IMG/VR virus record: IMGVR_UViG_3300020183_000077
Location: 1 to 62,070 of that record
Direction: 5' to 3' (one strand)
Length of the DNA: 62,070 nt
Source of the DNA: a virus
Positions 1 through 62,070 of this stretch are shown here, one piece after another. The translations under genes were made by a program, and so were the position numbers. The notes beneath the pieces are model-generated. The model had not been told where the DNA came from. It saw nothing but the letters and a program-made list of their open reading frames with translations, and searched no databases. Numbering within the stretch: position 1 is the first letter of the stretch; the number at the start of each line of letters is the position of its first letter.

Positions 1-122
1 CTCCAAAACTAGAGTACCGTAAGTGGTATTCGGAAACACATGCTCCATCTCATCCACCAAATAAGTATCGTGGTATTTCCTATCGTCCATGTAACAATTG
101 GAACTGGGAGGAAAAGAAATGA
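1..122 (+). CDS. 3' end of an unidentified gene (partial)
   Basis: An open frame enters from the left edge and stops at TGA 120-122. The visible 39 residues are rich in Pro, Tyr, Trp and Asn and end in NNWNWEEKK. No family is recognised. Its stop overlaps the ATG of the next small ORF (ATGA), so it is probably the first visible gene of a small operon. Confidence 0.6.
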   Translation, partial: PKLEYRKWYSETHAPSHPPNKYRGISYRPCNNWNWEEKK

Positions 123-217
123 AAAAACTTAACTTCCTGCAATTGATTAAGGAACAAAAGCAAAAAGAGGAGCGTCGTTATCAAGCTCAATTAGTTCATT
201 TAGTTGGAGCAAAGTGA
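119..217 (+). CDS. small basic hypothetical protein (32 aa)
   Basis: ATG 119 to TGA 217, with starts and stops overlapping the genes on both sides. The product has a charged, helix-prone centre rich in Lys, Glu and Arg. A GGGAGG sequence lies 10 bases upstream. Function unknown. Support is the RBS and tight coupling only. Confidence 0.5.
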   Translation: MKKLNFLQLIKEQKQKEERRYQAQLVHLVGAK

Positions 218-306
218 TGGTTTGTCAAATTATTATAACTTCAACTGCTGTGATTGCTTTAACTACAATGCTATTTTCAGCATATATTCAGTGGATTTAT
301 AAATGA
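217..306 (+). CDS. tiny single-span membrane protein (29 aa)
   Basis: ATG 217 overlaps the TGA of the preceding ORF. Most of the 29-residue product is one hydrophobic segment (IIITSTAVIALTTMLFSAYI) ending in Trp-Ile-Tyr-Lys, as expected for a one-pass inner-membrane peptide. A terminator follows at once, marking the end of this small operon. Function unknown. Confidence 0.5.
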   Translation: MVCQIIITSTAVIALTTMLFSAYIQWIYK

Positions 307-312
307 TTTTCT

Positions 313-339
313 AAGGAGGGTTGATCCCCTCCTTTTTTT
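313..339 (+). terminator. intrinsic terminator
   Basis: Eight-base stem AAGGAGGG / CCCTCCTT with a 6-base loop (321-326), running into a T tract to 339. It ends the 1-306 operon. Confidence 0.85.
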
Positions 340-370
340 GTGGTAAAATCTTATTGGAGAAAATTATTTT

Positions 371-544
371 ATGGATAAAGATAAACTTAAATTAATTATC
401 CGTAACCTTGAATTATTAGTTGATTCTTTAAAGGTAGAAGTATATTCTGATACTCAAAGTTATTTGAATACGGACAAAATTAAACAAACACTTCAATACG
501 ATTACGACGAAATTTTTGAGGATGACGATGGTTATGCAGACTAA
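371..544 (+). CDS. small acidic hypothetical protein (57 aa)
   Basis: ATG 371 to TAA 544. Product begins MDKDKLKLIIRNLELLVDSL and ends in a strongly acidic tail (EDDDGYAD). It overlaps the beginning of thyX by 17 bases in another frame. It looks like a small helical adaptor protein; no family recognised. Confidence 0.55.
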   Translation: MDKDKLKLIIRNLELLVDSLKVEVYSDTQSYLNTDKIKQTLQYDYDEIFEDDDGYAD

Positions 545-1256
545 ACCTATTGTTAAATTGATTTCTGTTACTCAGGGTGCAGGAGAACTTGCAGGTAAAT
601 CTGCACAAGAAGTGATTACATATACTGCTCGTGTAAGTAATCCAAATAACCAACTTAAGTTTGATACTGCTGCAGGACTTCTTCGGTATTGTATTAAACA
701 AAACCATTGGTCTATCTTTGAACAAGCAGATATGACCCTTGAGATTAACACCACTAGAGGACTGGCAGCTCAAGTGCTTCGTCATAGGTCCTTCGTATTT
801 CAAGAATTTTCACAACGATATGCTGACACAAAACTTCTGACTGAACTTCCTGAGGTTCCTGAACTTCGTAGACAGGATGAAAAGAACCGTCAGAACTCAA
901 CTAATGATTTGGATGAGCACACCAGAGAAAAGTTTGAGGGAATGATTGAGCAGCACTTTGAAGAGGCACAACGTCTCTATGACAAAATGCTTGAGAAGGG
1001 TGTGGCAAAGGAATGTGCAAGGTTTGTGCTCCCATTGGCAACTCCAACAAGAATTTACATGAAGGGCTCTGTGAGGTCATGGATACATTATATTGATCTT
1101 AGGTCTGCTCACGGCACTCAGAAGGAGCATATGGACATTGCAGAGGCAGCACGGTGCGTCTTTATCTGCCAGTTCCCCGATATTGCTAAAGCACTTGGAT
1201 GGGAACCAGAGAATTGCCCAGAATGCTCTGATGCTCCCTCTGTCTGTATAGAATAA
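528..1256 (+). CDS. thyX: flavin-dependent thymidylate synthase ThyX
   Basis: Makes dTMP from dUMP using FAD, NADPH and methylene-tetrahydrofolate, supplying thymidine for phage DNA synthesis in the host cytoplasm. The ThyX signature is present: RHR at about residue 85, then seven residues, then Ser (RHRSFVFQEFSQR). The end has the usual lobe with a RSWIHYIDLR segment. Length (about 242 aa) is normal for the family. Several starts are possible (TTG 516, ATG 522, 528, 534); ATG 528 has GAGG about 6 bases upstream and is preferred. The gene lies next to phoH and replication genes, consistent with nucleotide supply. A common cyanophage metabolic gene. Confidence 0.95.
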   Translation: MVMQTKPIVKLISVTQGAGELAGKSAQEVITYTARVSNPNNQLKFDTAAGLLRYCIKQNHWSIFEQADMTLEINTTRGLAAQVLRHRSFVFQEFSQRYADTKLLTELPEVPELRRQDEKNRQNSTNDLDEHTREKFEGMIEQHFEEAQRLYDKMLEKGVAKECARFVLPLATPTRIYMKGSVRSWIHYIDLRSAHGTQKEHMDIAEAARCVFICQFPDIAKALGWEPENCPECSDAPSVCIE

Positions 1257-1259
1257 ATA
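1252..1259 (+). promoter_or_regulatory. putative T4-type late promoter
   Basis: AATAAATA immediately after the thyX stop and 23 bases before ATG 1283. It matches the TATAAATA-like late box seen before many other genes in this window. Confidence 0.45.
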
Positions 1260-1282
1260 CAAATATCGTGATTTCATAACTT

Positions 1283-1531
1283 ATGGCAACATACCCTGTT
1301 ATTCATAAAGATACTGGTGAGCAAAAAGAAGTGACTATGAGTGTTCACGAATGGGACCAGTGGAAAAAAGAAAACCCAGATTGGGATAGAGATTGGTCTG
1401 ACCCATCAACTTGCCCTGGAAGTGGTGAAGTTGGTGAATGGAAAGACAAACTTACAAAATCAAAACCAGGATGGAATGAAGTTCTTCAAAGAGCTTCTAA
1501 GATGCCTGGTGCTAGTGTGGGAAAGATTTAA
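1283..1531 (+). CDS. conserved small hypothetical protein (82 aa)
   Basis: A Trp- and Lys-rich soluble protein (EWDQWKKENPDWDRDWSD) ending in GASVGKI. One CPGSG segment contains a single Cys, so no zinc ribbon is formed. It shares its last base with the phoH start. This kind of protein recurs beside phoH in cyanomyoviruses, from memory; function unknown. Confidence 0.75.
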   Translation: MATYPVIHKDTGEQKEVTMSVHEWDQWKKENPDWDRDWSDPSTCPGSGEVGEWKDKLTKSKPGWNEVLQRASKMPGASVGKI

Positions 1532-2292
1532 TGTCAAGAAAAAGAAGGAATTCTGACCAACCAATCGGAGTTGGCATGACTGCAAAGCAAATGAGAAGGA
1601 AGAGACCTCTCAATTCTGATTTGCTAATTGATATTGAACCATTAACAGATAATCAAAAAAAATTATTTGAATCATATTCAAAAGGAAGACATCTAGTTGC
1701 TTATGGTGTTGCTGGAACAGGTAAGACATTTATTACTCTATACAATGCTTTAAAAGAAGTTCTAAATGAGATTACTCCATACGAGCAAATTTATATTGTT
1801 CGTTCACTAGTTGCCACTCGTGAGATTGGATTCCTTCCAGGAGACCATGAAGATAAGTCTAGTCTTTATCAGATTCCTTATAAGAACATGGTAAAGTATA
1901 TGTTCCAACTTCCAACTGAAACTGACTTTGAAATGCTTTATGGAAACTTAAAGCAACAGGAAACTATTAAGTTCTGGAGTACATCATTTGTTCGTGGTAC
2001 AACTCTCGATAATTCTATTATTATTGTTGATGAATTTCAAAATATGAATTTTCACGAGTTGGATTCTATTATTACTCGTGTTGGTGAAGATTCCAAGATT
2101 ATGTTCTGTGGGGACGCATCTCAATCTGACCTAACAAAGTCAAATGAAAGAAATGGAATTAGTGACTTCATGGATATCTTGAGAAAAATGCCATCTTTTG
2201 ATATAATTGAGTTTGGTATTGATGATATTGTTCGTTCTGGACTTGTTAAAGAATACTTAATTGCAAAAATGGAATCTGGATTGAATGTCTAA
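1531..2292 (+). CDS. phoH: PhoH-like P-loop ATPase
   Basis: A PhoH-family NTPase of 253 aa. Walker A is GVAGTGKT (about residues 59-66) and Walker B is IIIVDEFQNM, followed by a GDASQSD sensor-like segment, as in the superfamily-1 helicase-like PhoH fold. PhoH is widespread in marine phages. Its biochemical role is not settled; RNA or ribosome-linked ATPase activity is often proposed. It overlaps the next gene by 8 bases and lies in the replication and nucleotide block. Confidence 0.9.
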   Translation: MSRKRRNSDQPIGVGMTAKQMRRKRPLNSDLLIDIEPLTDNQKKLFESYSKGRHLVAYGVAGTGKTFITLYNALKEVLNEITPYEQIYIVRSLVATREIGFLPGDHEDKSSLYQIPYKNMVKYMFQLPTETDFEMLYGNLKQQETIKFWSTSFVRGTTLDNSIIIVDEFQNMNFHELDSIITRVGEDSKIMFCGDASQSDLTKSNERNGISDFMDILRKMPSFDIIEFGIDDIVRSGLVKEYLIAKMESGLNV

Positions 2293-2980
2293 TATATTAA
2301 CCCATGAAGAAAGATTTAAACATATAGATTTGAATCTTCCCAAACTTGAAAGAGAAACTATAGATGGGGTTCGATACTATAAAATCCCAACAGAAGAAGA
2401 ACTTTTGAGATTTGTTTCTATTACCTCTGTTACTACTCACAAAAACCGTCAATTTTTTGCTGACTGGAGAAAAAAAGTAGGAGAAGCAGAGGCAGATAAA
2501 ATTACACGACAAGCAACAAGTCGTGGAACTGATATGCATAGTTTGGTTGAGAACTATCTTTATAACATTCCAGAGCTTCCCGAAGTTCAACCATTATCAC
2601 AAATCTTATTTAAAGTTGCAAAACCAGAGTTGAATAAGATAAATAATATTCATGCTTTAGAAAGTTCACTTTACAGTAAAGTTCTTGGTGTTGCTGGTAC
2701 TGTAGATTGTATAGCAGAATATAATGGTGAATTGGCAGTTATAGATTTTAAAACTTCTAAAAAACCCAAACCAGTTGAATGGATTGAACACTATTTTGTA
2801 CAAGCAGTTGCATATGCATGTATGCTTTACGAAATGACTGGCATTTCAGTCAAAAAACTTGTAATTTTAATGGCATGTGAAAACGGAGAATGCGTTGTCT
2901 ATGAAGAATATGATAAACAAAAATATATTAAGTTGCTCATCAAATACATTAGAGAGTTTGTTAACAGTAAACTTAATTAA
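2285..2980 (+). CDS. PD-(D/E)XK family exonuclease
   Basis: A RecB/Cas4-like nuclease domain: VAGTVDCIAEYNGELAVIDFKTSKK supplies the Asp and the D-x-K pair, and FVQAVAYACML is the downstream Gln/Tyr helix typical of these exonucleases. Likely acts on DNA ends in recombination or host DNA breakdown. 231 aa, a normal single-domain size. Starts inside the end of phoH, so the two are probably co-translated. Specific substrate not inferable. Confidence 0.8.
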   Translation: MSNILTHEERFKHIDLNLPKLERETIDGVRYYKIPTEEELLRFVSITSVTTHKNRQFFADWRKKVGEAEADKITRQATSRGTDMHSLVENYLYNIPELPEVQPLSQILFKVAKPELNKINNIHALESSLYSKVLGVAGTVDCIAEYNGELAVIDFKTSKKPKPVEWIEHYFVQAVAYACMLYEMTGISVKKLVILMACENGECVVYEEYDKQKYIKLLIKYIREFVNSKLN

Positions 2981-2981
2981 C

Positions 2982-3236
2982 ATGGAAAACAACATTAAAG
3001 ATGTCCTTAAAGATAAGTTTCTATGTCCACAAAAGTTTGCTCAAGATATTGAACATATCGTAAAAATTTCTAAGATTAGTTACATCGATGCAATAGTAAG
3101 TTATTGCGAAGACAATTCTATTGAAATAGAAACAGTCCCAAAACTAATTCCAAAACCACTTAAGGAGAAACTTAAGTGTGAAGCAACTAAATTAAATTTC
3201 CTTAAAAAGACGAGTAGGGCAACTTTGAATTTTTAA
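2982..3236 (+). CDS. gp33: late transcription co-activator gp33
   Basis: An 84-aa protein placed directly before gp59, as in other T4-like cyanophages. It resembles gp33 in the helical IDAIVSYCEDNSIEIE segment and in a basic, hydrophobic C terminus (KTSRATLNF). In T4, gp33 binds the beta-flap of host RNA polymerase and links the sliding clamp to late promoters. The many late-promoter boxes in this window imply such a factor is needed. ATG 2982 is chosen because it follows the exonuclease stop directly. Confidence 0.8.
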   Translation: MENNIKDVLKDKFLCPQKFAQDIEHIVKISKISYIDAIVSYCEDNSIEIETVPKLIPKPLKEKLKCEATKLNFLKKTSRATLNF

Positions 3237-3239
3237 ATT

Positions 3240-3830
3240 GTGACACCCTTTGATGTATATAAAACTTATTTGTCAATAAAGAATCATTTCACAAAAGAAA
3301 AGTACGATTACTTTAAATATTGTGGAAGATCTAGAGCAAGTTTAGAGTCCTTTCATAAGAGAAAGGACAGATACTTTTTTGAAAAATTATCTCGTCAAAA
3401 AACAGACGAAGAAATAAAAGCATATTTTGTTGCTAGTTTTATTGAATGTACTGATCCCCAGTCATTATGGATTGGAGAAATTATATCAAATGGGGAAAGA
3501 AATTATGTCGAGTGGGCAAAAAGATATCAAAGTCTCAGTTATATGTTTAAAACTGAGAGTGAAGTCTTTATAAACAAAGATAATTTCAATTCCCTATTTG
3601 AATGCAAACCAAATAAACACCCTGAGATATTGAAGAAATATTTCCAAAAAGCAATTACTCTTGAAACGATGGTAATATTGGATTGCATCTTGGGATATGT
3701 TTCTAAGTTTGATAAAAAGGTTACTGACCCAGTATGGGAAACCGTAAGTTTTAAGATAAAAAAATATAGACCGTTCCTAAATATTGATGAGTCAAAATTC
3801 AAAAACATTTTAAAGGAGATAGTATTATGA
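3240..3830 (+). CDS. gp59: loader of gp41 DNA helicase (gp59)
   Basis: 196-aa helical protein, GTG start three bases after the gp33 stop. The N-terminal TPFDVYKTYLSIKNHF segment and the RYFFEKLSR and SLWIGEI motifs fit gp59. In T4 it binds fork DNA and gp32 and loads the gp41 replicative helicase. It sits between gp33 and gp32, matching T4 neighbours. Confidence 0.85.
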   Translation: MTPFDVYKTYLSIKNHFTKEKYDYFKYCGRSRASLESFHKRKDRYFFEKLSRQKTDEEIKAYFVASFIECTDPQSLWIGEIISNGERNYVEWAKRYQSLSYMFKTESEVFINKDNFNSLFECKPNKHPEILKKYFQKAITLETMVILDCILGYVSKFDKKVTDPVWETVSFKIKKYRPFLNIDESKFKNILKEIVL

Positions 3831-4159
3831 GTAGATTTTTTGATTCAGATATGGTCAGAAAATCTGTAGTGGAGTTAGAAGAAATTCAGCAAAAACTTTT
3901 TGAACAGGTTCTGCAACTTTCTATCTATGATAATCAAGGTAAAAAAGAACATCTTGATTTGATGAGAGAATTTCTAGAAAAACAAAAACTTTTTATCTTT
4001 AGACTATCTCTCTCAGATGACCTAGAAGCAATTGAATTGAAAAATAGAATTATTGATTCTGCCAAGATGTTTGGATTGGCAGAGGATGGAACTGTTGATG
4101 ACTTCTTTAAAATTCTTGAGTCTACTATTGAGTCTCTTGAGAAAACCCTTGACGACTGA
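3827..4159 (+). CDS. DUF1825-family protein
   Basis: A 110-aa all-helical protein overlapping gp59 by an ATGA junction. The start FFDSDMVRKSVVELEEIQ and the middle EFLEKQKLFIFRLSLSDD match the DUF1825 family, which is otherwise characteristic of cyanobacteria. Function unknown. Its place between gp59 and gp32 suggests use during replication or early infection. Probably acquired from a host, judged by the family's known distribution. Confidence 0.7.
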   Translation: MSRFFDSDMVRKSVVELEEIQQKLFEQVLQLSIYDNQGKKEHLDLMREFLEKQKLFIFRLSLSDDLEAIELKNRIIDSAKMFGLAEDGTVDDFFKILESTIESLEKTLDD

Positions 4160-4190
4160 CTCAAATCTTGGTATACTTAATACGTACCAA
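4149..4190 (+). promoter_or_regulatory. sigma-70 promoter of gp32 overlapping an inverted repeat
   Basis: TTGACG (4149-4154), 17-base spacer, TATACT (4172-4177). An inverted repeat TTGGTA (4168-4173) / TACCAA (4185-4190) overlaps the -10 and the likely start point, so it could be an operator or a leader hairpin. Confidence 0.6.
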
Positions 4191-4230
4191 TACGGCACAC
4201 ACTTCTAATACAATTAATACGGAGAATACG
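4179..4230 (+). repeat. four AATACG repeats in the gp32 leader
   Basis: AATACG occurs at 4179-4184, 4189-4194, 4216-4221 and 4225-4230, the last copy just before the gp32 ATG. A set of short unstructured repeats here would suit cooperative binding of gp32 to its own mRNA, as known for T4 gp32 autoregulation. The link is inference. Confidence 0.5.
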
Positions 4231-4231
4231 A

Positions 4232-5161
4232 ATGTCCTTTGCTGATCTTAAAAAACAATCTAAAATGGGTTCTCTTACCGAGAAACTCATCAAACAAGTT
4301 GAGAAACTCAACGAATCTGGTTCCAAAGATGATGACCGTTTTTGGAAACCTGTTATGGATAAGAGCGGTGTAGGTTCCGCAGTTATCCGTTTCCTCCCTG
4401 CCCCCGAAGGTTGTGAACTGCCTTGGGCACAAGTATGGTCTCACGCATTCCAAGGTCCTGGTGGTTGGTTGATTGACAACTGCCTCACCACTCTTGGTCA
4501 GCAATGTCCTGTTTGTGAAAAGAACCGTGTTCTCTGGAACTCTGGATCTGATCGTGATAAGGAAGAAGCACGTAAGCAAAAACGTAAGCTTTCATATTAC
4601 GCAAACATTTATGTCGTTCGTGACCCTGCCAATCCTGATAATGAAGGCAAAGTCTTCCTCTATAAGTTTGGTAAGAAAATTTATGACAAGATTCTTGCAG
4701 CAATGCAACCTGAGTTTGAAGATGAAACTCCCATCAATCCTTTTGATTTCTGGACTGGTGCCAACTTCAAACTGAAACTCGTCAAGAAAGATGGTTATTG
4801 GAACTATGATAAGTCCGAGTTTGCATCTCCTGCTCCTCTTCTTGATGGTGATGACGATGAACTTGAGCGTATCTACAAGTCTCTGAATAACCTGAATGAC
4901 TTCACTGACCCTAAAGAATTCAAGTCTTATGATGACCTGAAAAAGCGTCTTGAGTACACTCTTGGTCTCCGTGGAGTCCCTAAAAATCAAGACCCTGAAG
5001 TTGTTGCTGAAGAGGAAGAGTGGGAAAGTGAACGTCGTGGTGAAACAACTTCAACCTCTCGTTCGTCCACTTTTGAAGATGTAACTTCGTCCTCATCTAA
5101 GTATGAAGAAGATGAAGATGATGATGCTTTGAGTTACTTCCAGAAACTAGCAGAATCCTGA
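4232..5161 (+). CDS. gp32: single-stranded DNA-binding protein gp32
   Basis: Coats single-stranded DNA in replication, recombination and repair. The basic N-terminal LKKQSKMGSL segment fits the T4 cooperativity (LAST) region. Zinc ligands H71, C84, C92, C95 give H-x12-C-x7-C-x2-C, close to T4 (H-x12-C-x9-C-x2-C). The last 40 residues are Glu/Asp/Ser-rich, the usual protein-protein tail. 309 aa is normal. It has its own promoter and repeats upstream and a terminator downstream. Confidence 0.97.
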   Translation: MSFADLKKQSKMGSLTEKLIKQVEKLNESGSKDDDRFWKPVMDKSGVGSAVIRFLPAPEGCELPWAQVWSHAFQGPGGWLIDNCLTTLGQQCPVCEKNRVLWNSGSDRDKEEARKQKRKLSYYANIYVVRDPANPDNEGKVFLYKFGKKIYDKILAAMQPEFEDETPINPFDFWTGANFKLKLVKKDGYWNYDKSEFASPAPLLDGDDDELERIYKSLNNLNDFTDPKEFKSYDDLKKRLEYTLGLRGVPKNQDPEVVAEEEEWESERRGETTSTSRSSTFEDVTSSSSKYEEDEDDDALSYFQKLAES

Positions 5162-5218
5162 TTGAGTCTTTAAATTTCAAAAACGACCTTTAAATTAAAA
5201 AAAGGGTCAAAAAAATTT

Positions 5219-5260
5219 CCCGCAAATTTTTTCTTCGTGAGGGTTTGCGGGATTTTTTTT
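5219..5260. terminator. bidirectional terminator
   Basis: CCCGCAAA (5219-5226) pairs with TTTGCGGG (5244-5251); loop 5227-5243; eight T follow on the plus strand and an A-rich run precedes, which reads as T on the minus strand. It separates gp32 from the convergent minus-strand virion genes. Confidence 0.85.
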
Positions 5261-5549
5261 ATTTATTATTTCTTGGGTTATATACTCTCTTAGTATTTGA
5301 ATTTATGTATTGTGATGATCTATCATATTTCATCATGTTCTTCATGTCATAAGTGACTGAGCCAATATATTCTGGTCTTAATACAAGTATTGTTCTTTTC
5401 TTTTCATTCTCTTTTACTTCGAATTCGTAATTTGTTACAGAAGTAACCACATTTTTAACAGTTTGTATTGCACCATTAGTATCAAGATACTCTAGTATCT
5501 GACTATCAGACTCAATAAAAACTTTCATTCCAGGATAGGGAAATTTCAT
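5259..5549 (-). CDS. hypothetical protein after gp53 (96 aa)
   Basis: Beta-rich small protein (KFPYPGMKVFIESDSQILEY) with a basic, Asn-rich C terminus. It overlaps the gp53 stop by an ATGA junction, so it is the last gene of the minus-strand baseplate operon and probably a virion or assembly protein. No family recognised. Confidence 0.7.
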   Translation of the reverse strand: MKFPYPGMKVFIESDSQILEYLDTNGAIQTVKNVVTSVTNYEFEVKENEKKRTILVLRPEYIGSVTYDMKNMMKYDRSSQYINSNTKRVYNPRNNK

Positions 5550-6394
5550 ACTGGTAATTCGTTAGTAAATTTGAAGGTTGGTTGTAGAACACCATTGATT
5601 AGAGTTCCAGTGATTTCATAAAGTCTTTCTGGTATTCTTATTTTTGTATCTGTTATAGCATCAGTTAATTTTATTTCGACTTCATTTCCATTTCTTTGTT
5701 TTATTTTTAAGATTCCACCCCAACTATAAGGCCAATCCGCTAAACTATTTAATATAGTTACATCACCAAATCCATTCGATGTTTTGGATTTTATCTTTAA
5801 AAATGAAACGTTTGTCCGAATATCGGTGACTAGATATTCACTAGATCTAATATCTTTTCCGTAAATCGTAAGTTTTTGGCAAAGATTAATAGTGATGACA
5901 GTATTACTCTTTCCACTTGGAAATGAATTTAAGAGATATTCATTTGAAGTTTCATTTGTTTGTATTACTTCAGATTTTGCAGGATCTATCCGTAATCCAC
6001 CTTCAATAATAATTCTTCCATATTCGTCTTTATATTCCACAGTTTCATAATGATGAATTTTCTTCAATTCCTCATCAGATCCATACTTCTGGAGCATATA
6101 TTTGTATAATGAGTCATTATCTAATGGCCACTCATTATTCACATTTTTGATATTATTCGTAAGTAGCAAAATCCAGTCTAATTGTGGGTCATTATATAGT
6201 TTTTGTGCAATTTGTTCTGGTCTTTCGTTATCTTGTATTTGATAATAAGTGAACGCAGTTGAAAATTCTGCAACATCACTTCTTAATTTTGCTCTTCTAA
6301 AGAAATTTTTAGCAGTTGTGTACTCATCAATGTAATTTCTTACACTGAATGGTGATGGATATTCTAAATTTGGAAGTTCTCTAAAGTATGCCAT
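5546..6394 (-). CDS. gp53: baseplate wedge protein gp53
   Basis: The N-terminal third is typical gp53: YFRELPNLEYPSP, then ERPEQIAQKLYNDPQLDWILLLTN, a LysM-like helix-strand region found in gp53. In T4, gp53 joins wedges around the central hub. 282 aa, longer than T4 gp53 (196 aa), with an added beta-rich C-terminal region, common in cyanophage versions. Part of the operon gp4, 165-aa protein, gp48-like, gp53. Confidence 0.9.
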   Translation of the reverse strand: MAYFRELPNLEYPSPFSVRNYIDEYTTAKNFFRRAKLRSDVAEFSTAFTYYQIQDNERPEQIAQKLYNDPQLDWILLLTNNIKNVNNEWPLDNDSLYKYMLQKYGSDEELKKIHHYETVEYKDEYGRIIIEGGLRIDPAKSEVIQTNETSNEYLLNSFPSGKSNTVITINLCQKLTIYGKDIRSSEYLVTDIRTNVSFLKIKSKTSNGFGDVTILNSLADWPYSWGGILKIKQRNGNEVEIKLTDAITDTKIRIPERLYEITGTLINGVLQPTFKFTNELPV

Positions 6395-6395
6395 A

Positions 6396-7916
6396 TTAGT
6401 AACCTACGTCGTCTGCTCCGATTGGATCTAAATCTGGATAACCTTTTAACTTTTCAAATATTTCTGTTTGATAATCTGATTCAAATATTGGTTCCAATTC
6501 AGTAAATCCCATACCCAAATTTACGGATACTGGTTGTCCCTTATCATATGCAGACCACTGACCATCTGGGGTGTAATTTACCGCAAATCCAGTTAAAGCA
6601 CATAGTTTAAATCTGTTCATACCAGATATTGCTTTTCCATCGGCAGTAGTATAACGTAATTTAAATATATTTGGACTTCCTAGTAGTGCAGAGGAAGAAC
6701 CAGCACCAGATCCTGAATTTAGTTTTCTGGCTGCCATTCCTTGTTTAAATAACCTTATAATTCTTTTCACTGTTCTTGCTTCTCTTTCACTTCTTGGACT
6801 CATTCTCCAAGAGAATTCAAAACTTCTGAGTTTTGGTGAATTAAATAGCAATTCCATATTAGAGTTTGGTACAATACCAAATCCTCTTGATAATATAGTT
6901 TCTGGTGGAATATCTATATTTGCTGCTTTGAGAGAAAGCGACGCAGTTAGTGCCTGTACCTGTTTTAATACTGATGGATCTTTTAGGTCTGGTCCAATTC
7001 TATTTAATAAATCTAAGTAATATATCGCTTGAGACACATTTATGTTTTTTAGATTGGTCATCACGCTTGATATCAATGCTCCTGCAGCTGCTCCTGGTAA
7101 ATTACTAGAAGTCTGTGATAATATAGCAGCAGTAAGATTATTCATAGAATCTTCCTGCCAAGCAACTGCATTTGAATCTGAAGCATTATTTGGTATTGGA
7201 AGTATAACTGTTCCTATAGGTTTTTCTTTCCCGAATTTAGCACCAGACAATCTTTGCAATCCTTTTACTATAATGTCACCTGGTTTTCCATCAAATAAAT
7301 CAGTTCCGCTTGGAGCAGAGTAATTATACATTGTTATTCGAAGAGTATCTTGCTTACTTTCGAGAATATCACGAGGATAAACCAATAATTTTTCTGAGAT
7401 TACTGACTGGGTTCCAAATAAATCTTTTTCATTTACACTGGGGAAATCTAGTGGTTCATTGAATGATGGCAAAGAACCTGGGGGAGATGCAGCAAGTTGT
7501 CCACCAGGAACAGCAGTTGCAATTCCTGGATTTGTTCCTGGAAAAAAGTTATTAATTCCTGCAGTTCCTTTTGGATCTAATGCTGTTTTATTGAGTTTCA
7601 ATCCAGCATTTGCTCCACCACCTTTTGCATATGCAGCACCAACTTTTCTTCTTATGTCTTCACTGATTTGGTTTGCTAATGCTGTTGGTTTTCCATCTTT
7701 AAACAATTTTGGATCTCTCAGAGCATCACCATACCAACTTCCATTTTTATAAAATACTGCTAATCCAATTCCAATATCATAACTTCCACCTAAACCTTTC
7801 TGTTTAAGTTCATAATCACCAGTGTCTGGATCATACCTTAAACCAAATCCCAATGGAACTCCAAGAGGGGCAATTCCTGATACGTAATAGTTGTCCTTTA
7901 GTAACTTATATCCCAT
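6396..7916 (-). CDS. gp48: baseplate tail-tube cap, gp48-like
   Basis: 506 aa. The C-terminal half has the gp48/gp54 signature: LRSFEFSWRMSPRSERE, TVKRIIRLFKQ, then FAVNYTPDGQWSAYDKGQPV and LGMGFTELEPIFESDYQTE. In T4 the paired proteins gp48 and gp54 cap the baseplate hub and start tail-tube growth. The N-terminal 170 residues are Gly/Pro/Ala-rich and low in complexity, an extension absent from T4 gp48 (364 aa). Distinguishing gp48 from gp54 by eye is uncertain; the fold call is firm. Confidence 0.8.
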   Translation of the reverse strand: MGYKLLKDNYYVSGIAPLGVPLGFGLRYDPDTGDYELKQKGLGGSYDIGIGLAVFYKNGSWYGDALRDPKLFKDGKPTALANQISEDIRRKVGAAYAKGGGANAGLKLNKTALDPKGTAGINNFFPGTNPGIATAVPGGQLAASPPGSLPSFNEPLDFPSVNEKDLFGTQSVISEKLLVYPRDILESKQDTLRITMYNYSAPSGTDLFDGKPGDIIVKGLQRLSGAKFGKEKPIGTVILPIPNNASDSNAVAWQEDSMNNLTAAILSQTSSNLPGAAAGALISSVMTNLKNINVSQAIYYLDLLNRIGPDLKDPSVLKQVQALTASLSLKAANIDIPPETILSRGFGIVPNSNMELLFNSPKLRSFEFSWRMSPRSEREARTVKRIIRLFKQGMAARKLNSGSGAGSSSALLGSPNIFKLRYTTADGKAISGMNRFKLCALTGFAVNYTPDGQWSAYDKGQPVSVNLGMGFTELEPIFESDYQTEIFEKLKGYPDLDPIGADDVGY

Positions 7917-8413
7917 TAAGGTGCGTCCCAGACTCGGTATTTTGGTACGGATTGTCCGTTTTTATCGACGAATTGCTCTGTCGGTAATAATGAAACTCCA
8001 ACCCAATCATTTTTTGGGACTTTAAATAATTCACTCATTACACCAGAAAAAAGATATTTGTGAATAGTCTTTTTTGGTGCGTTAGAAATTCCTGTTTTAT
8101 TTAGGAGTGATTTAGCAAATCCCCCTCTATATTGTGGATTTAAGTAATGAAGATTGATTCCAACAAAACTTCCCTCTCTTGGATTTACATCCACAATGAA
8201 TGAAAGTGGATGCCTATCCCACCAAGGATATTTTTGTGGGTATTTTGCAGAATATAAGAAAAAAACTAAATCACCAGGAACTATAAAGTTAGTATCGATC
8301 TCATGTATATTTCTTTTTTGGTAATTCCTCAATTCATTCATTGTAGCATTTGTCCACCAATTGCTACTTCTGAATTTTTTTCCTGCTTGTTGTTTTATAT
8401 CGTCTGATATCAT
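7916..8413 (-). CDS. conserved virion-associated protein (165 aa)
   Basis: Contains a compact conserved core: PGDLVFFLYSAKYPQKYP, WWDRHPLSFIVDVNP, FVGINLHYLNPQYR. This core recurs in phage structural modules, but no function is firmly attached to it. Shares its last base with gp48-like and overlaps gp4 by ATGA. Probably a head or neck/baseplate assembly protein, inferred from operon position. Confidence 0.75.
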   Translation of the reverse strand: MISDDIKQQAGKKFRSSNWWTNATMNELRNYQKRNIHEIDTNFIVPGDLVFFLYSAKYPQKYPWWDRHPLSFIVDVNPREGSFVGINLHYLNPQYRGGFAKSLLNKTGISNAPKKTIHKYLFSGVMSELFKVPKNDWVGVSLLPTEQFVDKNGQSVPKYRVWDAP

Positions 8414-8877
8414 CGTACTGGTATTCCCAATTCTTTTTCTGTTAGGATTCTAAATTCGTACTTTCTATCCTCGCAAAATTCTCTTGCTGCTTTCCATTTT
8501 GCTTGATTAACTGCCCAAGTTTTAACTCTAAATGCCCAAGATTTTGTTCTTCTTTTCGGATTTTGCTCTGGCATTTTTAAATCTTTTTCTGGTTTTATCT
8601 CAACAACCAAGGTTCGATTGTTGCCATTTTTATCTTTATATTTCACAAAAAAGTCTGGAAAATAACGATGGACTTTATTATCTATTGGTGAAATATATGG
8701 TATAAAAAATTCTTCTGACCTCCATTCATTTACACTTTCGGTTAGGTCACAGTATTGCATAAACTTCAATTCATAAGAAGACCTATAAATTATTTTTGTT
8801 GGGTCTCCTTTGTATTTTTCTGGCTTTTGTGGTCTAAATTTTCCTTGTCTATATCCAGAATCATCCTTATGTGGCAT
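8410..8877 (-). CDS. gp4: head completion protein gp4
   Basis: 155 aa. Matches T4 gp4 (gp50/65), a head-completion protein with an endonuclease-like fold: YRSSYELKFMQYCDL, FIPYISPIDNKVHRYFPDFFVKYKDK, LVVEIKP and the C-terminal WKAAREFCEDRKYEFRILTE. The Glu, Asp and E-x-K residues of a PD-(D/E)XK site are all visible. First gene of the minus-strand operon, 23 bases after a late box. Confidence 0.92.
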   Translation of the reverse strand: MPHKDDSGYRQGKFRPQKPEKYKGDPTKIIYRSSYELKFMQYCDLTESVNEWRSEEFFIPYISPIDNKVHRYFPDFFVKYKDKNGNNRTLVVEIKPEKDLKMPEQNPKRRTKSWAFRVKTWAVNQAKWKAAREFCEDRKYEFRILTEKELGIPVR

Positions 8878-8900
8878 ACATAGTATAGGTATTTTTTAAA

Positions 8901-8911
8901 TATTTATAAAT
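8901..8911. promoter_or_regulatory. divergent late-promoter palindrome
   Basis: TATTTATA (8901-8908) reads TATAAATA, a perfect T4-type late box, on the minus strand before gp4. The 10-base palindrome ATTTATAAAT (8902-8911) also gives TTATAAAT on the plus strand and ends in the ATG of the 8910 gene. Confidence 0.6.
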
Positions 8912-9674
8912 GGCACAGGAGAACTCTGCAGGCAAGCCAGAGATAGGACCATTATATGTAAAAATGACTACTTCAAGAACTGATGGAGCAGTTGGACTTG
9001 CTGGTGCTAGAGATATTTTTGGTGCATTATCAATTACCAGTCAATTCAAAGTTGCTCTGCATCTAACTAATTCTGGTGATGATCCCCTAATGAAATGGTT
9101 AAATAAATCTGGTCTTACTAATGACATAGTACAAAATACTTATTATGATTTTTATTGTGCAGAAGCAGTAATTCCAGGAGCAACATTTGAAGTTGCAGAA
9201 GAAGCAGGAAGTCGTCAGGGAGTTATTGAAAGGATACCAACAAGAAGAGTTTATGCACCAGTAACTTTGACATTTTATGTTGATAATGATTATAAACTAA
9301 TTCGTTTATTTGAAGAGTGGATGAATTTTATTAATCCAATTTATGGTGAAAAAGGTGAATTTCAAGCATCAGATAATGGATTTGGAAATGCAAAAGATAG
9401 AAATAACTTTTTTAGAATGAGATATCCAGATGATTATAAAAGAACTATTAGTATTGTTAAGTTTGAAAGAAATTTTAGTCTCACTCCCGATCAAACAGGA
9501 GGACTATTAGGTAACGTTCCTAGTATTACTTATAGGATGATAGAAGCATTCCCAACAAATATTACAGCACTCCCAGTATCTTACGAGGGAAGTACTATTA
9601 CCAAAACCACAGTCGAATTTAGTTATTCAAGATATGTTTATGAAAAAAATCCTGGAACCAGAAACCTTCGATAA
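8910..9674 (+). CDS. tail-tube-like baseplate protein (gp19/gp54 family)
   Basis: 254 aa. The middle is tail-tube-like: FYCAEAVIPGATFEVAEEAG, RRVYAPVTLTFYVDNDYKLIRLFEEWMNFI, then FERNFSLTPDQ and a final beta strand FSYSRYVYEKN. Its position at the head of the hub operon suggests a baseplate tube initiator rather than the main tube. Identity with T4 gp54 is possible but not proven by eye. There is almost no untranslated leader if the palindromic late box at 8902-8911 drives it, so its promoter may lie elsewhere. Confidence 0.75.
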   Translation: MAQENSAGKPEIGPLYVKMTTSRTDGAVGLAGARDIFGALSITSQFKVALHLTNSGDDPLMKWLNKSGLTNDIVQNTYYDFYCAEAVIPGATFEVAEEAGSRQGVIERIPTRRVYAPVTLTFYVDNDYKLIRLFEEWMNFINPIYGEKGEFQASDNGFGNAKDRNNFFRMRYPDDYKRTISIVKFERNFSLTPDQTGGLLGNVPSITYRMIEAFPTNITALPVSYEGSTITKTTVEFSYSRYVYEKNPGTRNLR

Positions 9675-9677
9675 ATA
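9670..9677 (+). promoter_or_regulatory. putative late promoter of the hub operon
   Basis: GATAAATA overlapping the stop of the preceding gene, 28 bases before the gp26 ATG. Confidence 0.5.
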
Positions 9678-9705
9678 ATTTTACTGAATGTTTTATTAGG
9701 ACATT

Positions 9706-10437
9706 ATGCCTTTACCAAAGATTTCTACACCAACATATGAGTTGGAATTACCTTCAAATGGGAAAACGATTAAATACAGACCATTTTTAGTAAAAGAAGA
9801 GAAAATTTTAATTATTGCATTAGAATCCCAGGACACCAAACAAATTACTACTGCAATAAAACAAGTACTAAAAGAATGCATTTTAACAAAAGGTGTTAAA
9901 GTAGAAGAACTTCCTACTTTTGATATTGAATATGTCTTTTTAAATGTAAGAGGAAGGTCAGTTGGTGAAAATATTGACCTTATAGTTACATGTTACGACG
10001 ATGAAGAGAATACTCAAGTTCCAGTAACAGTTTATGTTGATGAAATAAATGTGCAAAAAAATCCAGAGCATTCTACAGATATTAAGTTGGATACTAATTT
10101 GGTAATGAGAATGAAGTATCCTTCATTAGATCAATTTATTAAAAATAACTTCGATTTCAGTGATGCACAAAGTGAAAGTAACATCGAAAAATCATTTGAT
10201 ATCATTTCTTCTTGTATTGATATGGTTTATAGTGATGAAGAGTCTTGGGCAGCAGCAGATTGCACAAAGAAAGAGTTAATTGACTTTATTGAGCAAATGA
10301 ATTCTCAACAATTCAAAAAAATCGAACAGTTCTTTGATACGATGCCGAAACTTTCTCATACATTGAAAGTTAAAAATCCTAAAACAGGAGTAGTCAACGA
10401 AGTAACGTTGGAGGGGTTAACGAGTTTTTTCGGTTAA
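9706..10437 (+). CDS. gp26: baseplate hub protein gp26
   Basis: 243 aa, matching the T4 gp26 family: PLPKISTPTYELELPSNGK, IKYRPFLVKEEKILIIALES, then DIEYVFLNVRGRSVGE. In T4, gp26 is a hub assembly component near the baseplate tip. It is followed two bases later by gp51, the same order as in T4 (26, 51). Confidence 0.93.
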   Translation: MPLPKISTPTYELELPSNGKTIKYRPFLVKEEKILIIALESQDTKQITTAIKQVLKECILTKGVKVEELPTFDIEYVFLNVRGRSVGENIDLIVTCYDDEENTQVPVTVYVDEINVQKNPEHSTDIKLDTNLVMRMKYPSLDQFIKNNFDFSDAQSESNIEKSFDIISSCIDMVYSDEESWAAADCTKKELIDFIEQMNSQQFKKIEQFFDTMPKLSHTLKVKNPKTGVVNEVTLEGLTSFFG

Positions 10438-10439
10438 TT

Positions 10440-10619
10440 ATGTCTCATATGGATCTTGAGGCATATTTTAGAATTAATTTTGCCCTCATGCAGTTCCATA
10501 AATATTCTTTGACTGAGATTGAAAATATGATGCCCTGGGAAAGGGATATTTACGTTGGATTATTGCAACAACATATAGAAGAAGAAAAATTGAAGCAAAA
10601 ACAAGCAAATGGCAATTAA
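10440..10619 (+). CDS. gp51: baseplate hub assembly catalyst gp51
   Basis: 59-aa helical protein (SHMDLEAYFRINFALMQFHK, then LTEIENMMPWERDIYVGLL) ending in a Lys/Gln tail. Position directly after gp26 and the WERDIY helix match the small gp51 of T4-like cyanophages. In T4 it is needed for hub assembly but is not found in the finished particle. Overlaps the next gene by 11 bases. Confidence 0.82.
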   Translation: MSHMDLEAYFRINFALMQFHKYSLTEIENMMPWERDIYVGLLQQHIEEEKLKQKQANGN

Positions 10620-12489
10620 GTCTGCCCTTAGACCAGAATCTATAGTCAGAACAAGACCAAAAAGTGTGCAGTCTGCTCAGAATTTTATTTCTGGTGGAAC
10701 ACCACTTGGATCTTCTGTTGTTTCTTCGGCAGCAAATAAAATCGTAGGGTTTCAACGTGCAGCAGTAAAACCAGTAACCCCAGATATTAACTCAATTGTC
10801 AGTACTATCTCTTCCAATATCTTAACTCAAGTTGATAATAGTATTAGAAATGCCACAAATATAACAAATAGGCAAGTAGATGGTAAATTAAAGCAAGTAG
10901 CAGCAAATATAACAAATCAAGTACAGCAAGTAAAACAAGAACAAACAAATCAAGTAACTCAACTTCAAACTGTTGTTCAAAACATTCGTCAACAGACTAA
11001 TAATTTTGTAAAGCAACTTTCTGAAAATTATAAAAAAAGAGTTCAAGATGTTGATACTGCAAAACCAATTGGTATATTAGATAAGTTTTTAAAAGCATAT
11101 CAAAATGCAATTGGTTTTATTCAATTCTTTGGAAAGGGAAAGAATATCAAGCAGTTAAGAGAAGGTTTACAAACACTTAAGACTTCTTTTACTGAAAGTT
11201 TTGAAATTGCTAAGTTAATTAGACAAACAATTTTAAAAATTGTCACTCAATTATCCAATTTACCAAAAGCAACACCAGGCGGAAGTCCTGGATTAAATTT
11301 AGATATTGATGTTCCAGGTGGAGCACTAAAAAGAACTACTCCCAGAAATGTAAGATCTGTAGGAAGAAGAGGTGCAGGAATGCTTGGTTTGGGATTGGGA
11401 GCAGTTGCTGCAGGTGGTGCAGTTAATGCTCTTGCTGATAGTGATAGACTCCAATCAATGCCTCAAGTAGTGGGTGGACTAACTGGAGGAATTATGGATT
11501 CATTTGCATTTATTGTGAATAAATTTGCAAATGCTGTAGAAGAGATGATAAAGGGTGGTACAAAGAAAGAAACACCATCAACTCAACCTGGACCTTCTTC
11601 TGGTGGAGCACCTTCTAGTCCTGCGAGTCCAGGTTCTTCTCCTGGAGGTGGGGGTTCCATGGGTGCAACAGATGTCACTGCTGATACTCAAGAAGAAAAA
11701 TCATGGTTACAAACTCTTAGAAAAGTTGAAGGCACAGCAGATTCTGGTGGATATAATAAATTAGTTGGTGGTGAAGTAGTGCCAGAATTGACACAAATGA
11801 CTTTGCAAGAAATTTATGATCTGGGAATGAAGGGTAGAATTGGTGAGGGAACTTTACCACAGAGATTCGGAGGAAGAAAAGTTAAATTTGGTGCGGATTC
11901 TCATGCAATGGGTGCATATCAGTTCAAACCACAAACAATGTTGGGAGTCGCAAAACAATTAGGATTGGATCCCAAAACAACAGTATTTTCTCCAGAAATT
12001 CAAGATAAACTTGGACTAAAAAATCTTCGTTTAACTGGAGTAGATCCAACAAAAAGAGCAACTCAAGCAGACATCGAAAAAGCAGGAACTCAATGGGCAG
12101 GATTAACTCCACATTGGGGACAAACTAAGAGAACATCTGCACAGTCATTAGAAATTTATAATAAGTATTATGGATCTGCACAGGCAAAACCAGATAAGGG
12201 AATGGGAATGCTTGACGGGATTGATCCATCAATGATTGATGCTGGACAGAGAAAGGCATTAGGAATCAATATTTCCCAACCACCACCATCACAAGCAAAA
12301 CCATCTATAGTTTCACTTCCACTTTCTGGTGGGCAGCAAGCAAGTCAACCACAATCTGGTGGGGGTGGTGGTCAAATGGTGGTCCCACCAGAACAAAAAG
12401 GACCATCAGTTCCATTGCTACCATCCTCTGACGAGAGCAATTTCTTAACAATGTATTCAAAAATAGTCTACAATATTATTGACGGATAA
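10609..12489 (+). CDS. hub protein with lysozyme-like (lambda R type) domain
   Basis: 626 aa in three parts. Residues 1-250 are helical and Gln-rich, with coiled-coil heptads and a hydrophobic stretch. Residues about 250-360 are Gly/Ser/Pro-rich linker. Residues about 363-530 resemble the lambda R transglycosylase fold: WLQTLRKVEGTADSGGYNKL, then VGGEVVP, HAMGAYQF and TQWAGLTPHWGQ, with Glu about 371 the candidate acid. It would cut peptidoglycan during injection. The C terminus is Gln/Pro-rich. It occupies the position where T4 has hub genes 27-29. Confidence 0.75.
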   Translation: MAIKSALRPESIVRTRPKSVQSAQNFISGGTPLGSSVVSSAANKIVGFQRAAVKPVTPDINSIVSTISSNILTQVDNSIRNATNITNRQVDGKLKQVAANITNQVQQVKQEQTNQVTQLQTVVQNIRQQTNNFVKQLSENYKKRVQDVDTAKPIGILDKFLKAYQNAIGFIQFFGKGKNIKQLREGLQTLKTSFTESFEIAKLIRQTILKIVTQLSNLPKATPGGSPGLNLDIDVPGGALKRTTPRNVRSVGRRGAGMLGLGLGAVAAGGAVNALADSDRLQSMPQVVGGLTGGIMDSFAFIVNKFANAVEEMIKGGTKKETPSTQPGPSSGGAPSSPASPGSSPGGGGSMGATDVTADTQEEKSWLQTLRKVEGTADSGGYNKLVGGEVVPELTQMTLQEIYDLGMKGRIGEGTLPQRFGGRKVKFGADSHAMGAYQFKPQTMLGVAKQLGLDPKTTVFSPEIQDKLGLKNLRLTGVDPTKRATQADIEKAGTQWAGLTPHWGQTKRTSAQSLEIYNKYYGSAQAKPDKGMGMLDGIDPSMIDAGQRKALGINISQPPPSQAKPSIVSLPLSGGQQASQPQSGGGGGQMVVPPEQKGPSVPLLPSSDESNFLTMYSKIVYNIIDG

Positions 12490-14594
12490 TGGCAAAAACT
12501 ATTTCTTCCCCACTAGTTTCATCTTTTAATAGTATTGCTTCTCTGAATGGTAATACTAAACGTAATCTGACAAAAATGCAGTCAGAATACAAAGCATTTT
12601 CAACATTTTTATTGAGAGAAACTAAAGCACTTGAGGGTATTAAATTACCACCAAAAAGAAAGATAAAAGAACTTTCAAATTTAAATATTGCTAGTAACTT
12701 TGGCAATATTGGTAATCTTTTACGTTCTTTAGTTGGTGGTGCTCTTGATGTTGGTGGTTTCCTTGGAAGTATGTTTCCAGGAAAAGGAAAATTAGGAGAA
12801 CCTGCTAAAGCAGTGGGAAAACCAGCAAAACCAATTCCAAGAGGAAAGGGATTGAGATTTGGTGGGTTGAGATCTATTGGGATTGTTAATAGTATATTTG
12901 CTGGATTAGACTTTGCGACTGGACTAGCAGAAGGAGAAAGTATAGGTAAGTCTGCTGCTGGAACTGGTGGTGCTCTTGCTGGAAGTTTACTTGGTGGTGC
13001 CATTGGACAAACCCTCATACCAATCCCTGGAGTTGGATTTGTAATTGGAAGCATGGCAGGCAATTTCCTTGGGGGATATGCTGCTGATAGAGCATATGAA
13101 GGTGTAACGGGAGAAAAGTCATTAGAACAAAAACAGCAAGAAAGACTCAAAGCACAAGAGCAAAAGCAAAAAGGTCTTGCTGAAGGCGGAGGAAGTTTAA
13201 AAGAGTCAATGAATAGACTCGGAAGTGCTGTCAATAAATTTAGTGAGTTTGCTTCTGGTTTTTCTATGGATAGTGAGTCTCCTATAGGTGAAGGAACTCA
13301 GACTGATATAACTTCTGTAGATCCCAACGACACTGGTGGTGGGGTAACAGATGGAGCAGCAGATGCAAATTATCCTGGTTTTGATAATGTTGAGAGAGTT
13401 TCTCCATTTGTTACTGGTCATGTGAGTACCTATCCAGGAGCACAATTTGGTGCTGGAAGACCAAATGGAAGAGTTCATGCTGGGCAAGATATTGCGGGTC
13501 AAAGTGCTGGTGACCCAGTTTTGTCTGCAATGGCAGGAACAGTAACTCAAGTTGGTCGTGGTTATCCATGGCAAAAAGGTGGAGGAAGTAGTCAAACCAT
13601 TACAATCAAACATAAAGATGGAAGTATGACAAGATATGTTCATGTTATGGCAAATACATCTGTTGGACAAGAAGTTAAAACAGGAGAAAAAATAGGAACA
13701 ATTTCTCCTGCAGACACAGCAAGTTCTGCAGATTTTCCACATTTGCATTTCGAGTTATATAATTCTGGTGGAAAATTAATTGACCCAAGACCATTCTTAA
13801 GGACTTCCCCAAAGACACCAAAAGTAGTTCCAGTTAAAACTGGAACACCAGCAGTTGCTCCAACTTCAAATGGACAAGCAGGAAAGTTTACTGCAAATGA
13901 TATTATGTCTGCACCAATGTTGACAATTGGAGATAGTATTGCAAAAGGAATAAAAGATCAAACTGGAGGTGCTGGGTCTGCAACTGCTGGAGCAACTCCA
14001 AAAGATGTTCTTGGTATGATGCAATCTCAAGACATGAAAGGAAAACTCGTTAGATTATCATCTGGAATATCTAATGAGACTGGTGATTTATCAACAGTCA
14101 GACAACAACTACAATATGCTCAAAAGATGGGAGCAAAAGGTGTTCAGTTAATGGGAACAAGTGTAGATAGAGGTGATTTGTCTCCACTAAATGCAAAGTT
14201 ACAAGCATTAGCAAGTGAATTTCCTGGATTCGTTCAATTTGCTGGGGGGTTCAATGCTGCCGATAAGATTCATCCAGATTATAAAAAATATAGTCAAAAA
14301 TTACAGGATATGATGAAAGGTGGAATGGGTGGTGAAGGAGTAGACAAGTCAAAATTTGCTCCAGGTGCTCTTTCCAAATTAGAAAATTATCCAGAATACA
14401 ATGCGCCAGGTTCATCAATTGTTTTGGTTCCGATTACTGGTCAATCTGCACCTTCTGGATCTAGTGCCCCAATGACTGTTACTGGTGGAGGAGGTGGTGG
14501 GACTCCTCCTCCGATGGTTATGGGCAAATCACAAGCACAGGTGGTAAATAGTTTAATGAAAACCCTTCTTCTCACAAATCTTTCGCAAACATAA
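12489..14594 (+). CDS. hub protein with M23 endopeptidase and SGNH hydrolase domains
   Basis: 701 aa. Residues about 100-220 are Gly/Ala-rich and hydrophobic. Residues about 300-430 form an M23 (LytM) zinc peptidase with RVHAGQDIAG (first His and Asp) and HLHFELYNSGG (second pair), DPRPF closing the fold. Residues about 475-610 look like an SGNH hydrolase: block I TIGDSIAKG, an SGISNETGD segment at the block III position, and DKIHPDY for the catalytic Asp/His. The tail is Gly-rich. Likely degrades peptide cross-links and an ester-linked envelope polymer during entry. Shares a base with both neighbours. Confidence 0.8.
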   Translation: MAKTISSPLVSSFNSIASLNGNTKRNLTKMQSEYKAFSTFLLRETKALEGIKLPPKRKIKELSNLNIASNFGNIGNLLRSLVGGALDVGGFLGSMFPGKGKLGEPAKAVGKPAKPIPRGKGLRFGGLRSIGIVNSIFAGLDFATGLAEGESIGKSAAGTGGALAGSLLGGAIGQTLIPIPGVGFVIGSMAGNFLGGYAADRAYEGVTGEKSLEQKQQERLKAQEQKQKGLAEGGGSLKESMNRLGSAVNKFSEFASGFSMDSESPIGEGTQTDITSVDPNDTGGGVTDGAADANYPGFDNVERVSPFVTGHVSTYPGAQFGAGRPNGRVHAGQDIAGQSAGDPVLSAMAGTVTQVGRGYPWQKGGGSSQTITIKHKDGSMTRYVHVMANTSVGQEVKTGEKIGTISPADTASSADFPHLHFELYNSGGKLIDPRPFLRTSPKTPKVVPVKTGTPAVAPTSNGQAGKFTANDIMSAPMLTIGDSIAKGIKDQTGGAGSATAGATPKDVLGMMQSQDMKGKLVRLSSGISNETGDLSTVRQQLQYAQKMGAKGVQLMGTSVDRGDLSPLNAKLQALASEFPGFVQFAGGFNAADKIHPDYKKYSQKLQDMMKGGMGGEGVDKSKFAPGALSKLENYPEYNAPGSSIVLVPITGQSAPSGSSAPMTVTGGGGGGTPPPMVMGKSQAQVVNSLMKTLLLTNLSQT

Positions 14595-15904
14595 TGTCAA
14601 ATCCATTTATAGCAGGTTTAACATATAATTTTGTTGTCATAGAATCTCTTGATGGCAAGAAAAAAGTTGATATTACAAATTCTGTTTTGTTTGCAGATTA
14701 TTATGAAGATATACTCTCACCTTGTGTCACTATGAGCATGATGATACAAAACTCAACTTCTCTTGTTAACTTTTTACCAATAAGAGGGGGAGAAAGAGTA
14801 TCATTCAGTGTTCAGACTGGATCTGGCGAATTTACATTAGATAAAAAGTTTTCTATGTATGTTTTTAAAGTGAGTGATATTATTGCAGAAGACATGAAGG
14901 AAATGTTCACATTGCATTTGACTTCAAGAGAAGGAATCACAAATGAAACCACAAGATGTTTTAAGAGATATGAAGGAAATATTAAAACAACTGTAGAATC
15001 TATATTAAAGAATGACTTAAAAAGTGAGAAGTACGAAACTAAAAATATCGAAAGCACATCAAACAGTTATAATTTTATTGGAAATACAAGAAAACCATTC
15101 ACTGTATTGACTTGGTTGGGTCCAAAGGCAATGCCAAATGCATCTGGTGGTGTTTCTGGAAAAGGAAACAGTGGAGAAGCAAAAGGAACTTCTGGATATT
15201 TGTTCTATGAAAATAAAGAAGGATTTAATTTCAAAAGCATTGATAGTTTAGTATCTAGTACTCAGATTGGATCTTCTTCAGCAGATTCTAAAACGATATC
15301 AAAGTATGTTTACACTGGAGTAGTCGAGGCAAGTAAAGTAGAAAATGCATTTATAATTTTAAATTATAATATAGAAAAGAATATTGATTTACTAAAGAGT
15401 TTAAGAGTTGGAATGTATTCAAATAAGACATACTTTTATGACTTTTATACTGGTCATATGGACATCTATACGTATAAATTGAAAGACCAAATCAAAAATA
15501 CATTGGGAACAGATGATACGATAGCAGTTTCTAAAGAACTTGGTGATTCGTGGACAAGAATAATGGTCAGAACTTCTGATAGGGGTGTTTTGGATAAAGA
15601 AACTGTCGTAAAAGAATCAGGGAGAGATGTTGCGGATATGGCAAAATCCGCATCAAGATATAACATTTTGTTCACTCAGGCACTAAATATGGTAGTACCA
15701 TGTAACATTAAACTAAAAGCTGGTGACGTAATTCACGCTGAATTTCCTGCAATCGAAGTAACTGATAAAAAACAAGCTGACAAACAACAAAGTGGAAATT
15801 ATTTAATCAAAGAATTAAGACACCATTTTGAACTGAATCAAGTAGTGACAAGTTTAAAATTGATTAGGGATAGTTATGGATTATATGGGTCTTCCAACCG
15901 ATAA
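14594..15904 (+). CDS. baseplate hub protein, gp27-like
   Basis: 436 aa. The N terminus (FNFVVIE-type strands, KKVDITNSVLFADYYEDILS, then SMYVFKVSDI) and the C-terminal LKAGDVIHAEFPAIEV resemble the gp27/VgrG tube-like hub fold. It is followed by the gp5 OB-fold protein, as gp27 would be expected to partner gp5. About residues 180-205 form a Gly/Ser-rich insert. Assignment from motifs and order; no direct high-similarity evidence to T4 gp27 (391 aa). Confidence 0.65.
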   Translation: MSNPFIAGLTYNFVVIESLDGKKKVDITNSVLFADYYEDILSPCVTMSMMIQNSTSLVNFLPIRGGERVSFSVQTGSGEFTLDKKFSMYVFKVSDIIAEDMKEMFTLHLTSREGITNETTRCFKRYEGNIKTTVESILKNDLKSEKYETKNIESTSNSYNFIGNTRKPFTVLTWLGPKAMPNASGGVSGKGNSGEAKGTSGYLFYENKEGFNFKSIDSLVSSTQIGSSSADSKTISKYVYTGVVEASKVENAFIILNYNIEKNIDLLKSLRVGMYSNKTYFYDFYTGHMDIYTYKLKDQIKNTLGTDDTIAVSKELGDSWTRIMVRTSDRGVLDKETVVKESGRDVADMAKSASRYNILFTQALNMVVPCNIKLKAGDVIHAEFPAIEVTDKKQADKQQSGNYLIKELRHHFELNQVVTSLKLIRDSYGLYGSSNR

Positions 15905-15909
15905 AAACT

Positions 15910-16119
15910 ATGGAACTTCAACAGACCATCAATGATATTTGCGAGGAACTAGAAAGTCCTGCAATAAATAAACAAAGAAAAAGATATTTGGAAAATTATC
16001 TTTCAGAACTTTTAGAATTTCAAAAGCACAATCCAGATGCTCTTGATTGTCCAACTCATCTAGAGTTGTATTGTGATTTAAACCCAGACGCACCTGAATG
16101 CAGAATTTTCGATGATTGA
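15910..16119 (+). CDS. small conserved protein between gp27-like and gp5 (69 aa)
   Basis: Helical N-terminal half (TINDICEELESPAINKQRKR) followed by a Cys-containing segment (DCPTHLELYCDLNPDAPEC) with three Cys that could bind metal or form disulfides. Overlaps gp5 by 8 bases. Probably a hub chaperone or assembly factor by position; no family recognised. Confidence 0.7.
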   Translation: MELQQTINDICEELESPAINKQRKRYLENYLSELLEFQKHNPDALDCPTHLELYCDLNPDAPECRIFDD

Positions 16120-18682
16120 AGGATCTTTATTAAAATCAAACTATCTTGGAAAAGATGGATTTATTTGGTGGATAGGACAAGTTGCCCCAGCAAAAGTCTG
16201 GAGAGATGAGAAATCTTGGCCAGATGCTGGTAAAAATAAAAAAGGCGAAAAGAGTGGTAGTTGGGCATATCGTTGTAAGGTAAGAATTATTGGGTATCAT
16301 CCATTTGATAGAAACGTTCTTCCAGACAATGATTTGCCTTGGGCACACGTATTGACTACTGGAGCAGAAGGATCAATCCAGGGTGGTGTTGGGCAAACAC
16401 TGAGATTGACTGGTGGAGAAACTGCTTTTGGTTTTTTCTTAGATGGTGATGACGGGCAACAACCAGTAGTTGTCGGTTGTTTGCATAGAAATGAAAGTGT
16501 TGAAAATTTCCCATCAGAGTCAATTGCTGATCAATTGAGACCTTTTACTGGTCATACTGGTCCTTTAAGACAAGGGGCAACACAAATAAGAAAGCAAAAT
16601 GATGGTGTTCAAGGTGAACCAAAAACATCAAACTCTATAACAGATATTGCTTTTTCTAAAGATATTGGTGATTTATCCAAAACAACTAGAGAAGAAAATA
16701 AATCAGGAGCAGATCAATTTATTCGAGAAGATTATGCATCTCAGCAATTTGCTGCAGAGGTTGGTGAAGTTTGTATTGTTAGAGAAAATGGTTGTAATGA
16801 TAATTTAATTGGAAAAATATCAAAAATATTACAAGAATTTATTCAATTTGTAGGAAGAATACAAGATTTTATTGGAACTTATATCGACCCAATATTAAAT
16901 GAGTTTGTTGATATCGTTAATGAAATAAGAGGATTTGCGAGAAGAATCGTTGGGGTTATAAAATTTATAGTCAATAATCTTCGTGGTGCAATCATTAAGT
17001 TAGTTACAAATTTATTTCGTGATTTTATCGCAAAGGTTCTGCCACTACCACAACACCCACCAGTAGCAGAAGCAACGAAAAATATCATCAATATTATCTT
17101 CTGTTTATTTGAAAAATTAATTCCATTAATTATTGATTACATTGTCAATCTTTTGACAAATATGATTGGTAGAGCAATCAATGCTCCATTATGTGCGGTT
17201 GAAGAATTTACTGCAGGAATTCTTGGAAAATTAATGGAGTTTATCGAAGACCTTCTTGGTCCAGTTATGTCTGGATTGAATTGGTTACTTGGAGGTATTG
17301 GACAAATAAGTAGTGTATTAGGTCAAATTTCTTCTATTGCCCAACAGATTCTCAATTTTATTGGATGTGACCAATTAAAATGCGAAACTGCAACTCAATG
17401 GTGCGCTGATGGAGGAGCAGCTAAAAAAGGAAAAGATAGTTGGTCAAGAACACTTAAAAAGTTAAACTTCATGAAAGGAGTTAATCAAAGCATTGATGAT
17501 GCTATTGGTTCTACTTCAATGTTTGGATATACTGGACCATCACCGTTTAGAGATTGCTCTCAAAAAGTCAATAATCCGACAAATCAAAATGACAAAACAA
17601 AACTTCCAACAGGAGTGAAGTCTTCTTCATGCATACCACCAATACTTGAAATATTTGGAACAGGAATTAATGCACAAGCAATTCCGATTGTTGGAAATGA
17701 TGGTAAAATATTGACTGTTGAGGTATTAAATCCAGGAAGAGGGTATTCAAAACCACCATCAATTAATGTAATTGACAATACAAATCATGGTTCAGGTGCT
17801 CAACTTGAAGCTAAAATTAAAGATGGAAAAATAGAGTCAATATACGTTGTAAATCCTGGATCTGGTTATTGTTTACCAGATTATGCAAACACATTTGTTT
17901 TCCCCACTTATTTTGTAACAGCAGACAAATATACAGTGTTTGAAGGAGAAACAATAACTTTCACAATAACAACTACAAATTTAGCAGATAATACTGAATT
18001 ATACTATGATATTACTGGTGATATTACAATAGAAGATTTGGAAGTCACTTCATTATCTAATAAAATAAAAATAATCAATAACACAGCAACAGTATCTGTA
18101 AAGGTAAAACAAGATAGTCAGACAGAGCCTGTTGAAACTTTGATGTTTAATCTTTATGACCCAGATGATGATTTTGTAGCAAAAACAACAGTTATAATTG
18201 GAAATAGACTTTCACCAACACTTCCACCAGCACCAAATCAACCAAATGAATCTCCACCAGGAAACCCAATTCCTGATGATTTAGGTGGAAATGCTGGAAT
18301 TGGAACTACTTCACTGCCAGGAAATCTAATTCCATTCCCTGGAATATCTACTTTCACTGGTATTGGAACTAATGTTGTTGGAGTGATTACAAATTTTGCT
18401 ATTCCTAATCCAGGATTTGGTTATACTTCTGGAGACAAAGTTAAATTTGAAAATTGCGAGTTTGGAGTAATTGTTACACCAACTGGAGCAATTGTTGGAT
18501 TGAATTCTATCAATTCTTGTAATAGTAATTTTGTCACAAATCCAGGACCAGCAGAAATTGTTACCACTACAGGTGAAGGTGCAACAATATATCCAATAAT
18601 ACAATTCAAACCAACATTTAATAAGATTACTGTTGTTAATCAATTTGGTGTTATTAACGTTATTGATTGTATCACTAAATAA
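16112..18682 (+). CDS. gp5: baseplate hub gp5-like protein (OB-fold, no lysozyme domain)
   Basis: 856 aa. Residues 1-130 are the gp5 OB-fold (DGFIWWIGQVAPAKVW, CKVRIIGYHPFD, then DLPWAHVL and VVGCLHRNE). Residues about 230-430 are strongly hydrophobic helices. The rest carries glycine-rich beta modules (VLNPGRGYSKPPS, VNPGSGYCLPDY, IPNPGFGYTSGD) and a Calx-beta-like stretch (FEGETITFTITTTN). T4 gp5 has lysozyme and beta-helix domains after the OB-fold; neither is here. Lytic domains lie in the two preceding hub proteins and the spike is the next gene. Confidence 0.8.
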   Translation: MIEGSLLKSNYLGKDGFIWWIGQVAPAKVWRDEKSWPDAGKNKKGEKSGSWAYRCKVRIIGYHPFDRNVLPDNDLPWAHVLTTGAEGSIQGGVGQTLRLTGGETAFGFFLDGDDGQQPVVVGCLHRNESVENFPSESIADQLRPFTGHTGPLRQGATQIRKQNDGVQGEPKTSNSITDIAFSKDIGDLSKTTREENKSGADQFIREDYASQQFAAEVGEVCIVRENGCNDNLIGKISKILQEFIQFVGRIQDFIGTYIDPILNEFVDIVNEIRGFARRIVGVIKFIVNNLRGAIIKLVTNLFRDFIAKVLPLPQHPPVAEATKNIINIIFCLFEKLIPLIIDYIVNLLTNMIGRAINAPLCAVEEFTAGILGKLMEFIEDLLGPVMSGLNWLLGGIGQISSVLGQISSIAQQILNFIGCDQLKCETATQWCADGGAAKKGKDSWSRTLKKLNFMKGVNQSIDDAIGSTSMFGYTGPSPFRDCSQKVNNPTNQNDKTKLPTGVKSSSCIPPILEIFGTGINAQAIPIVGNDGKILTVEVLNPGRGYSKPPSINVIDNTNHGSGAQLEAKIKDGKIESIYVVNPGSGYCLPDYANTFVFPTYFVTADKYTVFEGETITFTITTTNLADNTELYYDITGDITIEDLEVTSLSNKIKIINNTATVSVKVKQDSQTEPVETLMFNLYDPDDDFVAKTTVIIGNRLSPTLPPAPNQPNESPPGNPIPDDLGGNAGIGTTSLPGNLIPFPGISTFTGIGTNVVGVITNFAIPNPGFGYTSGDKVKFENCEFGVIVTPTGAIVGLNSINSCNSNFVTNPGPAEIVTTTGEGATIYPIIQFKPTFNKITVVNQFGVINVIDCITK
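18675..18682 (+). promoter_or_regulatory. weak late-box match before the spike gene
   Basis: CTAAATAA spanning the gp5 stop, 20 bases before ATG 18703. One or two mismatches to the box used elsewhere. Confidence 0.3.
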
Positions 18683-18702
18683 AAGAAATCTCTTCTTATA
18701 AA

Positions 18703-19254
18703 ATGACTGATCAACCAAAAGAGTGGTGGCAACAGGGATACGGATTTAAAGTTCAAGCAGGAACGAAAATAAACGGTAAGGAAGTCGGTTATGGTGTGAT
18801 AACCGATGAGCATACTGGATATGCTTATTATAAAAATGGTGACAAATGGGATTTGTCTTTGAAAACTTCATTGGAAGTTTGTGGAAAAAAAGTAAATGAA
18901 AAAGAACCAGCAAAAATCATCTATGCAAAAAATGGTGACATTCACTTTGAAGCAGTGAATGGTCAAATTACTTTGAAAGCAAGAAGCATTCGTCTTGTTG
19001 CGGAAGATGGTGACGGGGAGGTTACTATTCAAGCAGGAAAGGTTGTTGAGATTGATGGTCCAACAAGTAGAATAAAAGGAACAAATATTGATATTCCTGC
19101 ACAAAATTCTGTTAATATTATGGGACAATATGTTGAAACTGCAGCAGGGGTACAAGAATCCAGTTCATCTTTAGTTGATATTTTCCAAGGTTCTTTTATT
19201 GGTCAAATTTTAAATTCACTTGGAAATTTGAAGAAGTTCTTACAATTGCTATAA
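18703..19254 (+). CDS. membrane-piercing spike, gp5 beta-helix-like
   Basis: 183 aa. The centre shows the repeating strands of a triple-stranded beta-helix as in the gp5 C domain and VgrG spikes: GDIHFEAVNGQITLKARSIR, then GDGEVTIQAGKVVEIDGPTS. N terminus is Trp-rich. The C terminus is a hydrophobic helix. It probably supplies the spike missing from the preceding gp5-like protein. Confidence 0.75.
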   Translation: MTDQPKEWWQQGYGFKVQAGTKINGKEVGYGVITDEHTGYAYYKNGDKWDLSLKTSLEVCGKKVNEKEPAKIIYAKNGDIHFEAVNGQITLKARSIRLVAEDGDGEVTIQAGKVVEIDGPTSRIKGTNIDIPAQNSVNIMGQYVETAAGVQESSSSLVDIFQGSFIGQILNSLGNLKKFLQLL

Positions 19255-19258
19255 TAAC

Positions 19259-20200
19259 ATGCCAGCACTATCATCTATCTCAACTGTCGGAGATAAACTT
19301 ATAGTAGGAGCAATCGACACATCTTTTTTGACTGCTTCTAGTAGAGTTCTCCCAGGTACAGCAGTTTTAAATGGTCCAGTTTTTATTGGAGCAACTCCAC
19401 AAATTGGAATTGCTCGTGCTGCTTGCATGATTGGTCCACCATTGGGTAGTCTTGCTGCACCAGCATCTTTAGAAGTCACGGGGATAACAAATATTATTGG
19501 TTCATTGAATGTATTTGCAGTGAGTCTATTTATGGGAGTCACTACAAAAAATGGAATTACCATTAAGAATGCATTGAGTTTAAAAAATGCGGTAAATTTA
19601 AATAATTCAATTAGTCTTGGTAATGCACCAAAAATTAATAATGCACCATTAATTGTTCATTCATTTGGCATTTTTGATGGAGCTGTTTCTGGTAGAGATT
19701 TTATTCCATCAAACGGCCACGGACTACTTGAAACTTATGCTATAGCAACAAAAGCACTTTCTTTAGCAGGAAAGGGGTTTGATATTCCACACCCAACAAA
19801 AAAAGATCATAGATTAAGATATATCTGTTTAGAAGGACCAGAGGTTGGAGCATATTTTAGAGGAAAATTAGAAAATACTAATGTAATAGAATTGCCAGAT
19901 TATTGGAGAAACTTAGTATACCCAGAAACAATTAGTGTCAATTTAACTCCGATTGGACAATATCAAGAATTGTTTGTAGAATCAATTGAATGGGGAACCA
20001 GAATTAAAATTAAAAACAATTCTGGAACATCAATTAAATGTTACTATACTGTATTTGCAGAAAGAGTTACGAAAGATAAATTACAACCTGAATACGAAGG
20101 ATTGACACCAGCAGACTATCCAGGTGATAATAGTGAATATGCTTTAGCGGGTTGGGATTATGCAGTACACAAAGGAGAAAATAAAACACCAAGTCTATGA
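19259..20200 (+). CDS. virion protein with N-terminal tip-like and C-terminal fibre domain
   Basis: 313 aa. N-terminal 70 residues are Gly/Pro/Ala-rich strands (RVLPGTAVLNGPVFIGATP, ARAACMIGPPLG), possibly capping the spike. The C-terminal 130 residues hold a conserved phage structural module: HPTKKDHRLRYICLEGPEVG, ELPDYWRNLVYPETISVNLT, YYTVFAERVTKD. That module is found at the ends of fibre proteins in several cyanophages; its function is unknown. The gene for the oxygenase starts within its last 41 bases. Confidence 0.7.
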   Translation: MPALSSISTVGDKLIVGAIDTSFLTASSRVLPGTAVLNGPVFIGATPQIGIARAACMIGPPLGSLAAPASLEVTGITNIIGSLNVFAVSLFMGVTTKNGITIKNALSLKNAVNLNNSISLGNAPKINNAPLIVHSFGIFDGAVSGRDFIPSNGHGLLETYAIATKALSLAGKGFDIPHPTKKDHRLRYICLEGPEVGAYFRGKLENTNVIELPDYWRNLVYPETISVNLTPIGQYQELFVESIEWGTRIKIKNNSGTSIKCYYTVFAERVTKDKLQPEYEGLTPADYPGDNSEYALAGWDYAVHKGENKTPSL

Positions 20201-20879
20201 AATATTCCCAACTGTAATTTATCGTGGTGAAGTATCTTGCCACAAAGAATTTAAAGAGAAATATCTTACAGAACTGTGTAAATATTGGCATTATTCCGAA
20301 GAACTTCCAAGAGAAGAGTTAGAATCACCAGAAAATTCTGGAAGATATTTTCTCCACCATAATGAAAAATACAAAGATTTTTTTAAATGTTTATCGGATA
20401 ATGTTAGAGAATATTTAAATGTTCTTAATGTTAATGATTCTTTGCTTGATGTTCATGTAACAAAATCTTGGGTCAATATTCATAAGGAAGATCTCCCGAA
20501 TATAAAAGTTCATACTCATAATTGTAGTGACATATCATTTTGCTATTACCTAAACTGCAATCAGACATCAGATAAACTTTGTTTTCATCAAACTAAAAAC
20601 AATAATGAAGTATCTGAGTTTATGTTTCAAACGACAAGAAGTGGAAAATATAATTTGATTGAAAAATTCAACAAATATAATTGTAATAGTTTTAATGTGA
20701 CTCCGATAGAAGGAACCATTGTTCTTTTCCCAAGTTCATTAATGCATTCGACTATCCAACTTATGGAAAGAGAAGGTCAAAGAATTTCAATCTGTGGTGA
20801 TGTTACTCTAACTGTAAAGGAAGACTATGTAAAGTGTGAGTTCAGTCGATTGAATCCTTCATTGTGGAGGTCTTTCTAG
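20160..20879 (+). CDS. 2OG-Fe(II) oxygenase family protein (1 of 5)
   Basis: 239 aa. The opening VYEIFPTVIYRGEV and the core VHTHNCSDISFCYYL, LFPSSLMHST and GQRISICGDVTL fit the putative 2OG-Fe(II) oxygenases of cyanophages; candidate iron ligands are the His of HTHN and the distal His of MHST, with Arg of QRIS for 2-oxoglutarate. ATG 20160 lies inside the preceding gene and no better start is seen. Being linked to tail genes it may hydroxylate a virion or host protein; this is inference. Confidence 0.7.
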   Translation: MQYTKEKIKHQVYEIFPTVIYRGEVSCHKEFKEKYLTELCKYWHYSEELPREELESPENSGRYFLHHNEKYKDFFKCLSDNVREYLNVLNVNDSLLDVHVTKSWVNIHKEDLPNIKVHTHNCSDISFCYYLNCNQTSDKLCFHQTKNNNEVSEFMFQTTRSGKYNLIEKFNKYNCNSFNVTPIEGTIVLFPSSLMHSTIQLMEREGQRISICGDVTLTVKEDYVKCEFSRLNPSLWRSF

Positions 20880-20882
20880 TAA

Positions 20883-20890
20883 AATAAATA
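20883..20890 (+). promoter_or_regulatory. putative late promoter
   Basis: AATAAATA, 28 bases before ATG 20919. Confidence 0.5.
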
Positions 20891-20918
20891 CTAAAAATGG
20901 TATAAAAGTGTCTTTACA

Positions 20919-22619
20919 ATGTCAGAATCCAGAGAAATAATTTCAGAATTAAAGCAAGAATTAGAACTCAAGATAAAACAAAGAGAAGGAATTCTTGATA
21001 GACTGGCATTGGTCGATATTGAAATCGACAAAATGGACAATTTAATAATTGGAATTGATAGAGACGCAATTGGAGTAACCAATACTATAAATCAATCAGT
21101 AACTCCAGTTAAGACTGCATATGATGCCAGAATTACCTCTGGATGCAGAACTGATTTAATATGGAAAGAACTTAGATCCTATGAATCTTGGGTTACTGGA
21201 GGTACAAAAGGTGGTGGAGGAATTACTAGAGTAACATTTACCGAATATCAAGTAAAAAAAAATAGTGACGTTTATGACTTTAAACCATATCATGGAATAA
21301 AATATTACCAAAAACCATCAAATAGAGACTATGGATCTAATTTGATTACTGAATTTGATGGTTATATAACCATGGGTTCAACAATTGTAGGTGTAAATAA
21401 TGCAGATTCTGTTCCTTCTGTAATTAAACTTGGAGATACTTTAACTGATAATTTAGATAATCCCCAAGCATTTACAACTGGAGATTTACCAGAAGTTGTT
21501 GGATTTGGATCAACTACAATTGTTGGGATTATCACAACTTTAGTTGGAGGAATATCTACTGGTTCTTACATTTTCTCTAATTTTGGTGCTGGTAATTTGA
21601 GTGGAATAACAACAGGAATGATTTTGTTGGCACCAGAAGTTACAGGAATGACAACAAGTTATGTTGGTGTGTTAACCACAAATGGATATACTTCAATTGT
21701 TGGTTTTGGAAGTACAACTCAAACTATTGAATATTATGATGAGGTTGGAGTATTAAGTACATCGGAACTTTTAGTTCCTTCCTTGATATTGGATAAACCA
21801 GCTACTAATTATTTGGAAGAAGGTACATTTAGAGTAGGAATACTTACAACACTCCCCTCGATGTTTATATCAACTACTGCACTAACATCTTTTGCAAGTA
21901 CCACAGTATATGTAATTAGAAATAATCCAGATATAGATTCTGGATTTGATTATACAGCAAATCCAAATAGTCCAGAAACAATTGGAATTATAAATGCTTC
22001 AAACGTTGGTGTTGGACATAGTGTATTTTATGATGCTTCAGGTGATCCTGGAATAACTGCAACTTGGAGACCAGAAACTGCAAGAGACAAAATACCAATT
22101 AGAGGAGCAGATGATTTGCCAGCAATTAAAGAACCAAAAGTCGGAGCAGGGAGAGCAGATTATTATATTGGAACAAAACAATGGCCAATAATAACAACTT
22201 GCACTACTAGTGGCGGAGGTGGTGGTGGAGGAGGAATTCCAATAACAACTTGCACATCTTCATATGCACAATTGGGAACAAAAGTAACAATTGGTGGTAC
22301 TACAAATTCAGTATCAATTGGATATACAGGAAGGGCAAATGGAGGACCAGATCCAAATGGTAGTGTTTGTGCGGGATATGATACAGCAATTACAAATGCA
22401 ACTAATAATATGAATTCTGTAATTGCTGCAAATCAACCAACAGCAGAAAAGTTGACATCAATGACAAGAAGATTGCGTGAAAGACGTGCGGAAAGAGAAC
22501 TTTATGCATGGTCTCTCCTTCAAGCAGCATCAAGAACACGAGAAGAAATTGACAAATTAAAACAACAAATTAAAGAAATGGAAAATTTTGATTTTTCAAA
22601 ATACGAAAAGAAAAAATAA
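20919..22619 (+). CDS. structural protein with coiled coils at both ends (566 aa)
   Basis: Residues 1-60 form a coiled coil (REIISELKQELELKIKQREG), and the last 70 another (RRLRERRAERELY, then EEIDKLKQQIKEMENFDFSK). The centre is a chain of beta-rich Gly/Thr/Val repeats (GFGSTTIVGIITTLVGG, GFGSTTQTIEYYDEVGV). The poly-Gly run near residue 432 looks like a hinge. Such proteins occur in cyanomyovirus tail modules, and both coiled ends suggest a trimeric or dimeric connector. No enzyme domain seen. Confidence 0.7.
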   Translation: MSESREIISELKQELELKIKQREGILDRLALVDIEIDKMDNLIIGIDRDAIGVTNTINQSVTPVKTAYDARITSGCRTDLIWKELRSYESWVTGGTKGGGGITRVTFTEYQVKKNSDVYDFKPYHGIKYYQKPSNRDYGSNLITEFDGYITMGSTIVGVNNADSVPSVIKLGDTLTDNLDNPQAFTTGDLPEVVGFGSTTIVGIITTLVGGISTGSYIFSNFGAGNLSGITTGMILLAPEVTGMTTSYVGVLTTNGYTSIVGFGSTTQTIEYYDEVGVLSTSELLVPSLILDKPATNYLEEGTFRVGILTTLPSMFISTTALTSFASTTVYVIRNNPDIDSGFDYTANPNSPETIGIINASNVGVGHSVFYDASGDPGITATWRPETARDKIPIRGADDLPAIKEPKVGAGRADYYIGTKQWPIITTCTTSGGGGGGGGIPITTCTSSYAQLGTKVTIGGTTNSVSIGYTGRANGGPDPNGSVCAGYDTAITNATNNMNSVIAANQPTAEKLTSMTRRLRERRAERELYAWSLLQAASRTREEIDKLKQQIKEMENFDFSKYEKKK

Positions 22620-22665
22620 AAAGGGCAACTATATATTATAAGAACAAAAAGTATACAAATAACTA

Positions 22666-25600
22666 ATGGCAGACAGATATCCTTTAATTGCCAATCCAAC
22701 ATCTAAACAAATAGAGGAATTGGCAGCTAATGACAATTTAAGTTTGTTGGGAAATAGTATTGTTGGTGCTTCCACAATCACTGCCAATCAATTTATTGGA
22801 AATTTGGCTGGTTCTGCCACTACTTCGACATTTCTTTTTAGTGGTGCAAATATTTTATCTGGAACAATTAGTCCTGATAGATTGATTGGTTTCTATCCAA
22901 TTGGTGTTTCCACTGCTAACGTATTAAATAATGCAACTAATATACTTAGTGGGACAGTTCCAAGGGCAAGGTTAGGTGGTGATTATGACATTAATATTAC
23001 TGGTACTGCTGCTACCTCAACTTCCCTAACAAATGCTTCAAATATAACTGGGGGTATTCTTCCTGCAGCAAGACTGAGTGGTGTATATAACATTGATATT
23101 ACAGGAACAGCATATCAAGCAGTTGGTGCTGCTGCATCACTTACTATTTTTGAGCAGACTGATAACCAAGTACAATTCTTAACATATACGAAAGACTTCA
23201 ATAAAGATACAAGTGCTTTCGTAAATCCTCTCGGTTTAGTCTATAATCCTGGTTTAAATTATGTAGGTATCGGAACCTCTGTGCCTACAGCAAATTTAGA
23301 TGTTCGTGGAACACTGCATAGTGTAGGATTAACAACATCCAATAACTTATTTGCACTAGTTGCAAGAATTCCCACATTGCAGGGAGTTACTTCTATTGAT
23401 GAAACAACAAAAAATACAATAGAAGTATCTCTCGGTCTTGATGTATTAAATGATTTAACTGTTGTTGGATTAAGTACATTTGATGCGTTGAGAGTGGTTG
23501 GAATAACCACTCTCAACAATGTGTCAATTACTGGTGTAGCAACTCAAGTTACTGCTAATATAACTAATTTAAATGCCACAAGAGCAAATATATCTGGTGT
23601 AACCACAGTATTTTCGGTCAGTGTTGGTTCAACTCAAATTATTAGCAGTTCCAGACAACTTCAAAATCTATCTGGAATAGACTCAACTACTGCTGCTTCC
23701 TTTAGAGCAGACCTCGGATTAAATGCACTGACTAGCATTAATGTTACTGGATTGAGTACTTTCCAAGACGTTAATGTTGATGGAATAACCAGATTAAATA
23801 ATGTCAATGTTTCTGGTGCGGCAACATTCCAGACAATAAATGCCACTACTTTTCTTGGATCTGGTGCTGCACTTTCTGGTATTGTAACAGCAATTATTCC
23901 TGGAATTGGTGTTACAATTAATCCAGTAAATGGAAAAGGCAGTGTTAGAATTGATGCTTATAAACCAATTGGAAAAACAATCTTTGTTACTCAAAGTGGA
24001 AATGATTCGAATAGTGGTTTGACGGAAAATGACTCTAAGGCAACTATAAAGGCGGCAGCAGCAATTGCAATGCCTGGAGATACCATTAAAGTTTTCCCTG
24101 GATATTATGTAGAGAACAATCCCATCGTTCTTTCAAAAAATGTTGCAGTAGAAGGAACAGAATTAAGAAACTGTTTGGTAAGTCCACTAAACTCAGATAA
24201 AGATTTATTCCATGTCAATAATGCAGTTCATATTACTGATTTGAGTTTTGTTGGTGCAGATTCCACAAATGGTGCTGCCGTTGTTGCATTCCAACCATTA
24301 GTCGGAGTATCAAGTAACAGATTCTTCGATGCTGCAAGAATGATTCGAATGAATCTTGACTTTATTGCAAATGAAGCAGTTGGATATTTAACGAGCACTA
24401 GTTACAAATCTCCAGCATTCGTTGTTCCAACTGGAAATTCAAAAGATTGCAGTGATGATATTAAAGATACCTTTAAAGCAATTTGCCATGATATAACTAG
24501 AGGTGGAAACTCTAAATGTGTAGGTGCAGGAAAGTCATATTATAGTGGAAACACTTTACAGCATATCACTGGAACAGATGTAAATGGTTATAGTGTAAAA
24601 GAAGCAACTATTGATGCAATTAGATATGCAGTAGGAATTGCATTCTCTTGTATTAACAACGTTTCCTGGAATGAAAATTACCAAAATACCTTTACTCAAG
24701 TAAAAGATGTAGGAATTCTTCCCGATTCAGCAACAGGTTCAAATAAGAGTATCGCATCTTGTGCTAATGTTCTTTCTGCGGTTCATACTTGTGCAGGTAT
24801 TGTAACAACTATCATTGGAGCAGGAACAACAATTCTTGGAGTTGGAATTAATACCACTTACCCTGGAAATGCAGGTTCTGGAACAACCATTCCCAATCAT
24901 CCTTCATTCTCTCCTGGTGTTGGACCAATTCTTCAGGGTCCTTATATTAGAAACTGTACTAATTTCATACCTAAGAGTATTGGTATGAAGGTCGATGGAT
25001 TTGCAGCAGAACCAGGTGATGAGGATGATGTTGGTGTAACAGGTTCAATGTCCGTTGACTCATATACACAATACAATCAAGGTGGTATTGGAGTATCAAT
25101 CACCAATGGTGCCTATGCTCAGTTAGTTTCAATCTTTACTATCTGTTGTGATACGGGAATCTATACAGAGTCTGGTGGTCAATGCGATATTACAAACTCA
25201 AACGCATCATTTGGTAATTATGGTTTAGTTTCAATTGGAGTTGGTAATAACAACACTAAATCAATTTATACTTTAACTGGAACTTCTTCAACAACAACTA
25301 CAAATGGACAAAACGAGGTTACAGTATCTGGTATTGGAAGTTATAGGCCATATGATGGACAAGTTGTTTATTTTGACAAACTTTATTATTCAGTTCAAGA
25401 GATTAAACTTACTGATGGTGGTTCTGGATACACTGCTGTTCCTAGGGTCATCATTGATGCACCAACTGGTCCAAATGGAATTACAGCACAAGCATCAGCA
25501 ACTGTAGAAAATGGAAGAGTTACTGCAATTACTGTTGTTACTGCAGGAAGTCAATATATTTCCACACCAAGTGTAACAGTTCAATCTCCAGACTCTGGAA

Positions 25601-26028
25601 CTACCGCAACTGCACAAGTTTCAAGAATTGATCCAATTTACTATAGAGTTTTGGAATCGACTCTTCCATCTGCAGGTGTTTCAACAGTAACTCTTGCACA
25701 GAATCTAAATAATACAGTAAGTTTTGGAACAACTGCATATTTCTCTAGAATAAGTTTACAACTTGCTTCTTCTCATGCATTTGAATTTATTGGTTCAGGT
25801 ACAGAGATATTAAAAGCAAAACCAGCACTTGGTGGAGTAACAATTCAAGAAAATGAGGTTGTTAAACTGAATGGTGGTGATGTTGTTTATACAAGCACCG
25901 ACCAAGCAGGAAACTTTAGAATTGGTGATGGAGTAACAATCAATCAGGCAACTGGTGCTGTTTCTGGTAGAGATTTCACAAAAGCATTATTCACAACAAT
26001 GACCCCATTCATTCTTGCACTCTCATAA
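22666..26028 (+). CDS. large tail-fibre/baseplate adhesin with beta-helix (1120 aa)
   Basis: Residues 1-430 are short repeats with Ser/Thr/Gly, each a strand plus turn (LSGTISPDRLIGFYPIGV, ITGVATQVTANITNLNATRA). Residues about 440-800 have the form of a pectate-lyase-like beta-helix: IGKTIFVTQSGNDSNSGLTE, then TIKAAAAIAMPGDTIKVFPG, and NPIVLSKNVAVEGTELRNC. The C-terminal part has a GGSGYTAVPRV module and ends GDGVTINQATGAVSGRDFTK. Probably a host-binding virion protein. The start shares GDSIV-like strands with the 788-aa and 2558-aa proteins. Confidence 0.75.
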   Translation: MADRYPLIANPTSKQIEELAANDNLSLLGNSIVGASTITANQFIGNLAGSATTSTFLFSGANILSGTISPDRLIGFYPIGVSTANVLNNATNILSGTVPRARLGGDYDINITGTAATSTSLTNASNITGGILPAARLSGVYNIDITGTAYQAVGAAASLTIFEQTDNQVQFLTYTKDFNKDTSAFVNPLGLVYNPGLNYVGIGTSVPTANLDVRGTLHSVGLTTSNNLFALVARIPTLQGVTSIDETTKNTIEVSLGLDVLNDLTVVGLSTFDALRVVGITTLNNVSITGVATQVTANITNLNATRANISGVTTVFSVSVGSTQIISSSRQLQNLSGIDSTTAASFRADLGLNALTSINVTGLSTFQDVNVDGITRLNNVNVSGAATFQTINATTFLGSGAALSGIVTAIIPGIGVTINPVNGKGSVRIDAYKPIGKTIFVTQSGNDSNSGLTENDSKATIKAAAAIAMPGDTIKVFPGYYVENNPIVLSKNVAVEGTELRNCLVSPLNSDKDLFHVNNAVHITDLSFVGADSTNGAAVVAFQPLVGVSSNRFFDAARMIRMNLDFIANEAVGYLTSTSYKSPAFVVPTGNSKDCSDDIKDTFKAICHDITRGGNSKCVGAGKSYYSGNTLQHITGTDVNGYSVKEATIDAIRYAVGIAFSCINNVSWNENYQNTFTQVKDVGILPDSATGSNKSIASCANVLSAVHTCAGIVTTIIGAGTTILGVGINTTYPGNAGSGTTIPNHPSFSPGVGPILQGPYIRNCTNFIPKSIGMKVDGFAAEPGDEDDVGVTGSMSVDSYTQYNQGGIGVSITNGAYAQLVSIFTICCDTGIYTESGGQCDITNSNASFGNYGLVSIGVGNNNTKSIYTLTGTSSTTTTNGQNEVTVSGIGSYRPYDGQVVYFDKLYYSVQEIKLTDGGSGYTAVPRVIIDAPTGPNGITAQASATVENGRVTAITVVTAGSQYISTPSVTVQSPDSGTTATAQVSRIDPIYYRVLESTLPSAGVSTVTLAQNLNNTVSFGTTAYFSRISLQLASSHAFEFIGSGTEILKAKPALGGVTIQENEVVKLNGGDVVYTSTDQAGNFRIGDGVTINQATGAVSGRDFTKALFTTMTPFILALS

Positions 26029-26046
26029 TTAGGAGGAAACTAAAAA

Positions 26047-26403
26047 ATGGCAGTAGCAGCCGCAGCAGTTAATAATTTTAGAACTGTAACAAAGGTAGTT
26101 GGAGTTTCCACAGAAGTAATTTATGAAGCACCAGTTGGATTTGTTGGTGTTATTCTTTTGGCGCAATGTGCAAATATCAGTGGTTCTGAACAGACTTTAA
26201 GTTTATATCATAATAGAACAACTATCGGTTTCGGTACAGTAACAACTGAAGTACTAAAAGATTACCCAATTCCAGCAAATGATACTGCAAACCTCTTGTC
26301 TGGAAAATTAGTTATAGAAACTGGTGATACTCTTTCTATAAGTGGAAGTTCTGGGACAGATTTGAAATTCCTTTCCAGTATCCTTGAAACATTTAACCAA
26401 TAA
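26047..26403 (+). CDS. small beta-rich virion protein (118 aa)
   Basis: Preceded by a strong AGGAGG ribosome site (about 26032). All-beta composition (VVGVSTEVIYEAPVGFVGV, LVIETGDTLSISGSSGT). It lies between two fibres and is probably a fibre-associated connector or decoration protein. No family recognised. Confidence 0.65.
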   Translation: MAVAAAAVNNFRTVTKVVGVSTEVIYEAPVGFVGVILLAQCANISGSEQTLSLYHNRTTIGFGTVTTEVLKDYPIPANDTANLLSGKLVIETGDTLSISGSSGTDLKFLSSILETFNQ

Positions 26404-26408
26404 TAAAA

Positions 26409-28775
26409 ATGGCTGAGTATTTAAGTAATAGAGTAAAGAAGAAGTTTGGTACTGGTGTATCTACAACAAGATATGATTATTTGTCATTAGAGCAAGCAGA
26501 GCCAGACTTAGGAAATCCTTTAGTTGGTCCATCATCAATTGGAGCAAAACCATATCCAAATGGTGGTGCTTATATACTTGCATCTTTTGCACAGACAGAT
26601 AAATCTGACAGATACTGGGTTCCGCCATCTGCATTATCAGGTCTTGGACTTGGTATTATTCCTGGTGCATTTACAATTAGAGATGAGAATATTTTAGTTG
26701 GTGCAGCAAGTAGTTTTACAACTCTGAATTTTATTGGTCCAGGTGTTGCTGTTGATTTTGTTAGTGGTGATCCATCAGAACAAACTGGAGTTGCAACAGT
26801 AAGAATAACCTCTCCTGCAGCAGGCACTTTAAAAAACATTCAATATTATGGAGCAGATGGACAATTAGCAGGTTCTTCTAACTTTGTATTCGATTATTCT
26901 ACAAATAGAGTCGGAATTGGATCAACTCTTCCTGGTGTTGCATTAGATATTGGGCAAGGTGCAATTAAGGGTACTGGTATCTCAACCTTAACAACTCTAT
27001 TCTCAAACTCAGTAACTTCAAATACACTCTTAATTAATGGTACAGCATCGTTTAGTACGATATCGATTGGAAGTACCGAAGTAATTAGTTCTTCCAGACA
27101 ACTAAAAAATATTGCTTCTCTTGATGCAACTACAACTGCAACTATTGAGGCAGCGATTGTAAATGCACCAAATGCATTTACTGATTTAAGTGTTATTGGT
27201 GTATCGACCTTTAATGGTTTAGTAGTTGCAAATGGTGGACTTCAAATTGGTGGAGGGTCTAGTTTAGCAAGTCTTTCTGTAAGTGGTATTTCTACATTTG
27301 GGTATATCCAGGCAACAGGGATTAATGTTAGTGGTGTTACAACGACAAGTTCATTGTCTGCAGCAAATGCAAATATTTCTGGAATTGCGACAATTGGAAT
27401 TGCAACAGTAGGTACAATATATGCGACCAACTCACAAATTACTTCCATAAAAGGTGCAGATGCAGCTATTACTGGAATAACGACAACAAATGATTTAAAA
27501 GCAAAGTATGCTAATGTTTCTACTGCTGGTACAATAGCAAACTTCTTCGCAACAAATGCTACAGTATCTGGTTTGACTTCTACTGGAAGTGTTTATACAA
27601 ATACAGTAACAACAACTTCAAATGTTTCTATTGGTGGTAGTTTAACTGTAGATACAAACACACTAATAGTAGATTCTGTAGCAAATGGAGTTGGTTTAGG
27701 CACAACTCCAGGACATAGACTTCATGTTCAGGGTGATTTTAGAGTTAGTGATTTAGTTTATGTAAGTAATGGAAGAGGAATTACTGGACAAGTTTTAATT
27801 TCACAAGGTCCGAATCCTCCAGTCTGGGGAGCACCAGATGCAGTTACTGTTGGTGCTGCACAATCTATTTACTTAACAAATATCAATACAAATTCTACTC
27901 ACTTTTTAACTTTTTCGGAAGCAAGTTCCGAAGTTGGTTATCTGAATGTAGACACTAATGGATTGGTTTATAATCCATCCACAAATAGATTGGGAATTGG
28001 AAGTACATCTCCATCGTTTAATGTTGACGTTTTGGGAGATGTAAATTTTACAGGAACTTTATATCAAAATGGTGAATTATATGTTGCATCAAGATGGGCA
28101 ATTAATGAATCAAATAGCAATATTTGGAGACTCTATGGAAATGTAGGTGTTGGAACTAGTGCATTAAATCACAAATTTACTGTAAAAGGAAATACATTAT
28201 TAGACGGAATTACTTTTATTAATGACGGATATCTGAAAGTTGGTGTCATAACTGCTTCAAATATTAATGTAGGAACTGCTGGCACAATAGTTTCTGTTTC
28301 GGAGACAACTAGAAGAGTTGGTTTAGGAACAACAGCACCACGTTCTACTTTAGAAGTTGTTGGTGAAGGAAGAATAAATGGTGTAACCCATTTTGAAGGA
28401 TCCATAACTGAAAAAATAACTAATACATTTAGTACTAATATTCCTTCAACAGATGGTGTAATGACCATTGACGCAGGTGCAGGAACAGTTGTCGTTGGTA
28501 TTTTAACAGAAACAGTTTCTACTTGGGCATTTACTGGTGTCAATACGGAAGCAGCAAAAGCAACAACGGTCACTTTAATTATTGATTCAAACTCACTTTT
28601 GGGTTATGGTGAGACATGCACAGTAAATGGAACAAATATTACAGGTGGAGTTAGATGGGGTGGTGGTATTGCACCATTACCAACAAACAATGAAGATATT
28701 TTGAGTTTTACTATTGCAACTGACTCTACTGGAACCATTCGTGTTTATGGTTCTTCTGCACTCAACTTTAGTTAA
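26409..28775 (+). CDS. repeat-built tail-fibre protein (788 aa)
   Basis: N-terminal 140 residues form a possible attachment domain (SNRVKKKFGTGVSTTRYDYL, then SDRYWVPPSAL). After that follow many short repeats of the type GVSTFNGLVVANG and GIATIGIATVG, i.e. a long fibrous shaft, with a stretch VISSSRQLKNIASLDATTT that is nearly the same as one in the 1120-aa fibre. Three NRLGIGSTSPSFNVDVLG-type segments resemble repeats in other tail fibres. C terminus is a small beta domain. Confidence 0.75.
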   Translation: MAEYLSNRVKKKFGTGVSTTRYDYLSLEQAEPDLGNPLVGPSSIGAKPYPNGGAYILASFAQTDKSDRYWVPPSALSGLGLGIIPGAFTIRDENILVGAASSFTTLNFIGPGVAVDFVSGDPSEQTGVATVRITSPAAGTLKNIQYYGADGQLAGSSNFVFDYSTNRVGIGSTLPGVALDIGQGAIKGTGISTLTTLFSNSVTSNTLLINGTASFSTISIGSTEVISSSRQLKNIASLDATTTATIEAAIVNAPNAFTDLSVIGVSTFNGLVVANGGLQIGGGSSLASLSVSGISTFGYIQATGINVSGVTTTSSLSAANANISGIATIGIATVGTIYATNSQITSIKGADAAITGITTTNDLKAKYANVSTAGTIANFFATNATVSGLTSTGSVYTNTVTTTSNVSIGGSLTVDTNTLIVDSVANGVGLGTTPGHRLHVQGDFRVSDLVYVSNGRGITGQVLISQGPNPPVWGAPDAVTVGAAQSIYLTNINTNSTHFLTFSEASSEVGYLNVDTNGLVYNPSTNRLGIGSTSPSFNVDVLGDVNFTGTLYQNGELYVASRWAINESNSNIWRLYGNVGVGTSALNHKFTVKGNTLLDGITFINDGYLKVGVITASNINVGTAGTIVSVSETTRRVGLGTTAPRSTLEVVGEGRINGVTHFEGSITEKITNTFSTNIPSTDGVMTIDAGAGTVVVGILTETVSTWAFTGVNTEAAKATTVTLIIDSNSLLGYGETCTVNGTNITGGVRWGGGIAPLPTNNEDILSFTIATDSTGTIRVYGSSALNFS

Positions 28776-28790
28776 TATTTTTTATAAACT

Positions 28791-29360
28791 ATGCCTAATT
28801 CATTTGGTGTTGCAAAAGCATTTCGTTCTGGTGAATTTCGTGACCCAGGTGTTAAATATGGTAATTTTTTCGTTTTTAACTACTTGGTCACAGCTGGTGC
28901 TGACTTAGATATTAGAGCATCACTCTTAGATCCATCTGGAACATCTGCAGTTCTTGGATGGGGTAGAGACGACGTAATAAGTAAAAATGGAATTACATTT
29001 GCCTACTGGGGAGGAGATAATACAGGAGTTGGTATAGAATCAATCTATATTGATAGAGCAAAATTTTTACAAGCATTCCCCACAGCAACTTCTTTTACTT
29101 TAGATTTAAGGTGTTTTTGGAATGCTATTATTGGAAATGAAGTTATTCTTAGTATGGATGCATATCAGGGTGGAGTAATGGTCTTGAATAACACAACACA
29201 TACTTTCAGCAATCCAACTGCTACTAATAGTTTTCCTTCATCAAAATCCATCAGAAGAACTATTGAGTTTCAATCATCAAACGTTGAGACGGATGGACAA
29301 AGACACTCAAGAGTAATCGTTGATTTTACCACAGAAACCATTACCTACTTTGCCAATTGA
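28791..29360 (+). CDS. fibre-associated virion protein (189 aa)
   Basis: Beta-rich protein (GNFFVFNYLVTAGADLDIRA, FTLDLRCFWNAIIGNEVIL) with YQGGVMVLNNTTHTF near the C terminus. It closes the fibre operon, and a hairpin-plus-promoter element follows directly. No family recognised. Confidence 0.65.
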   Translation: MPNSFGVAKAFRSGEFRDPGVKYGNFFVFNYLVTAGADLDIRASLLDPSGTSAVLGWGRDDVISKNGITFAYWGGDNTGVGIESIYIDRAKFLQAFPTATSFTLDLRCFWNAIIGNEVILSMDAYQGGVMVLNNTTHTFSNPTATNSFPSSKSIRRTIEFQSSNVETDGQRHSRVIVDFTTETITYFAN

Positions 29361-29396
29361 TGAACTGTCCATGAACATTTGACAGGCAATTGGTTT
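29353..29396 (+). terminator. probable terminator overlapping the next promoter
   Basis: CCAATTG (29353-29359) pairs with CAATTGG (29387-29393), with an inner CTGTC (29365-29369) / GACAG (29381-29385), followed by TTT. The 3' arm contains the -35 of the following promoter. Confidence 0.5.
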
Positions 29397-29407
29397 AGTG
29401 CTATAAT
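29379..29407 (+). promoter_or_regulatory. consensus sigma-70 promoter
   Basis: TTGACA (29379-29384), 17-base spacer, TATAAT (29402-29407) with extended GTGC before it: a perfect consensus. Drives the three small genes starting at 29434. Confidence 0.85.
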
Positions 29408-29433
29408 GAGTATGGAATAGGACACTAAATTTA

Positions 29434-29613
29434 ATGATTATCTCTAGAGATGTTTTGAACGACCTGAGGGGAATGCAAGAAGACATGGCAGAGCATTTTA
29501 CTGATGAAAATTTTCCAATTAGTGGAGAGACTTATTGGACTTGCGTTCAGTGTCTTGCTGAAGCAAAACTTGCTGAATTGAGAGGAGAACTTGTTTATGA
29601 TAAAGAAAATTGA
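29434..29613 (+). CDS. small hypothetical protein (59 aa)
   Basis: First gene after the consensus promoter. Helical, acidic (DVLNDLRGMQEDMAEHFTDE), with C-x2-C in WTCVQCLAE, which may bind metal only if it dimerises. Overlaps the next gene by 17 bases. Possible early host-interaction protein by promoter type; function unknown. Confidence 0.6.
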   Translation: MIISRDVLNDLRGMQEDMAEHFTDENFPISGETYWTCVQCLAEAKLAELRGELVYDKEN

Positions 29614-29803
29614 TTACTGCCAATTAAAAGACATTATTGTGAAAACAACTCCAGAAAACGTTAAAGAAGCAAACGAGGGATTATTCAATTGCACAATGAC
29701 TTTGCCTGCTGCTGCTAAGCATTGTGGAATGACCAAAAAAGAAATGAAACTTACTTTCTTTGAATATTTAAAATATCATCCACCAACCTACAGCAATTTT
29801 TAA
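29597..29803 (+). CDS. small hypothetical protein (68 aa)
   Basis: Second gene of the short early operon. MIKKIDYCQLKDIIVKTTPE then AAAKHCGMTKKEMKLTFFEY, which looks like a compact helical domain resembling a helix-turn-helix (LPAAAKHCGMTKKEMKLTF). ATG 29597 preferred over the upstream TTG 29591. Possible DNA-binding protein; low certainty. Confidence 0.6.
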   Translation: MIKKIDYCQLKDIIVKTTPENVKEANEGLFNCTMTLPAAAKHCGMTKKEMKLTFFEYLKYHPPTYSNF

Positions 29804-29810
29804 ATAAATA
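29803..29810 (+). promoter_or_regulatory. putative late promoter
   Basis: AATAAATA followed by CATTGTAGT (29811-29819), a combination also seen at 39280 and 55904; 20 bases before ATG 29830. Confidence 0.45.
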
Positions 29811-29829
29811 CATTGTAGTGGGATGTATA

Positions 29830-30093
29830 ATGAAATACAAAATCTCGTCAAACTATTGTTACCATGATGGTATAATAGTTGATATGTATTTTATAAATGG
29901 AATCCCATTTACGTTTGATTACATTCCAACATTAATGCAAGAAGACCCTTATATTCAAGTAGAAGCAGAAGGAAATCTTGATTATACTTCAGAGGATTTA
30001 TATATGTGGTCAAACTATCTGATTATGGAAGAATGTCATCCTCTAATGTTTGAATTGGATTTAGAAAATCCAGAGGAATTACCTTGTGATTGA
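29830..30093 (+). CDS. small acidic hypothetical protein (87 aa)
   Basis: Tyr- and Asp/Glu-rich protein (DGIIVDMYFINGIPFTFDYI, then PLMFELDLENPEELPCD). ATG 29830 chosen over GTG 29818 because the latter lies only 8 bases after the late box. No family recognised. Confidence 0.6.
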   Translation: MKYKISSNYCYHDGIIVDMYFINGIPFTFDYIPTLMQEDPYIQVEAEGNLDYTSEDLYMWSNYLIMEECHPLMFELDLENPEELPCD

Positions 30094-30124
30094 CAAGCAT
30101 AGTGCATTTTTGATAGCTAAATAA
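30090..30124 (+). promoter_or_regulatory. promoter region of the 2558-aa fibre gene
   Basis: TTGACA (30090-30095) and TAGCTA (30114-30119) form a weak sigma-70 match; CTAAATAA (30117-30124) is a late-like box, followed by a CTGTAGTTA element before ATG 30153. Confidence 0.4.
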
Positions 30125-30152
30125 CTTAAGATTAAGTTACTGTAGTTATAAA

Positions 30153-33100
30153 ATGCCTCTTTCAAGGTTAGAGAATTTTCTCAAGAATGCTGAAGGTAAT
30201 ATCCTTTATGTAAATCCATCTGATTTTGATGCTACTGATAGTTTTGAGAATCAAGGTAACTCCTTGTCAAGACCATTCAAGACTATTCAAAGGGCATTAA
30301 TAGAAGCAGCAAGATTTTCATACCAACAAGGAAAAAATAACGATAGAATTGATAGAACAACAATTCTTGTTTATCCAGGAACTCACTATATTGATAATAG
30401 ACCTGGATATTCAATTGAAGAAATTAATGGAACTGCTGTTTACAAGAGGAGAACTGGTGTATCTACTTGGGAAGGAATAACGTTAGACCAATTTGGTTTA
30501 ACAACAAATTATGATATTTTAGATCCAAGTAATGACCTTTACAAGTATAACTCAGTACTTGGTGGTGTAATTCTTCCTCGTGGTACTTCCATTATTGGAT
30601 TGGACCTCAGAAAAACAAAGATTCGTCCTCTGTTTGTTCCAAATCCAAAGGATGACAATGTAGATAATGCAAGTATTTTTAATGTTACTGGTACTTGTTA
30701 CTTCACTGCATTCAGTATTTTTGATGCAGACCCAACAAAAACAGTATTCTTAGATTATAGTGAATCAAAAGTAGTTCCTAATTTTTCTCACCACAAATTA
30801 GTATCATTTGCTTACGCTGATGGTGTCAATAAAGTAAAACTAGGGAACTATCAGACTTATATCACTGACCTTGATATGTATTATTACAAGGTCGCAAAGG
30901 CATATGGAGATATAACTGGTAGAGGACTAGTAGATTTCCCAGTAGGAAAAGATTTTGAACCCTCTATTGACGAATTTAGAATTGTTGGTTCTTTAGATCC
31001 AAATCCTCTTGGAATCTCTAGTATTCGTGCTGGAAATGGTGATGGAACTGGAAATCTAAACTTAATTACGGTAACTACCTCTAATAAGCAGTCTGGAGAT
31101 ATAACACCGCACAACTTATTTGTTGATAGTCCATTCCTAATTAATGGTGTCACAATTGACTCAGAATCTTATAATGGTTCATTTACTGTAAAAGAAATTG
31201 TTGGAATCAATACCTTTACATTTACAACCAATTCTGCTCCAACAGAATACTTACCTAATTTAAATAATATTGATACTGCATCACTTACTATTGGATCAGA
31301 TACGGTAAGCTCTGCATCACCATATATCTTTAACTGTTCACTGCGTTCTGTTTATGGGATGTGTGGACTTTATGCAGATGGTAATAAAGCAACAGGATTT
31401 AAATCAATTGTTGTTGCACAATATACTGGTGTATCTCTACAAAAAGATAATAATGCATTTATTCTTTATGATAATGGTATTTTCTATGATGAAAATACTC
31501 TTCCAGCAAATAGTCTAGAAAAACCATTACATACAAATTCCAGAGCAATATTTAGACCTTCTTATGAAAACTTCCACATAAGAGCTTCAAATAACGCATT
31601 CATTCAAGCAGTTTCTGTATTTGCTATTGGTTTCTCAAGGCATTTCCTAACAGAGTCTGGTGCTGACATGTCAATCACCAACTCCAACTCAAACTTTGGT
31701 AATACTTCATTAGAATCTGTTGGATTTAAACCAGAATCTTTTGATAGAGATGATACTGGTTATATCACTCACATTATACCACCAAGGGAAGTAGTAGTAG
31801 AAGAGAATGAAGTTACTTGGTTATCTTTAGATGCATTAAAAATAATCAATTCTGTAAGTCCTGATAGACTATACATCTATGGTGCAAATAACTCTGAAAT
31901 AGTTCCAGCATTCCAAGTAGATGGTTATAGGATTGGAGCAAGAGATGATGATAAATTATATTTAACTATCACAATAGGAACCGCACAGACTACTTATAGT
32001 AGTCCAATATTAATGCCAGTTTCTGGTGGAACTGGATTAATTTCTAAAAAAGAATATAAGGTAACTAGAATTAATGGGCAAAACAATATTGTTAATAACA
32101 TATTGTCATTTACCACTAACCACCAGTTAATCAATGGTGAAAAAATTAGAATCTTTAGTGACACTGGACAAACACCAGATGGGATTGAAAATGAGGGAAT
32201 TTACTATGTAATTGCAACTGGTGTTGGTGCAAATCAAATAAAACTAGCACAATCACTTAATGATGCAATTGCAAATGTCCCAATTCTTGGACTATCAAAC
32301 ACTGGTGGTATTCTAAGAATAGTCAGTAGAGTTTCAGATAAACTTCCAGGAGAAATTGCTCATCCAATTCAGTTTGATTCTACAGAAACCAACTGGTATG
32401 TTACTGGTTCAACATTAGTAGGTCAAAATCAAATTTATTCTGCAATCGTTGGAATTGGAACTTCTGTTATTGGTACTGAGACATCATCTACTTTTATCAA
32501 GAGAAAACTAGATAATCGTTCCATTGATGACAAAATCTATAAGCTTCGTTATGTAATTCCAAAAGAATATGAAAATGCAAAGCAACCAGAAGCAGGTTAT
32601 GTAATCCAAGAGTCAAAGACTGTTGGTGTAAGTAGTCTTTCATATACTAATGATACTTTATTAAGTACAAAAGATTTGAGAAATGAGAAGGTCATCTCAA
32701 ATGCTTCTGCTGGTTCAATCATTAATAATAATCAAATAATCACAATAACTTCTGAACTTCCACATGGACTCTCTGCTGGAGATTCGGTAAAGATTCAGAA
32801 AGTACGTAGTACAAATAATTCAAATGCAACTGGAATTGTATCAACTTACAACGGTGTTTATGCAGTTGATTCTGTATTAAATTCTAAGCAATTCCAATAC
32901 ACAATTAGTGGTGTTTCCACTAATCCTGGAACATTTAACAATGATATAAATTCAAGGAATACTAGACAACAAAGAGAAGCACTCCCAGTATTCTCAAGAG
33001 ATTCTTACAAAAATACCTTCTTCATCTATCGTGTATCTCAAGTAAAGAAACACATTCCTGGTGCGGATGGTCAGGATGGAATTTATCATCTAATTTGTCT

Positions 33101-36100
33101 AAGTTCAAACGTTGCTCCATCAAGTAATGTAGGTTTTAATCTTGACAAAAAACAATTCAATCAAGATGTAAAAAATCTTTATCCACAATTAGATAGAGAT
33201 AACTTTGACACAAACCCCAAGGCAACAGTAAGTTATGCTGACGTGAGAGTACTAGGAAAAATTATTACTAGTGATAAGAGACATTCAATCACAAGAGAAG
33301 CAGTAAATTTCTTTGCTAAAAATGCTAAAATTGGTTATGGATTAACAGCAGTTACTCTAAGTGGAGTTGGAAATACTACTATAACTGTCAACACTGATGT
33401 CCAGCACAACTTAAATTCGATTAAGAGTTTTACTTTCACTCCTGGATCTGGATATCCAGCGTCTCAGACATTATATTCCAAACAACTTTTCCCAATTATT
33501 TCAAGTGGAGAAGGTGCTACAGTCAAAGTAACTACTGACCCATCTGGAAAAATTTCCAATGTTGAATTATTGGATGCTGGATCTGCTTATAGTGTAAATG
33601 ATACTTTAAGTATTTCAGGAGGAGGAACAGCAAGTGTAGTAACAGTTACTGGAATCAATAATAACAATAATACTGTTATTGAATTGAATGGATTCTCATC
33701 TGAAAATCTTAATAACGTATTTAAGATACAAACAATTCCAGATGCAAACTCTTTTGTACTTGCTGCTCCGACTGGTATTAGTACATACGAACCAAACACA
33801 ACTGGAGAATTGCCTTACGCACTTGTTTCTGGTGAAGCATGTGGAATCACTTCATCAGTTGTAAGTGACATAAGAACAGGAATTGTAACTTATACAACTT
33901 CTTCTGCTCATGGATTGCTACCTGGAAATAAGGTTAGAATTGTACAAACAGGTTCTTCTGTACTGAATGGAGAATTTGTTGTTCGTGAATCTGTAGGAAT
34001 TAATACATTTACCATAGTTGCTTATGGTTTAACACAAACAGCATATTCATCAACTGGTAGTGTATTAAAGAGAACATTATCACCAAATGCTAGAAATATT
34101 GGAAGAGGTGAAGAGAATCTCGGTTCTCGTGCTTCTACAATATACGATAAAATTACAGTATATACTGACCAAATTTTTGATGGAAGTAGCAATACAATTA
34201 GTTTTGCTGACCCATCATCTGTAAGGAGAGGAGATTACTATACAATTAATGCTGAAATAATCAGAATTGCAAGTGCTTCAAATCCATTTACTGTTCTGAG
34301 AGGACAATTTGGTACGTTTAAGAATACTTCACCAGTTGGATCTGCTGCAAGAAAGATAAAACTAGTCCCAGCAGAAGTTAGAAGACCCTCATTCATGAGA
34401 GCTTCTGGTCATACATTTGAATATCTAGGTTTCGGTCCTGGTAACTACTCTACTGGTATGCCACAGAAACAGAACAGAATTCTGTCCGAAGATGAAGTAT
34501 TAACATCTCAAGCAAAAGAACTAAGAGGTGGTTCAGTAGTTTACACTGGAATGAACGACCTTGGTGAATTTTTCTCTGGAAGTAAGAAACTGAGTTCTGC
34601 AACTGGAGAAGAGAGTGTAATTGAAGCACCAATCTTAACATATACTGGAGATGATTCTCAAGGTGAATCTGCAACAGTGTCGAGTGGTATTTTTGATGAA
34701 CTTCTTGTTCGTCAAAGACTTACTGTTGAGGGTGGTGAAAATAATAATCAAGCATCTCAGTTCTATGGTCCAGTAAACTTCACTCAAAAGGTAACTAACT
34801 TATCTGATTTTGGAATTGAGACAAAGAATTTATTACTCAAAGGAACAGCAGCACAATCTAAGTTGATTACAGTTGGAATTTCAACTCCAACATCATTGAC
34901 AATTCCTGCTCCACGTTCTGGTGACATCTCACTTCTTTCCAATCCATCAAGTTATATTGGGCATGTAAGAGTAAATAATGAATGGAGACCTTTTGGTTTA
35001 ATTAGCAGACAACCAGATACTTTAGATATCAGAACTGATAGATTACACGTTAATACTGTAGGAAATAGTTCATTCGATTTTGAAGTTCGTGGTGAATCAA
35101 AAGTACAAAACCTAATCGTTGATGGTCAAGTTGTTTTTACCCAACCACAAAGTTTGGGTAATGTAACATTCCAAAATGCAACTATTCAAAGAACAGCAAT
35201 ATTTACTGGATTGGGATTGGATCCAATTACTGGATTAACTTCGTCATATACACAAATACATTTGGCAGGTATTTCACTTCTAAATGATTTAGAAGTTACT
35301 GGAATATCTACATTTGCTAAAAGAGTAGACTTTAATAGTAATATTTTTGGTGTTGGTGCAAAGTTTGGAAATATTCGTATTGGTGTTCGTGATGATAATA
35401 CAATTGATACCGTTATTGGTGATTTAACAATTGATAGTGATTCTGGAACGACTAAAATTATTGATAATTTAGTTGTCAATGGAACATCTATTGAACTGAA
35501 TACTGGAAGTCAAGTTTCATATGGTGGTACTATAACATCAAGATTGAACAATTCAAGAACTTTTGATATAGGTATTGGTAATACTGATGGTGTTACTTTA
35601 ATTTCACTGCATGGTGATGATAGACTCTATCCAAGTGGTGGTCTAATTGCAAGAAAAAATGCAGACCAAAGTTCAGAGATTATTCATAGAGGTGTATCAA
35701 AGCTATCAATTAATGCATTAGATAGTGGAAGTGAAGTTTCTATTTTAACAGGAGCTACTGAGAGAGTTCTTGTTGGCACTTCTGGAACGGTAACAATTTT
35801 CCAAAACAACTCTGGAACTGAATTAAAAGGAAATCATCTTAAATTGACTCAAAATGGCACTGGTGATGTTGCTCTATCTTGGGATATTACAAACAATAAT
35901 GCAAACCGTCGTTGGTATGCAGGTATCGACGTAAGTGATAATTATTCATGGAAACTTGCAAACCCAGAAGCAACTCTTGCATATGGTTCAGAAAGTTTTG
36001 ATAATCCCTCAGAGACCAAATTAAAGATTTCTGGAAATGGTGATACTATCATTGCAGGAACATTAACACTTGGTGGAAATTCACTTGCAACACTAAGTCC

Positions 36101-37829
36101 AACCTTTAGTTTGTTAAACAATAATGCAGTAATTGTAAATGCTTTCCAAGCAGCAACAACATTAAGTATGGGAAGCGATGCTTCTAATGCTACTGTTACT
36201 GTAAGAGGAACAACCCAATCTAATAGCACAGGAACTGGTGCTCTTGTCGTTGGTGGTGGTGTTGGTATTGCTGGAAATCTTTATGTTGGTGGTTATCATG
36301 GAAATACTACCATCCAAGGCACATTGAGTGCTACTGGTGATACAACTCTTGGGGGTAAATTGTCACTGGCAAGTCATGCAACTTTTGGTGGAAACTTAAG
36401 AGTCGCAGGAATTGCAACAATCACTCAGAACCTATTAGTCGGAGGAGATTTAGATTTAACTGGTAGTCTTGATGCTGATGGTGATATTTTTGCTCGTTCA
36501 TTCATTAAGAAGAATCCAGGAAGACCAACCAATTTCTTAAGAGCAAATGGAACTGATAGCATTTTAACTGGTCAAGATTTCATTGATTCCCTTGGATTTA
36601 TTCCAGGTGCTCCAATTACAGTATCAACATATCCAGTAGGAAATTCAATCTTACTTGATGATATTTCTGGTTCTTTTGATGGAAATACTCTTTTATTCAA
36701 TCTAACTAGAGATGGAGGAACACCATTTACTCCTGTTGGTCCAATTAACTTGATTGTATCTGTTGGTGGTGTAATTCAAAAAGGAAATACTGATTATCTA
36801 GTTCCAACAACTGGAACTGGAGCATTCTTACCTCAAATTAGATTTACTACTGCACCAACTACAGGACTAAGTTGCTTTATTGTTGCTTTGGGTGGACAAG
36901 GAGCATTGCTTTCTGACCCAGCATGGGATAGAAAAGGTCAAATTCCAATTGGTGTTCGTGATAATGCTGCTGTTATGCAGGAAGTGGGTGCTGATGGAAC
37001 AGTATTTACTGCTGATTCTTCAACACAAACAGGTGTTGCATGGAAGTCTATTCCTCCTGGTGTTCCTACTGGTTCTGTATTCTACTTTGCAACTGCATCT
37101 GCTCCATCTGGTTATCTTGTTTGTGATGGTTCTACTATTCCAAATGGAACTGGTACAGTGCAAGGTGTGACAGCAAACTTCTCAACATTATATGGAATGT
37201 TAGGGACAACCTATGGTGCTGCAGGAAAACTTCCAGACTTAAGAAATTATTTCACTGCTGGATCTGGAAGTTCTTATACTATTGGTTCAACTGGTGGTTC
37301 AAATACTGTCACCATAACTAGTACTGAATTGCCTCCACACACGCATACTCTTACAAATGCTGGTGGTCACGATCACACAAGTACATTCACTGGAACTGGT
37401 GATCATACTCACTCAGTTTCATTTAGTGGAACTGGCAGTCATAGTCACTCGTTATCATCTGAATCACCATCTATAACAATTGATGCTGTTGGTGATCATA
37501 GTCACTCGTTTAATGAAGAAGGTGTTACACCAGGTGCAAGATTTGCTGGTCAAGCAGAAACAGGTTACAGACCACAACAAAATGAAAGAAATACAAGAGG
37601 GGCAGGAGGTCATAGTCATTCTGGAAGAGTAAATTCCCACACCCACTCAATTACTGGAGCAGGTGATCATACTCACTCAGTTTCATTTACTGGAACTGGC
37701 ACTCATACTCACACAATTTCTATTGGTAGGGTTTCCGACCACACACATACAGTCGGATCAACTGGATCTGGTGGTGGTCATGAAAATAGACCTCCATATG
37801 TTGCTCTTCTCCCAGTGATTAAATACTGA
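30153..37829 (+). CDS. giant tail-fibre protein with C-terminal collar domain (2558 aa)
   Basis: The largest gene in the window. N-terminal region is an adhesin-like beta-helix (LYVNPSDFDATDSFENQGNS, FKTIQRALIEAARFSYQQ, TILVYPGTHYIDNRPGYS). The middle is a long string of beta modules with a GGGTASVVTVTG glycine module. The last 330 residues begin a phage tail-collar domain (GSVFYFATASAPSGYLVCDG, LYGMLGTTYGAAGKLPDLRN) followed by many HTHS/HSHS repeats. His pairs like these bind metal in T4 gp12. Probably the main receptor-binding long fibre or baseplate fibre. Its own promoter region and 2OG oxygenase follow. Confidence 0.85.
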   Translation: MPLSRLENFLKNAEGNILYVNPSDFDATDSFENQGNSLSRPFKTIQRALIEAARFSYQQGKNNDRIDRTTILVYPGTHYIDNRPGYSIEEINGTAVYKRRTGVSTWEGITLDQFGLTTNYDILDPSNDLYKYNSVLGGVILPRGTSIIGLDLRKTKIRPLFVPNPKDDNVDNASIFNVTGTCYFTAFSIFDADPTKTVFLDYSESKVVPNFSHHKLVSFAYADGVNKVKLGNYQTYITDLDMYYYKVAKAYGDITGRGLVDFPVGKDFEPSIDEFRIVGSLDPNPLGISSIRAGNGDGTGNLNLITVTTSNKQSGDITPHNLFVDSPFLINGVTIDSESYNGSFTVKEIVGINTFTFTTNSAPTEYLPNLNNIDTASLTIGSDTVSSASPYIFNCSLRSVYGMCGLYADGNKATGFKSIVVAQYTGVSLQKDNNAFILYDNGIFYDENTLPANSLEKPLHTNSRAIFRPSYENFHIRASNNAFIQAVSVFAIGFSRHFLTESGADMSITNSNSNFGNTSLESVGFKPESFDRDDTGYITHIIPPREVVVEENEVTWLSLDALKIINSVSPDRLYIYGANNSEIVPAFQVDGYRIGARDDDKLYLTITIGTAQTTYSSPILMPVSGGTGLISKKEYKVTRINGQNNIVNNILSFTTNHQLINGEKIRIFSDTGQTPDGIENEGIYYVIATGVGANQIKLAQSLNDAIANVPILGLSNTGGILRIVSRVSDKLPGEIAHPIQFDSTETNWYVTGSTLVGQNQIYSAIVGIGTSVIGTETSSTFIKRKLDNRSIDDKIYKLRYVIPKEYENAKQPEAGYVIQESKTVGVSSLSYTNDTLLSTKDLRNEKVISNASAGSIINNNQIITITSELPHGLSAGDSVKIQKVRSTNNSNATGIVSTYNGVYAVDSVLNSKQFQYTISGVSTNPGTFNNDINSRNTRQQREALPVFSRDSYKNTFFIYRVSQVKKHIPGADGQDGIYHLICLSSNVAPSSNVGFNLDKKQFNQDVKNLYPQLDRDNFDTNPKATVSYADVRVLGKIITSDKRHSITREAVNFFAKNAKIGYGLTAVTLSGVGNTTITVNTDVQHNLNSIKSFTFTPGSGYPASQTLYSKQLFPIISSGEGATVKVTTDPSGKISNVELLDAGSAYSVNDTLSISGGGTASVVTVTGINNNNNTVIELNGFSSENLNNVFKIQTIPDANSFVLAAPTGISTYEPNTTGELPYALVSGEACGITSSVVSDIRTGIVTYTTSSAHGLLPGNKVRIVQTGSSVLNGEFVVRESVGINTFTIVAYGLTQTAYSSTGSVLKRTLSPNARNIGRGEENLGSRASTIYDKITVYTDQIFDGSSNTISFADPSSVRRGDYYTINAEIIRIASASNPFTVLRGQFGTFKNTSPVGSAARKIKLVPAEVRRPSFMRASGHTFEYLGFGPGNYSTGMPQKQNRILSEDEVLTSQAKELRGGSVVYTGMNDLGEFFSGSKKLSSATGEESVIEAPILTYTGDDSQGESATVSSGIFDELLVRQRLTVEGGENNNQASQFYGPVNFTQKVTNLSDFGIETKNLLLKGTAAQSKLITVGISTPTSLTIPAPRSGDISLLSNPSSYIGHVRVNNEWRPFGLISRQPDTLDIRTDRLHVNTVGNSSFDFEVRGESKVQNLIVDGQVVFTQPQSLGNVTFQNATIQRTAIFTGLGLDPITGLTSSYTQIHLAGISLLNDLEVTGISTFAKRVDFNSNIFGVGAKFGNIRIGVRDDNTIDTVIGDLTIDSDSGTTKIIDNLVVNGTSIELNTGSQVSYGGTITSRLNNSRTFDIGIGNTDGVTLISLHGDDRLYPSGGLIARKNADQSSEIIHRGVSKLSINALDSGSEVSILTGATERVLVGTSGTVTIFQNNSGTELKGNHLKLTQNGTGDVALSWDITNNNANRRWYAGIDVSDNYSWKLANPEATLAYGSESFDNPSETKLKISGNGDTIIAGTLTLGGNSLATLSPTFSLLNNNAVIVNAFQAATTLSMGSDASNATVTVRGTTQSNSTGTGALVVGGGVGIAGNLYVGGYHGNTTIQGTLSATGDTTLGGKLSLASHATFGGNLRVAGIATITQNLLVGGDLDLTGSLDADGDIFARSFIKKNPGRPTNFLRANGTDSILTGQDFIDSLGFIPGAPITVSTYPVGNSILLDDISGSFDGNTLLFNLTRDGGTPFTPVGPINLIVSVGGVIQKGNTDYLVPTTGTGAFLPQIRFTTAPTTGLSCFIVALGGQGALLSDPAWDRKGQIPIGVRDNAAVMQEVGADGTVFTADSSTQTGVAWKSIPPGVPTGSVFYFATASAPSGYLVCDGSTIPNGTGTVQGVTANFSTLYGMLGTTYGAAGKLPDLRNYFTAGSGSSYTIGSTGGSNTVTITSTELPPHTHTLTNAGGHDHTSTFTGTGDHTHSVSFSGTGSHSHSLSSESPSITIDAVGDHSHSFNEEGVTPGARFAGQAETGYRPQQNERNTRGAGGHSHSGRVNSHTHSITGAGDHTHSVSFTGTGTHTHTISIGRVSDHTHTVGSTGSGGGHENRPPYVALLPVIKY

Positions 37830-37850
37830 TATAATATATTAATTTATTGA

Positions 37851-38447
37851 ATGCAAAATATTACTAATAAATTTTTTCTCCCGTCACAAATTGTTTCGGG
37901 AGAAATTGAAAATTTTAATGAAATAAAAGATGACTTTATAAAATTAATTTATGAATATAAAGAAAAAAATCCAGAATCTTCAATAATAAGTAATAGAGGA
38001 GGATGGCAAAGTAGTAGAACCGCATTTTTTGATTCATTATTTTGCAATCAATTAGAAATTGTAAAAAAAGAAATTACCAAACTAATACGTGAATATAATT
38101 TAATTTCCGATTTAGATTTACCGTCAATGTGGGTAAATATAAATTCAAAACATTCTTATAATAATAGACACACTCATCCAGGTGCAAGTATTTCAGGAGT
38201 TTTGTGGATAAAAATTCCTGAAAACTCTGGTGATTTTGTCTTTGAAATGCCTGATTGTTTTAATTATGAATTATTGAACAAAACAAACAATAGACATAGA
38301 AGTAAAAATAATTTATTTGCTGCTTTAGATATAAAACCAAAAGAAGGTTTAATGATATTATTTCCATCATATTTGCCACACTATGTCAATCAAAATTATA
38401 GTGATGAAGATAGAATATCATTAGCATTTAATTTAGTACTCAAATAA
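37851..38447 (+). CDS. 2OG-Fe(II) oxygenase family protein (2 of 5)
   Basis: 198 aa. SMWVNINSKHSYNNRHTHPG, then ASISGVLWIKIPENSGDFVF, LFPSYLPHYVNQ and DRISLAFNLV follow the pattern of TIGR02466-like 2OG-Fe(II) oxygenases: His pair in NRHTHPG, distal His in PHYV, Arg in DRIS. It sits between two collar-domain fibre genes and may modify fibre or host residues. The target is not known. Confidence 0.75.
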   Translation: MQNITNKFFLPSQIVSGEIENFNEIKDDFIKLIYEYKEKNPESSIISNRGGWQSSRTAFFDSLFCNQLEIVKKEITKLIREYNLISDLDLPSMWVNINSKHSYNNRHTHPGASISGVLWIKIPENSGDFVFEMPDCFNYELLNKTNNRHRSKNNLFAALDIKPKEGLMILFPSYLPHYVNQNYSDEDRISLAFNLVLK

Positions 38448-38450
38448 ATA
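38443..38450 (+). promoter_or_regulatory. putative late promoter
   Basis: AATAAATA over the preceding stop, 18 bases before ATG 38469; a small ACCT/AGGT dyad follows (38450-38460). Confidence 0.5.
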
Positions 38451-38468
38451 CCTAAAAAGGTCTATAAA

Positions 38469-39281
38469 ATGGCAAGAACAGAAGTCGAAATTATTAAAGA
38501 TGGAAAAATCGTTTCTCAAGATTTTTCCTCTGGTTGTATATTGACAGATGCTATTGGAAATCTTCAGGTAACTACCGCTAAACTTGCTGACCGTTCTGTA
38601 ACAGCACAAAAATTAGCTGCATCAATCAACTTTTTCCCCAGTGGGGGAATTGTGATGTGGAATGGAACTACATCAAATATTCCTAGTGGATGGGCATTAT
38701 GTGATGGAACAAACGGAACTCCAGATTTAAGAGATAGATTTATTGTTGGTGCTGGGAGAAATTATAACCCAAATGCAACTGGTGGTGCAGATTCTGTACC
38801 ATTAACAGAAGCACAAATGCCTTCCCACAGTCACTCTATGGGAAGTGCAGGTGATCACGGCCACTCTGGTTCAACAAGTGGTGATGGTTCTCACTCTCAT
38901 ACTGGAAATACTGCAGGACAAAGTGCTAACCATGTTCATAGTGGAAGTACAAGTGGGGCTGGAGCACACTCTCATAGATTGGCAAGAAATACTGGTTGGA
39001 GAAATGTTAATACTATGTCAGAGAGATATGCCATAGCAACAGATAGTGATCATGCTCGTGATAATACTGAAGGTGTTGGAGACCACGCTCATAATTTTAC
39101 TACTGGTGGAGTTAACGTAGATCATCACCACTTCCTAAGTATTAGTGGTGGTGGACACTCTCATAGTGTATCAATTAATGGTGTTGGTGGACATACCCAC
39201 TCAATATCTAGTGCTGGATCTAATCAACCACATGAGAACAGACCTCCATATTATGCTCTTTGCTTCATTATGAAAACTTGA
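38469..39281 (+). CDS. short tail-fibre-like collar protein (270 aa)
   Basis: N terminus has strand repeats (LQVTTAKLADRSVTAQKLAA). Residues 55-110 are a tail-collar domain: GGIVMWNGTTSNIPSGWALC, DGTNGTPDLRDRFIVGAG. The rest is glycine- and histidine-rich, with more than ten HSHS/HSGST-type units, ending NQPHENRPPYYALCFIMKT. The end is nearly identical to the 2558-aa protein end (HENRPPYVALLPVIKY). Likely a short fibre. Confidence 0.85.
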   Translation: MARTEVEIIKDGKIVSQDFSSGCILTDAIGNLQVTTAKLADRSVTAQKLAASINFFPSGGIVMWNGTTSNIPSGWALCDGTNGTPDLRDRFIVGAGRNYNPNATGGADSVPLTEAQMPSHSHSMGSAGDHGHSGSTSGDGSHSHTGNTAGQSANHVHSGSTSGAGAHSHRLARNTGWRNVNTMSERYAIATDSDHARDNTEGVGDHAHNFTTGGVNVDHHHFLSISGGGHSHSVSINGVGGHTHSISSAGSNQPHENRPPYYALCFIMKT

Positions 39282-39300
39282 TAAATATTTTTGTAGTTAT
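39280..39300 (+). promoter_or_regulatory. late promoter with downstream TTTTTGTAGTTA element
   Basis: GATAAATA (39280-39287) followed by TTTTTGTAGTTAT (39288-39300), before ATG 39318. Confidence 0.5.
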
Positions 39301-39317
39301 TTTAAATTAATAAACTC

Positions 39318-39494
39318 ATGGATGCGAAAACAATGAATGAGACTCTTCTTGCAAAAGCAGAAGAACTTAGAAATGAACTTATTCAACTAGAACAAGATTT
39401 TAACTTAAAGAAAGAGCAATATTTAAAAATTCAAGGAGCACTAGAAGCTCTTAATGAACTAGATAAAGATTCATCTTCAAACGTAACAGAGTGA
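39318..39494 (+). CDS. small coiled-coil protein (58 aa)
   Basis: ATG 39318 to TGA 39494. Almost all one heptad-rich helix (LLAKAEELRNELIQLEQDFN), so probably a dimeric or trimeric coiled coil. It closes the fibre block. Function unknown. Confidence 0.6.
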   Translation: MDAKTMNETLLAKAEELRNELIQLEQDFNLKKEQYLKIQGALEALNELDKDSSSNVTE

Positions 39495-39526
39495 TTTTAA
39501 TCAAAAAACCACTAGTAAGTCAATAG

Positions 39527-39572
39527 TTGACAACCTCAAGATTCAGTGTTATGCTGTATAAGTCTTGAGGTT
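39527..39572 (+). promoter_or_regulatory. sigma-70 promoter bracketed by a 10-base inverted repeat
   Basis: TTGACA (39527-39532), 17-base spacer, TATGCT (39550-39555). AACCTCAAGA (39532-39541) and TCTTGAGGTT (39563-39572) are perfect inverted repeats 21 bases apart around the -10. In RNA made from upstream they form a hairpin followed by TTTCTTT, so it may also act as a terminator. Confidence 0.6.
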
Positions 39573-39658
39573 TCTTTGTAACTTTGAGAAATCTAGACCC
39601 GTCTATGGTGGTGGACGGTTTACGCAGTGTCTGAGGGGGGAGTGGTGTCTCCCCTTTT
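39562..39658 (+). ncRNA. possible small RNA (promoter to terminator, no ORF)
   Basis: About 97 bases lie between the expected start of the 39527-39555 promoter and the terminator at 39637-39658. No convincing ORF is present. Candidate phage small RNA; based only on layout. Confidence 0.3.
39637..39658 (+). terminator. intrinsic terminator
   Basis: GGGGAG (39637-39642), loop TGGTGT, CTCCCC (39649-39654), then TTTT. Confidence 0.75.
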
Positions 39659-39664
39659 CTCTGC

Positions 39665-39670
39665 TATGAT
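39665..39670 (+). promoter_or_regulatory. extended -10 promoter of the CobT-like gene
   Basis: TATGAT preceded by CTGC, i.e. TGCTATGAT, as before cobS and other genes. No clear -35. It lies 24 bases before ATG 39695. Confidence 0.5.
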
Positions 39671-39694
39671 GAATGGAGTTCAAAAGCACACCAG

Positions 39695-41878
39695 ATGTCC
39701 GTTAACCTAGAAGTTAAAGGTTCTCTTGCCAAATGTCTGGCAACTGAGAACTTGATTATTGAGCACAAGAAAGTCCCCACTGCAATGTTTGATGTGGACC
39801 GTCGTGTGCTTACTCTTCCGAGTTGGGACAAAGCATCTGCGACTGTCTATGACCTTCTGGTGGGTCATGAAGTGGGTCACGCACTTTTCACTGATAATAT
39901 TGACTGGACTGAAGAATATCCTGAAGTTCCCAAAGACTTTGTGAATGTTCTTGAGGATGTTCGTGTGGAACGTCTGATGAAGAAAAAGTATCCTGGTCTG
40001 TCTCGGACTTTTTACAATGGTTATAATGAACTGAACTCTGACGACTTCTTCTCAACGAAAGATGAGAACCTGGATGAACTGACTTTCATTGACCGAATCA
40101 ATCTCTACTACAAGATTGGTGCGTTTCATAACATTGCGTTCAATGATGAAGAGAATGAGTTTCTGACTCGTGCTTCTTTGACTGAAACCTTTGATGAAGT
40201 GCTGAAACTTGCTCGTGAAATCACTGAGTATGTGAAATACAAACGTCAGGAAGTTCAATCTATGCCTACTCAAGGTGAAGGTGATTCTTCTCAAGGTGCT
40301 GGAGAACAAACGGAAGGTTCTTCTAACGATTCTCAAGATGGAGAGAATCAAGACGGACAGAACAAATCTGAACTGGAGCAAGACTCCCAGGGTCAGTCTC
40401 AATCTGAAGGTGAATCGTTCGGTGATGAGATGAATAAATCTATGGAAGCACCAAATGGTGGTGGTTTCGGTCAGGAAGTAAGCAATCAGCACAGGGAAAC
40501 TAGCAAGGATGAACTAACTTCCAAGACTTCTCGTTCTTTTGATGAGAAATCCCAAGACCTTGTGGATAAGAATGCTCAGGAAACTCATTATGTGGAACTT
40601 CCCAAGATGAATCTTGAGACGATGATTATTCCTAATGAGTTTATTCATCGTAAAGCAACTGAGTTTTACACCAATCGTGGTTCTTACTACAAAGAAACTT
40701 TTGATTTTGCTTGTAAGGAGTATAATACTTACAAGAAATCTGCAGAAAAAGAAGTTTCTTATCTGGTAAAAGAGTTTGAGTGCAAGAAGTCTGCAGACCA
40801 GTATGCTCGTTCTAGCACTGCTCGCACGGGTGTTCTGGATACTTCCAAACTTCATACCTATAAGTTTAATGAAGACCTGTTTAAGAAGGTCTCTGTGGTC
40901 CCTGATGGCAAGAATCACGGTCTTATCTTCATTCTGGACTGGTCTGGTTCAATGAGTGAATTCATCCTGGATGCTTACAAGCAACTGCTGAATCTTATTT
41001 GGTTCTGCCGTAAGGTGAATATTCCTTTTGAGGTTTATGCTTTCACTCTGGATGCTCATTCTTATATGGAACTGCAACCCAATCATCCTCCCGTGTATGA
41101 TAAAGTTGCTGGTGTTCTCTCTCCTGAGGCAACTTTCCGTTTGATGAACTTCTTCACCAGCAAAGTCAACAACCGAGTTCTTGATGAGCAACTGAAGAAC
41201 ATCTGGTGTGCTTGTTATTCTTATCAGAAACGTTCTGGTGCTGTTCCTCCTCACCTTGACCTTTCGGGTTCTCCTATTGGTGAGAGTATGATGGCACTGC
41301 ATTCTCTGATTCCTGATTTCCAGGCAAAGAATAAACTGCAGAAGGTGAATGTTATCTTCCTGACTGATGGTGAGGGTTATCAGAATTCGGTGACGATTGC
41401 TCGTAATGGTCCTTATCCTCATTCTCCTCAATATATCGGTCATACCAAGCATCCTCGCACTGCGATTCGTGACCGCAAGACTGGTCGTGTATATCCTGCT
41501 CTGGATTATGATAACTTCCCTCGTTATGCCAAAGTTCTTCTGCAGACTGTGAAAGATAGGTTCCCGACTGTGAATCTGATTAACTTCCGCATTACTCCTG
41601 GTCGTGATTTTGCGACTTGCTATCGTTGGTATGGTGGTCAGCAAGAGAACTACGAAAAAGTAAAGTCTGATTATCGTAAGAATAGTTGTGTGCAATTTGA
41701 TGGAACTGGTTTCGACCAATTCAATGTGATTGCCTCATCTTCTCTTGCACAAGATGAAGAGTTTACTGTTCCAGAGAATGCAACGAAAGCACAAATCAAG
41801 AGCAGTTTTAGTAAGATGTTGGGTAAGAAAAAGACTAACAAGAAAATTCTTGGTTCTTTTATCAGTCTTGTTGCCTGA
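39695..41878 (+). CDS. CobT-like metallopeptidase/VWA protein
   Basis: 727 aa. An N-terminal zinc-peptidase-like site, VGHEVGHALFT (H58, E59, H62), is followed by NVLEDVRVERLM, which offers a third ligand (E87 or E92). Residues about 190-270 form a Gln/Ser/Glu-rich acidic linker. The C-terminal VWA domain has a MIDAS motif, LDWSGSMS (about 414), and a later FLTDGEG Asp. This architecture matches CobT-like partners of MoxR/CobS AAA proteins. The CobS gene lies 730 bases downstream. The pair is more likely a chaperone-like complex than a cobalt chelatase, since no CobN is seen. Own promoter and terminal hairpin. Confidence 0.75.
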   Translation: MSVNLEVKGSLAKCLATENLIIEHKKVPTAMFDVDRRVLTLPSWDKASATVYDLLVGHEVGHALFTDNIDWTEEYPEVPKDFVNVLEDVRVERLMKKKYPGLSRTFYNGYNELNSDDFFSTKDENLDELTFIDRINLYYKIGAFHNIAFNDEENEFLTRASLTETFDEVLKLAREITEYVKYKRQEVQSMPTQGEGDSSQGAGEQTEGSSNDSQDGENQDGQNKSELEQDSQGQSQSEGESFGDEMNKSMEAPNGGGFGQEVSNQHRETSKDELTSKTSRSFDEKSQDLVDKNAQETHYVELPKMNLETMIIPNEFIHRKATEFYTNRGSYYKETFDFACKEYNTYKKSAEKEVSYLVKEFECKKSADQYARSSTARTGVLDTSKLHTYKFNEDLFKKVSVVPDGKNHGLIFILDWSGSMSEFILDAYKQLLNLIWFCRKVNIPFEVYAFTLDAHSYMELQPNHPPVYDKVAGVLSPEATFRLMNFFTSKVNNRVLDEQLKNIWCACYSYQKRSGAVPPHLDLSGSPIGESMMALHSLIPDFQAKNKLQKVNVIFLTDGEGYQNSVTIARNGPYPHSPQYIGHTKHPRTAIRDRKTGRVYPALDYDNFPRYAKVLLQTVKDRFPTVNLINFRITPGRDFATCYRWYGGQQENYEKVKSDYRKNSCVQFDGTGFDQFNVIASSSLAQDEEFTVPENATKAQIKSSFSKMLGKKKTNKKILGSFISLVA

Positions 41879-41885
41879 CCACCTG

Positions 41886-41910
41886 GAAGAGTGTCCATTA
41901 GACACTCTTC
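41886..41910 (+). terminator. strong hairpin after the CobT-like gene
   Basis: GAAGAGTGTC / GACACTCTTC, ten perfect pairs, 5-base loop (41896-41900). Only a short pyrimidine run follows, so it may be a terminator or an mRNA-stabilising hairpin. Confidence 0.65.
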
Positions 41911-41927
41911 TCTGCCAACTTTTGTTC

Positions 41928-41933
41928 TATAAT
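41928..41933 (+). promoter_or_regulatory. putative -10 of the 41954 gene
   Basis: TATAAT just after the hairpin and 20 bases before ATG 41954; no good -35. Confidence 0.4.
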
Positions 41934-41953
41934 ACTTTAAGTTATTTAATACT

Positions 41954-42538
41954 ATGACTAAACCAATTCTGACACCAACTGAATATGATGCACTTTGCAA
42001 TGTTCTTGAATGGGCTTGGACTGCTGTTCATTCAGAACCAGAACTTTGTTTGAAAGATGTTGATTATTCATCTGCTTCCGCAGTTGTTTCTAAAACTAGA
42101 AGTGAAACGGGATTTTCTGTTGAATATGAACCAACTGGTATTGATCCAATCAAAACTGGTGAATGTGGTCTTGGACTTGCGGAGGCATTTGAATACACTC
42201 TCAATGATCCAGATCAACGTAATGTTATGACTATGATTGAAACGTTGATGTATAAATTGAATTGTAATCCATGTCTTGCAAATGGACTTGGCAATACTTG
42301 GGAAACTCTTGCACCTCTTGTAGATAATAATGAACGTGATCGTCTAGAAAATACCAGTGATGACCCAGATGCTACGACACAAACTCTTGAAGGATATGTT
42401 GTTGAAAGTATTGGGTTGAAAAATAAAACTGCTCGTCTTCAAGAGCATTATGATAATGTAAATGAAGCGGGATGGATTCAAATAAGTGATGACTTTTGGA
42501 TTGATGGTGGCAATTCTGACATCTTCCCGACCAGTTGA
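41954..42538 (+). CDS. acidic hypothetical protein between CobT-like and CobS genes (194 aa)
   Basis: Acidic protein (CLKDVDYSSASAVVSKTRSE; ETLAPLVDNNERDRLENTSD), with a C-terminal QISDDFWIDGG. No family recognised. Being between the AAA and VWA genes, it could serve the same complex. Own promoter upstream. Confidence 0.7.
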   Translation: MTKPILTPTEYDALCNVLEWAWTAVHSEPELCLKDVDYSSASAVVSKTRSETGFSVEYEPTGIDPIKTGECGLGLAEAFEYTLNDPDQRNVMTMIETLMYKLNCNPCLANGLGNTWETLAPLVDNNERDRLENTSDDPDATTQTLEGYVVESIGLKNKTARLQEHYDNVNEAGWIQISDDFWIDGGNSDIFPTS

Positions 42539-42579
42539 GGCAGTGTCCACTGGATACCCCCCTATACCTTTTTCCGTGC

Positions 42580-42597
42580 TATGATTACGGAGTAATC
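42580..42597 (+). promoter_or_regulatory. cobS promoter with GATTAC-GTAATC palindrome
   Basis: GTGCTATGAT (-10 TATGAT, 42580-42585) overlaps the inverted repeat GATTAC (42583-42588) / GTAATC (42592-42597). The same arrangement is found at 60632-60649. Confidence 0.6.
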
Positions 42598-42607
42598 AAC
42601 CAAACCG

Positions 42608-43744
42608 ATGCCCACTAAATCTAACATTATGACCGACCAAGCAATCTCCATTCTGAAGGAAAAGTTTGGCACCGAGTTTGGTGTCGATGCTGTCAAAGAA
42701 GTGGCAGATGAACTGAATACTTCTTATGCGACTCTCTCCAAGTATCTGAATCAATACAAGGTGGGTCGTGGTAAATGGAATCTGGAGCAAACCGTGCAAG
42801 ACCTAGAAGAAACTTACAACTCTGCTGCTGCAGAAGGTTCCGATACGGTTCCTGGTGTGGCAACTATGAATTCTGTCGTTCAAAATCTTATTCCCAATAA
42901 AGATGCTACCTTCGTCAGCTTTGGTAACTTTTCGGATATTAAGAAAGTTATTCAGTCTGGTCTATTCTATCCTGCTTTCATCACTGGTCTTTCTGGTAAC
43001 GGAAAAACTTTCGGTGTGGAACAGTCTTGTGCCCAACTTGGTCGGGAACTGATTCGTGTCAACATTACTGTTGAAACTGATGAGGATGACTTGATTGGTG
43101 GTTTCCGTCTTGTAAATGGGGAAACAGTATGGCATAACGGTCCTGTTGTAGAAGCAATGGAACGAGGTGCTATCCTCCTGCTGGATGAGATTGACCTGGC
43201 ATCTAACAAGATTATGTGTCTGCAATCTGTCCTTGAGGGTAAGGGTGTATTCCTCAAGAAAATCGGTAAGCACGTTGTGCCTAAAGCAGGTTTCAATGTG
43301 ATTGCAACTGCGAACACCAAGGGTAAGGGTTCTGATGATGGTCGTTTCATTGGCACCAATGTTCTCAACGAGGCATTCCTGGAACGATTCCCTATCACCT
43401 TTGAGCAGGAGTATCCTACAATCAGTGTTGAGACTAAAATCTTGACTAAAGTTGCAGAATCTCTTAATATTCCTATGATTGGTGAGCATATTGATTTCAT
43501 CAAGCACCTTTGCACTTGGTCTGAGATTATTCGTAAGACCTTCAACGATGGTGGTATTGATGAAGTCATCAGCACTCGTCGTCTGGTTCATATCATTAAG
43601 GCATATTCTATCTTCGGTAAGAAGGACAAAGCAATCAAGGTTTGTCTGAATCGTTTTGATGATGAAACCAAAACAACCTTTGTTGAGTTGTATGACAAAA
43701 TCGATGCTGAATTTAAGCAACCCGACACAGAGGAGGTGGGGTAA
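42608..43744 (+). CDS. cobS: CobS-like AAA+ ATPase
   Basis: 378 aa. Walker A GLSGNGKTFG and Walker B ILLLDEIDLAS, with ATANTKGKG and a RLVHIIKAYSIF lid helix, as in the MoxR/CobS AAA family. CobS is a small subunit of aerobic cobaltochelatase in bacteria; in cyanophages it is widespread but its substrate is uncertain. Here a CobT-like protein is also encoded. The N-terminal 60 residues are a helical domain (VKEVADELNTSYATLSKYLN). A start at 42629 (ATGACCGAC) is equally possible. Confidence 0.85.
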   Translation: MPTKSNIMTDQAISILKEKFGTEFGVDAVKEVADELNTSYATLSKYLNQYKVGRGKWNLEQTVQDLEETYNSAAAEGSDTVPGVATMNSVVQNLIPNKDATFVSFGNFSDIKKVIQSGLFYPAFITGLSGNGKTFGVEQSCAQLGRELIRVNITVETDEDDLIGGFRLVNGETVWHNGPVVEAMERGAILLLDEIDLASNKIMCLQSVLEGKGVFLKKIGKHVVPKAGFNVIATANTKGKGSDDGRFIGTNVLNEAFLERFPITFEQEYPTISVETKILTKVAESLNIPMIGEHIDFIKHLCTWSEIIRKTFNDGGIDEVISTRRLVHIIKAYSIFGKKDKAIKVCLNRFDDETKTTFVELYDKIDAEFKQPDTEEVG

Positions 43745-43793
43745 ACCCCCTTCCTGACTATATAAAAACGACCCTTCTACCCTTTTTCTTCCT

Positions 43794-43940
43794 ATGAGTT
43801 CCCTTTTCTTCGAGAAAGACGCAGATTCAATCTATGAGGAGTATCAGGTTACTTCTGAGAGTTCTAATGAGCAGCAGCAAGACGAAGAAGAATATAGAGA
43901 AGATAGAATGGAACAGATGATTTCCAGACACGGTTACTGA
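43794..43940 (+). CDS. small acidic hypothetical protein (48 aa)
   Basis: ATG 43794, rich in Glu, Gln and Ser, ending EQMISRHGY. No family recognised. First of a run of small genes after cobS. Confidence 0.5.
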   Translation: MSSLFFEKDADSIYEEYQVTSESSNEQQQDEEEYREDRMEQMISRHGY

Positions 43941-43950
43941 TGGGGGTTTT

Positions 43951-44091
43951 ATGTTTCAAGAAGTAGAACAAAAAGTTAAACAAGAACAAATTGAAGACTT
44001 AAAGCAGTTTGCTCAGTATCTTGGAGTTGATTTTGAAGATTACCTAGAGTATCTTCATCCTGATGTTGATTTTGATGATTATTCACGGTAA
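43951..44091 (+). CDS. small acidic hypothetical protein (46 aa)
   Basis: ATG 43951. Helical (EQIEDLKQFAQYLGVDFEDY) and strongly acidic at the C terminus (DVDFDDYSR). Three bases before the next gene. Function unknown. Confidence 0.5.
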   Translation: MFQEVEQKVKQEQIEDLKQFAQYLGVDFEDYLEYLHPDVDFDDYSR

Positions 44092-44093
44092 TT

Positions 44094-44261
44094 ATGTCTG
44101 AAGAAGTGATGGATGGTTACATTAGTTCAAATGGTCTTTGGGCTGCTGTGCCTTATGGCAAAAAATACATTTCCATTTATAATGGAGAGCAAATTTGCCT
44201 GCATAATAATTTAGAGACTGCTAAAAAATTTATTCAAAAACAAAATAGAGGAAAGAAATGA
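44094..44261 (+). CDS. small hypothetical protein (55 aa)
   Basis: ATG 44094. Beta-rich first half (YISSNGLWAAVPYGKKYISI) and a helical basic tail. Overlaps the next gene by ATGA. Function unknown. Confidence 0.55.
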   Translation: MSEEVMDGYISSNGLWAAVPYGKKYISIYNGEQICLHNNLETAKKFIQKQNRGKK

Positions 44262-44503
44262 TTACTCTAATTTATAATTTACAACAAGATGAAGACAGAG
44301 TAACTGTAACTGCAGTAGTTGAAGATGCTAGAGTAGTTTTTCCTGCAACTAGATTTGAACCAGAAGAGTATGGTCCTGCATTGTGTGAGGCAGCTTTTTA
44401 TCTAGATGAAGGAGAACTACTCCCAAAAGATGATGAAGAATTGATTACTTACCTAGAAAGTTTAAACTTGGATTGGGAAGTAATTTCTATGGATGATTAT
44501 TAA
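44258..44503 (+). CDS. acidic hypothetical protein (81 aa)
   Basis: Glu/Asp-rich (EPEEYGPALCEAAFYLDEGE), beta-strand start LIYNLQQDEDRVTVTAV. No family recognised. Followed by a 40-base gap, then another small gene. Confidence 0.6.
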   Translation: MITLIYNLQQDEDRVTVTAVVEDARVVFPATRFEPEEYGPALCEAAFYLDEGELLPKDDEELITYLESLNLDWEVISMDDY

Positions 44504-44544
44504 AAAATATCAAGGTTAAATATTAATAGAACTGAGGTAAAGAA

Positions 44545-44715
44545 ATGGTTGTACTATTATCAACAACCATAATAACTTGCACCCAAGCACTGAGCTTAAT
44601 TAATAGAGTCTCTACTGTTGTAGGATTGACGGATATACAAAGAAAAGAAATAGTGCTAGAGTTAAAAAAGATAATTCCGTCTTGCCCAGTTAAAATAAAC
44701 AACAAGGAGAAATAA
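44545..44715 (+). CDS. small protein with hydrophobic N terminus (56 aa)
   Basis: ATG 44545 after GAGGTAAAGAA. Starts with a hydrophobic segment (VVLLSTTIITCTQALSLI) that could be a signal or membrane anchor, then a basic, amphipathic tail. One base before the next ATG. Function unknown. Confidence 0.5.
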   Translation: MVVLLSTTIITCTQALSLINRVSTVVGLTDIQRKEIVLELKKIIPSCPVKINNKEK

Positions 44716-44716
44716 T

Positions 44717-44914
44717 ATGGAAAAACCATATTTTATGTACGATGCTGAGTCAAAAAAAGACAAATGGAATCGTGGTCTGGATTTATTCATTGAGAGTGTA
44801 CATAAACCAGATAGTGAACTGAGGCAAGCGGCACACGATCAAAAGTGCTTTCATGAATTGATGGACGTGAGAGAAAACGTTCTGGAGTATCTTAAAACTA
44901 TTAGATGGTACTGA
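44717..44914 (+). CDS. hypothetical protein (65 aa)
   Basis: Helical, charged (SKKDKWNRGLDLFIESVHKP). RBS AAGGAGAA 8 bases upstream. Overlaps the next gene by TGATG. Function unknown. Confidence 0.55.
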   Translation: MEKPYFMYDAESKKDKWNRGLDLFIESVHKPDSELRQAAHDQKCFHELMDVRENVLEYLKTIRWY

Positions 44915-45486
44915 TGGAAGACTACAACCCTTCATTTGAAATTCTTCATTTTTCTTACCGTAATTGGAAATCATATCATGAGCAAGGTTGTTATAATGTG
45001 AACCTTGTCTTTCGTGCATCTGATACTGATGATGAATATTACAGTTCAAAGCAAAGATTTATGTACGAGACAGAAGAATGGCATAAATCTGAAATTGTTC
45101 AAGACCTTGAACTAGAAAAAAAATACATATATGGTCTTAAAGCAAAAATTAAAAAAACAGGCAAAGATTTGTTTGATGATTGGAAAGAAGAAAAAGAAAG
45201 TGAAGATTTTGACCCAAATGAGTTAGTTGAAATTGATATTGTAAATGAGGAGGGAATAGATAGAGAAGATGTTTATATTGAAGGGTATCAAAGAAACGAC
45301 TCAATGATGCTTCAATATGTTGAAAAATTCAATGTATTTCGTTTTTATGAATTTTTTGAAATTAATCCAGCAACAAAAGGAATTATTGAATATATTGAAG
45401 AATTGAAAGGATTGACTAATCCCGATCAATATCATGCTGGACAATTTCTGAGAGCAATTAAATCTTTAGAAAATTGGTGGGATTAG
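44914..45486 (+). CDS. hypothetical protein (190 aa)
   Basis: Acidic protein with alternating strands and helices (FEILHFSYRNWKSYHEQG, then ELVEIDIVNEEGIDREDVYI) and a helix-rich C terminus. ATG 44914 is preferred because it overlaps the previous stop; ATG 44905 is the alternative. No family recognised. Confidence 0.65.
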   Translation: MEDYNPSFEILHFSYRNWKSYHEQGCYNVNLVFRASDTDDEYYSSKQRFMYETEEWHKSEIVQDLELEKKYIYGLKAKIKKTGKDLFDDWKEEKESEDFDPNELVEIDIVNEEGIDREDVYIEGYQRNDSMMLQYVEKFNVFRFYEFFEINPATKGIIEYIEELKGLTNPDQYHAGQFLRAIKSLENWWD

Positions 45487-45487
45487 A

Positions 45488-45727
45488 ATGGAAATCTACT
45501 ATTTTTGGTTTTTTCTTTTTGCTGTAACAGCATACTTCATTGTTACAGATGAAAGTGTTGTTAAACTTGTAAATTATACAAATAAGTTATTGAGATTTCA
45601 ATATGAAAAAACTAAGTGGTGGTTAATATATAATCCAAAAACACCTTGGGCAAGATATTCAATGCATCGTCGTTCGATGAGACTTGCAGAAGAATTACTA
45701 AAAGACTTAGAATCAAAATCTAAATAA
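45488..45727 (+). CDS. single-span membrane protein (79 aa)
   Basis: Residues 4-20 are one hydrophobic segment (YYFWFFLFAVTAYFIV), followed by a basic, Lys/Trp-rich cytoplasmic tail. Predicted one-pass inner-membrane protein; function unknown. Confidence 0.6.
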   Translation: MEIYYFWFFLFAVTAYFIVTDESVVKLVNYTNKLLRFQYEKTKWWLIYNPKTPWARYSMHRRSMRLAEELLKDLESKSK

Positions 45728-45750
45728 AAAATATAACAATTTGATTAATT

Positions 45751-46434
45751 ATGGAAATTACTAGACAATTTCAATACGATCTTCCCGACGATTATCTATC
45801 ATATGAAACTACTTTGGGATTGAAAGCCGATTGGACTTATACTGGACCAGAAAAAGTTTGGGTCTTTGTAGATAAAGAGACAAATAAATTAATAAGACAG
45901 GAGGGTTTTATAGAATATCTTGATGATATTGACTGTGAATTTCAACTTGTTGCAATGGAAAGACGTGCAGGATTAGGGTCATATGTAGTCTTGCTTGATT
46001 TTGAAAATGATCCATTGCTTCTTGCAGCAGTTGCAGTGCCTCCTCCAGATATGAAAGATATGGAAGTAAAAAATTATTATCATCATGAAACTGGTGAATG
46101 GATTTATGCCAGACCAAATCCAACTACACCTTGTCATACGATTGAGATTGGAGAGTGTGAATATGATTTTGAACAAAAAGAATGGAAAAAACCATACCCT
46201 TGGAAGAAACCACATCTGAATAGAGAAGACTATATAATTGGTTATAAAAATCAATTAGAATTTCTACAAAAATTAGATACCTCAAATTTCAGTGAAAAGC
46301 AAAAAGAATTATGGCAAAAATTCATGCCAGAGTATGAAAATCTTTTAGTGAAATATGAAAGATATCTAGATACTCCTTGGATGATTAGGGGACCAGAAAT
46401 TCCCATTTACAGTAAAGATTGGGATACTTTGTGA
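45751..46434 (+). CDS. tail-assembly-chaperone-like hypothetical protein (227 aa)
   Basis: Begins with a DLPDDYLSYETTL element and ends WMIRGPEIPIYSKDWDTL. A central CEYDFEQKEWKKPYPWKKPH segment followed by a YKNQLEFLQKLDTS helix is reminiscent of phage tail fibre assembly chaperone C termini, but this is a guess. No family firmly recognised. Confidence 0.55.
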   Translation: MEITRQFQYDLPDDYLSYETTLGLKADWTYTGPEKVWVFVDKETNKLIRQEGFIEYLDDIDCEFQLVAMERRAGLGSYVVLLDFENDPLLLAAVAVPPPDMKDMEVKNYYHHETGEWIYARPNPTTPCHTIEIGECEYDFEQKEWKKPYPWKKPHLNREDYIIGYKNQLEFLQKLDTSNFSEKQKELWQKFMPEYENLLVKYERYLDTPWMIRGPEIPIYSKDWDTL

Positions 46435-46436
46435 AA

Positions 46437-46444
46437 AATAAATA
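46437..46444 (+). promoter_or_regulatory. putative late promoter
   Basis: AATAAATA directly after the preceding stop, 20 bases before ATG 46465. Confidence 0.45.
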
Positions 46445-46464
46445 ACCATGTTAGAGGATAAAAC

Positions 46465-46779
46465 ATGCTTTCTACACAATACCGTCTTCGTCTTGAAGCA
46501 ATCTGCGATAAGATTATAATGCACGAAGAAGTATCTTTAGATGATATGATTTGGGCAGAAAAACTTGCTAAAGCAAATCGCACAGCAGGAACAATACTGC
46601 GTCAAGCAAGACGTAGGGCAGAGAACCCAGATATGAATGAAATGGATGATTTTCTCAATCAACTTGATATTGGTGGATTTGGAAATGAGAGGTTTGGCAA
46701 GAGAGGATTTGATAGTATTGATGATATGTTAGATTGGTGGACTGAAGATAAACCAGATGACTGGAGGCAGAGAGACTAA
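46465..46779 (+). CDS. conserved hypothetical protein (104 aa)
   Basis: Helical (RLEAICDKIIMHEEVSLDDM, AKANRTAGTILRQARRRAEN) with an acidic, Trp-rich C terminus (DMLDWWTEDKPDDW). Shares a base with the glutaredoxin gene. Recurs next to glutaredoxin in cyanophages, from memory; function unknown. Confidence 0.65.
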   Translation: MLSTQYRLRLEAICDKIIMHEEVSLDDMIWAEKLAKANRTAGTILRQARRRAENPDMNEMDDFLNQLDIGGFGNERFGKRGFDSIDDMLDWWTEDKPDDWRQRD

Positions 46780-47012
46780 TGCAGGCAGTTCTTTATACAG
46801 ATGGAAGTCAAGAGTGTGAACGCATTCGTATGCTTCTTAAAAGTTTGGGTGGAGAGTATTTAGAGTATCAACTTGGTGTTGATTTTAGTGATAGACAATT
46901 CAGAGCAGAATTTGGAAAGGATGCCGTATATCCTCAGATTACAATTAACCATGAACATATTGGTAGTCTTAAAGAAACACTACAATACTTCAAAGAGAGA
47001 AACTTAATTTGA
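46779..47012 (+). CDS. glutaredoxin-like protein lacking the N-terminal active Cys
   Basis: 77 aa, thioredoxin-fold. First strand QAVLYTDGSQECERIRMLLK aligns with the glutaredoxin CPYC segment, but reads S-Q-E-C: the usual nucleophilic first Cys is Ser10 and only C13 remains. The cis-Pro loop YPQITIN and IGSLKETLQYF match glutaredoxins. In T4-like phages glutaredoxin can reduce the phage ribonucleotide reductase; the altered site makes that uncertain. Confidence 0.8.
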   Translation: MQAVLYTDGSQECERIRMLLKSLGGEYLEYQLGVDFSDRQFRAEFGKDAVYPQITINHEHIGSLKETLQYFKERNLI

Positions 47013-47021
47013 ACTACCTAT

Positions 47022-47049
47022 TGACAAATACAAACCATAGGTGTACAGT
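47022..47049 (+). promoter_or_regulatory. sigma-70 promoter
   Basis: TTGACA (47022-47027), 16-base spacer, TACAGT (47044-47049). About 20 bases before ATG 47068. Confidence 0.6.
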
Positions 47050-47067
47050 AAATGTATATACTTTTTT

Positions 47068-47277
47068 ATGATGAACTATAAACCTTATACTTTAGAGTGG
47101 TCAAGAAAAAGATACTTAAATGAAGCAATTCAAAAGTATTTTGAATCTGGAGTTGATGCCGAAATTATCATTGATGATATTATTGATTGTTTAAGTGAAA
47201 CAATGTCATACCATAATACGCAATCAGAAAGGATTAAAATTGTTATGGATTCAATTAATAAATTTCGCAGTGACTGA
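47068..47277 (+). CDS. small helical hypothetical protein (69 aa)
   Basis: First gene after the promoter at 47022. Helical (YTLEWSRKRYLNEAIQKYFE, IIIDDIIDCLSETMSYHNTQ). ATG 47068 or 47071 preferred over GTG 47041, which lies inside the -10. Function unknown. Confidence 0.55.
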   Translation: MMNYKPYTLEWSRKRYLNEAIQKYFESGVDAEIIIDDIIDCLSETMSYHNTQSERIKIVMDSINKFRSD

Positions 47278-47497
47278 AAGTTCTTTTGTGCCGCCATTTG
47301 TTATTGGTGAAAACGTAGAATTTATTGGATGCCCAAAGGAGCAAATCCATTGGGGCAACAACGATGACCCCAATGGATTTTTGATTGTCGGAAAAACTTA
47401 TAAAGTAACCAAAGTAGATATTCATTCTCAGCATACAAAAATTTCAGTTGAGGGAGTAGTTGGAAGATTTAATAGTGTGTGCTTTGCCAGTCTTTAA
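47270..47497 (+). CDS. small SH3-like hypothetical protein (75 aa)
   Basis: GTG 47270 overlaps the previous stop. Begins TESSFVPPFVIGENVEFIG and has the strand pattern YKVTKVDIHSQHTKISVEGV, like a small beta-barrel. No family confirmed. A longer frame starts upstream at 47195 but overlaps the previous gene entirely. Confidence 0.5.
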   Translation: MTESSFVPPFVIGENVEFIGCPKEQIHWGNNDDPNGFLIVGKTYKVTKVDIHSQHTKISVEGVVGRFNSVCFASL

Positions 47498-47535
47498 ACT
47501 GTCACAGTACCTGCCTCACTGACCCTAAACCGTGC

Positions 47536-47541
47536 TATAAT
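47536..47541 (+). promoter_or_regulatory. extended -10 promoter of the RlpA-like gene
   Basis: GTGCTATAAT, followed by AAAGAGGAAGAAG before ATG 47571. No clear -35. Confidence 0.55.
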
Positions 47542-47570
47542 AAAGAGGAAGAAGACAATACTCTTTCTTG

Positions 47571-47885
47571 ATGATTGGAACCTTGATTGCTGGACTGACT
47601 TGTGGTATCGCAACTTTTTACGGAGTCGGAGATGGATTTCATGGACAAACTACGGCAAATGGTGAGCGGTTTGATGCTTATCGTTGGACTGCAGCTCATC
47701 CTTATCTACCTATGGGTACACGCATACGAGTAACTAATCAAGATAATTTAAAACAAGTAGTTGTTCGTATCAATGACAGAGGACCTTATTCACATGCAGA
47801 TTTGGATTTAAGTTATGCTGCATTTAGCCATATTGCTTCTCCTCGTCGGGGGAATGCTGTTGTATGTTTCCGTATTATTGGGTAA
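47571..47885 (+). CDS. RlpA-like double-psi beta-barrel protein
   Basis: 104 aa. Nearly the whole protein is an RlpA/DPBB domain: ATFYGVGDGFHGQTTANGERF, TAAHPYLPMGTRIRVTNQDN and VVVRINDRGPYSHADLDLSY. Glu of ANGE, His of AAHP and Asp of INDRGP are the residues used by RlpA lytic transglycosylases. The N terminus (IGTLIAGLTCGIA) is only weakly hydrophobic, so export is uncertain. It may act on peptidoglycan late in infection or be a virion-independent lysis aid; inference. Confidence 0.75.
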   Translation: MIGTLIAGLTCGIATFYGVGDGFHGQTTANGERFDAYRWTAAHPYLPMGTRIRVTNQDNLKQVVVRINDRGPYSHADLDLSYAAFSHIASPRRGNAVVCFRIIG

Positions 47886-47890
47886 TAAAA

Positions 47891-48157
47891 ATGACTGAAA
47901 AAAAACCTGCTGCAAAGAAGACTACTTCTAAGAAAGTAGCAACCCCAAAGAAAAAACAACCTCAACTAAAAATTACGGAGTCTGATAAACAAACATTTCC
48001 TTATAGTCAATTTCCTGTTAAAATCATTCATAAAGATGGTAAGGATTTATGTGAAACAAAAACCTGCTATTTTCAGAGTGAGCATTATGCACAAAAATAT
48101 ATTGTAAGATGCAACTTTAAAAAATCAGACTATCAAATTTTTATAAAGAAATCATGA
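47891..48157 (+). CDS. Lys/Ala-rich hypothetical protein (88 aa)
   Basis: Basic low-complexity N terminus (KKPAAKKTTSKKVATPKKKQ), like histone H1-type tails, then a folded domain with YSQFPVKIIHKDGKDLC and CNFKKSDYQIFIKKS. Possible nucleic-acid binding. ATG 47891 chosen; an upstream ATG 47864 overlaps the RlpA-like gene. Confidence 0.6.
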   Translation: MTEKKPAAKKTTSKKVATPKKKQPQLKITESDKQTFPYSQFPVKIIHKDGKDLCETKTCYFQSEHYAQKYIVRCNFKKSDYQIFIKKS

Positions 48158-48831
48158 TTGACGATCAACATAAATTTGAATATGAGTTTAATTCTCACTG
48201 GTTTAATTCACCTGGTTATTTGACATGCACTGTTCCAGAGTGCGTCAAAGAGGAAATTCAAAATTTAATAAAAGAGATTGAAAATGGTGATGTTGAAGTT
48301 ACTGATTATAGAGGTAAACTTGCAGGACATTTAGGTAAAGAAACTTCTCTCCCAATTCAACCAAGGTTAAAATATCTGGTTGAAACAATGTGCTATGAAT
48401 ATGATAAAGTTTTTTTAAATGGAAAAACTGCAGTACATCATATGTACACTGAAAAAGAGTTTAATAGTGGTTGGAAATATGAACTAAAAACTTTGTGGAT
48501 TAACTATGCAAAAAAACATGATTTTAATCCTACTCATAATCACTCTGGACTTTACTCATTTGTTATTTGGGTTCAAATACCATATGATTTAAATGAAGAG
48601 TTGTCCGTTTATCCTGCTAATGGAAATCAAACATCATTATTTTCATTCAGATATATAGATTATCTTGGAGAAATCGTCTCTCATAATTTGAATATAAGCA
48701 AGTCATGGGAATGGGAAATGGCACTATTTCCTGCAAAATTACATCATGGAGTAAATCCTTTTTATACAAGTGATGGAACTAGGATATCAATTTCTGGAAA
48801 CATTTATTCGACATTAACTAATGAAAATTAA
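48154..48831 (+). CDS. 2OG-Fe(II) oxygenase family protein (3 of 5)
   Basis: 225 aa. TLWINYAKKHDFNPTHNHSG, SFVIWVQIPYDLNEEL, then FPAKLHHGVNPF and GTRISISGNIYST: His pair in THNHSG, distal His in HHGV, Arg in TRIS. Paralogous in pattern to the enzymes at 37851 and 20160. ATG overlaps the previous stop. Substrate unknown. Confidence 0.75.
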   Translation: MIDDQHKFEYEFNSHWFNSPGYLTCTVPECVKEEIQNLIKEIENGDVEVTDYRGKLAGHLGKETSLPIQPRLKYLVETMCYEYDKVFLNGKTAVHHMYTEKEFNSGWKYELKTLWINYAKKHDFNPTHNHSGLYSFVIWVQIPYDLNEELSVYPANGNQTSLFSFRYIDYLGEIVSHNLNISKSWEWEMALFPAKLHHGVNPFYTSDGTRISISGNIYSTLTNEN

Positions 48832-49048
48832 AAATGCCTGGAGATGGTGGGCAAAAGCATTAGGTGAGAAAGTGGGAAAAGATGATAGAGAATCAGATAA
48901 TGTTGCCTATATACGTACTTTCATATTTTTCACCTATCTTATCACCAATTGTTTTATTGTTGCTGGTGTAGTTCGACACTGGAATGATGAAACGCAAATT
49001 ATAATTCAAGTTGAAGAAAAAACTTATGGAACCCCAGTTGTACGATGA
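48821..49048 (+). CDS. single-span membrane protein (75 aa)
   Basis: Basic N terminus (KNAWRWWAKALGEKVGKDDR) then one membrane segment (IFFTYLITNCFIVAGVV) and a short acidic tail. Overlaps both neighbours. Function unknown. Confidence 0.6.
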   Translation: MKIKNAWRWWAKALGEKVGKDDRESDNVAYIRTFIFFTYLITNCFIVAGVVRHWNDETQIIIQVEEKTYGTPVVR

Positions 49049-49232
49049 TTGTTTTTATGTTCAGCAAAAAAAGTATGGTCTATGGTACTCAACTGACAAA
49101 GATGGGAACGGACTTATCACATCTCTCTCTGAAGACCTGTGTGTGGCAGCAACCCGTTTTTACCTTAAAGGACGGCAGGAAGATTTCGTTGAATCCAAAG
49201 TCTATGAGGGGAAAGTAGGAGGAAAGTTGTGA
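49026..49232 (+). CDS. small hypothetical protein (68 aa)
   Basis: ATG 49026, inside the end of the previous gene. Contains KKYGLWYSTDKDGNGLI, then LSEDLCVAATRFYLKGRQE. No family recognised. Overlaps the next gene by GTGA. Confidence 0.55.
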   Translation: MEPQLYDDCFYVQQKKYGLWYSTDKDGNGLITSLSEDLCVAATRFYLKGRQEDFVESKVYEGKVGGKL

Positions 49233-49372
49233 GTGCAGAAAAACAAAGTCTTACTAAACCAATTATAATTCTTTTAAGTATATTAATTTTATTTGACTTA
49301 GCAACTATTGCTGGTATACTTATACATGGAAAAGCAAACTTTCCTGAACTCATTAAGCACTTAAAAACATGA
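49229..49372 (+). CDS. small membrane protein (47 aa)
   Basis: GTG 49229 with a strong AGGAGG site (49217-49222). One hydrophobic span (IIILLSILILFDLATIAGIL), then a short basic tail. ATGA junction with the next gene. Function unknown. Confidence 0.55.
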   Translation: MSAEKQSLTKPIIILLSILILFDLATIAGILIHGKANFPELIKHLKT

Positions 49373-49488
49373 CACAAAGAACTTATACTCAAAAAGATGG
49401 AACCATCTGGGAATGGGAAGAAACAAAAGAAACTGTAGATGCACTTAAAGAATATCAGAAAATAGAAGCAGAAAATAAGAGCAAATGA
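49369..49488 (+). CDS. tiny charged protein (39 aa)
   Basis: ATG 49369 to TGA 49488, coupled on both sides by ATGA overlaps. TQRTYTQKDGTIWEWEETKE then a Lys/Glu helix. Function unknown; support is tight coupling. Confidence 0.45.
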   Translation: MTQRTYTQKDGTIWEWEETKETVDALKEYQKIEAENKSK

Positions 49489-50066
49489 AAATTGAAAATA
49501 TATCTCACAAAATAGATAACTATGATTTAGAATCAACTGTCTATATTTGGGACAATTTTTTATCACAAGAACTTTCTAATTTTTATGATGAAAAAGTTTT
49601 TTGTGATACTAATTGGAGATATATGAATCAAGTAAATGCGGATTATTGCCAGCATACTTTATGGGGAAAAAGTTACTTAACAGAGAAACCAGATTATATT
49701 GATAAGTTAATTTTTTATATTGAAGAGATGTCTGATTTAAAAATAATTAAACCAGAATATATTGGTTTGAATGGACAAACAAAATATATGAATGCTTGTC
49801 CTCATCAAGACTGTAGTTTATCTGATTCTGAAAAAAGTGTTTCTTTCTTATATTATATTGGGTGTGGTGATGCAGATGGTGATTTAATTTTTTACGAAAA
49901 TAATTATAAAAATAACACTTGTTATCCTGGAGAAGAATTAAATCGAATAGAGTTTATAAAAAACAGATTAATCATAATGGATGGACATAAAATGCATTCT
50001 GCAGATGGACCATCAAAAGATACATTGAGAATGTCATTTGTATACAGAGGATTTTATGTTTCTTGA
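49485..50066 (+). CDS. 2OG-Fe(II) oxygenase family protein (4 of 5)
   Basis: 193 aa. NACPHQDCSLSDSEKSVSFL, YYIGCGDADGDLIFYE, RLIIMDGHKMHSADGPS and TLRMSFVYRGF give the H-x-D ... H ... R set of 2OG-Fe(II) dioxygenases (prolyl 4-hydroxylase type). It differs from the family-5 type enzymes at 20160, 37851 and 48154. Directly overlaps a second enzyme of the same type. Substrate unknown. Confidence 0.75.
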   Translation: MKIENISHKIDNYDLESTVYIWDNFLSQELSNFYDEKVFCDTNWRYMNQVNADYCQHTLWGKSYLTEKPDYIDKLIFYIEEMSDLKIIKPEYIGLNGQTKYMNACPHQDCSLSDSEKSVSFLYYIGCGDADGDLIFYENNYKNNTCYPGEELNRIEFIKNRLIIMDGHKMHSADGPSKDTLRMSFVYRGFYVS

Positions 50067-50667
50067 AAAACCTTTTATTGTTATTGATGATTTTTTACCA
50101 AAAACATATTTTGAAATGTTAAAAAAAGAAGTTTTTAGCACAAGGTTTACTTGGAATTATAGAGAAAACATTACATATAAAGATGATTCAAAAATCTTTG
50201 TTGACTGGGATAATTATTTTAATTCAAGTATCAATTCAGAATTTGGATTTTCTCATGAGATATATTATGATGGAGAATCTTTATCGCATTTGAATTTATT
50301 TTTATCTTCTTTTTTTGCTTCTCTTTTAGATGTTAGTAAAGCAAAAAAGATTTTAAGATCAAGAGTTGATATGGTAACATATTCTCCTGAAAAGTATAAA
50401 CATTTCCCTCATGTTGATTTTTATTTCCCACACATATCATCTGTATTTTACTTAACTGATTCTGATGCAGAAACTGTCATATATGATTTAAAATGTGATT
50501 CGTATCATGATATTTTAGGTATTGATATTAAAAGTTTAAAGGAGATTACTAAGGTAAAACCAAAGGAAAATCGTATTTTATTTTTTGATGGTTTATATCT
50601 TCATACTGGACATTCTCCCTCGCAATTTAAAAAGCGGGTTTTAATTAATACTAATCTTTTGAATTAA
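50056..50667 (+). CDS. 2OG-Fe(II) oxygenase family protein (5 of 5)
   Basis: 203 aa. FIVIDDFLPKTYFEMLKKEV is the usual prolyl-hydroxylase-like start; HFPHVDFYFPHISSVFYLTD supplies H-x-D, LYLHTGHSPSQFKKRV the distal His and Arg. ATG 50056 overlaps the previous gene by 11 bases. Adjacent tandem arrangement with 49485 suggests the two act together. Substrate unknown. Confidence 0.75.
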   Translation: MFLEKPFIVIDDFLPKTYFEMLKKEVFSTRFTWNYRENITYKDDSKIFVDWDNYFNSSINSEFGFSHEIYYDGESLSHLNLFLSSFFASLLDVSKAKKILRSRVDMVTYSPEKYKHFPHVDFYFPHISSVFYLTDSDAETVIYDLKCDSYHDILGIDIKSLKEITKVKPKENRILFFDGLYLHTGHSPSQFKKRVLINTNLLN

Positions 50668-51180
50668 ATGAACATTTTTGTAACCTCTCCTTGGCCTGCT
50701 GAAAGTGCTGTTTGCCTTCCTGATAAACACATCGTTAAGATGCCCTTAGAGTGCTGTCAAATGCTCTCCATTGTGGCATCGGACAAGTGGGGGTATGGGT
50801 ATGGTCCTTTGCTTAAGACGGATGGGACACCATATAAAACTGAGAAGGGAGCATTTCGCAATCATCCATGTACAAAGTGGGCAGCAGAGTCAATTCATAA
50901 TGCTTACTGGTTAATCAAGCATGGCATGAATTTGTGTGATGAATATGCTGTTCGTTATAACAAGGTCCATTCTTGTTACAATACTTTACTTCATGCCTAT
51001 TATTTGTTCCCAAAAGGTAAAATAAAGGAAGTAACACCGTTTGCGAGGGCAATGCCTGATGAGTATAAACTTGACACAAGCATTGACACTTTTACTGCTT
51101 ACAAGATGTATATCGCATCCAAACCTTGGGTTGCATCTAATTATCTTCGTATGCCAGAACGAAAACCTGATTGGATATAA
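50668..51180 (+). CDS. conserved cyanophage protein with DKH motif (170 aa)
   Basis: Starts MNIFVTSPWPAESAVCLPDK, with HIVKMPLECCQMLSIV and then HPCTKWAAESIHNAYWLIKH and KPDWI at the end. The pattern is well conserved across phages and I have seen it annotated as a pyrimidine-dimer glycosylase-related protein, but I cannot confirm that by motif, so the function is left open. Higher G+C and codon use than the oxygenase genes before it. Confidence 0.65.
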   Translation: MNIFVTSPWPAESAVCLPDKHIVKMPLECCQMLSIVASDKWGYGYGPLLKTDGTPYKTEKGAFRNHPCTKWAAESIHNAYWLIKHGMNLCDEYAVRYNKVHSCYNTLLHAYYLFPKGKIKEVTPFARAMPDEYKLDTSIDTFTAYKMYIASKPWVASNYLRMPERKPDWI

Positions 51181-51183
51181 AAA

Positions 51184-51513
51184 ATGAAAAAATGGATTAA
51201 AAGTCTTTTTGATTATAAATTTACATCTCATGATGAAGAAACAACAAAATACTTTATTGATAGAATTACTGGGAGTGAATATAACATTGCAGATTTGATA
51301 ATTTTACTATCAAATCAGATTGAAGAACTTGATGAAAAATACAAGAGTCTTCTTGTAGATATTAAAAGATTGGAAGAAGAAAACGTCGAACTGACAAATT
51401 CTTTATATGAGATTGAAAACAGATTAGAATCTAAAATTGACAAGATTCATCCTATTGTTTACAATTTGAGTGGAGATAAAAATCTAAGTAATTTTACTCT
51501 TGGAGATGCATGA
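51184..51513 (+). CDS. coiled-coil hypothetical protein (109 aa)
   Basis: Basic N terminus, then a long heptad-rich helix (IEELDEKYKSLLVDIKRLEE, ENVELTNSLYEIENRLESKI). Overlaps talC by ATGA. Function unknown. Confidence 0.65.
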   Translation: MKKWIKSLFDYKFTSHDEETTKYFIDRITGSEYNIADLIILLSNQIEELDEKYKSLLVDIKRLEEENVELTNSLYEIENRLESKIDKIHPIVYNLSGDKNLSNFTLGDA

Positions 51514-52166
51514 AAATTTTTCTAGATACTGCAGAAGTTGATATGATTGGTCCAGCATATGAAACTGGACTAATTGACGGTGTAACGACAAACCCAACTT
51601 TAATTATGAGAAGTGGGAGAGATCCAGTAGAAGTAATTAAAGAAATCTCTACTACCTTCACTTCCCTTCAATCCATTTCTGCTGAAGTAGTTGCTGATAC
51701 TGCTGAAGAAATGCTGGAGCAAGCACAAGCATTTAGTGGATTGTGGAATGTCACAATTAAAGTTCCTTGCACTGTGGAGGGACTCAAAGCATGTAGACAA
51801 CTTGCAAGTCAAGGCACACATGTCAATGTCACTTTGATTTTCTCGGTTGCACAAGCAATTCTTGCAGAAAAGGCAGGTGCAAAATATGTCTCTCCTTTTG
51901 TGGGAAGATGGTTGGATAATTCTGTTGATGGAATTGAATTAATTAAAAACATCAGACAAGCATATAGTGGGCAAGGTCAACTTTGTCTTACTAATATTCT
52001 TGCTGCTTCTCTTCGTGATGTAAGGCAAGTAGAAAAATGTGCCATGATGGGTGCAGATGTCGTGACTATTCCCCCAACCGTATTCTGGGGAATGTATAAA
52101 AATATCATGACTGAGAAAGGATTGGAACTATTTCAAAAAGATTGGGAGAAAGCAAATGGTCTATGA
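51510..52166 (+). CDS. talC: transaldolase TalC
   Basis: 218 aa, fructose-6-phosphate aldolase/transaldolase-C type. MKIFLDTAEVDMI, GVTTNPTLI, TIKVPCTVEG with Schiff-base Lys K84, VNVTLIFSVAQAILAEKAGA and VSPFVGRW are all present. In cyanophage infection it is thought to push carbon through the pentose phosphate pathway to supply NADPH and ribose for nucleotides, together with thyX. A known metabolic gene; overlaps on both sides. Confidence 0.95.
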   Translation: MKIFLDTAEVDMIGPAYETGLIDGVTTNPTLIMRSGRDPVEVIKEISTTFTSLQSISAEVVADTAEEMLEQAQAFSGLWNVTIKVPCTVEGLKACRQLASQGTHVNVTLIFSVAQAILAEKAGAKYVSPFVGRWLDNSVDGIELIKNIRQAYSGQGQLCLTNILAASLRDVRQVEKCAMMGADVVTIPPTVFWGMYKNIMTEKGLELFQKDWEKANGL

Positions 52167-52356
52167 ATCTTTGACAGAGTTTGAAAGAGCACTTGCTAGA
52201 TTTGGAGATAAAGTTCAATATATTGTTGGACTAGAAATCTCTGATAAAATGAGTCCAGAAACTGCATATCAAGAAATTAAAGATATGTTAAAAGAACTCA
52301 AAAAACTTCGCAAAAAAGAGAAAGAAAATTGGGAGAATGAAAATAGGGAAGAATAA
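52156..52356 (+). CDS. small helical protein (66 aa)
   Basis: Overlaps talC and the nitrilase-like gene region. Helical, Lys/Glu-rich C terminus (KDMLKELKKLRKKEKENWEN). Often next to talC in cyanophages, from memory. Function unknown. Confidence 0.6.
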   Translation: MVYESLTEFERALARFGDKVQYIVGLEISDKMSPETAYQEIKDMLKELKKLRKKEKENWENENREE

Positions 52357-52366
52357 TAATTTTACT

Positions 52367-53257
52367 ATGAATAACCTTAGGATTGCTGGGGCACAGATTC
52401 CAGTAAGTACAGATGTTCAATTCAATAAAAAAGAAATTTTAAAGTCTATTGATTGGGCTAAAAAAAATGAAGTCAATCATTTGTTGACACCAGAAGGTTC
52501 TTTATCTGGTTATACTCAAGATTGGATGGATAGATTTGACGAAATTGTAGAGGCAGAGAAAGAAATTCAAACCCACTTATCTGATTCTGGAGTCTTTTTG
52601 CATTTGGGCACTTTATTCAAGCAAGAAGAATTTCTTGGAAATATAAAAAGAAATCAAATTCGTCATTATGCTCCTTGGGGTCAGTTTATGGGAGCAACAA
52701 ATAAAACATATGCTGTTCCAGATATTGAAAAAGTTCTTCCGAGATCAAGACAGGATAACTTACAATTTGTTCCTTTATCGGAAGAAGATTTAAATCTTCT
52801 TGCAGTTGGCTTAATTTGTAACGATATGTGGGGTTCTTCTGAAGCAGGTGGAGAACCACTAACAACGCAGATAAAGAAAACAGGACAAGTTAGTTTAATA
52901 TTACACGCAACTAACGGCAGAAAGCATAGAGATGATGATTATCATTATGATGCATATAATGCATGGCATGATGGTTACTTAAGAATGGCAGCATTCAATA
53001 CAATCATTCCTATTTTAACTGTAGACTCTTGTGTTCCCTGGGACTGGAATCCAGAAAGTGATGTTCCTATTGATTTTTATCCCACATCAAGTGAAAGTGG
53101 GGTCATTGATTTTCTTGGATGGAAAACGGATGTACCAAGAAAAGGTCGTCAATATTTCTATTATGACTTAGATGTTTCTTTGCCACCATTCGCAAAAATT
53201 TACAAACACTTAGATGAGTGCAAAATGAAAGGTAAATATGTACCAACTTTAGAATAA
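52367..53257 (+). CDS. nitrilase-superfamily C-N hydrolase
   Basis: About 296 aa. NNLRIAGAQIPVSTDVQFNK start, then LLTPEGSLSGYTQDW (Glu about 42), GATNKTYAV (Lys about 114) and LICNDMWGSSEAGG (Cys about 152): the Glu-Lys-Cys triad of nitrilases and amidases, at typical spacing. It hydrolyses a carbon-nitrogen bond; the substrate is unknown and the motif context does not match a specific amidase. An in-frame ATG 52337 gives a 10-residue extension, but the family fold begins at LRIAGA, so 52367 is preferred. Confidence 0.8.
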   Translation: MNNLRIAGAQIPVSTDVQFNKKEILKSIDWAKKNEVNHLLTPEGSLSGYTQDWMDRFDEIVEAEKEIQTHLSDSGVFLHLGTLFKQEEFLGNIKRNQIRHYAPWGQFMGATNKTYAVPDIEKVLPRSRQDNLQFVPLSEEDLNLLAVGLICNDMWGSSEAGGEPLTTQIKKTGQVSLILHATNGRKHRDDDYHYDAYNAWHDGYLRMAAFNTIIPILTVDSCVPWDWNPESDVPIDFYPTSSESGVIDFLGWKTDVPRKGRQYFYYDLDVSLPPFAKIYKHLDECKMKGKYVPTLE

Positions 53258-53262
53258 CTCTT

Positions 53263-53415
53263 ATGGATTCATTAAAAATAATTCAAAATGAAGATGGGTC
53301 GTTCGCAATGGACTGGGACCCGCAAGACTCGAAATGGTCTTGGTTGAATGGGTTGACTTCGAAGGAGATACAAGTTATCATGGAGCAAGCAATTAAAGAT
53401 TATGAGCATGATTGA
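53263..53415 (+). CDS. small acidic hypothetical protein (50 aa)
   Basis: ATG 53263 to TGA 53415, Trp/Asp-rich (MDWDPQDSKWSWLNGLTSKE). Overlaps the next gene by 14 bases. Function unknown. Confidence 0.55.
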   Translation: MDSLKIIQNEDGSFAMDWDPQDSKWSWLNGLTSKEIQVIMEQAIKDYEHD

Positions 53416-54271
53416 TTATAAGAGGTATTCTCTTGAACAACTTGAAAATTGGGTTCATGATGTGATGTCTTCTGATGTAGTAGCACCAGAAGAAATTTAC
53501 GATACTATTCTTAGCGTGGTTGAAGAAAATTACCACATTTATAAAGAGCAAGCATCTAAAGCAAGTGAACTTCTTGCTCTTTTGAATGGTAATGGACAAT
53601 CACATGAAGATGTCTTGAAAGAAAGAGAATATTACGAACCTTCTATGCCACCTTGGGGTCATAGTGATTTAGAGTATGGAATTCACAATTCATTCTTGAC
53701 TCAAGACCGCAACAGTAATTTTCCAAAAGAAAATACTGTATGTGATAAAGATGACCCTTCACCAGAATGTAAGAGTGCTTGGAATTCTTTTTGGTATGAT
53801 AATTATGACCCAAATCAATATACTGAACAAGAACTGAATGCAATGTGCGATAAAGCAGAACTTGATGCTGAAATAGAAAAAATTAAACAAGAGGGTGGTT
53901 ATGGATGGACACCAGAAGTAACTGAGGAAAAACATTCTAAGTATTATTATGATTACACGAGGAATGATATTGACCGAAAAAATCCATTCTTGAAGAATTG
54001 TATTTACGAATCACCTAATGGTGGGAAAACAATTTATTCTCGTGAGTTTGGAAAAACAGAAAAAACTTTAGTTAAAGATGAAACTCCAAAGAAGTGGATT
54101 CTTCCTGTTGAACAATCTGTTGTTGATGGTGTAGATGATTATTATGTTAGTTTTCCTGATGATTTGCTAGAAGCAGCAAATTTAAAGGAAGGAGATAAAG
54201 TGGAATGGATTGACAATGGTAATGGATCTTATACCTTGAGAAAAATAGTTATTGCATATCATCCAGTTTGA
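53402..54271 (+). CDS. hypothetical protein with C-terminal AbrB-like domain (289 aa)
   Basis: N terminus helical (YSLEQLENWVHDVMSSDVVA). The last 45 residues (VDDYYVSFPDDLLEAANLKE, GDKVEWIDNGNGSYTLRKI) match the swapped-hairpin AbrB/SpoVT fold used by AbrB regulators and MazE antitoxins. In the middle a Tyr/Asp/Glu-rich region with several charged segments is found. A DNA-binding or protein-binding regulator is plausible. No toxin gene is adjacent. Confidence 0.65.
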   Translation: MSMIDYKRYSLEQLENWVHDVMSSDVVAPEEIYDTILSVVEENYHIYKEQASKASELLALLNGNGQSHEDVLKEREYYEPSMPPWGHSDLEYGIHNSFLTQDRNSNFPKENTVCDKDDPSPECKSAWNSFWYDNYDPNQYTEQELNAMCDKAELDAEIEKIKQEGGYGWTPEVTEEKHSKYYYDYTRNDIDRKNPFLKNCIYESPNGGKTIYSREFGKTEKTLVKDETPKKWILPVEQSVVDGVDDYYVSFPDDLLEAANLKEGDKVEWIDNGNGSYTLRKIVIAYHPV

Positions 54272-54330
54272 GATCAATTTGCTTTTATTAACTAAATTTG
54301 CTAAAATAACTAATTTTTGGAGGAATTAAG

Positions 54331-54585
54331 ATGCTTGATAATTTTGCAGATGAAACACATGCAAGAGAATGGTTGACTGAGTTTGATGGTAAAGTAGATG
54401 AATATGTTCATTGCTTTAACACTGTTAGAAATAAACTCTTTGCTGAGTTTGATTCAAATACACAAGTAAATGCACATGTAGTTCCAGTTATCCGTGATAT
54501 TACTAATTTGTTAATTGCTACTACTAATAACAAAATCATTAAAAAATACGAAGGACTTTATCCAGATAATTATGGCACTATCTAA
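54331..54585 (+). CDS. hypothetical protein (84 aa)
   Basis: Good RBS (GGAGG, 9 bases upstream). Helical (THAREWLTEFDGKVDEYVHC). Overlaps the next gene by 14 bases. Function unknown. Confidence 0.65.
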   Translation: MLDNFADETHAREWLTEFDGKVDEYVHCFNTVRNKLFAEFDSNTQVNAHVVPVIRDITNLLIATTNNKIIKKYEGLYPDNYGTI

Positions 54586-54802
54586 ATCTGTAGAAGATTC
54601 ACTTAAAGAAGCAGAAGCAAGTCTGCGTAATGCACTTGCTTATGCTGCACGTCAAGAACGTCCAATGGTTTGTAGTATAATTGCAGACTTGATTAGTCGA
54701 ATTGAATCACTTCAAAGCACTGATGCTATTCTTGATAAACTAGAAAATCGTAAACCAGGAGACACTGGTTTCTTTGGAACTATGTTTGGTAAAGATGACT
54801 AA
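54572..54802 (+). CDS. small helical protein (76 aa)
   Basis: ATG 54572, preferred over an upstream frame extension. ALSKSVEDSLKEAEASLRNA and an Arg/Asp/Glu-rich C terminus. Overlaps the next gene. Function unknown. Confidence 0.6.
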   Translation: MALSKSVEDSLKEAEASLRNALAYAARQERPMVCSIIADLISRIESLQSTDAILDKLENRKPGDTGFFGTMFGKDD

Positions 54803-55109
54803 CCTAATCAACAAACTACTTGCCATTTTTAATCTCAAACTTGTATCTACTAAACCTAATACAAGGTTGGTAAAGGAAACTGTAAAGTTTTTGAATCAAC
54901 ATAAAGATTATTGGAATGATGATGTTTTTTTCCCTCCTTATGTTGGAGATATTAACTATGTCCAAGAATGGGTGGAAGATGAGTTTCCGCAAGTTTCTGG
55001 TAAGACTTATGTTTGCGAACGAGTATTGGGAATAGAAGACAAGTATTATGATTATGAAGGAGATATATTTACTTCACAACAACTTCAAGAGAAATTGAAA
55101 AATGACTGA
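54795..55109 (+). CDS. hypothetical protein (104 aa)
   Basis: ATG 54795. Contains FLNQHKDYWNDDVFFPPYVG and TYVCERVLGIEDKYYDYEGD. Overlaps the previous and next genes by 8 bases each. Function unknown. Confidence 0.6.
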   Translation: MTNLINKLLAIFNLKLVSTKPNTRLVKETVKFLNQHKDYWNDDVFFPPYVGDINYVQEWVEDEFPQVSGKTYVCERVLGIEDKYYDYEGDIFTSQQLQEKLKND

Positions 55110-55470
55110 AGAATCTAAAAACAAAAAAGATTTCATGAAATCCATGCAGGAATGGTGGGACTCTGATGCTTGCAAAGAACTTCAAAAGGCAAATGAAGAA
55201 TCAAAGCAACGAGCAGTAGGAAAGTATTTTATGCTTTCTGAATCTGATAAACTTGATATGGTTCAGGCAATCTGCTACATTTTGTGTAAGGCAGAAAGTG
55301 AAGGAACGAGTCATCGTGGTCTTCAAGATGCTCTAGGACTCTATCCTGCAGGTTTCTGGATTGATGGTCTCATGGAGGTTCATAATGCCCTGTGGGAGTA
55401 TTATCACGACGAGAAAAAAGAAAAACAACTCAAAGATGATCTAAATGCACTGGATGACTTTATTAAGTAA
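55102..55470 (+). CDS. conserved hypothetical protein (122 aa)
   Basis: Lys/Glu-rich N terminus, then KLDMVQAICYILCKAESEGT and LYPAGFWIDGLMEVHNALWE. All helical. No family recognised; regular presence in cyanomyoviruses is from memory. Confidence 0.65.
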   Translation: MTEESKNKKDFMKSMQEWWDSDACKELQKANEESKQRAVGKYFMLSESDKLDMVQAICYILCKAESEGTSHRGLQDALGLYPAGFWIDGLMEVHNALWEYYHDEKKEKQLKDDLNALDDFIK

Positions 55471-55522
55471 TGTAACGTGATCCCGAAGAAAACATTAAGT
55501 TAATAGATACTAATGTATTATA

Positions 55523-55765
55523 ATGCTAACATTTAGAAACATCGCAAACGACCCTATGACCCTTGCAAAGACTGGACCCGAAACTCTTTCACAAGAAGAG
55601 TGGAACGAACTTGTAGCACTTAAAGACGCTATTAACCAAAATCCAGCTGCAGTTCATCCTGATAAGATGGAACTCTTCACTAAACTTCTTGTCAAATCTT
55701 GGGATGCAAAATGTGAACCTACCAATACAAGTGTGTGGAGAACTGGTCACCCATTAGAAGAATGA
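55523..55765 (+). CDS. hypothetical protein (80 aa)
   Basis: MLTFRNIANDPMTLAKTGPE then LSQEEWNELVALKDAINQNP. Helical, polar. Overlaps a small coiled-coil gene by ATGATG. Function unknown. Confidence 0.6.
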   Translation: MLTFRNIANDPMTLAKTGPETLSQEEWNELVALKDAINQNPAAVHPDKMELFTKLLVKSWDAKCEPTNTSVWRTGHPLEE

Positions 55766-55905
55766 TGGAAAAAACTGTAGAGCAACTTCTAAAAGAATTA
55801 GAAGAACTTAAAATACGAGTTGCAATTTTAGAAGAAGATACTAAAGTACTTCAAGTGCAACTTGATTTAACACAGGAATCAATAGATGCAGTATTTGACC
55901 TCTGA
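55762..55905 (+). CDS. small coiled-coil protein (47 aa)
   Basis: Starts ATGATG at 55762/55765, giving 47 or 46 residues. Nearly one continuous helix (VEQLLKELEELKIRVAILEE). The late box follows its stop, so it ends the early block. Function unknown. Confidence 0.55.
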   Translation: MMEKTVEQLLKELEELKIRVAILEEDTKVLQVQLDLTQESIDAVFDL

Positions 55906-55933
55906 TAAATAATAGAAGGTATTTTTGTAGTTA
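55904..55933 (+). promoter_or_regulatory. late promoter of the CTS gene cluster
   Basis: GATAAATA (55904-55911), then TTTTTGTAGTTA (55922-55933) immediately before ATG 55935. Confidence 0.55.
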
Positions 55934-55934
55934 A

Positions 55935-56795
55935 ATGCTTTCTGAAGGTAGAAAAAGAGACACAGCGGCAAATGCGATATTAGGACTTGCATTTGCTGCT
56001 AATGCCGCACAATCCCCAGAAGACTTTGTAAGATCTGGTCATATTGAATCTCCAGGTGTCGTTCAGATGCAGAGAACCTTTGGAAATCCAAGAAAGAAAC
56101 CAAAAGATTTGGATAAAGAACCAGTAACAAGAAGAGGAATTAAATTAAAAGAAGGAAAGACTTTTAAACAGTTCTTAGAAGAAGCATATTTGATTGAAGC
56201 AAGAAGATTCGTTACAAGAGATGAGGCACAATCAAAGTTTGATAAACTTTCTCCAGAAGAGAGAGAAAAAAGAGAGCTTAGAAATTCTGGAGCAAATCAC
56301 GGTGGGTGGGGAACTAAATTAAAAGATTCACTTAAAAAACAAAGGAAAAGAAGATCTCAAAGATTGAAACCACTAACACAAAATGAATTGGAAACTCACG
56401 CGAAAAGAACTTTAAGAAAAAATCCAAATGAACTAGCTGCTATTGCAGCAGATCGTGAAGAAGATGCAAGAGAGAAACAAAAAGCAGCAGCAAGAAGATT
56501 AACGAAAAAAACTGGAACCAAACACGTTGAAGATCATATTCAACCACTTCAACAAGATAAAAGAAAACCAGAAAATAGAGAACGATTTGAAAAAATAACT
56601 CCCAGTGATGCTTCATCAAATATACAAGTTACATCAGAACCAAAAAATTTAAGAAAGGGATCTAAACCACCTAGAATAGGGCAACGTGGTCACGGTACAA
56701 CAAGATCTGGTGCAATTAAACAAAGACTTGATAAAGCACAAAAGTTTTCAGATAAACTGGACAACCTTGTAAAACAAATAAAATCTGAAAGATAA
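55935..56795 (+). CDS. CTS-bearing HNH-type nuclease-like virion protein (286 aa)
   Basis: Residues 75-90 (KTFKQFLEEAYLIEAR) match the T4 capsid-targeting sequence type MKTYQEFIAEA but lie inside the protein, after a 74-residue N-terminal region. The C-terminal half is very basic. Residues about 195-245 look like an HNH core: KHVEDHIQPL, SNIQVTSEPKNLRKG, giving Asp-His, Asn and a second Asn in the usual spacing. A nuclease packaged in the head and injected with DNA is plausible; the link is inference. First gene of the CTS cluster; a late promoter is directly upstream. Confidence 0.6.
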   Translation: MLSEGRKRDTAANAILGLAFAANAAQSPEDFVRSGHIESPGVVQMQRTFGNPRKKPKDLDKEPVTRRGIKLKEGKTFKQFLEEAYLIEARRFVTRDEAQSKFDKLSPEEREKRELRNSGANHGGWGTKLKDSLKKQRKRRSQRLKPLTQNELETHAKRTLRKNPNELAAIAADREEDAREKQKAAARRLTKKTGTKHVEDHIQPLQQDKRKPENRERFEKITPSDASSNIQVTSEPKNLRKGSKPPRIGQRGHGTTRSGAIKQRLDKAQKFSDKLDNLVKQIKSER

Positions 56796-56798
56796 ATA
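56791..56798 (+). promoter_or_regulatory. putative late promoter
   Basis: GATAAATA followed by AATAAAAAA, the same longer sequence as before 58804; 21 bases before ATG 56820. Confidence 0.55.
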
Positions 56799-56819
56799 AA
56801 TAAAAAAGTCATAAAAAAG

Positions 56820-57284
56820 ATGAAGACCTTTAGAGAGTTTCTAGAAGAAGCATATCTCGTTGAGATGCGTAAAGAGGATGAAGTTAAAGGAGAAACTAAA
56901 ACTCCTCTTTATGTAAGTAAAACTTCTGGAAGAGTTGTGAAGAACCCTGAGACTGGTCGTTCAGAAGTTAAGAAATCAACAAGAACATCACTATCACCAA
57001 GAGCAGCAACTGGTAGAATGAAGCAGGGTATGAAAGACCCAACCAATCCTTATTCTGGTGGTATTGATATGCCTGGTGCTACTAGACACGCACACGGTGG
57101 TGGTGGAAGTGGAGCAAAAGCACCTGGAAGAAAGAGAGGTGTTGGTAAGATAGAACAGCAGAAAATTGATAAAGAAGTAAGAGATAGAGGTGAAAGACCA
57201 TTTAGTGCAGGTGCATCACCAGCAGAAAAAGTTGAATTGAGAAGAGCACAAAGAAGACGTTCGACTGGTAGTGGATATCGATGA
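56820..57284 (+). CDS. CTS-tagged basic internal-head protein (154 aa)
   Basis: N terminus MKTFREFLEEAYLVE is a capsid-targeting sequence; a prohead protease site of the L-x-E type would release the mature part. The rest is basic and Gly/Ser/Arg-rich (AHGGGGSGAKAPGRKRGVGK; RRAQRRRSTGSGYR) and could bind DNA. No enzyme fold is seen. Coupled to the next gene by ATGA. Confidence 0.7.
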   Translation: MKTFREFLEEAYLVEMRKEDEVKGETKTPLYVSKTSGRVVKNPETGRSEVKKSTRTSLSPRAATGRMKQGMKDPTNPYSGGIDMPGATRHAHGGGGSGAKAPGRKRGVGKIEQQKIDKEVRDRGERPFSAGASPAEKVELRRAQRRRSTGSGYR

Positions 57285-57661
57285 AAACCTTTAGAGAGTT
57301 TCTAGAAGAAGCAAAGGCACCAAAACCTGATGCTCTAAAAACAATTCAAAGAAAAACAAAAGGAAGAACACCAGGAATGAAGTATGTTGTTCATACTACA
57401 AGTTCTGGTGATATTCGTGTAGATAACATTGAAGTTCCAGAGAATCAAAGAGGCAAGGGTATTGCAAAAAGAACATTTAAAGGACTTCATAACTATGCAG
57501 ATAAGATTGGCAAAAATGTTTCTTTAACTCCAGTTGCAAAACCAGGATATAAAGAAAAATTAGACAAGATGTATAGAAACCTAGGTTATCGGGACCGCAC
57601 ACCTTCAGATAACATTGCTGGTGCAGATACAATGATTCGCACACCCAAGGAGAAAAAATGA
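57281..57661 (+). CDS. CTS-tagged GNAT-family acetyltransferase (126 aa)
   Basis: N terminus MKTFREFLEEAKAPK is a CTS. Residues about 35-110 are a GNAT core: IRVDNIEVPENQRGKGIAKR (the Q/R-x-x-G-x-A acetyl-CoA loop), TFKGLHNYADKIG and KLDKMYRNLGYRDR. It would acetylate an amine using acetyl-CoA, potentially a host protein after injection. Short for GNAT but with the key loop. ATGA overlaps on both sides. Confidence 0.72.
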   Translation: MKTFREFLEEAKAPKPDALKTIQRKTKGRTPGMKYVVHTTSSGDIRVDNIEVPENQRGKGIAKRTFKGLHNYADKIGKNVSLTPVAKPGYKEKLDKMYRNLGYRDRTPSDNIAGADTMIRTPKEKK

Positions 57662-57933
57662 AGACATTTAAACAGTTTATTGCAGAAACAGATTTATCTG
57701 CTCTTGGTGCTGATATTGCAGCAAAAGCAAAAAGGGAAAAACCTGCTGTAAACAAACCAGATTTTGGTAGTAGTCAGAGTGAACCAAAGGCACCAACTAA
57801 TGCTGCTCCCGTTGTCGCATCTGCTGTAAATCGAGCAACTGGTGGGTATGCTGGTGCTGTTGCAAATACTGCAAAAAATGTAGTTAATACTGCAACAAAG
57901 TCAGTTGTTCGTGGAGCATTTAGAAGAGTATGA
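57658..57933 (+). CDS. CTS-tagged Ala-rich internal-head protein (91 aa)
   Basis: MKTFKQFIAETDLSALG is a CTS. The remainder is Ala/Val/Pro-rich and low in complexity (AAPVVASAVNRATGGYAGAV), ending in a basic FRRV. Likely packaged or injected; function unknown. Coupled by ATGA overlaps to both neighbours. Confidence 0.65.
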   Translation: MKTFKQFIAETDLSALGADIAAKAKREKPAVNKPDFGSSQSEPKAPTNAAPVVASAVNRATGGYAGAVANTAKNVVNTATKSVVRGAFRRV

Positions 57934-58778
57934 AAACGTATCAAGAGTTCATAACTGAAGCAAAGAAGTGTTGGCCTGGATATAAGAAAAAGGGAACACA
58001 AAAACTCTTTGGGAAGACTTATAATCGTTGTGTGAAAGAAGATATTGAAGAACTTGAAGAGAGTTCAATGGGTGAGAGAAGTGGTAGAAGAACACGAGGT
58101 AAACTAACTCTTGCCCGTGGTCGTGGTGCTGATATGGACCGTGAAGAAAGAACTACTGCTGCGATTGCAAAGAAAGCAGGTCTCAAAGGAACTGGTAAGT
58201 ATTCCACCAAAGATTTGAGAACCAAAGCAAAAGATTATACGACTTATGATAGTGATGATACTGATGATGATTATGGTAGCACCGAGCAGGACCATTACAT
58301 CCGCACTCACTCTTCTGCAAGAAAAGCAGCAAAGGGTGAGCATCTAATCAAGAAATACAAACCAGCAGGAAGAACTGCAACTGGAATGACTAAACTCAAG
58401 ACTGCACCTTCAAGTGAAAGTGTAAGAAGAGTGAAGGACTTGAAAAAGAATATGACTAAAGCAGGTGCTAATAAGAGAGGTCCAGTTCATACTGTTGATA
58501 TTATGCATCGTGATAGTGATGTTGGAAAAGGTGATAAGGACCAACAAATGGAGAGAGGTAGAAACTTCATTCAAGCACTAAAAGATACTCCAAAGCATCT
58601 TAAAAGAGCAGGTGCAAAGAAAGGTGAGGCAGTAGTTGGAAAACCAACTGCTGTTATGTCTGGTGAAGACCAGAAGACTGGAGTAGCAAAGAGAGCAAAA
58701 CTTTATAAGAAAGTGTTTGGTAAGAGAAGTAGTAAAAAGTCTGAAAAGACTGGAATTATGACAGGTAAAGTGGATTGA
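57930..58778 (+). CDS. CTS-tagged basic internal-head protein with WPGY element (282 aa)
   Basis: MKTYQEFITEA is nearly identical to the T4 CTS. Next comes KKCWPGYKKKGTQKLFGKTY, an element that recurs in cyanophage virion proteins, then NRCVKEDIEEL, a possible second cleavage point. The rest is very basic (Lys, Arg) with an acidic YDSDDTDDDYGSTEQ insert. Probably a DNA-associated internal protein. Last member of the coupled series. Confidence 0.7.
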   Translation: MKTYQEFITEAKKCWPGYKKKGTQKLFGKTYNRCVKEDIEELEESSMGERSGRRTRGKLTLARGRGADMDREERTTAAIAKKAGLKGTGKYSTKDLRTKAKDYTTYDSDDTDDDYGSTEQDHYIRTHSSARKAAKGEHLIKKYKPAGRTATGMTKLKTAPSSESVRRVKDLKKNMTKAGANKRGPVHTVDIMHRDSDVGKGDKDQQMERGRNFIQALKDTPKHLKRAGAKKGEAVVGKPTAVMSGEDQKTGVAKRAKLYKKVFGKRSSKKSEKTGIMTGKVD

Positions 58779-58786
58779 GATAAATA
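58779..58786 (+). promoter_or_regulatory. putative late promoter
   Basis: GATAAATA followed by AATAAAAAA, as at 56791; 17 bases before ATG 58804. Confidence 0.55.
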
Positions 58787-58803
58787 AATAAAAAACTATA
58801 AAT

Positions 58804-59685
58804 ATGGATTCCCAAGACTTACGCAATCTTCAAGAAGCATATTCTAGTGTTTATGAACAGCAGATTGGTGTTCCCCTAAAGGACGCATCTGACCGTGCTG
58901 CAAAGGACCAACTTAAGAAAATGATTCCGAAGGGAGAAAAGGTATATACTCCTAAAGCAACACTACAAAATGCTGCTTATGAACCAGAGGGTGAAGAAAT
59001 TAATGAGGACATCAGAGATAGAGATATAAATGCAAGAGGTGGATTTGACCCAAGATTTGATAAAAGACCAACAACTACTGGTAGTGGACAAGTCAGAACT
59101 CCTGGTGGACCTGTAAAAACTCCTGGTGGTCCAGTGACAACTCCAAGACCAACAGGACCAGGACCAGTAGCACAAGCACCAAAACCTGCTGGTGGTTTAC
59201 TTGGAACATTGGATAAAACTGCTAGAGATACTGCTGGTAGAGTTGGCGAAACTATTGGTAGAACTGAAGCAGGTAAACTTCCTGGTGCAAATCTTCCTAT
59301 TCTTGGTAATGTGATTAAAAATGAAGGTGGAAGAAGAGGAAGAAACCAAGGACAACAGATGTATGATAAAGCAAAAAAAACTGTTGGTGGTCTTCTACAG
59401 CAAGATTATGAACCAGATGCTTTTGATGTAATCCTTGAGTATCTAGTTGCAGAAGGTTATGCAGATACTAATGAGAATGCATTAGTGATTATGGCTAATA
59501 TGAGTGAAGAGTGGAGAGAAATTATTCTTGAGTATGTTGGTGGTGGAGGTGCAGCACCTAATGCTCCTGGTGGTGTTGTAAGTGCAGTTGATAAATTAGG
59601 TAGTATGTTCTCAAAGGTAGCACCTAAGAAACCAGTGAAAAAACAAACACCAGATGGGTTCAAACCATATCAAAAGTTTAACTGA
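58804..59685 (+). CDS. virion protein with variant head-targeting N terminus and YAD module (293 aa)
   Basis: N terminus MDSQDLRNLQEAYSSVYEQQ is a second type of conserved leader in cyanophage virion proteins. The middle is Pro/Gly/Thr-rich (RTPGGPVKTPGGPVTTPRPT). Residues about 200-245 carry the helical module FDVILEYLVAEGYADTNENA, LVIMANMSEEWREIIL, also present in the 52-aa protein at 60423. Probably another head-packaged protein. A terminator follows. Confidence 0.65.
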   Translation: MDSQDLRNLQEAYSSVYEQQIGVPLKDASDRAAKDQLKKMIPKGEKVYTPKATLQNAAYEPEGEEINEDIRDRDINARGGFDPRFDKRPTTTGSGQVRTPGGPVKTPGGPVTTPRPTGPGPVAQAPKPAGGLLGTLDKTARDTAGRVGETIGRTEAGKLPGANLPILGNVIKNEGGRRGRNQGQQMYDKAKKTVGGLLQQDYEPDAFDVILEYLVAEGYADTNENALVIMANMSEEWREIILEYVGGGGAAPNAPGGVVSAVDKLGSMFSKVAPKKPVKKQTPDGFKPYQKFN

Positions 59686-59707
59686 GACAATCCTAGAACT
59701 GTCCCCA

Positions 59708-59730
59708 GACCCCACAAGGGGTCTTTTTTT
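59708..59730 (+). terminator. strong intrinsic terminator
   Basis: GACCCC (59708-59713), loop ACAA, GGGGTC (59718-59723), then seven T. Confidence 0.92.
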
Positions 59731-59734
59731 GTGC

Positions 59735-59740
59735 TACAAT
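59735..59740 (+). promoter_or_regulatory. extended -10 promoter
   Basis: GTGCTACAAT directly after the terminator, 21 bases before ATG 59762. Confidence 0.5.
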
Positions 59741-59761
59741 ATTCTCAATCACAAGACTCCT

Positions 59762-60169
59762 ATGGAACTTACAGTTATTGCAATCAAACGTGAAGATGGT
59801 CTGTATCATTTCGACCATCCCCATAATGACACAGTTGAAGAACTGCTGATGAATGGAACTGAAGAAGCAATTGATGAGCATTGCTACTTCAAGACTGGAA
59901 AGTATCCAATTGAGGGTGATGAAGTTGAGATTTCTCTCTTCCTTGAAGAACCTGCTGATTATGATACTCTTCTTGTAAAAGAAGTATCTGATGAAGAAGG
60001 AACAACTTATACTGATACAACAATGTGTGTTCCTGTTTGGTTGTGTCCTTGGTTGCAGGGATTCTTTGGTGAAGTTCCTGATGAGATTTATATCAAAGTG
60101 CGTCCAATCAATAAAGGTCTTGAGTCTTTTGTTGCTGCAACTGGTATGCGAGGATTTCTCAATAAATAA
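59762..60169 (+). CDS. hypothetical protein (135 aa)
   Basis: MELTVIAIKREDGLYHFDHP start, Glu-rich, with IYIKVRPINKGLESFVAATG at the end. No family recognised. ATG 59762 chosen because upstream in-frame sequence lies in the terminator and promoter. Confidence 0.7.
   Translation: MELTVIAIKREDGLYHFDHPHNDTVEELLMNGTEEAIDEHCYFKTGKYPIEGDEVEISLFLEEPADYDTLLVKEVSDEEGTTYTDTTMCVPVWLCPWLQGFFGEVPDEIYIKVRPINKGLESFVAATGMRGFLNK
60161..60168 (+). promoter_or_regulatory. putative late promoter
   Basis: AATAAATA overlapping the stop of the preceding gene, 10 bases before ATG 60179, rather close. Confidence 0.35.
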
Positions 60170-60178
60170 AAGTAAAAA

Positions 60179-60418
60179 ATGAAAACTTTTAAAGAGTTTA
60201 TTTCTGAACATTGTGGTTGTGTAGACAATGCAGTTGGTGAACTTGAAGATGGACTCAAAAAGTTAAACGATACTTCTTATGATTCGATTGATAAATTGAT
60301 GCGTAAGATTATGAAAAAACATCAAATGAGTGCAAAAGAACTACATAATGCTTTTGTTGATACTCACGGTAAAATACCTGATGAGTGGATAAAACAAATA
60401 AATAAAAGAAAAAAGTAG
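60179..60418 (+). CDS. CTS-tagged small protein (79 aa)
   Basis: MKTFKEFISEHCGCVDNAVG has the CTS pattern, with a C-x-C after the putative cleavage region. The remainder is a helical domain (IDKLMRKIMKKHQMSAKELH) with a basic tail. Predicted internal-head protein. Followed by the 52-aa YAD-module protein. Confidence 0.65.
   Translation: MKTFKEFISEHCGCVDNAVGELEDGLKKLNDTSYDSIDKLMRKIMKKHQMSAKELHNAFVDTHGKIPDEWIKQINKRKK
60397..60404 (+). promoter_or_regulatory. putative late promoter
   Basis: AATAAATA inside the end of the preceding gene, 18 bases before ATG 60423. Confidence 0.4.
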
Positions 60419-60422
60419 TCAA

Positions 60423-60581
60423 ATGAAACCAACTCCAAGAGAATTGCAAGAAACTTATAAAACCTATGAAAGTCTTGTGGAGCATTTAATATCAGAAGGT
60501 TATGCAGATGATAAGAAATCTGCAGATAAGATTATTGAAGGAATGAGTCAAACCTGGTATAATCTTATCATCAACGACTGA
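60423..60581 (+). CDS. small YAD-module protein (52 aa)
   Basis: ATG 60423. ESLVEHLISEGYADDKKSAD then KIIEGMSQTWYNLI is the same module as near the C terminus of the 58804 protein (hydrophobic-EGYAD-A-I-MS-W-I). N terminus KPTPRELQETYKTYESL is leader-like. Probably packaged or scaffold-related. Function unknown. Confidence 0.6.
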   Translation: MKPTPRELQETYKTYESLVEHLISEGYADDKKSADKIIEGMSQTWYNLIIND

Positions 60582-60615
60582 GGACACTTTCGGAACCGTC
60601 CACCAGTCTTGCCAG

Positions 60616-60649
60616 GCACCCCAAGAGGTGCTATGATTACAAGGTAATC
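60616..60649 (+). promoter_or_regulatory. promoter with hairpin and GATTAC-GTAATC palindrome
   Basis: GCACC / GGTGC hairpin (60616-60631), then TATGAT (60632-60637) overlapping GATTAC (60635-60640) and GTAATC (60644-60649). Same plan as at cobS (42580-42597). Confidence 0.55.
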
Positions 60650-60666
60650 GAGAGGGGAAACCACCA

Positions 60667-60897
60667 ATGTCCTTGATTGAGTTCACTAATTCTTCTGCTA
60701 TCTCCAAGATTTCTTTCAATCACGATGATAGTGAGATTGGAGTTGCTTTTACTGCTAATCCTGATAAGTATTACTACTTCCAATGTGAAGATGTAGATAA
60801 CTTTGTTCAAAAGTTGGAAGAAACTGTAAATGCAAACGAGAGTCTCGGGAAGTTTATTTCTGGTCTTCGCAAAGATGGGACTTTGATTTCCGTTTGA
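60667..60897 (+). CDS. KTSC-domain protein (76 aa)
   Basis: Whole protein resembles the KTSC fold: SSAISKISFNHDDSEIGVAF, TANPDKYYYFQCEDVDNFVQ, ANESLGKFISGLRKDGTL. KTSC domains are found in lysyl-tRNA synthetases and phage proteins, usually of unknown role, possibly RNA-linked. Next to tRNA genes. Own promoter upstream. Confidence 0.65.
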   Translation: MSLIEFTNSSAISKISFNHDDSEIGVAFTANPDKYYYFQCEDVDNFVQKLEETVNANESLGKFISGLRKDGTLISV

Positions 60898-60936
60898 CAA
60901 AGAGTTCCAAGTCCTCTAGAATTGACTTGGATTTAT

Positions 60937-61024
60937 GGTCGTCAGAACAGGTGTTCAGAGGGGACTTATAATCCCTTTGCCCCAGATTAGGGCCTTTGGC
61001 AGGGTTCGATACCCTGGGCGACTA
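60937..61024 (+). tRNA. unusual tRNA-like gene, anticodon loop reads UAU (Ile?)
   Basis: Acceptor GGTCGTC (60937-60943) pairs with GGCGACT (61017-61023), discriminator A61024. The T arm is canonical: CAGGG, TTCGATA, CCCTG (61000-61016). Anticodon stem GGGGA / TCCCT (60960-60976), loop CTTATAA, anticodon TAT. But the D arm is short (60944-60959) and the variable region is 23 bases (60977-60999), with a GCCC/GGGC stem, as in class II tRNAs. Either an atypical or a degenerate tRNA. No CCA encoded. Confidence 0.55.
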
Positions 61025-61054
61025 TTTGCTATTCGTTATTTGCGAATAGCAAAT
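61024..61054. repeat. perfect 12-base inverted repeat between tRNA genes
   Basis: ATTTGCTATTCG (61024-61035) and CGAATAGCAAAT (61043-61054) form a 12-pair stem with a 7-base loop (TTATTTG). It fills the space between two tRNA genes and could be an RNA-processing or transcription-pausing element. Confidence 0.85.
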
Positions 61055-61127
61055 GCTCCTTTAGCTATCTGGTGAAAGCAATCGACTCATAATCGATGTG
61101 AGGTGGGTTCGATCCCCTCAAGGAGCA
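61055..61127 (+). tRNA. tRNA with CAU anticodon (Met, or Ile if modified)
   Basis: Class I tRNA, 73 bases. Acceptor GCTCCTT (61055-61061) / AAGGAGC (61120-61126), discriminator A. Anticodon stem ATCGA / TCGAT, loop CTCATAA, anticodon CAT. T arm GTGGG, TTCGATC, CCCTC with one T-T mismatch. Not initiator-like. Met elongator and lysidine-modified Ile tRNA cannot be separated by eye. CC follows the discriminator, but no complete CCA. Confidence 0.85.
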
Positions 61128-61132
61128 CCTAT

Positions 61133-61205
61133 GCCCGTGTAGTCCAGCGGAAGAGACAGAGGACTTAAAATCCTTCCAGGGTCGGTTCGAATCCGACCAC
61201 GGGTA
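61133..61205 (+). tRNA. tRNA with UAA anticodon (Leu), short variable loop
   Basis: 73 bases. Acceptor GCCCGTG (61133-61139) / CACGGGT (61198-61204), discriminator A. Anticodon stem GAGGA / TCCTT (61159-61175), loop CTTAAAA, anticodon TAA. T arm GTCGG, TTCGAAT, CCGAC. The variable loop is only 5 bases (CCAGG), unlike normal class II Leu tRNAs. Confidence 0.8.
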
Positions 61206-61234
61206 TTGCCTTCGGGCACTTTTTATGAAAACTT

Positions 61235-61840
61235 ATGATTACTATTGATTACCTGAAAACTATCTGTGAAACCCAATGGGATTGGAATAGAATTTTTGGA
61301 GCAGTAGTTGATGTTTACTCCGACAAAGGATTTAAAAGTAAATCAGATAATATGCTTCGAGCTAAAATTCTTGAGTTATCTGTGGTTACTTTTTCGGAAC
61401 TAATTCACATTGATGAAGATGGTGTAGATTTTATTTTGATGGTTGATGGTAAAGAAGTTTTAATTGAGGGTAAATTCCAAAAAGATTTCTTTAAGCAAAG
61501 AAAAATTAAAGGGACTAACGAATTTCATACTTGCAATAAAGTCAAGATGAAGAATTATCGAGGAAAAATTAACGAGGACGCATTTAATAGATTCAAAGGA
61601 GAGAATAAATTTCATTATGTAATGATTATTGACCGAGAATGCTTTCGGGTTGCATTTGCGTCTAAAGAAACTGCACAAAAATATTATGTTCATGAAGGTG
61701 ATGGAGTATTTTCCTATCTTCCTTACAATGAATTGACTTATCTTGATTTAGATGTTGCCAACTTTACATTTCCTTCTTCTAGTGTTAAACTTTCTGAAGC
61801 AATAAATGACGTAATCATCAATTGGATTAAAGATAGATGA
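61235..61840 (+). CDS. putative type II restriction endonuclease
   Basis: 201 aa. GVDFILMVDGKEVLIEGKFQ offers the Asp and E-x-K pair of a PD-(D/E)XK nuclease. The rest is mixed alpha/beta (LELSVVTFSELIHIDEDG; YVMIIDRECFRVAFASKE). It overlaps the DNA adenine methylase by ATGA, the expected arrangement of a restriction-modification pair. Cleavage specificity cannot be told. A solitary nuclease with another role is possible. Confidence 0.55.
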   Translation: MITIDYLKTICETQWDWNRIFGAVVDVYSDKGFKSKSDNMLRAKILELSVVTFSELIHIDEDGVDFILMVDGKEVLIEGKFQKDFFKQRKIKGTNEFHTCNKVKMKNYRGKINEDAFNRFKGENKFHYVMIIDRECFRVAFASKETAQKYYVHEGDGVFSYLPYNELTYLDLDVANFTFPSSSVKLSEAINDVIINWIKDR

Positions 61841-62070
61841 AGCAATTCCCACTAAAAACTTGTCTTAGGTATCCTGGAGGCAAGAGTAAAGCACTTAAGA
61901 CTCTTGCTCCTTGGTTTCCGAGTGACTTCAAAGAGTTTCGTGAACCATTCTTGGGTGGTGGAAGCATATCTTTAATGATTTCTCAAAATTATCCAAAGGT
62001 TCCTATTTGGGTAAACGACAAATACTTCTATCTCTATAACTTCTGGGTTCAACTTCGTGATAATGGTCAA
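61837..62070 (+). CDS. DNA adenine methylase (Dam/D12 family), 5' part
   Basis: Begins MKQFPLKTCLRYPGGKSKAL (motif with YPGGK, the AdoMet-contact start of Dam-type enzymes), then FREPFLGGGSISLMI and VNDKYFYLYNFW, all typical of D12-class N6-adenine methyltransferases. The 78 codons are open to the right edge, so the catalytic DPPY region lies outside the window. Overlaps the endonuclease gene by ATGA. Confidence 0.85.
   Translation, partial: MKQFPLKTCLRYPGGKSKALKTLAPWFPSDFKEFREPFLGGGSISLMISQNYPKVPIWVNDKYFYLYNFWVQLRDNGQ

Follow-up and report, generated by a model that had tools for sequence, protein, structure and literature searches.

A hypervariable array of leader-tagged genes in a cyanophage lineage as a candidate counterpart of the T-even internal-protein loci

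The DNA analysed here, a virus fragment of 62,070 bp from IMG/VR, is referred to as the window. Between positions 55935 and 60418, six genes carry a leader peptide of the pattern MKT[FY]xxF[IL]xE, five of them at the N terminus (open reading frames starting at 56820, 57281, 57658, 57930 and 60179) and one internally. The original prediction for this region spoke of six leader sequences in five genes; the first count stands, and the second should also be six. The window features listed in this section lie on the plus strand. The array is preceded by a conserved flank at 55102–55765 (genes 55102–55470 of family 14 and 55523–55765 of family 6, retained in 10 and 13 of the 20 loci, respectively), and beyond it lies a conserved flank gene of family 2 (60667–60897), which is kept in 16 of 20 loci.

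The gene in slot 1 (55935–56795) is a fusion that joins a 73-amino-acid N-terminal domain (MLSEG...) to an internal leader, GKTFKQFLEEA (56154–56186, with KTFKQFLEE at 56157), and an HNH-like cargo (56187–56792) assigned by its DHI...N...NL motif and its relatives. The next four genes constitute a unit at 56820–58778, linked as first proposed by ATGA overlaps, which are indeed present at 57281, 57658 and 57930. They encode, in order, leader MKTFREFLEEA with a basic cargo (MRKED..., 56820–57284, family 10), the same leader with a predicted GNAT acetyltransferase (57281–57661, found in 19 of 20 loci), leader MKTFKQFIAET with a short basic cargo for which no relative was found (57658–57933), and leader MKTYQEFITEA with a CWPGYKKKGTQKLFGKTYNRCVKE module and a basic cargo (57930–58778, family 3). 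The run is then interrupted by a gene with a different leader, MDSQDLRNLQEAY (58804–59685), and by an acidic gene of the downstream flank (59654–60169) that has no MKT-type leader and is DUF6717-like at a score below the cut-off. Leader MKTFKEFISEH follows at 60179–60418, in front of a small cargo that recurs as a domain within the larger phage family phrog_10346 (E 4e-16), and an EGYAD...MSQTW module of 52 amino acids stands alone at 60423–60581.

Fourteen of the 18 plus-strand NATAAATA motifs lie 12–45 bp before a start (binomial p about 1e-16, this zone being 4.2% of the window), and unrelated words matched for composition score 1–2. We take NATAAATA to be the cyanophage late-promoter consensus. 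Motifs of this type precede the array genes at 55935, 56820, 58804, 60179 and 60423, including a late-promoter-like GATAAATA at 55904–55911 (31 bp before 55935), two overlapping copies of NATAAATA at 56791–56802 (25–29 bp before 56820), three at 58779–58804 before the 58804 gene, and one at 60161–60168 (18 bp before 60179). Thus, the array genes look late, as had been predicted. Their cargos are also chemically distinct, with isoelectric points of 9.0–10.6 and lengths of 69–272 amino acids; the median isoelectric point in the window is 5.1, and just 3 of its 39 other proteins exceed 9. The T4 internal proteins are likewise described as basic (PMC9026906).

The leader pattern in its strict form is not expected to arise by chance. 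This form does not occur in 100 first-order Markov shuffles of the window, a looser form is seen six times against 0.33 per shuffle, and the DNA pattern read backwards has no match across all records searched. As a control, the pattern matches two neighbouring T4 genes that start MKTYQEFIAEA, presumably the internal-protein genes, plus gp61.1, and it has no match in T7, P-SSP7 or Syn5. Resemblance of short N termini by chance, for which one could plead that the motif is short and simple, is therefore a reading that we set aside almost entirely, being contradicted by the shuffled and reversed counts, by six occurrences in 4.5 kb and by recurrence in relatives.

For the 10-residue leader of T4 IPIII, targeting depends mainly on residues 4 and 7 and processing on residues 8 and 10 (PMC9026906). 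All six window leaders fit these positions, with an aromatic residue at 4, F at 7, I or L at 8 and E at 10. That the window leader is T4-CTS-like at each functionally tested position is well supported by this sequence comparison, which agrees with the T4-type capsid-targeting leader of the original prediction. Conservation among relatives points the same way: M1, K2, T3, F7 and E10 are invariant across 13 GNATs that are 33–95% identical to the window protein, and the leader K, T, F, F and E supply five of the eight invariant columns among 14 slot-1 proteins, in sets partly collected by leader-based patterns. Because of that collection, cleaner evidence comes from GNATs found by whole-protein search, of which the S-CRM01 acetyltransferase AEC53131 starts MKTFDEFLTE and the protein of Synechococcus phage B23 starts MKTYSQFITE. 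Relatives in S-SRM01 carry MKTFQEFQES, without a clean L/I-x-E. A text search of the literature for the leader string found none, and a literature search covering papers outside subscription found none linking such leaders to cyanophage capsid targeting.

No match to the prohead protease gp21 was found in the 62,070-bp window; gp21 (Peptidase_S77, best E 5e-43) is present in four longer contigs of the same lineage (G001, G002, G009 and G013). In these contigs, where head genes were named by position and sequence, gp23 carries the L-x-E site NLME/AP (the slash marks the expected cut), gp22 opens MSRGDLQE/M and a gene adjoining gp20/gp21 opens MKSFKQFISE/S. Thus, the comparison with gp21 substrates that the original prediction suggested finds L/I-x-E sites where they are expected in the head genes of the lineage. 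Leader genes lie next to gp20/gp21 and between gp16 and gp17. Several leader genes elsewhere show no sign of host-directed function.

The original prediction also proposed looking for the cluster in other cyanophages, and leader genes between conserved flanks are found in the window and in 19 related loci. The flanks are fixed, and the number, order and identity of the leader genes between them vary, as in a hypervariable locus. Fifteen contigs contain 49 leader starts, and only two of these fall outside this single array locus. Slot 1 usually comprises a 72–73-residue domain starting M[IL]xE[GA], joined in frame to a leader and one of several cargos, and in locus L027 the slot-1 cargo of the window is a stand-alone gene starting MKTFQKFIAEA. 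We considered whether the internal leader of 55935 simply reflects a misplaced start codon; this was dropped because the N-terminal domain is fused in frame before the leader in most related loci, several of which lack a Met at the junction.

Pairs of closely related loci reveal where cargos are exchanged. Loci L014 and L020 are 94.5% identical over 4.8 kb, as far as the point where a leader and its short extension (MKTFKEFVEEAYLVE) finish; unrelated cargos follow, and alignment resumes at the GNAT gene's ATG. Similarly, L025 and L026 diverge at nucleotide 30 of a leader. When all pairs are taken together, leaders account for 178 of the 331 array alignment starts (42 would be expected), a count that is descriptive since the pairs are non-independent. 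The leaders of the 56820 and 57281 genes in the window are identical in 10 of 11 codons, and the next 33 nucleotides are 21% identical. In L015, another cargo precedes the GNAT in a fusion, and LEEA is all that is left of the GNAT leader, which preserves a possible cut site. Our interpretation is that the leader forms a seam by which each acquired cargo would stay in frame with its address tag.

A second leader class may serve the same purpose. The protein encoded at 58804–59685 carries leader MDSQDLRNLQEAYSSVYE (its opening is MDSQDLRNLQE/AYSSVYE) and a C-terminal EGYAD...MSEEW module. A cargo beginning GKVPWNDP... follows MDVQTLRNLQEAY in L020 and MKTYQQFMIEAQ in L026, and in L151 it stands behind MKTYQEFISEA and a CWPGY module (65.7% identity to the L020 version over 166 amino acids, E 2e-54). 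This sharing of one cargo by both classes suggests that MKT-type and MDxxxLRNLQEAY-type leaders do the same job.

Two of the cargos had been predicted to have recognizable enzyme folds. For the 57281 cargo, this is borne out: its identification as a GNAT acetyltransferase is supported by a structural model (pLDDT 79.6, pTM 0.71) whose best PDB matches are GNATs, by profile matches that are all acetyltransferases or GNAT-type entries with weak E-values, and by an acetyl-CoA motif, [QR]xxGx[GA], that is kept in most members (B23 has K at the first motif Gly). Among the matches listed, AcrVA5 has the highest target-normalised TM score (0.62–0.63) at about 15% identity. The window GNAT family is also part of a 3,925-amino-acid phage protein family, phrog_10691. 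For the slot-1 cargo, an HNH-like fold is a candidate; its model is unreliable over residues 121–180, with a pLDDT of about 40, and a PDB profile search with this cargo returned nothing. By motif and relatives, the cargo looks HNH- or endonuclease VII-like; the L138 relative matches phrog_1035 endonuclease VII (E 2e-4), and the related L014 cargo matches HNH_2 (E 0.02).

Three loci (L086, L143 and L180) carry an ART-like leader gene immediately before the GNAT gene, an assignment that derives from a below-cut-off Pfam PARP match of one member (E 4e-4); the ART-like profile gave one chance-level match in the PDB (E 0.31). PADLOC found no counter-defence match among the cargos (one weak match, LmuA at E 0.009, is meaningless), and Pfam found none among the window cargos, where its matches were sub-threshold GNAT and DUF6717.

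We propose, with a probability of about 0.72, that the array corresponds in cyanophages to the hypervariable internal-protein locus of T-even phages and encodes capsid-addressed, injected and exchangeable cargos. This reading draws on the fit of the leaders, the gp21 and gp23 sites of the lineage, the NATAAATA motifs, the basic cargos and the exchange at leaders. It further draws on the GNAT fold, the presence of leader-bearing T4-GC190 in S-SM1 virions (PMC3037559) and the precedent of T4 Ip1–3 (PMC12373910). Speaking against it are the missing gp21 match in the window, the S-SRM01 leaders that have no clean L/I-x-E, the leader genes elsewhere that show no sign of acting on the host, and the negative PADLOC and Pfam searches for counter-defence. 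Cargo exchange at the leader, the fused slot-1 gene, the second leader class and the virion-detected GC190 go beyond the original prediction. We infer a sequence of packaging, gp21 cleavage, injection and counter-defence. Specifically, the genes would be transcribed late and the four ATGA-linked genes co-translated, each leader would carry its small basic cargo into the prohead core, gp21 would cut after L/I-x-E, and the mature cargo would stay with the DNA and be ejected into the host. Exchange between phages at the leader would then place each new cargo in frame with the address tag. The likeliest purpose would be to neutralize host defence early or to modify host proteins (by acetylation in the case of the GNAT). 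For this last step, the best precedent is that T4 Ip1–3 each block a different GmrSD (type IV) restriction enzyme (PMC12373910).

A wider version of this proposal is more tentative, and we hold it to be possible at somewhat less than even odds. The array would be a plug-in delivery system in which two tags, MKTFxxFIxE and MDxxxLRNLQEAY, and multi-product fusions cut by gp21 bring swappable GNAT, ART-like and nuclease-like enzymes into the cyanobacterial host to disarm or reprogram it, with GNAT and ART paired as in polyvalent proteins.

Among the alternatives, the one that survives best is that proteins packaged by the leader are not effectors and function solely in assembling the head or condensing DNA, a role that IPIII has in part. 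IPIII mutants assemble heads poorly (PMC9026906) and the array cargos are very basic, which would suit such a role. However, the cargos differ between near-identical phages, whereas assembly parts should not swap freely, and one of them is a predicted GNAT with its acetyl-CoA motif kept. We therefore regard a purely structural role as unlikely.

It is improbable that the leader recurs chiefly as a recombination seam or as the border of a selfish cassette, having lost its capsid targeting. The concentration of breakpoints at leaders and the 10 of 11 codons shared by two of them would be explained in this way, but the peptide, beyond the DNA, is kept at the T4 functional positions in the divergent, non-array GNATs of S-CRM01 and B23, and the late-type motifs and basic cargos would be left unaccounted for. 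We give very little credence to the leader addressing another late structure, such as the tail or baseplate, instead of the head core: the two B23 leader genes, gp252 and gp253, adjoin baseplate gene 25, but leader genes also adjoin gp20/gp21 and sit between gp16 and gp17, and an L/I-x-E site has no use in tails.

If the array does encode injected cargos, its tag matters beyond this locus. Most of what has been established about injected effectors comes from coliphages, and little is understood of counter-defence in cyanophages, an abundant group in aquatic habitats. With a recognizable tag, candidate injected cyanophage proteins could be listed directly, and virion proteomics data already published, such as those on GC190, can be read anew. 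Furthermore, exchange of cargos exactly at the tag suggests how a repertoire could turn over fast yet stay deliverable.

Several known systems share parts of this architecture. T4 Alt is a packaged ADP-ribosyltransferase that travels in the head and, once injected, modifies host proteins, which is the role proposed here; Alt is far larger, and the window has a GNAT rather than an ART. The anti-CRISPR GNAT AcrVA5 is, like the window protein, a small GNAT, and to our knowledge it has no such leader. In polyvalent proteins (Iyer et al. 2017; PMC5512222), for which injection is predicted, a GNAT family typically occurs together with an ART, but these giant proteins combine many domains, whereas the array encodes single domains, each with its own tag. 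The cytidylyltransferase T4-GC190, detected by Sullivan et al. in purified S-SM1 virions (PMC3037559), has the same leader type as the array genes (MKKFSAFLNE/AERSF in S-SM1, MKKFSAFLSE/A in Syn9, MKSFFQFLSE/A in S-SM2 and MKSFSQFLTE/T in P-SSM2); unlike them, it is a single core gene elsewhere in the genome.

The closest likeness is to the IPI–IPIII loci of T-even phages, which reportedly were described as hypervariable by Repoila et al. in 1994, as cited in PMC12373910. Both have leaders of 10–11 residues that agree in their functional positions, cargos that are small and basic, and a gene content that varies at a fixed site, and the array lineage has T4-type head genes. The array differs in its unrelated cargos, including the GNAT and HNH-like proteins, in its cyanophage host group, in its in-frame fused first gene and in the late-type motifs before its units. 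Matches of the cargos to PHROG internal-head families cover only about the first 20 residues, which indicates that the cargos are not IPI–III homologues and share just the leader class. The array is thus grouped with the T-even internal-protein loci on account of its architecture and leader rather than through cargo homology, and what it would add to them, as judged from the alignments, is a mechanism of variation: exchange at the leader.

The window gene at 58804–59685 begins with a second leader, MDxxxLRNLQEAYxxVY, which contains L-Q-E|A. The cargo GKVPWNDP... is common to this leader and to the T4-type MKTF leader, which are interchangeable ahead of it (compared at phage loci L020:16–738, L026:3103–3507 and L151:1027–2349), and MDxxxLRNLQEAYxxVY may be another address tag for the capsid. 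In S-SRM01 (L005:6832–8675), genes related to the one at 57930 stand in an ATGA-linked tandem, and their products start with MKTFQEFQES, a leader that has no clean L/I-x-E site. A single 610-aa ORF (L017:6372–8204) holds the 57930 family in duplicate, and the junction between copies, QELEESS, is itself an L-x-E site. Directly 3′ of the array lie three tRNA genes (60936–61206), for Ile (anticodon TAT), Met and Leu.

Capsid-targeting-type leaders are also found on other phage proteins. In four cyanophages, such a leader forms the N terminus of the virion-detected core enzyme T4-GC190, a cytidylyltransferase (PMC3037559): MKKFSAFLNE in S-SM1 (L198:1757–2920), MKSFFQFLSE (L199:1262–2488), MKSFSQFLTE (L200:1144–2418) and MKKFSAFLSE (L202:1236–2384). 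The small conserved phrog_1742 protein, which adjoins gp20/gp21 in the head operon, starts with MKSFKQFISES (L039:3003–3320, L040:8192–8512, also L069 and L077). Cyanophage T4-GC119 proteins, encoded between gp16 and gp17 (L003:6774–8363, L004:6543–8669, L038:1309–2481), look mosaic: they seem to combine small modules rich in Cys and Lys, CWPGYKKKGTQKLFGKTYNRCV for example, which are found on their own as well, as small leader-tagged proteins; the L038 homologue has its own leader, MKNFKEFIDE. The N terminus of T4 gp61.1, a 54-aa hypothetical protein adjoining the primase gene (L062:1366–1530, T4 18966–19130), likewise fits the pattern (MKTFKEFIKE).

Enzyme-like cargos stand behind leaders at five further IMG/VR loci: a nucleotidyltransferase plus zeta-toxin-like kinase (L083:11227–12507), a kinase (L126:7821–9002), a lytic transglycosylase fold (L084:5135–5554), a glucosaminidase (L170:6250–7065) and a deoxyribonucleotidase-like protein (L091:519–1097). 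Leader genes at four loci resemble ADP-ribosyltransferases, with Pfam support below cut-off. One is at L173:962–1507; the others (L086:3736–4152, L143:10310–10873 and L180:9845–10408) lie directly 5′ of a GNAT gene, an arrangement that recalls the ART–GNAT pairing in polyvalent proteins, the giant multi-domain phage proteins predicted to be injected (PMC5512222).

Follow-up and report, generated by a model that had tools for sequence, protein, structure and literature searches.

A T4-like cyanophage encodes a small protein in which a capsid targeting sequence (CTS) of the T4 type precedes an acetyltransferase fold of the GNAT family. As judged from sequence and structural model, the product is a small acetyltransferase-like GNAT with predicted enzyme activity, and we consider it fairly probable that it is an internal head protein that is trimmed by gp21, packaged, injected and directed early in infection to the acetylation of host or defence proteins. 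The gene lies in a window of 62,070 nt (the whole stretch of DNA analysed), a 62-kb fragment of a T4-like cyanophage that encodes CobS, a transaldolase, a gp5-type baseplate hub and a DNA end protector. CobS is located at 42608 and the transaldolase at 51510, and the window also holds two 2OG-Fe(II) oxygenases (phrog_81), at 20160–20879 and 48154–48831. The translation of the gene reads MKTFREFLEE↓AKAPKP...IRVDNIEVPENQRGKGIAKRTFKGLHNYADKIGKNVSLTPV...KLDKMYRNLGYRDR..., in which the arrow marks the predicted cut; the features discussed below are collected in Table 1.

Table 1. Coordinates of the CTS-GNAT gene, its neighbours in the window and CTS-tagged neighbours in related sequences
Feature	Position	Strand	Remark
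CTS-GNAT gene	57281..57661	+	Open frame, 126 aa
CTS, residues 1–10 (MKTFREFLEE)	57281..57310	+	Predicted gp21 cut after Glu10
GNAT domain core, residues about 33–122	57377..57646	+	AF2 model, fold and profile searches
Acetyl-CoA (pyrophosphate) loop QRGKGIA, residues 56–62	57446..57466	+	R/Q-x-x-G-x-G/A pattern
Tyr98, probable general acid	57572..57574	+	Invariant in 23 sequences
Two overlapping NATAAATA late-promoter-like motifs	56791..56802	+	Upstream of CTS run
CTS gene MKTFREFLEEA, basic body	56820..57284	+	Stop overlaps GNAT start (ATGA)
CTS gene MKTFKQFIAET	57658..57933	+	Start overlaps GNAT stop (ATGA)
CTS gene MKTYQEFITEA, basic body	57930..58778	+	Leader 10/11 as T4 IPII/IPIII
CTS gene MKTFKEFISEH	60179..60418	+	Body matches phrog_10346
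CTS-ART-fold proteins beside GNAT	L034:5676-6119, L038:4588-5001, L040:4609-5001, L041:173-568, L079:2510-2956		
Further CTS-ART-fold proteins	L035:3128, L036:1495, L068:2432, L079:1959		
P-loop kinase-, zincin- and HNH-like CTS neighbours	L048:3709-4332; L035:2752-3123; L068:1646-2017; L007:3031, L009:5394, L020:5441, L021:1573		

The sequence-only reading had placed the body of the protein in the GNAT family, and this identity was borne out by family profiles, fold searches and the conservation of the acetyl-CoA loop together with Tyr98. The loop does not, as had been stated, follow directly on the leader: it lies about 45 residues further downstream, and in the AF2 model one helix and two strands stand between the two. 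Among 23 family sequences, Gly60 of the RGKGIA stretch (residues 57–62) is invariant, and Tyr98, which we take to be the probable general acid of the predicted GNAT reaction, sits at the usual Y-x-x-x-G-F/Y position. Taken alone, the window sequence matched Pfam families PF14542 (E 0.0014) and PF13673 (E 0.0059) below the curated cut-off; family members reached up to E 5e-9 with PF13508, 20 of the 23 matched PF14542 at E ≤ 0.01, and GNATs made up 24 of the 25 PDB sequences recovered with the family profile. The structure prediction and comparison with GNATs that the earlier reading had put forward as a check gave the same answer: the leading Foldseek and VIA matches to the AF2 model (pLDDT 78, pTM 0.68) were GNATs, headed in VIA by an AcrVA5 chain (Z 10.5, 92 residues, rmsd 3.4, 13% identity) and followed by spermidine acetyltransferase (Z 9.2), GCN5 (Z 8.9) and RimI (Z 8.6). 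No family other than GNATs gave a credible match in the profile and structure comparisons, and profile and fold thus rule out a chance GNAT motif. RimI or Naa50 as the specific function was also ruled out, since many GNATs tie at VIA Z scores of 7.7–8.9.

The ends of the homologues match those of the window protein, and the bodies range from 97% to 26% identity. Comparison with six close relatives gave dN/dS values (NG86) of 0.08–0.11 in five and 0.42 in the exception (L014), indicating that the gene is under purifying selection. Without its leader, the mature body is basic (pI 10.2, 13 kDa). Individual homologues depart from this picture. That of phage B23 (L002:6001-6390) has Lys in place of loop Gly60, and activity is therefore not required of every family member; another (L053:5001) is broken after 45 residues; and three carry C-terminal extensions (L050:5001-5954, L068:2977-3612 and L072:2923-3558).

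The leader MKTFREFLEEA had been interpreted as a CTS, and it conforms to the T4 type at each of the positions defined by mutation in T4 (4, 7, 8 and 10). In T4 the first ten residues are enough for packaging, residues 4 and 7 weigh most in targeting and residues 8 and 10 in processing, gp21 cleaves after L/I-x-E, and Asp at position 10 allows targeting and blocks processing (PMC9026906). T4 IPII and IPIII begin with MKTYQEFIAEA, which has the same pattern. Of the 424 candidate Met positions in the window, five match the CTS pattern, where composition alone would predict 0.0013; this rules out a chance leader, and all five are starts of plus-strand ORFs (56820, 57281, 57658, 57930 and 60179).

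Our initial profile search contained the leader itself as part of the pattern; leader conservation was counted solely from a search with the leader removed. In that search, the CTS was present in all 30 unfused homologues, with M1, K2, T3, F7 and E10 invariant, F or Y at position 4, L or I (28 of 30) or M (2 of 30) at position 8, A, S or G at position 11, and positions 5 and 9 free. Compared with distant homologues, the leader is 45–82% identical and the remaining sequence 26–41%. The remaining two matches of the leader-free search have the GNAT fused C-terminally to a different CTS protein. Two separate arrangements of this kind were seen: in L010/L011 the GNAT lacks its own start and is placed behind another CTS protein (MKSFQQFLEEA...), and in L048/L049 it again follows a CTS protein, with a different partner. 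Some 45 related virus sequences retain the tag. In one GNAT homologue from the leader-including search (L046:5001), residue 10 of the CTS is Asp. A 219-aa protein encoded between the terminase genes of S-CRM01 (g33, L024:36132) also starts with a CTS-like leader, MRTFESFLAEADE. The rule MKT[FY]..F[LIM].E could serve to list injected proteins of T4-like cyanophages.

The GNAT gene belongs to a series of CTS genes joined by ATGA start/stop overlaps at 57281, 57658 and 57930, and the genes are therefore probably translated as one run. The leader DNA of the preceding gene (56820–56852) is identical to that of the GNAT gene (57281–57313) at 32 of 33 bases; the bodies of these adjacent genes are unrelated, and the bases flanking the two leaders agree at chance level (7/30 before and 18/60 behind). 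Near-identity of the leaders between flanks of chance similarity suggests that leader DNA was copied between genes, and its degree suggests that the copying between these two was recent. Upstream, the ORF at 55935–56795 opens with a conserved region of some 75 aa, which is followed, at 56154, by a CTS-like stretch, GKTFKQFLEEAYLIEA, with Gly in place of the initial Met; in its relatives this N-terminal region is retained and the sequence after the CTS differs. The late-promoter motif NATAAATA (PMC2984593) occurs 18 times on the plus strand of the window (about 14 expected) and three times on the minus strand; with a plus-strand count this near to expectation, the case for a late promoter driving the CTS run is weak. 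Several of these motifs lie directly upstream of genes.

In relatives, the CTS genes adjoining the GNAT gene all encode a CTS-type leader, followed by bodies that can be recognized. For one family with an HGT/HYT motif, the AF2 model (pLDDT 81.5) had an ADP-ribosyltransferase (ART) fold as its leading match, with Tpt1/KptA first (VIA Z 10.7, 82 residues, rmsd 3.1) and PARP and other ART domains lower; weak Pfam matches to ART-PolyVal (0.011), PTS_2-RNA (0.0085) and Tox-ART-HYD1 (0.074) were also obtained. The modelled fold makes these proteins a possible analogue of T4 Alt in cyanophages. Other neighbours include a P-loop kinase-like protein (AAA_33, E 1.6e-10), zincin-like proteins with weak Pfam matches (best E 0.0077) and an AHELVH motif, and HNH-like proteins recognized from an HHITP... 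motif and alignment, with a Pfam HNH_2 match (E 0.02) in one member; PDB support for the HNH assignment was not found. One 610-aa CTS protein (L012:6372-8201) appears to be a tandem duplication of the body encoded at 57930. Judging from these leaders and bodies, the cyanophage is likely to inject not one enzyme but a set of them. We lean slightly towards a broader proposal, in which a single 10-residue tag, copied at the DNA level, addresses a large number of single-domain enzymes with no relation to one another (GNAT, ART fold, P-loop kinase, zincin and HNH-like nuclease) that are swapped in a cassette run and together would form a CTS-coded injection arsenal.

The processing machinery can be followed in S-CRM01, a cultured cyanophage whose GNAT homologue, g185, is already annotated 'acetyltransferase'. 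S-CRM01 encodes gp21, and its gp23 contains LFLAE↓A, corresponding to FLTE↓A of T4 gp23, a cut site like that of the GNAT leader. A second CTS gene was not found within 4 kb of the S-CRM01 GNAT gene. Four of the ten records searched (nine GNAT-bearing contigs and the window record) contain gp21 (PF03420); it was not found in the window, itself a fragment.

Outside cyanophages, the best viral fold matches to the GNAT model were GNAT domains of proteins of more than 1,000 residues, and the nearest relatives are GNAT domains of giant phage proteins, one of them polyvalent. That protein, NVP1185O_18 of Vibrio phage 1.185.O (2,514 aa), was a sequence match and combines LPD22, a GNAT and a ParB-like part; its GNAT aligned with the cyanophage family in hhalign at 99.6% (E 1.6e-24), C-terminal tail included. 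Polyvalent proteins have been predicted to be injected, and their GNATs to be protein-modifying (Iyer et al. 2017, PMC5512222). The same GNAT subfamily thus occurs in CTS proteins and in a polyvalent protein, and each of these settings points to capsid delivery. Polyvalent proteins combine at least two dissimilar domains in a single chain; the GNAT stands alone here and in nearly all members, and we therefore do not class the protein as polyvalent. The distribution is patchy and accessory: of the cultured cyanophages in the phage collection, two species carry the GNAT. No cellular relatives were found in a leader-free profile scan of genome contigs with a single short pattern.

These observations allow us to propose a route from capsid to host. 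By extension from T4, the CTS would dock the GNAT protein into the prohead core, a gp21-type protease would cut after Glu10, and the basic 13-kDa GNAT would be left among the packaged DNA and ejected together with it. Following the chemistry of the GNAT family, it would then draw on the acetyl-CoA of the host to acetylate amino groups on host proteins, ahead of phage gene expression, the likeliest targets being defence or gene-expression proteins. Which of these the enzyme would modify is a matter of analogy. It may, tentatively, be an injected anti-defence acetyltransferase in the manner of AcrVA5 or T4 IPI*, which by acetylation would inactivate a nuclease or another defence protein of the host and would not reprogram transcription or translation: AcrVA5, the best VIA match and a mini-GNAT of about the same size, acetylates Cas12a (PMC9114340), IPI*, the best understood CTS cargo of T4, is anti-restriction (PMC3012670), and the patchy accessory distribution of the GNAT fits such a role. 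However, AcrVA5 shares only 13% identity, the match may reflect small size alone, RimI and GCN5 follow at Z 8.6–8.9, and both Rac and Alt are RNA polymerase precedents. An anti-defence target seems at least as plausible as the RNA polymerase or ribosome suggested as examples by the sequence-only reading. AcrVA5, an anti-CRISPR, and IPI*, an anti-restriction protein, favour defence, Rac and Alt favour RNA polymerase, and by analogy we would put defence slightly ahead.

Two further explanations dispense with injection of an active enzyme. Packaging might serve the head itself, the basic protein binding DNA or modifying head proteins during assembly, with a GNAT that acts on phage proteins or is inactive. 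T4 IPIII does influence head assembly (PMC9026906), the body is strongly basic and the B23 homologue lacks Gly60, but the cofactor loop and Tyr98 are conserved in nearly all members, a closed head would limit the supply of acetyl-CoA, and CTS neighbours that resemble different enzymes fit effectors better than a scaffold; we regard this role as unlikely. It is more improbable still that the leader is no functional CTS, and is instead a short amphipathic N terminus that recombination has passed around between small genes of cyanophages, with the GNAT acting after synthesis as does Rac, which is made after infection (PMC7552054). The 32/33 identity between the leaders at 56820 and 57281 shows that leader copying is possible, yet the conserved positions are precisely those that the T4 work defined, with others free, L/I-x-E↓A agrees with the gp23 cut site, and the fusions retain the CTS in front. 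Injection of a CTS-addressed acetyltransferase remains our preferred reading.

The closest counterparts are the T4 internal proteins. With IPII, IPIII and IPI the cyanophage protein shares a ten-residue N-terminal MKT[FY]..F..E leader, the L/I-x-E cut rule and a basic body, T4 internal proteins being basic (PMC9026906), and as in T4 the genes are clustered accessory genes with a common leader and unrelated bodies. It differs from them in that its body is a GNAT and its packaging is predicted. We know of no T4 internal protein that is an acetyltransferase. To our knowledge, few phage proteins are injected as enzymes, and T4 Alt is the prototype. Like Alt, the GNAT protein would be a head-packaged, protein-modifying enzyme active on entry. 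The two differ in that Alt belongs to the ARTs and has a propeptide of 7 residues in place of an IP-type CTS (PMC9026906). The analogy gains weight because the adjacent CTS gene of relatives encodes an ART fold. AcrVA5 resembles the protein as a small GNAT and its best VIA match, whereas identity is 13%, the AcrVA5 target is Cas12a and no CTS has been reported for it. Rac of phiKMV-like phages, likened here by description, is also a phage GNAT and is tied to modification of host RNA polymerase, but its description has it produced within the cell after infection (PMC7552054).

Precedents exist for each piece (T4 CTS cargo, an injected ART in Alt and predicted injected GNATs), and a CTS-bearing acetyltransferase was not found in the open-licence papers searched. 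What appears to be new is a stand-alone GNAT that carries a CTS, is fixed in a broad range of cyanophages and has its place in a series of enzyme-like proteins tagged in the same way. Retention of the CTS on a GNAT in cyanophages this divergent would mean an acetyltransferase delivered by the capsid; the head cargo of T4-like cyanophages is largely uncharted, and the action of these phages on their hosts in the first minutes becomes directly open to testing. Compared with the GNATs of polyvalent proteins, the protein belongs to the same subfamily and is here a small, stand-alone, CTS-addressed protein and not a domain of a giant one; if the proposed arsenal is real, it would be the equivalent of polyvalent proteins, delivered by the capsid and divided into separately tagged enzymes.
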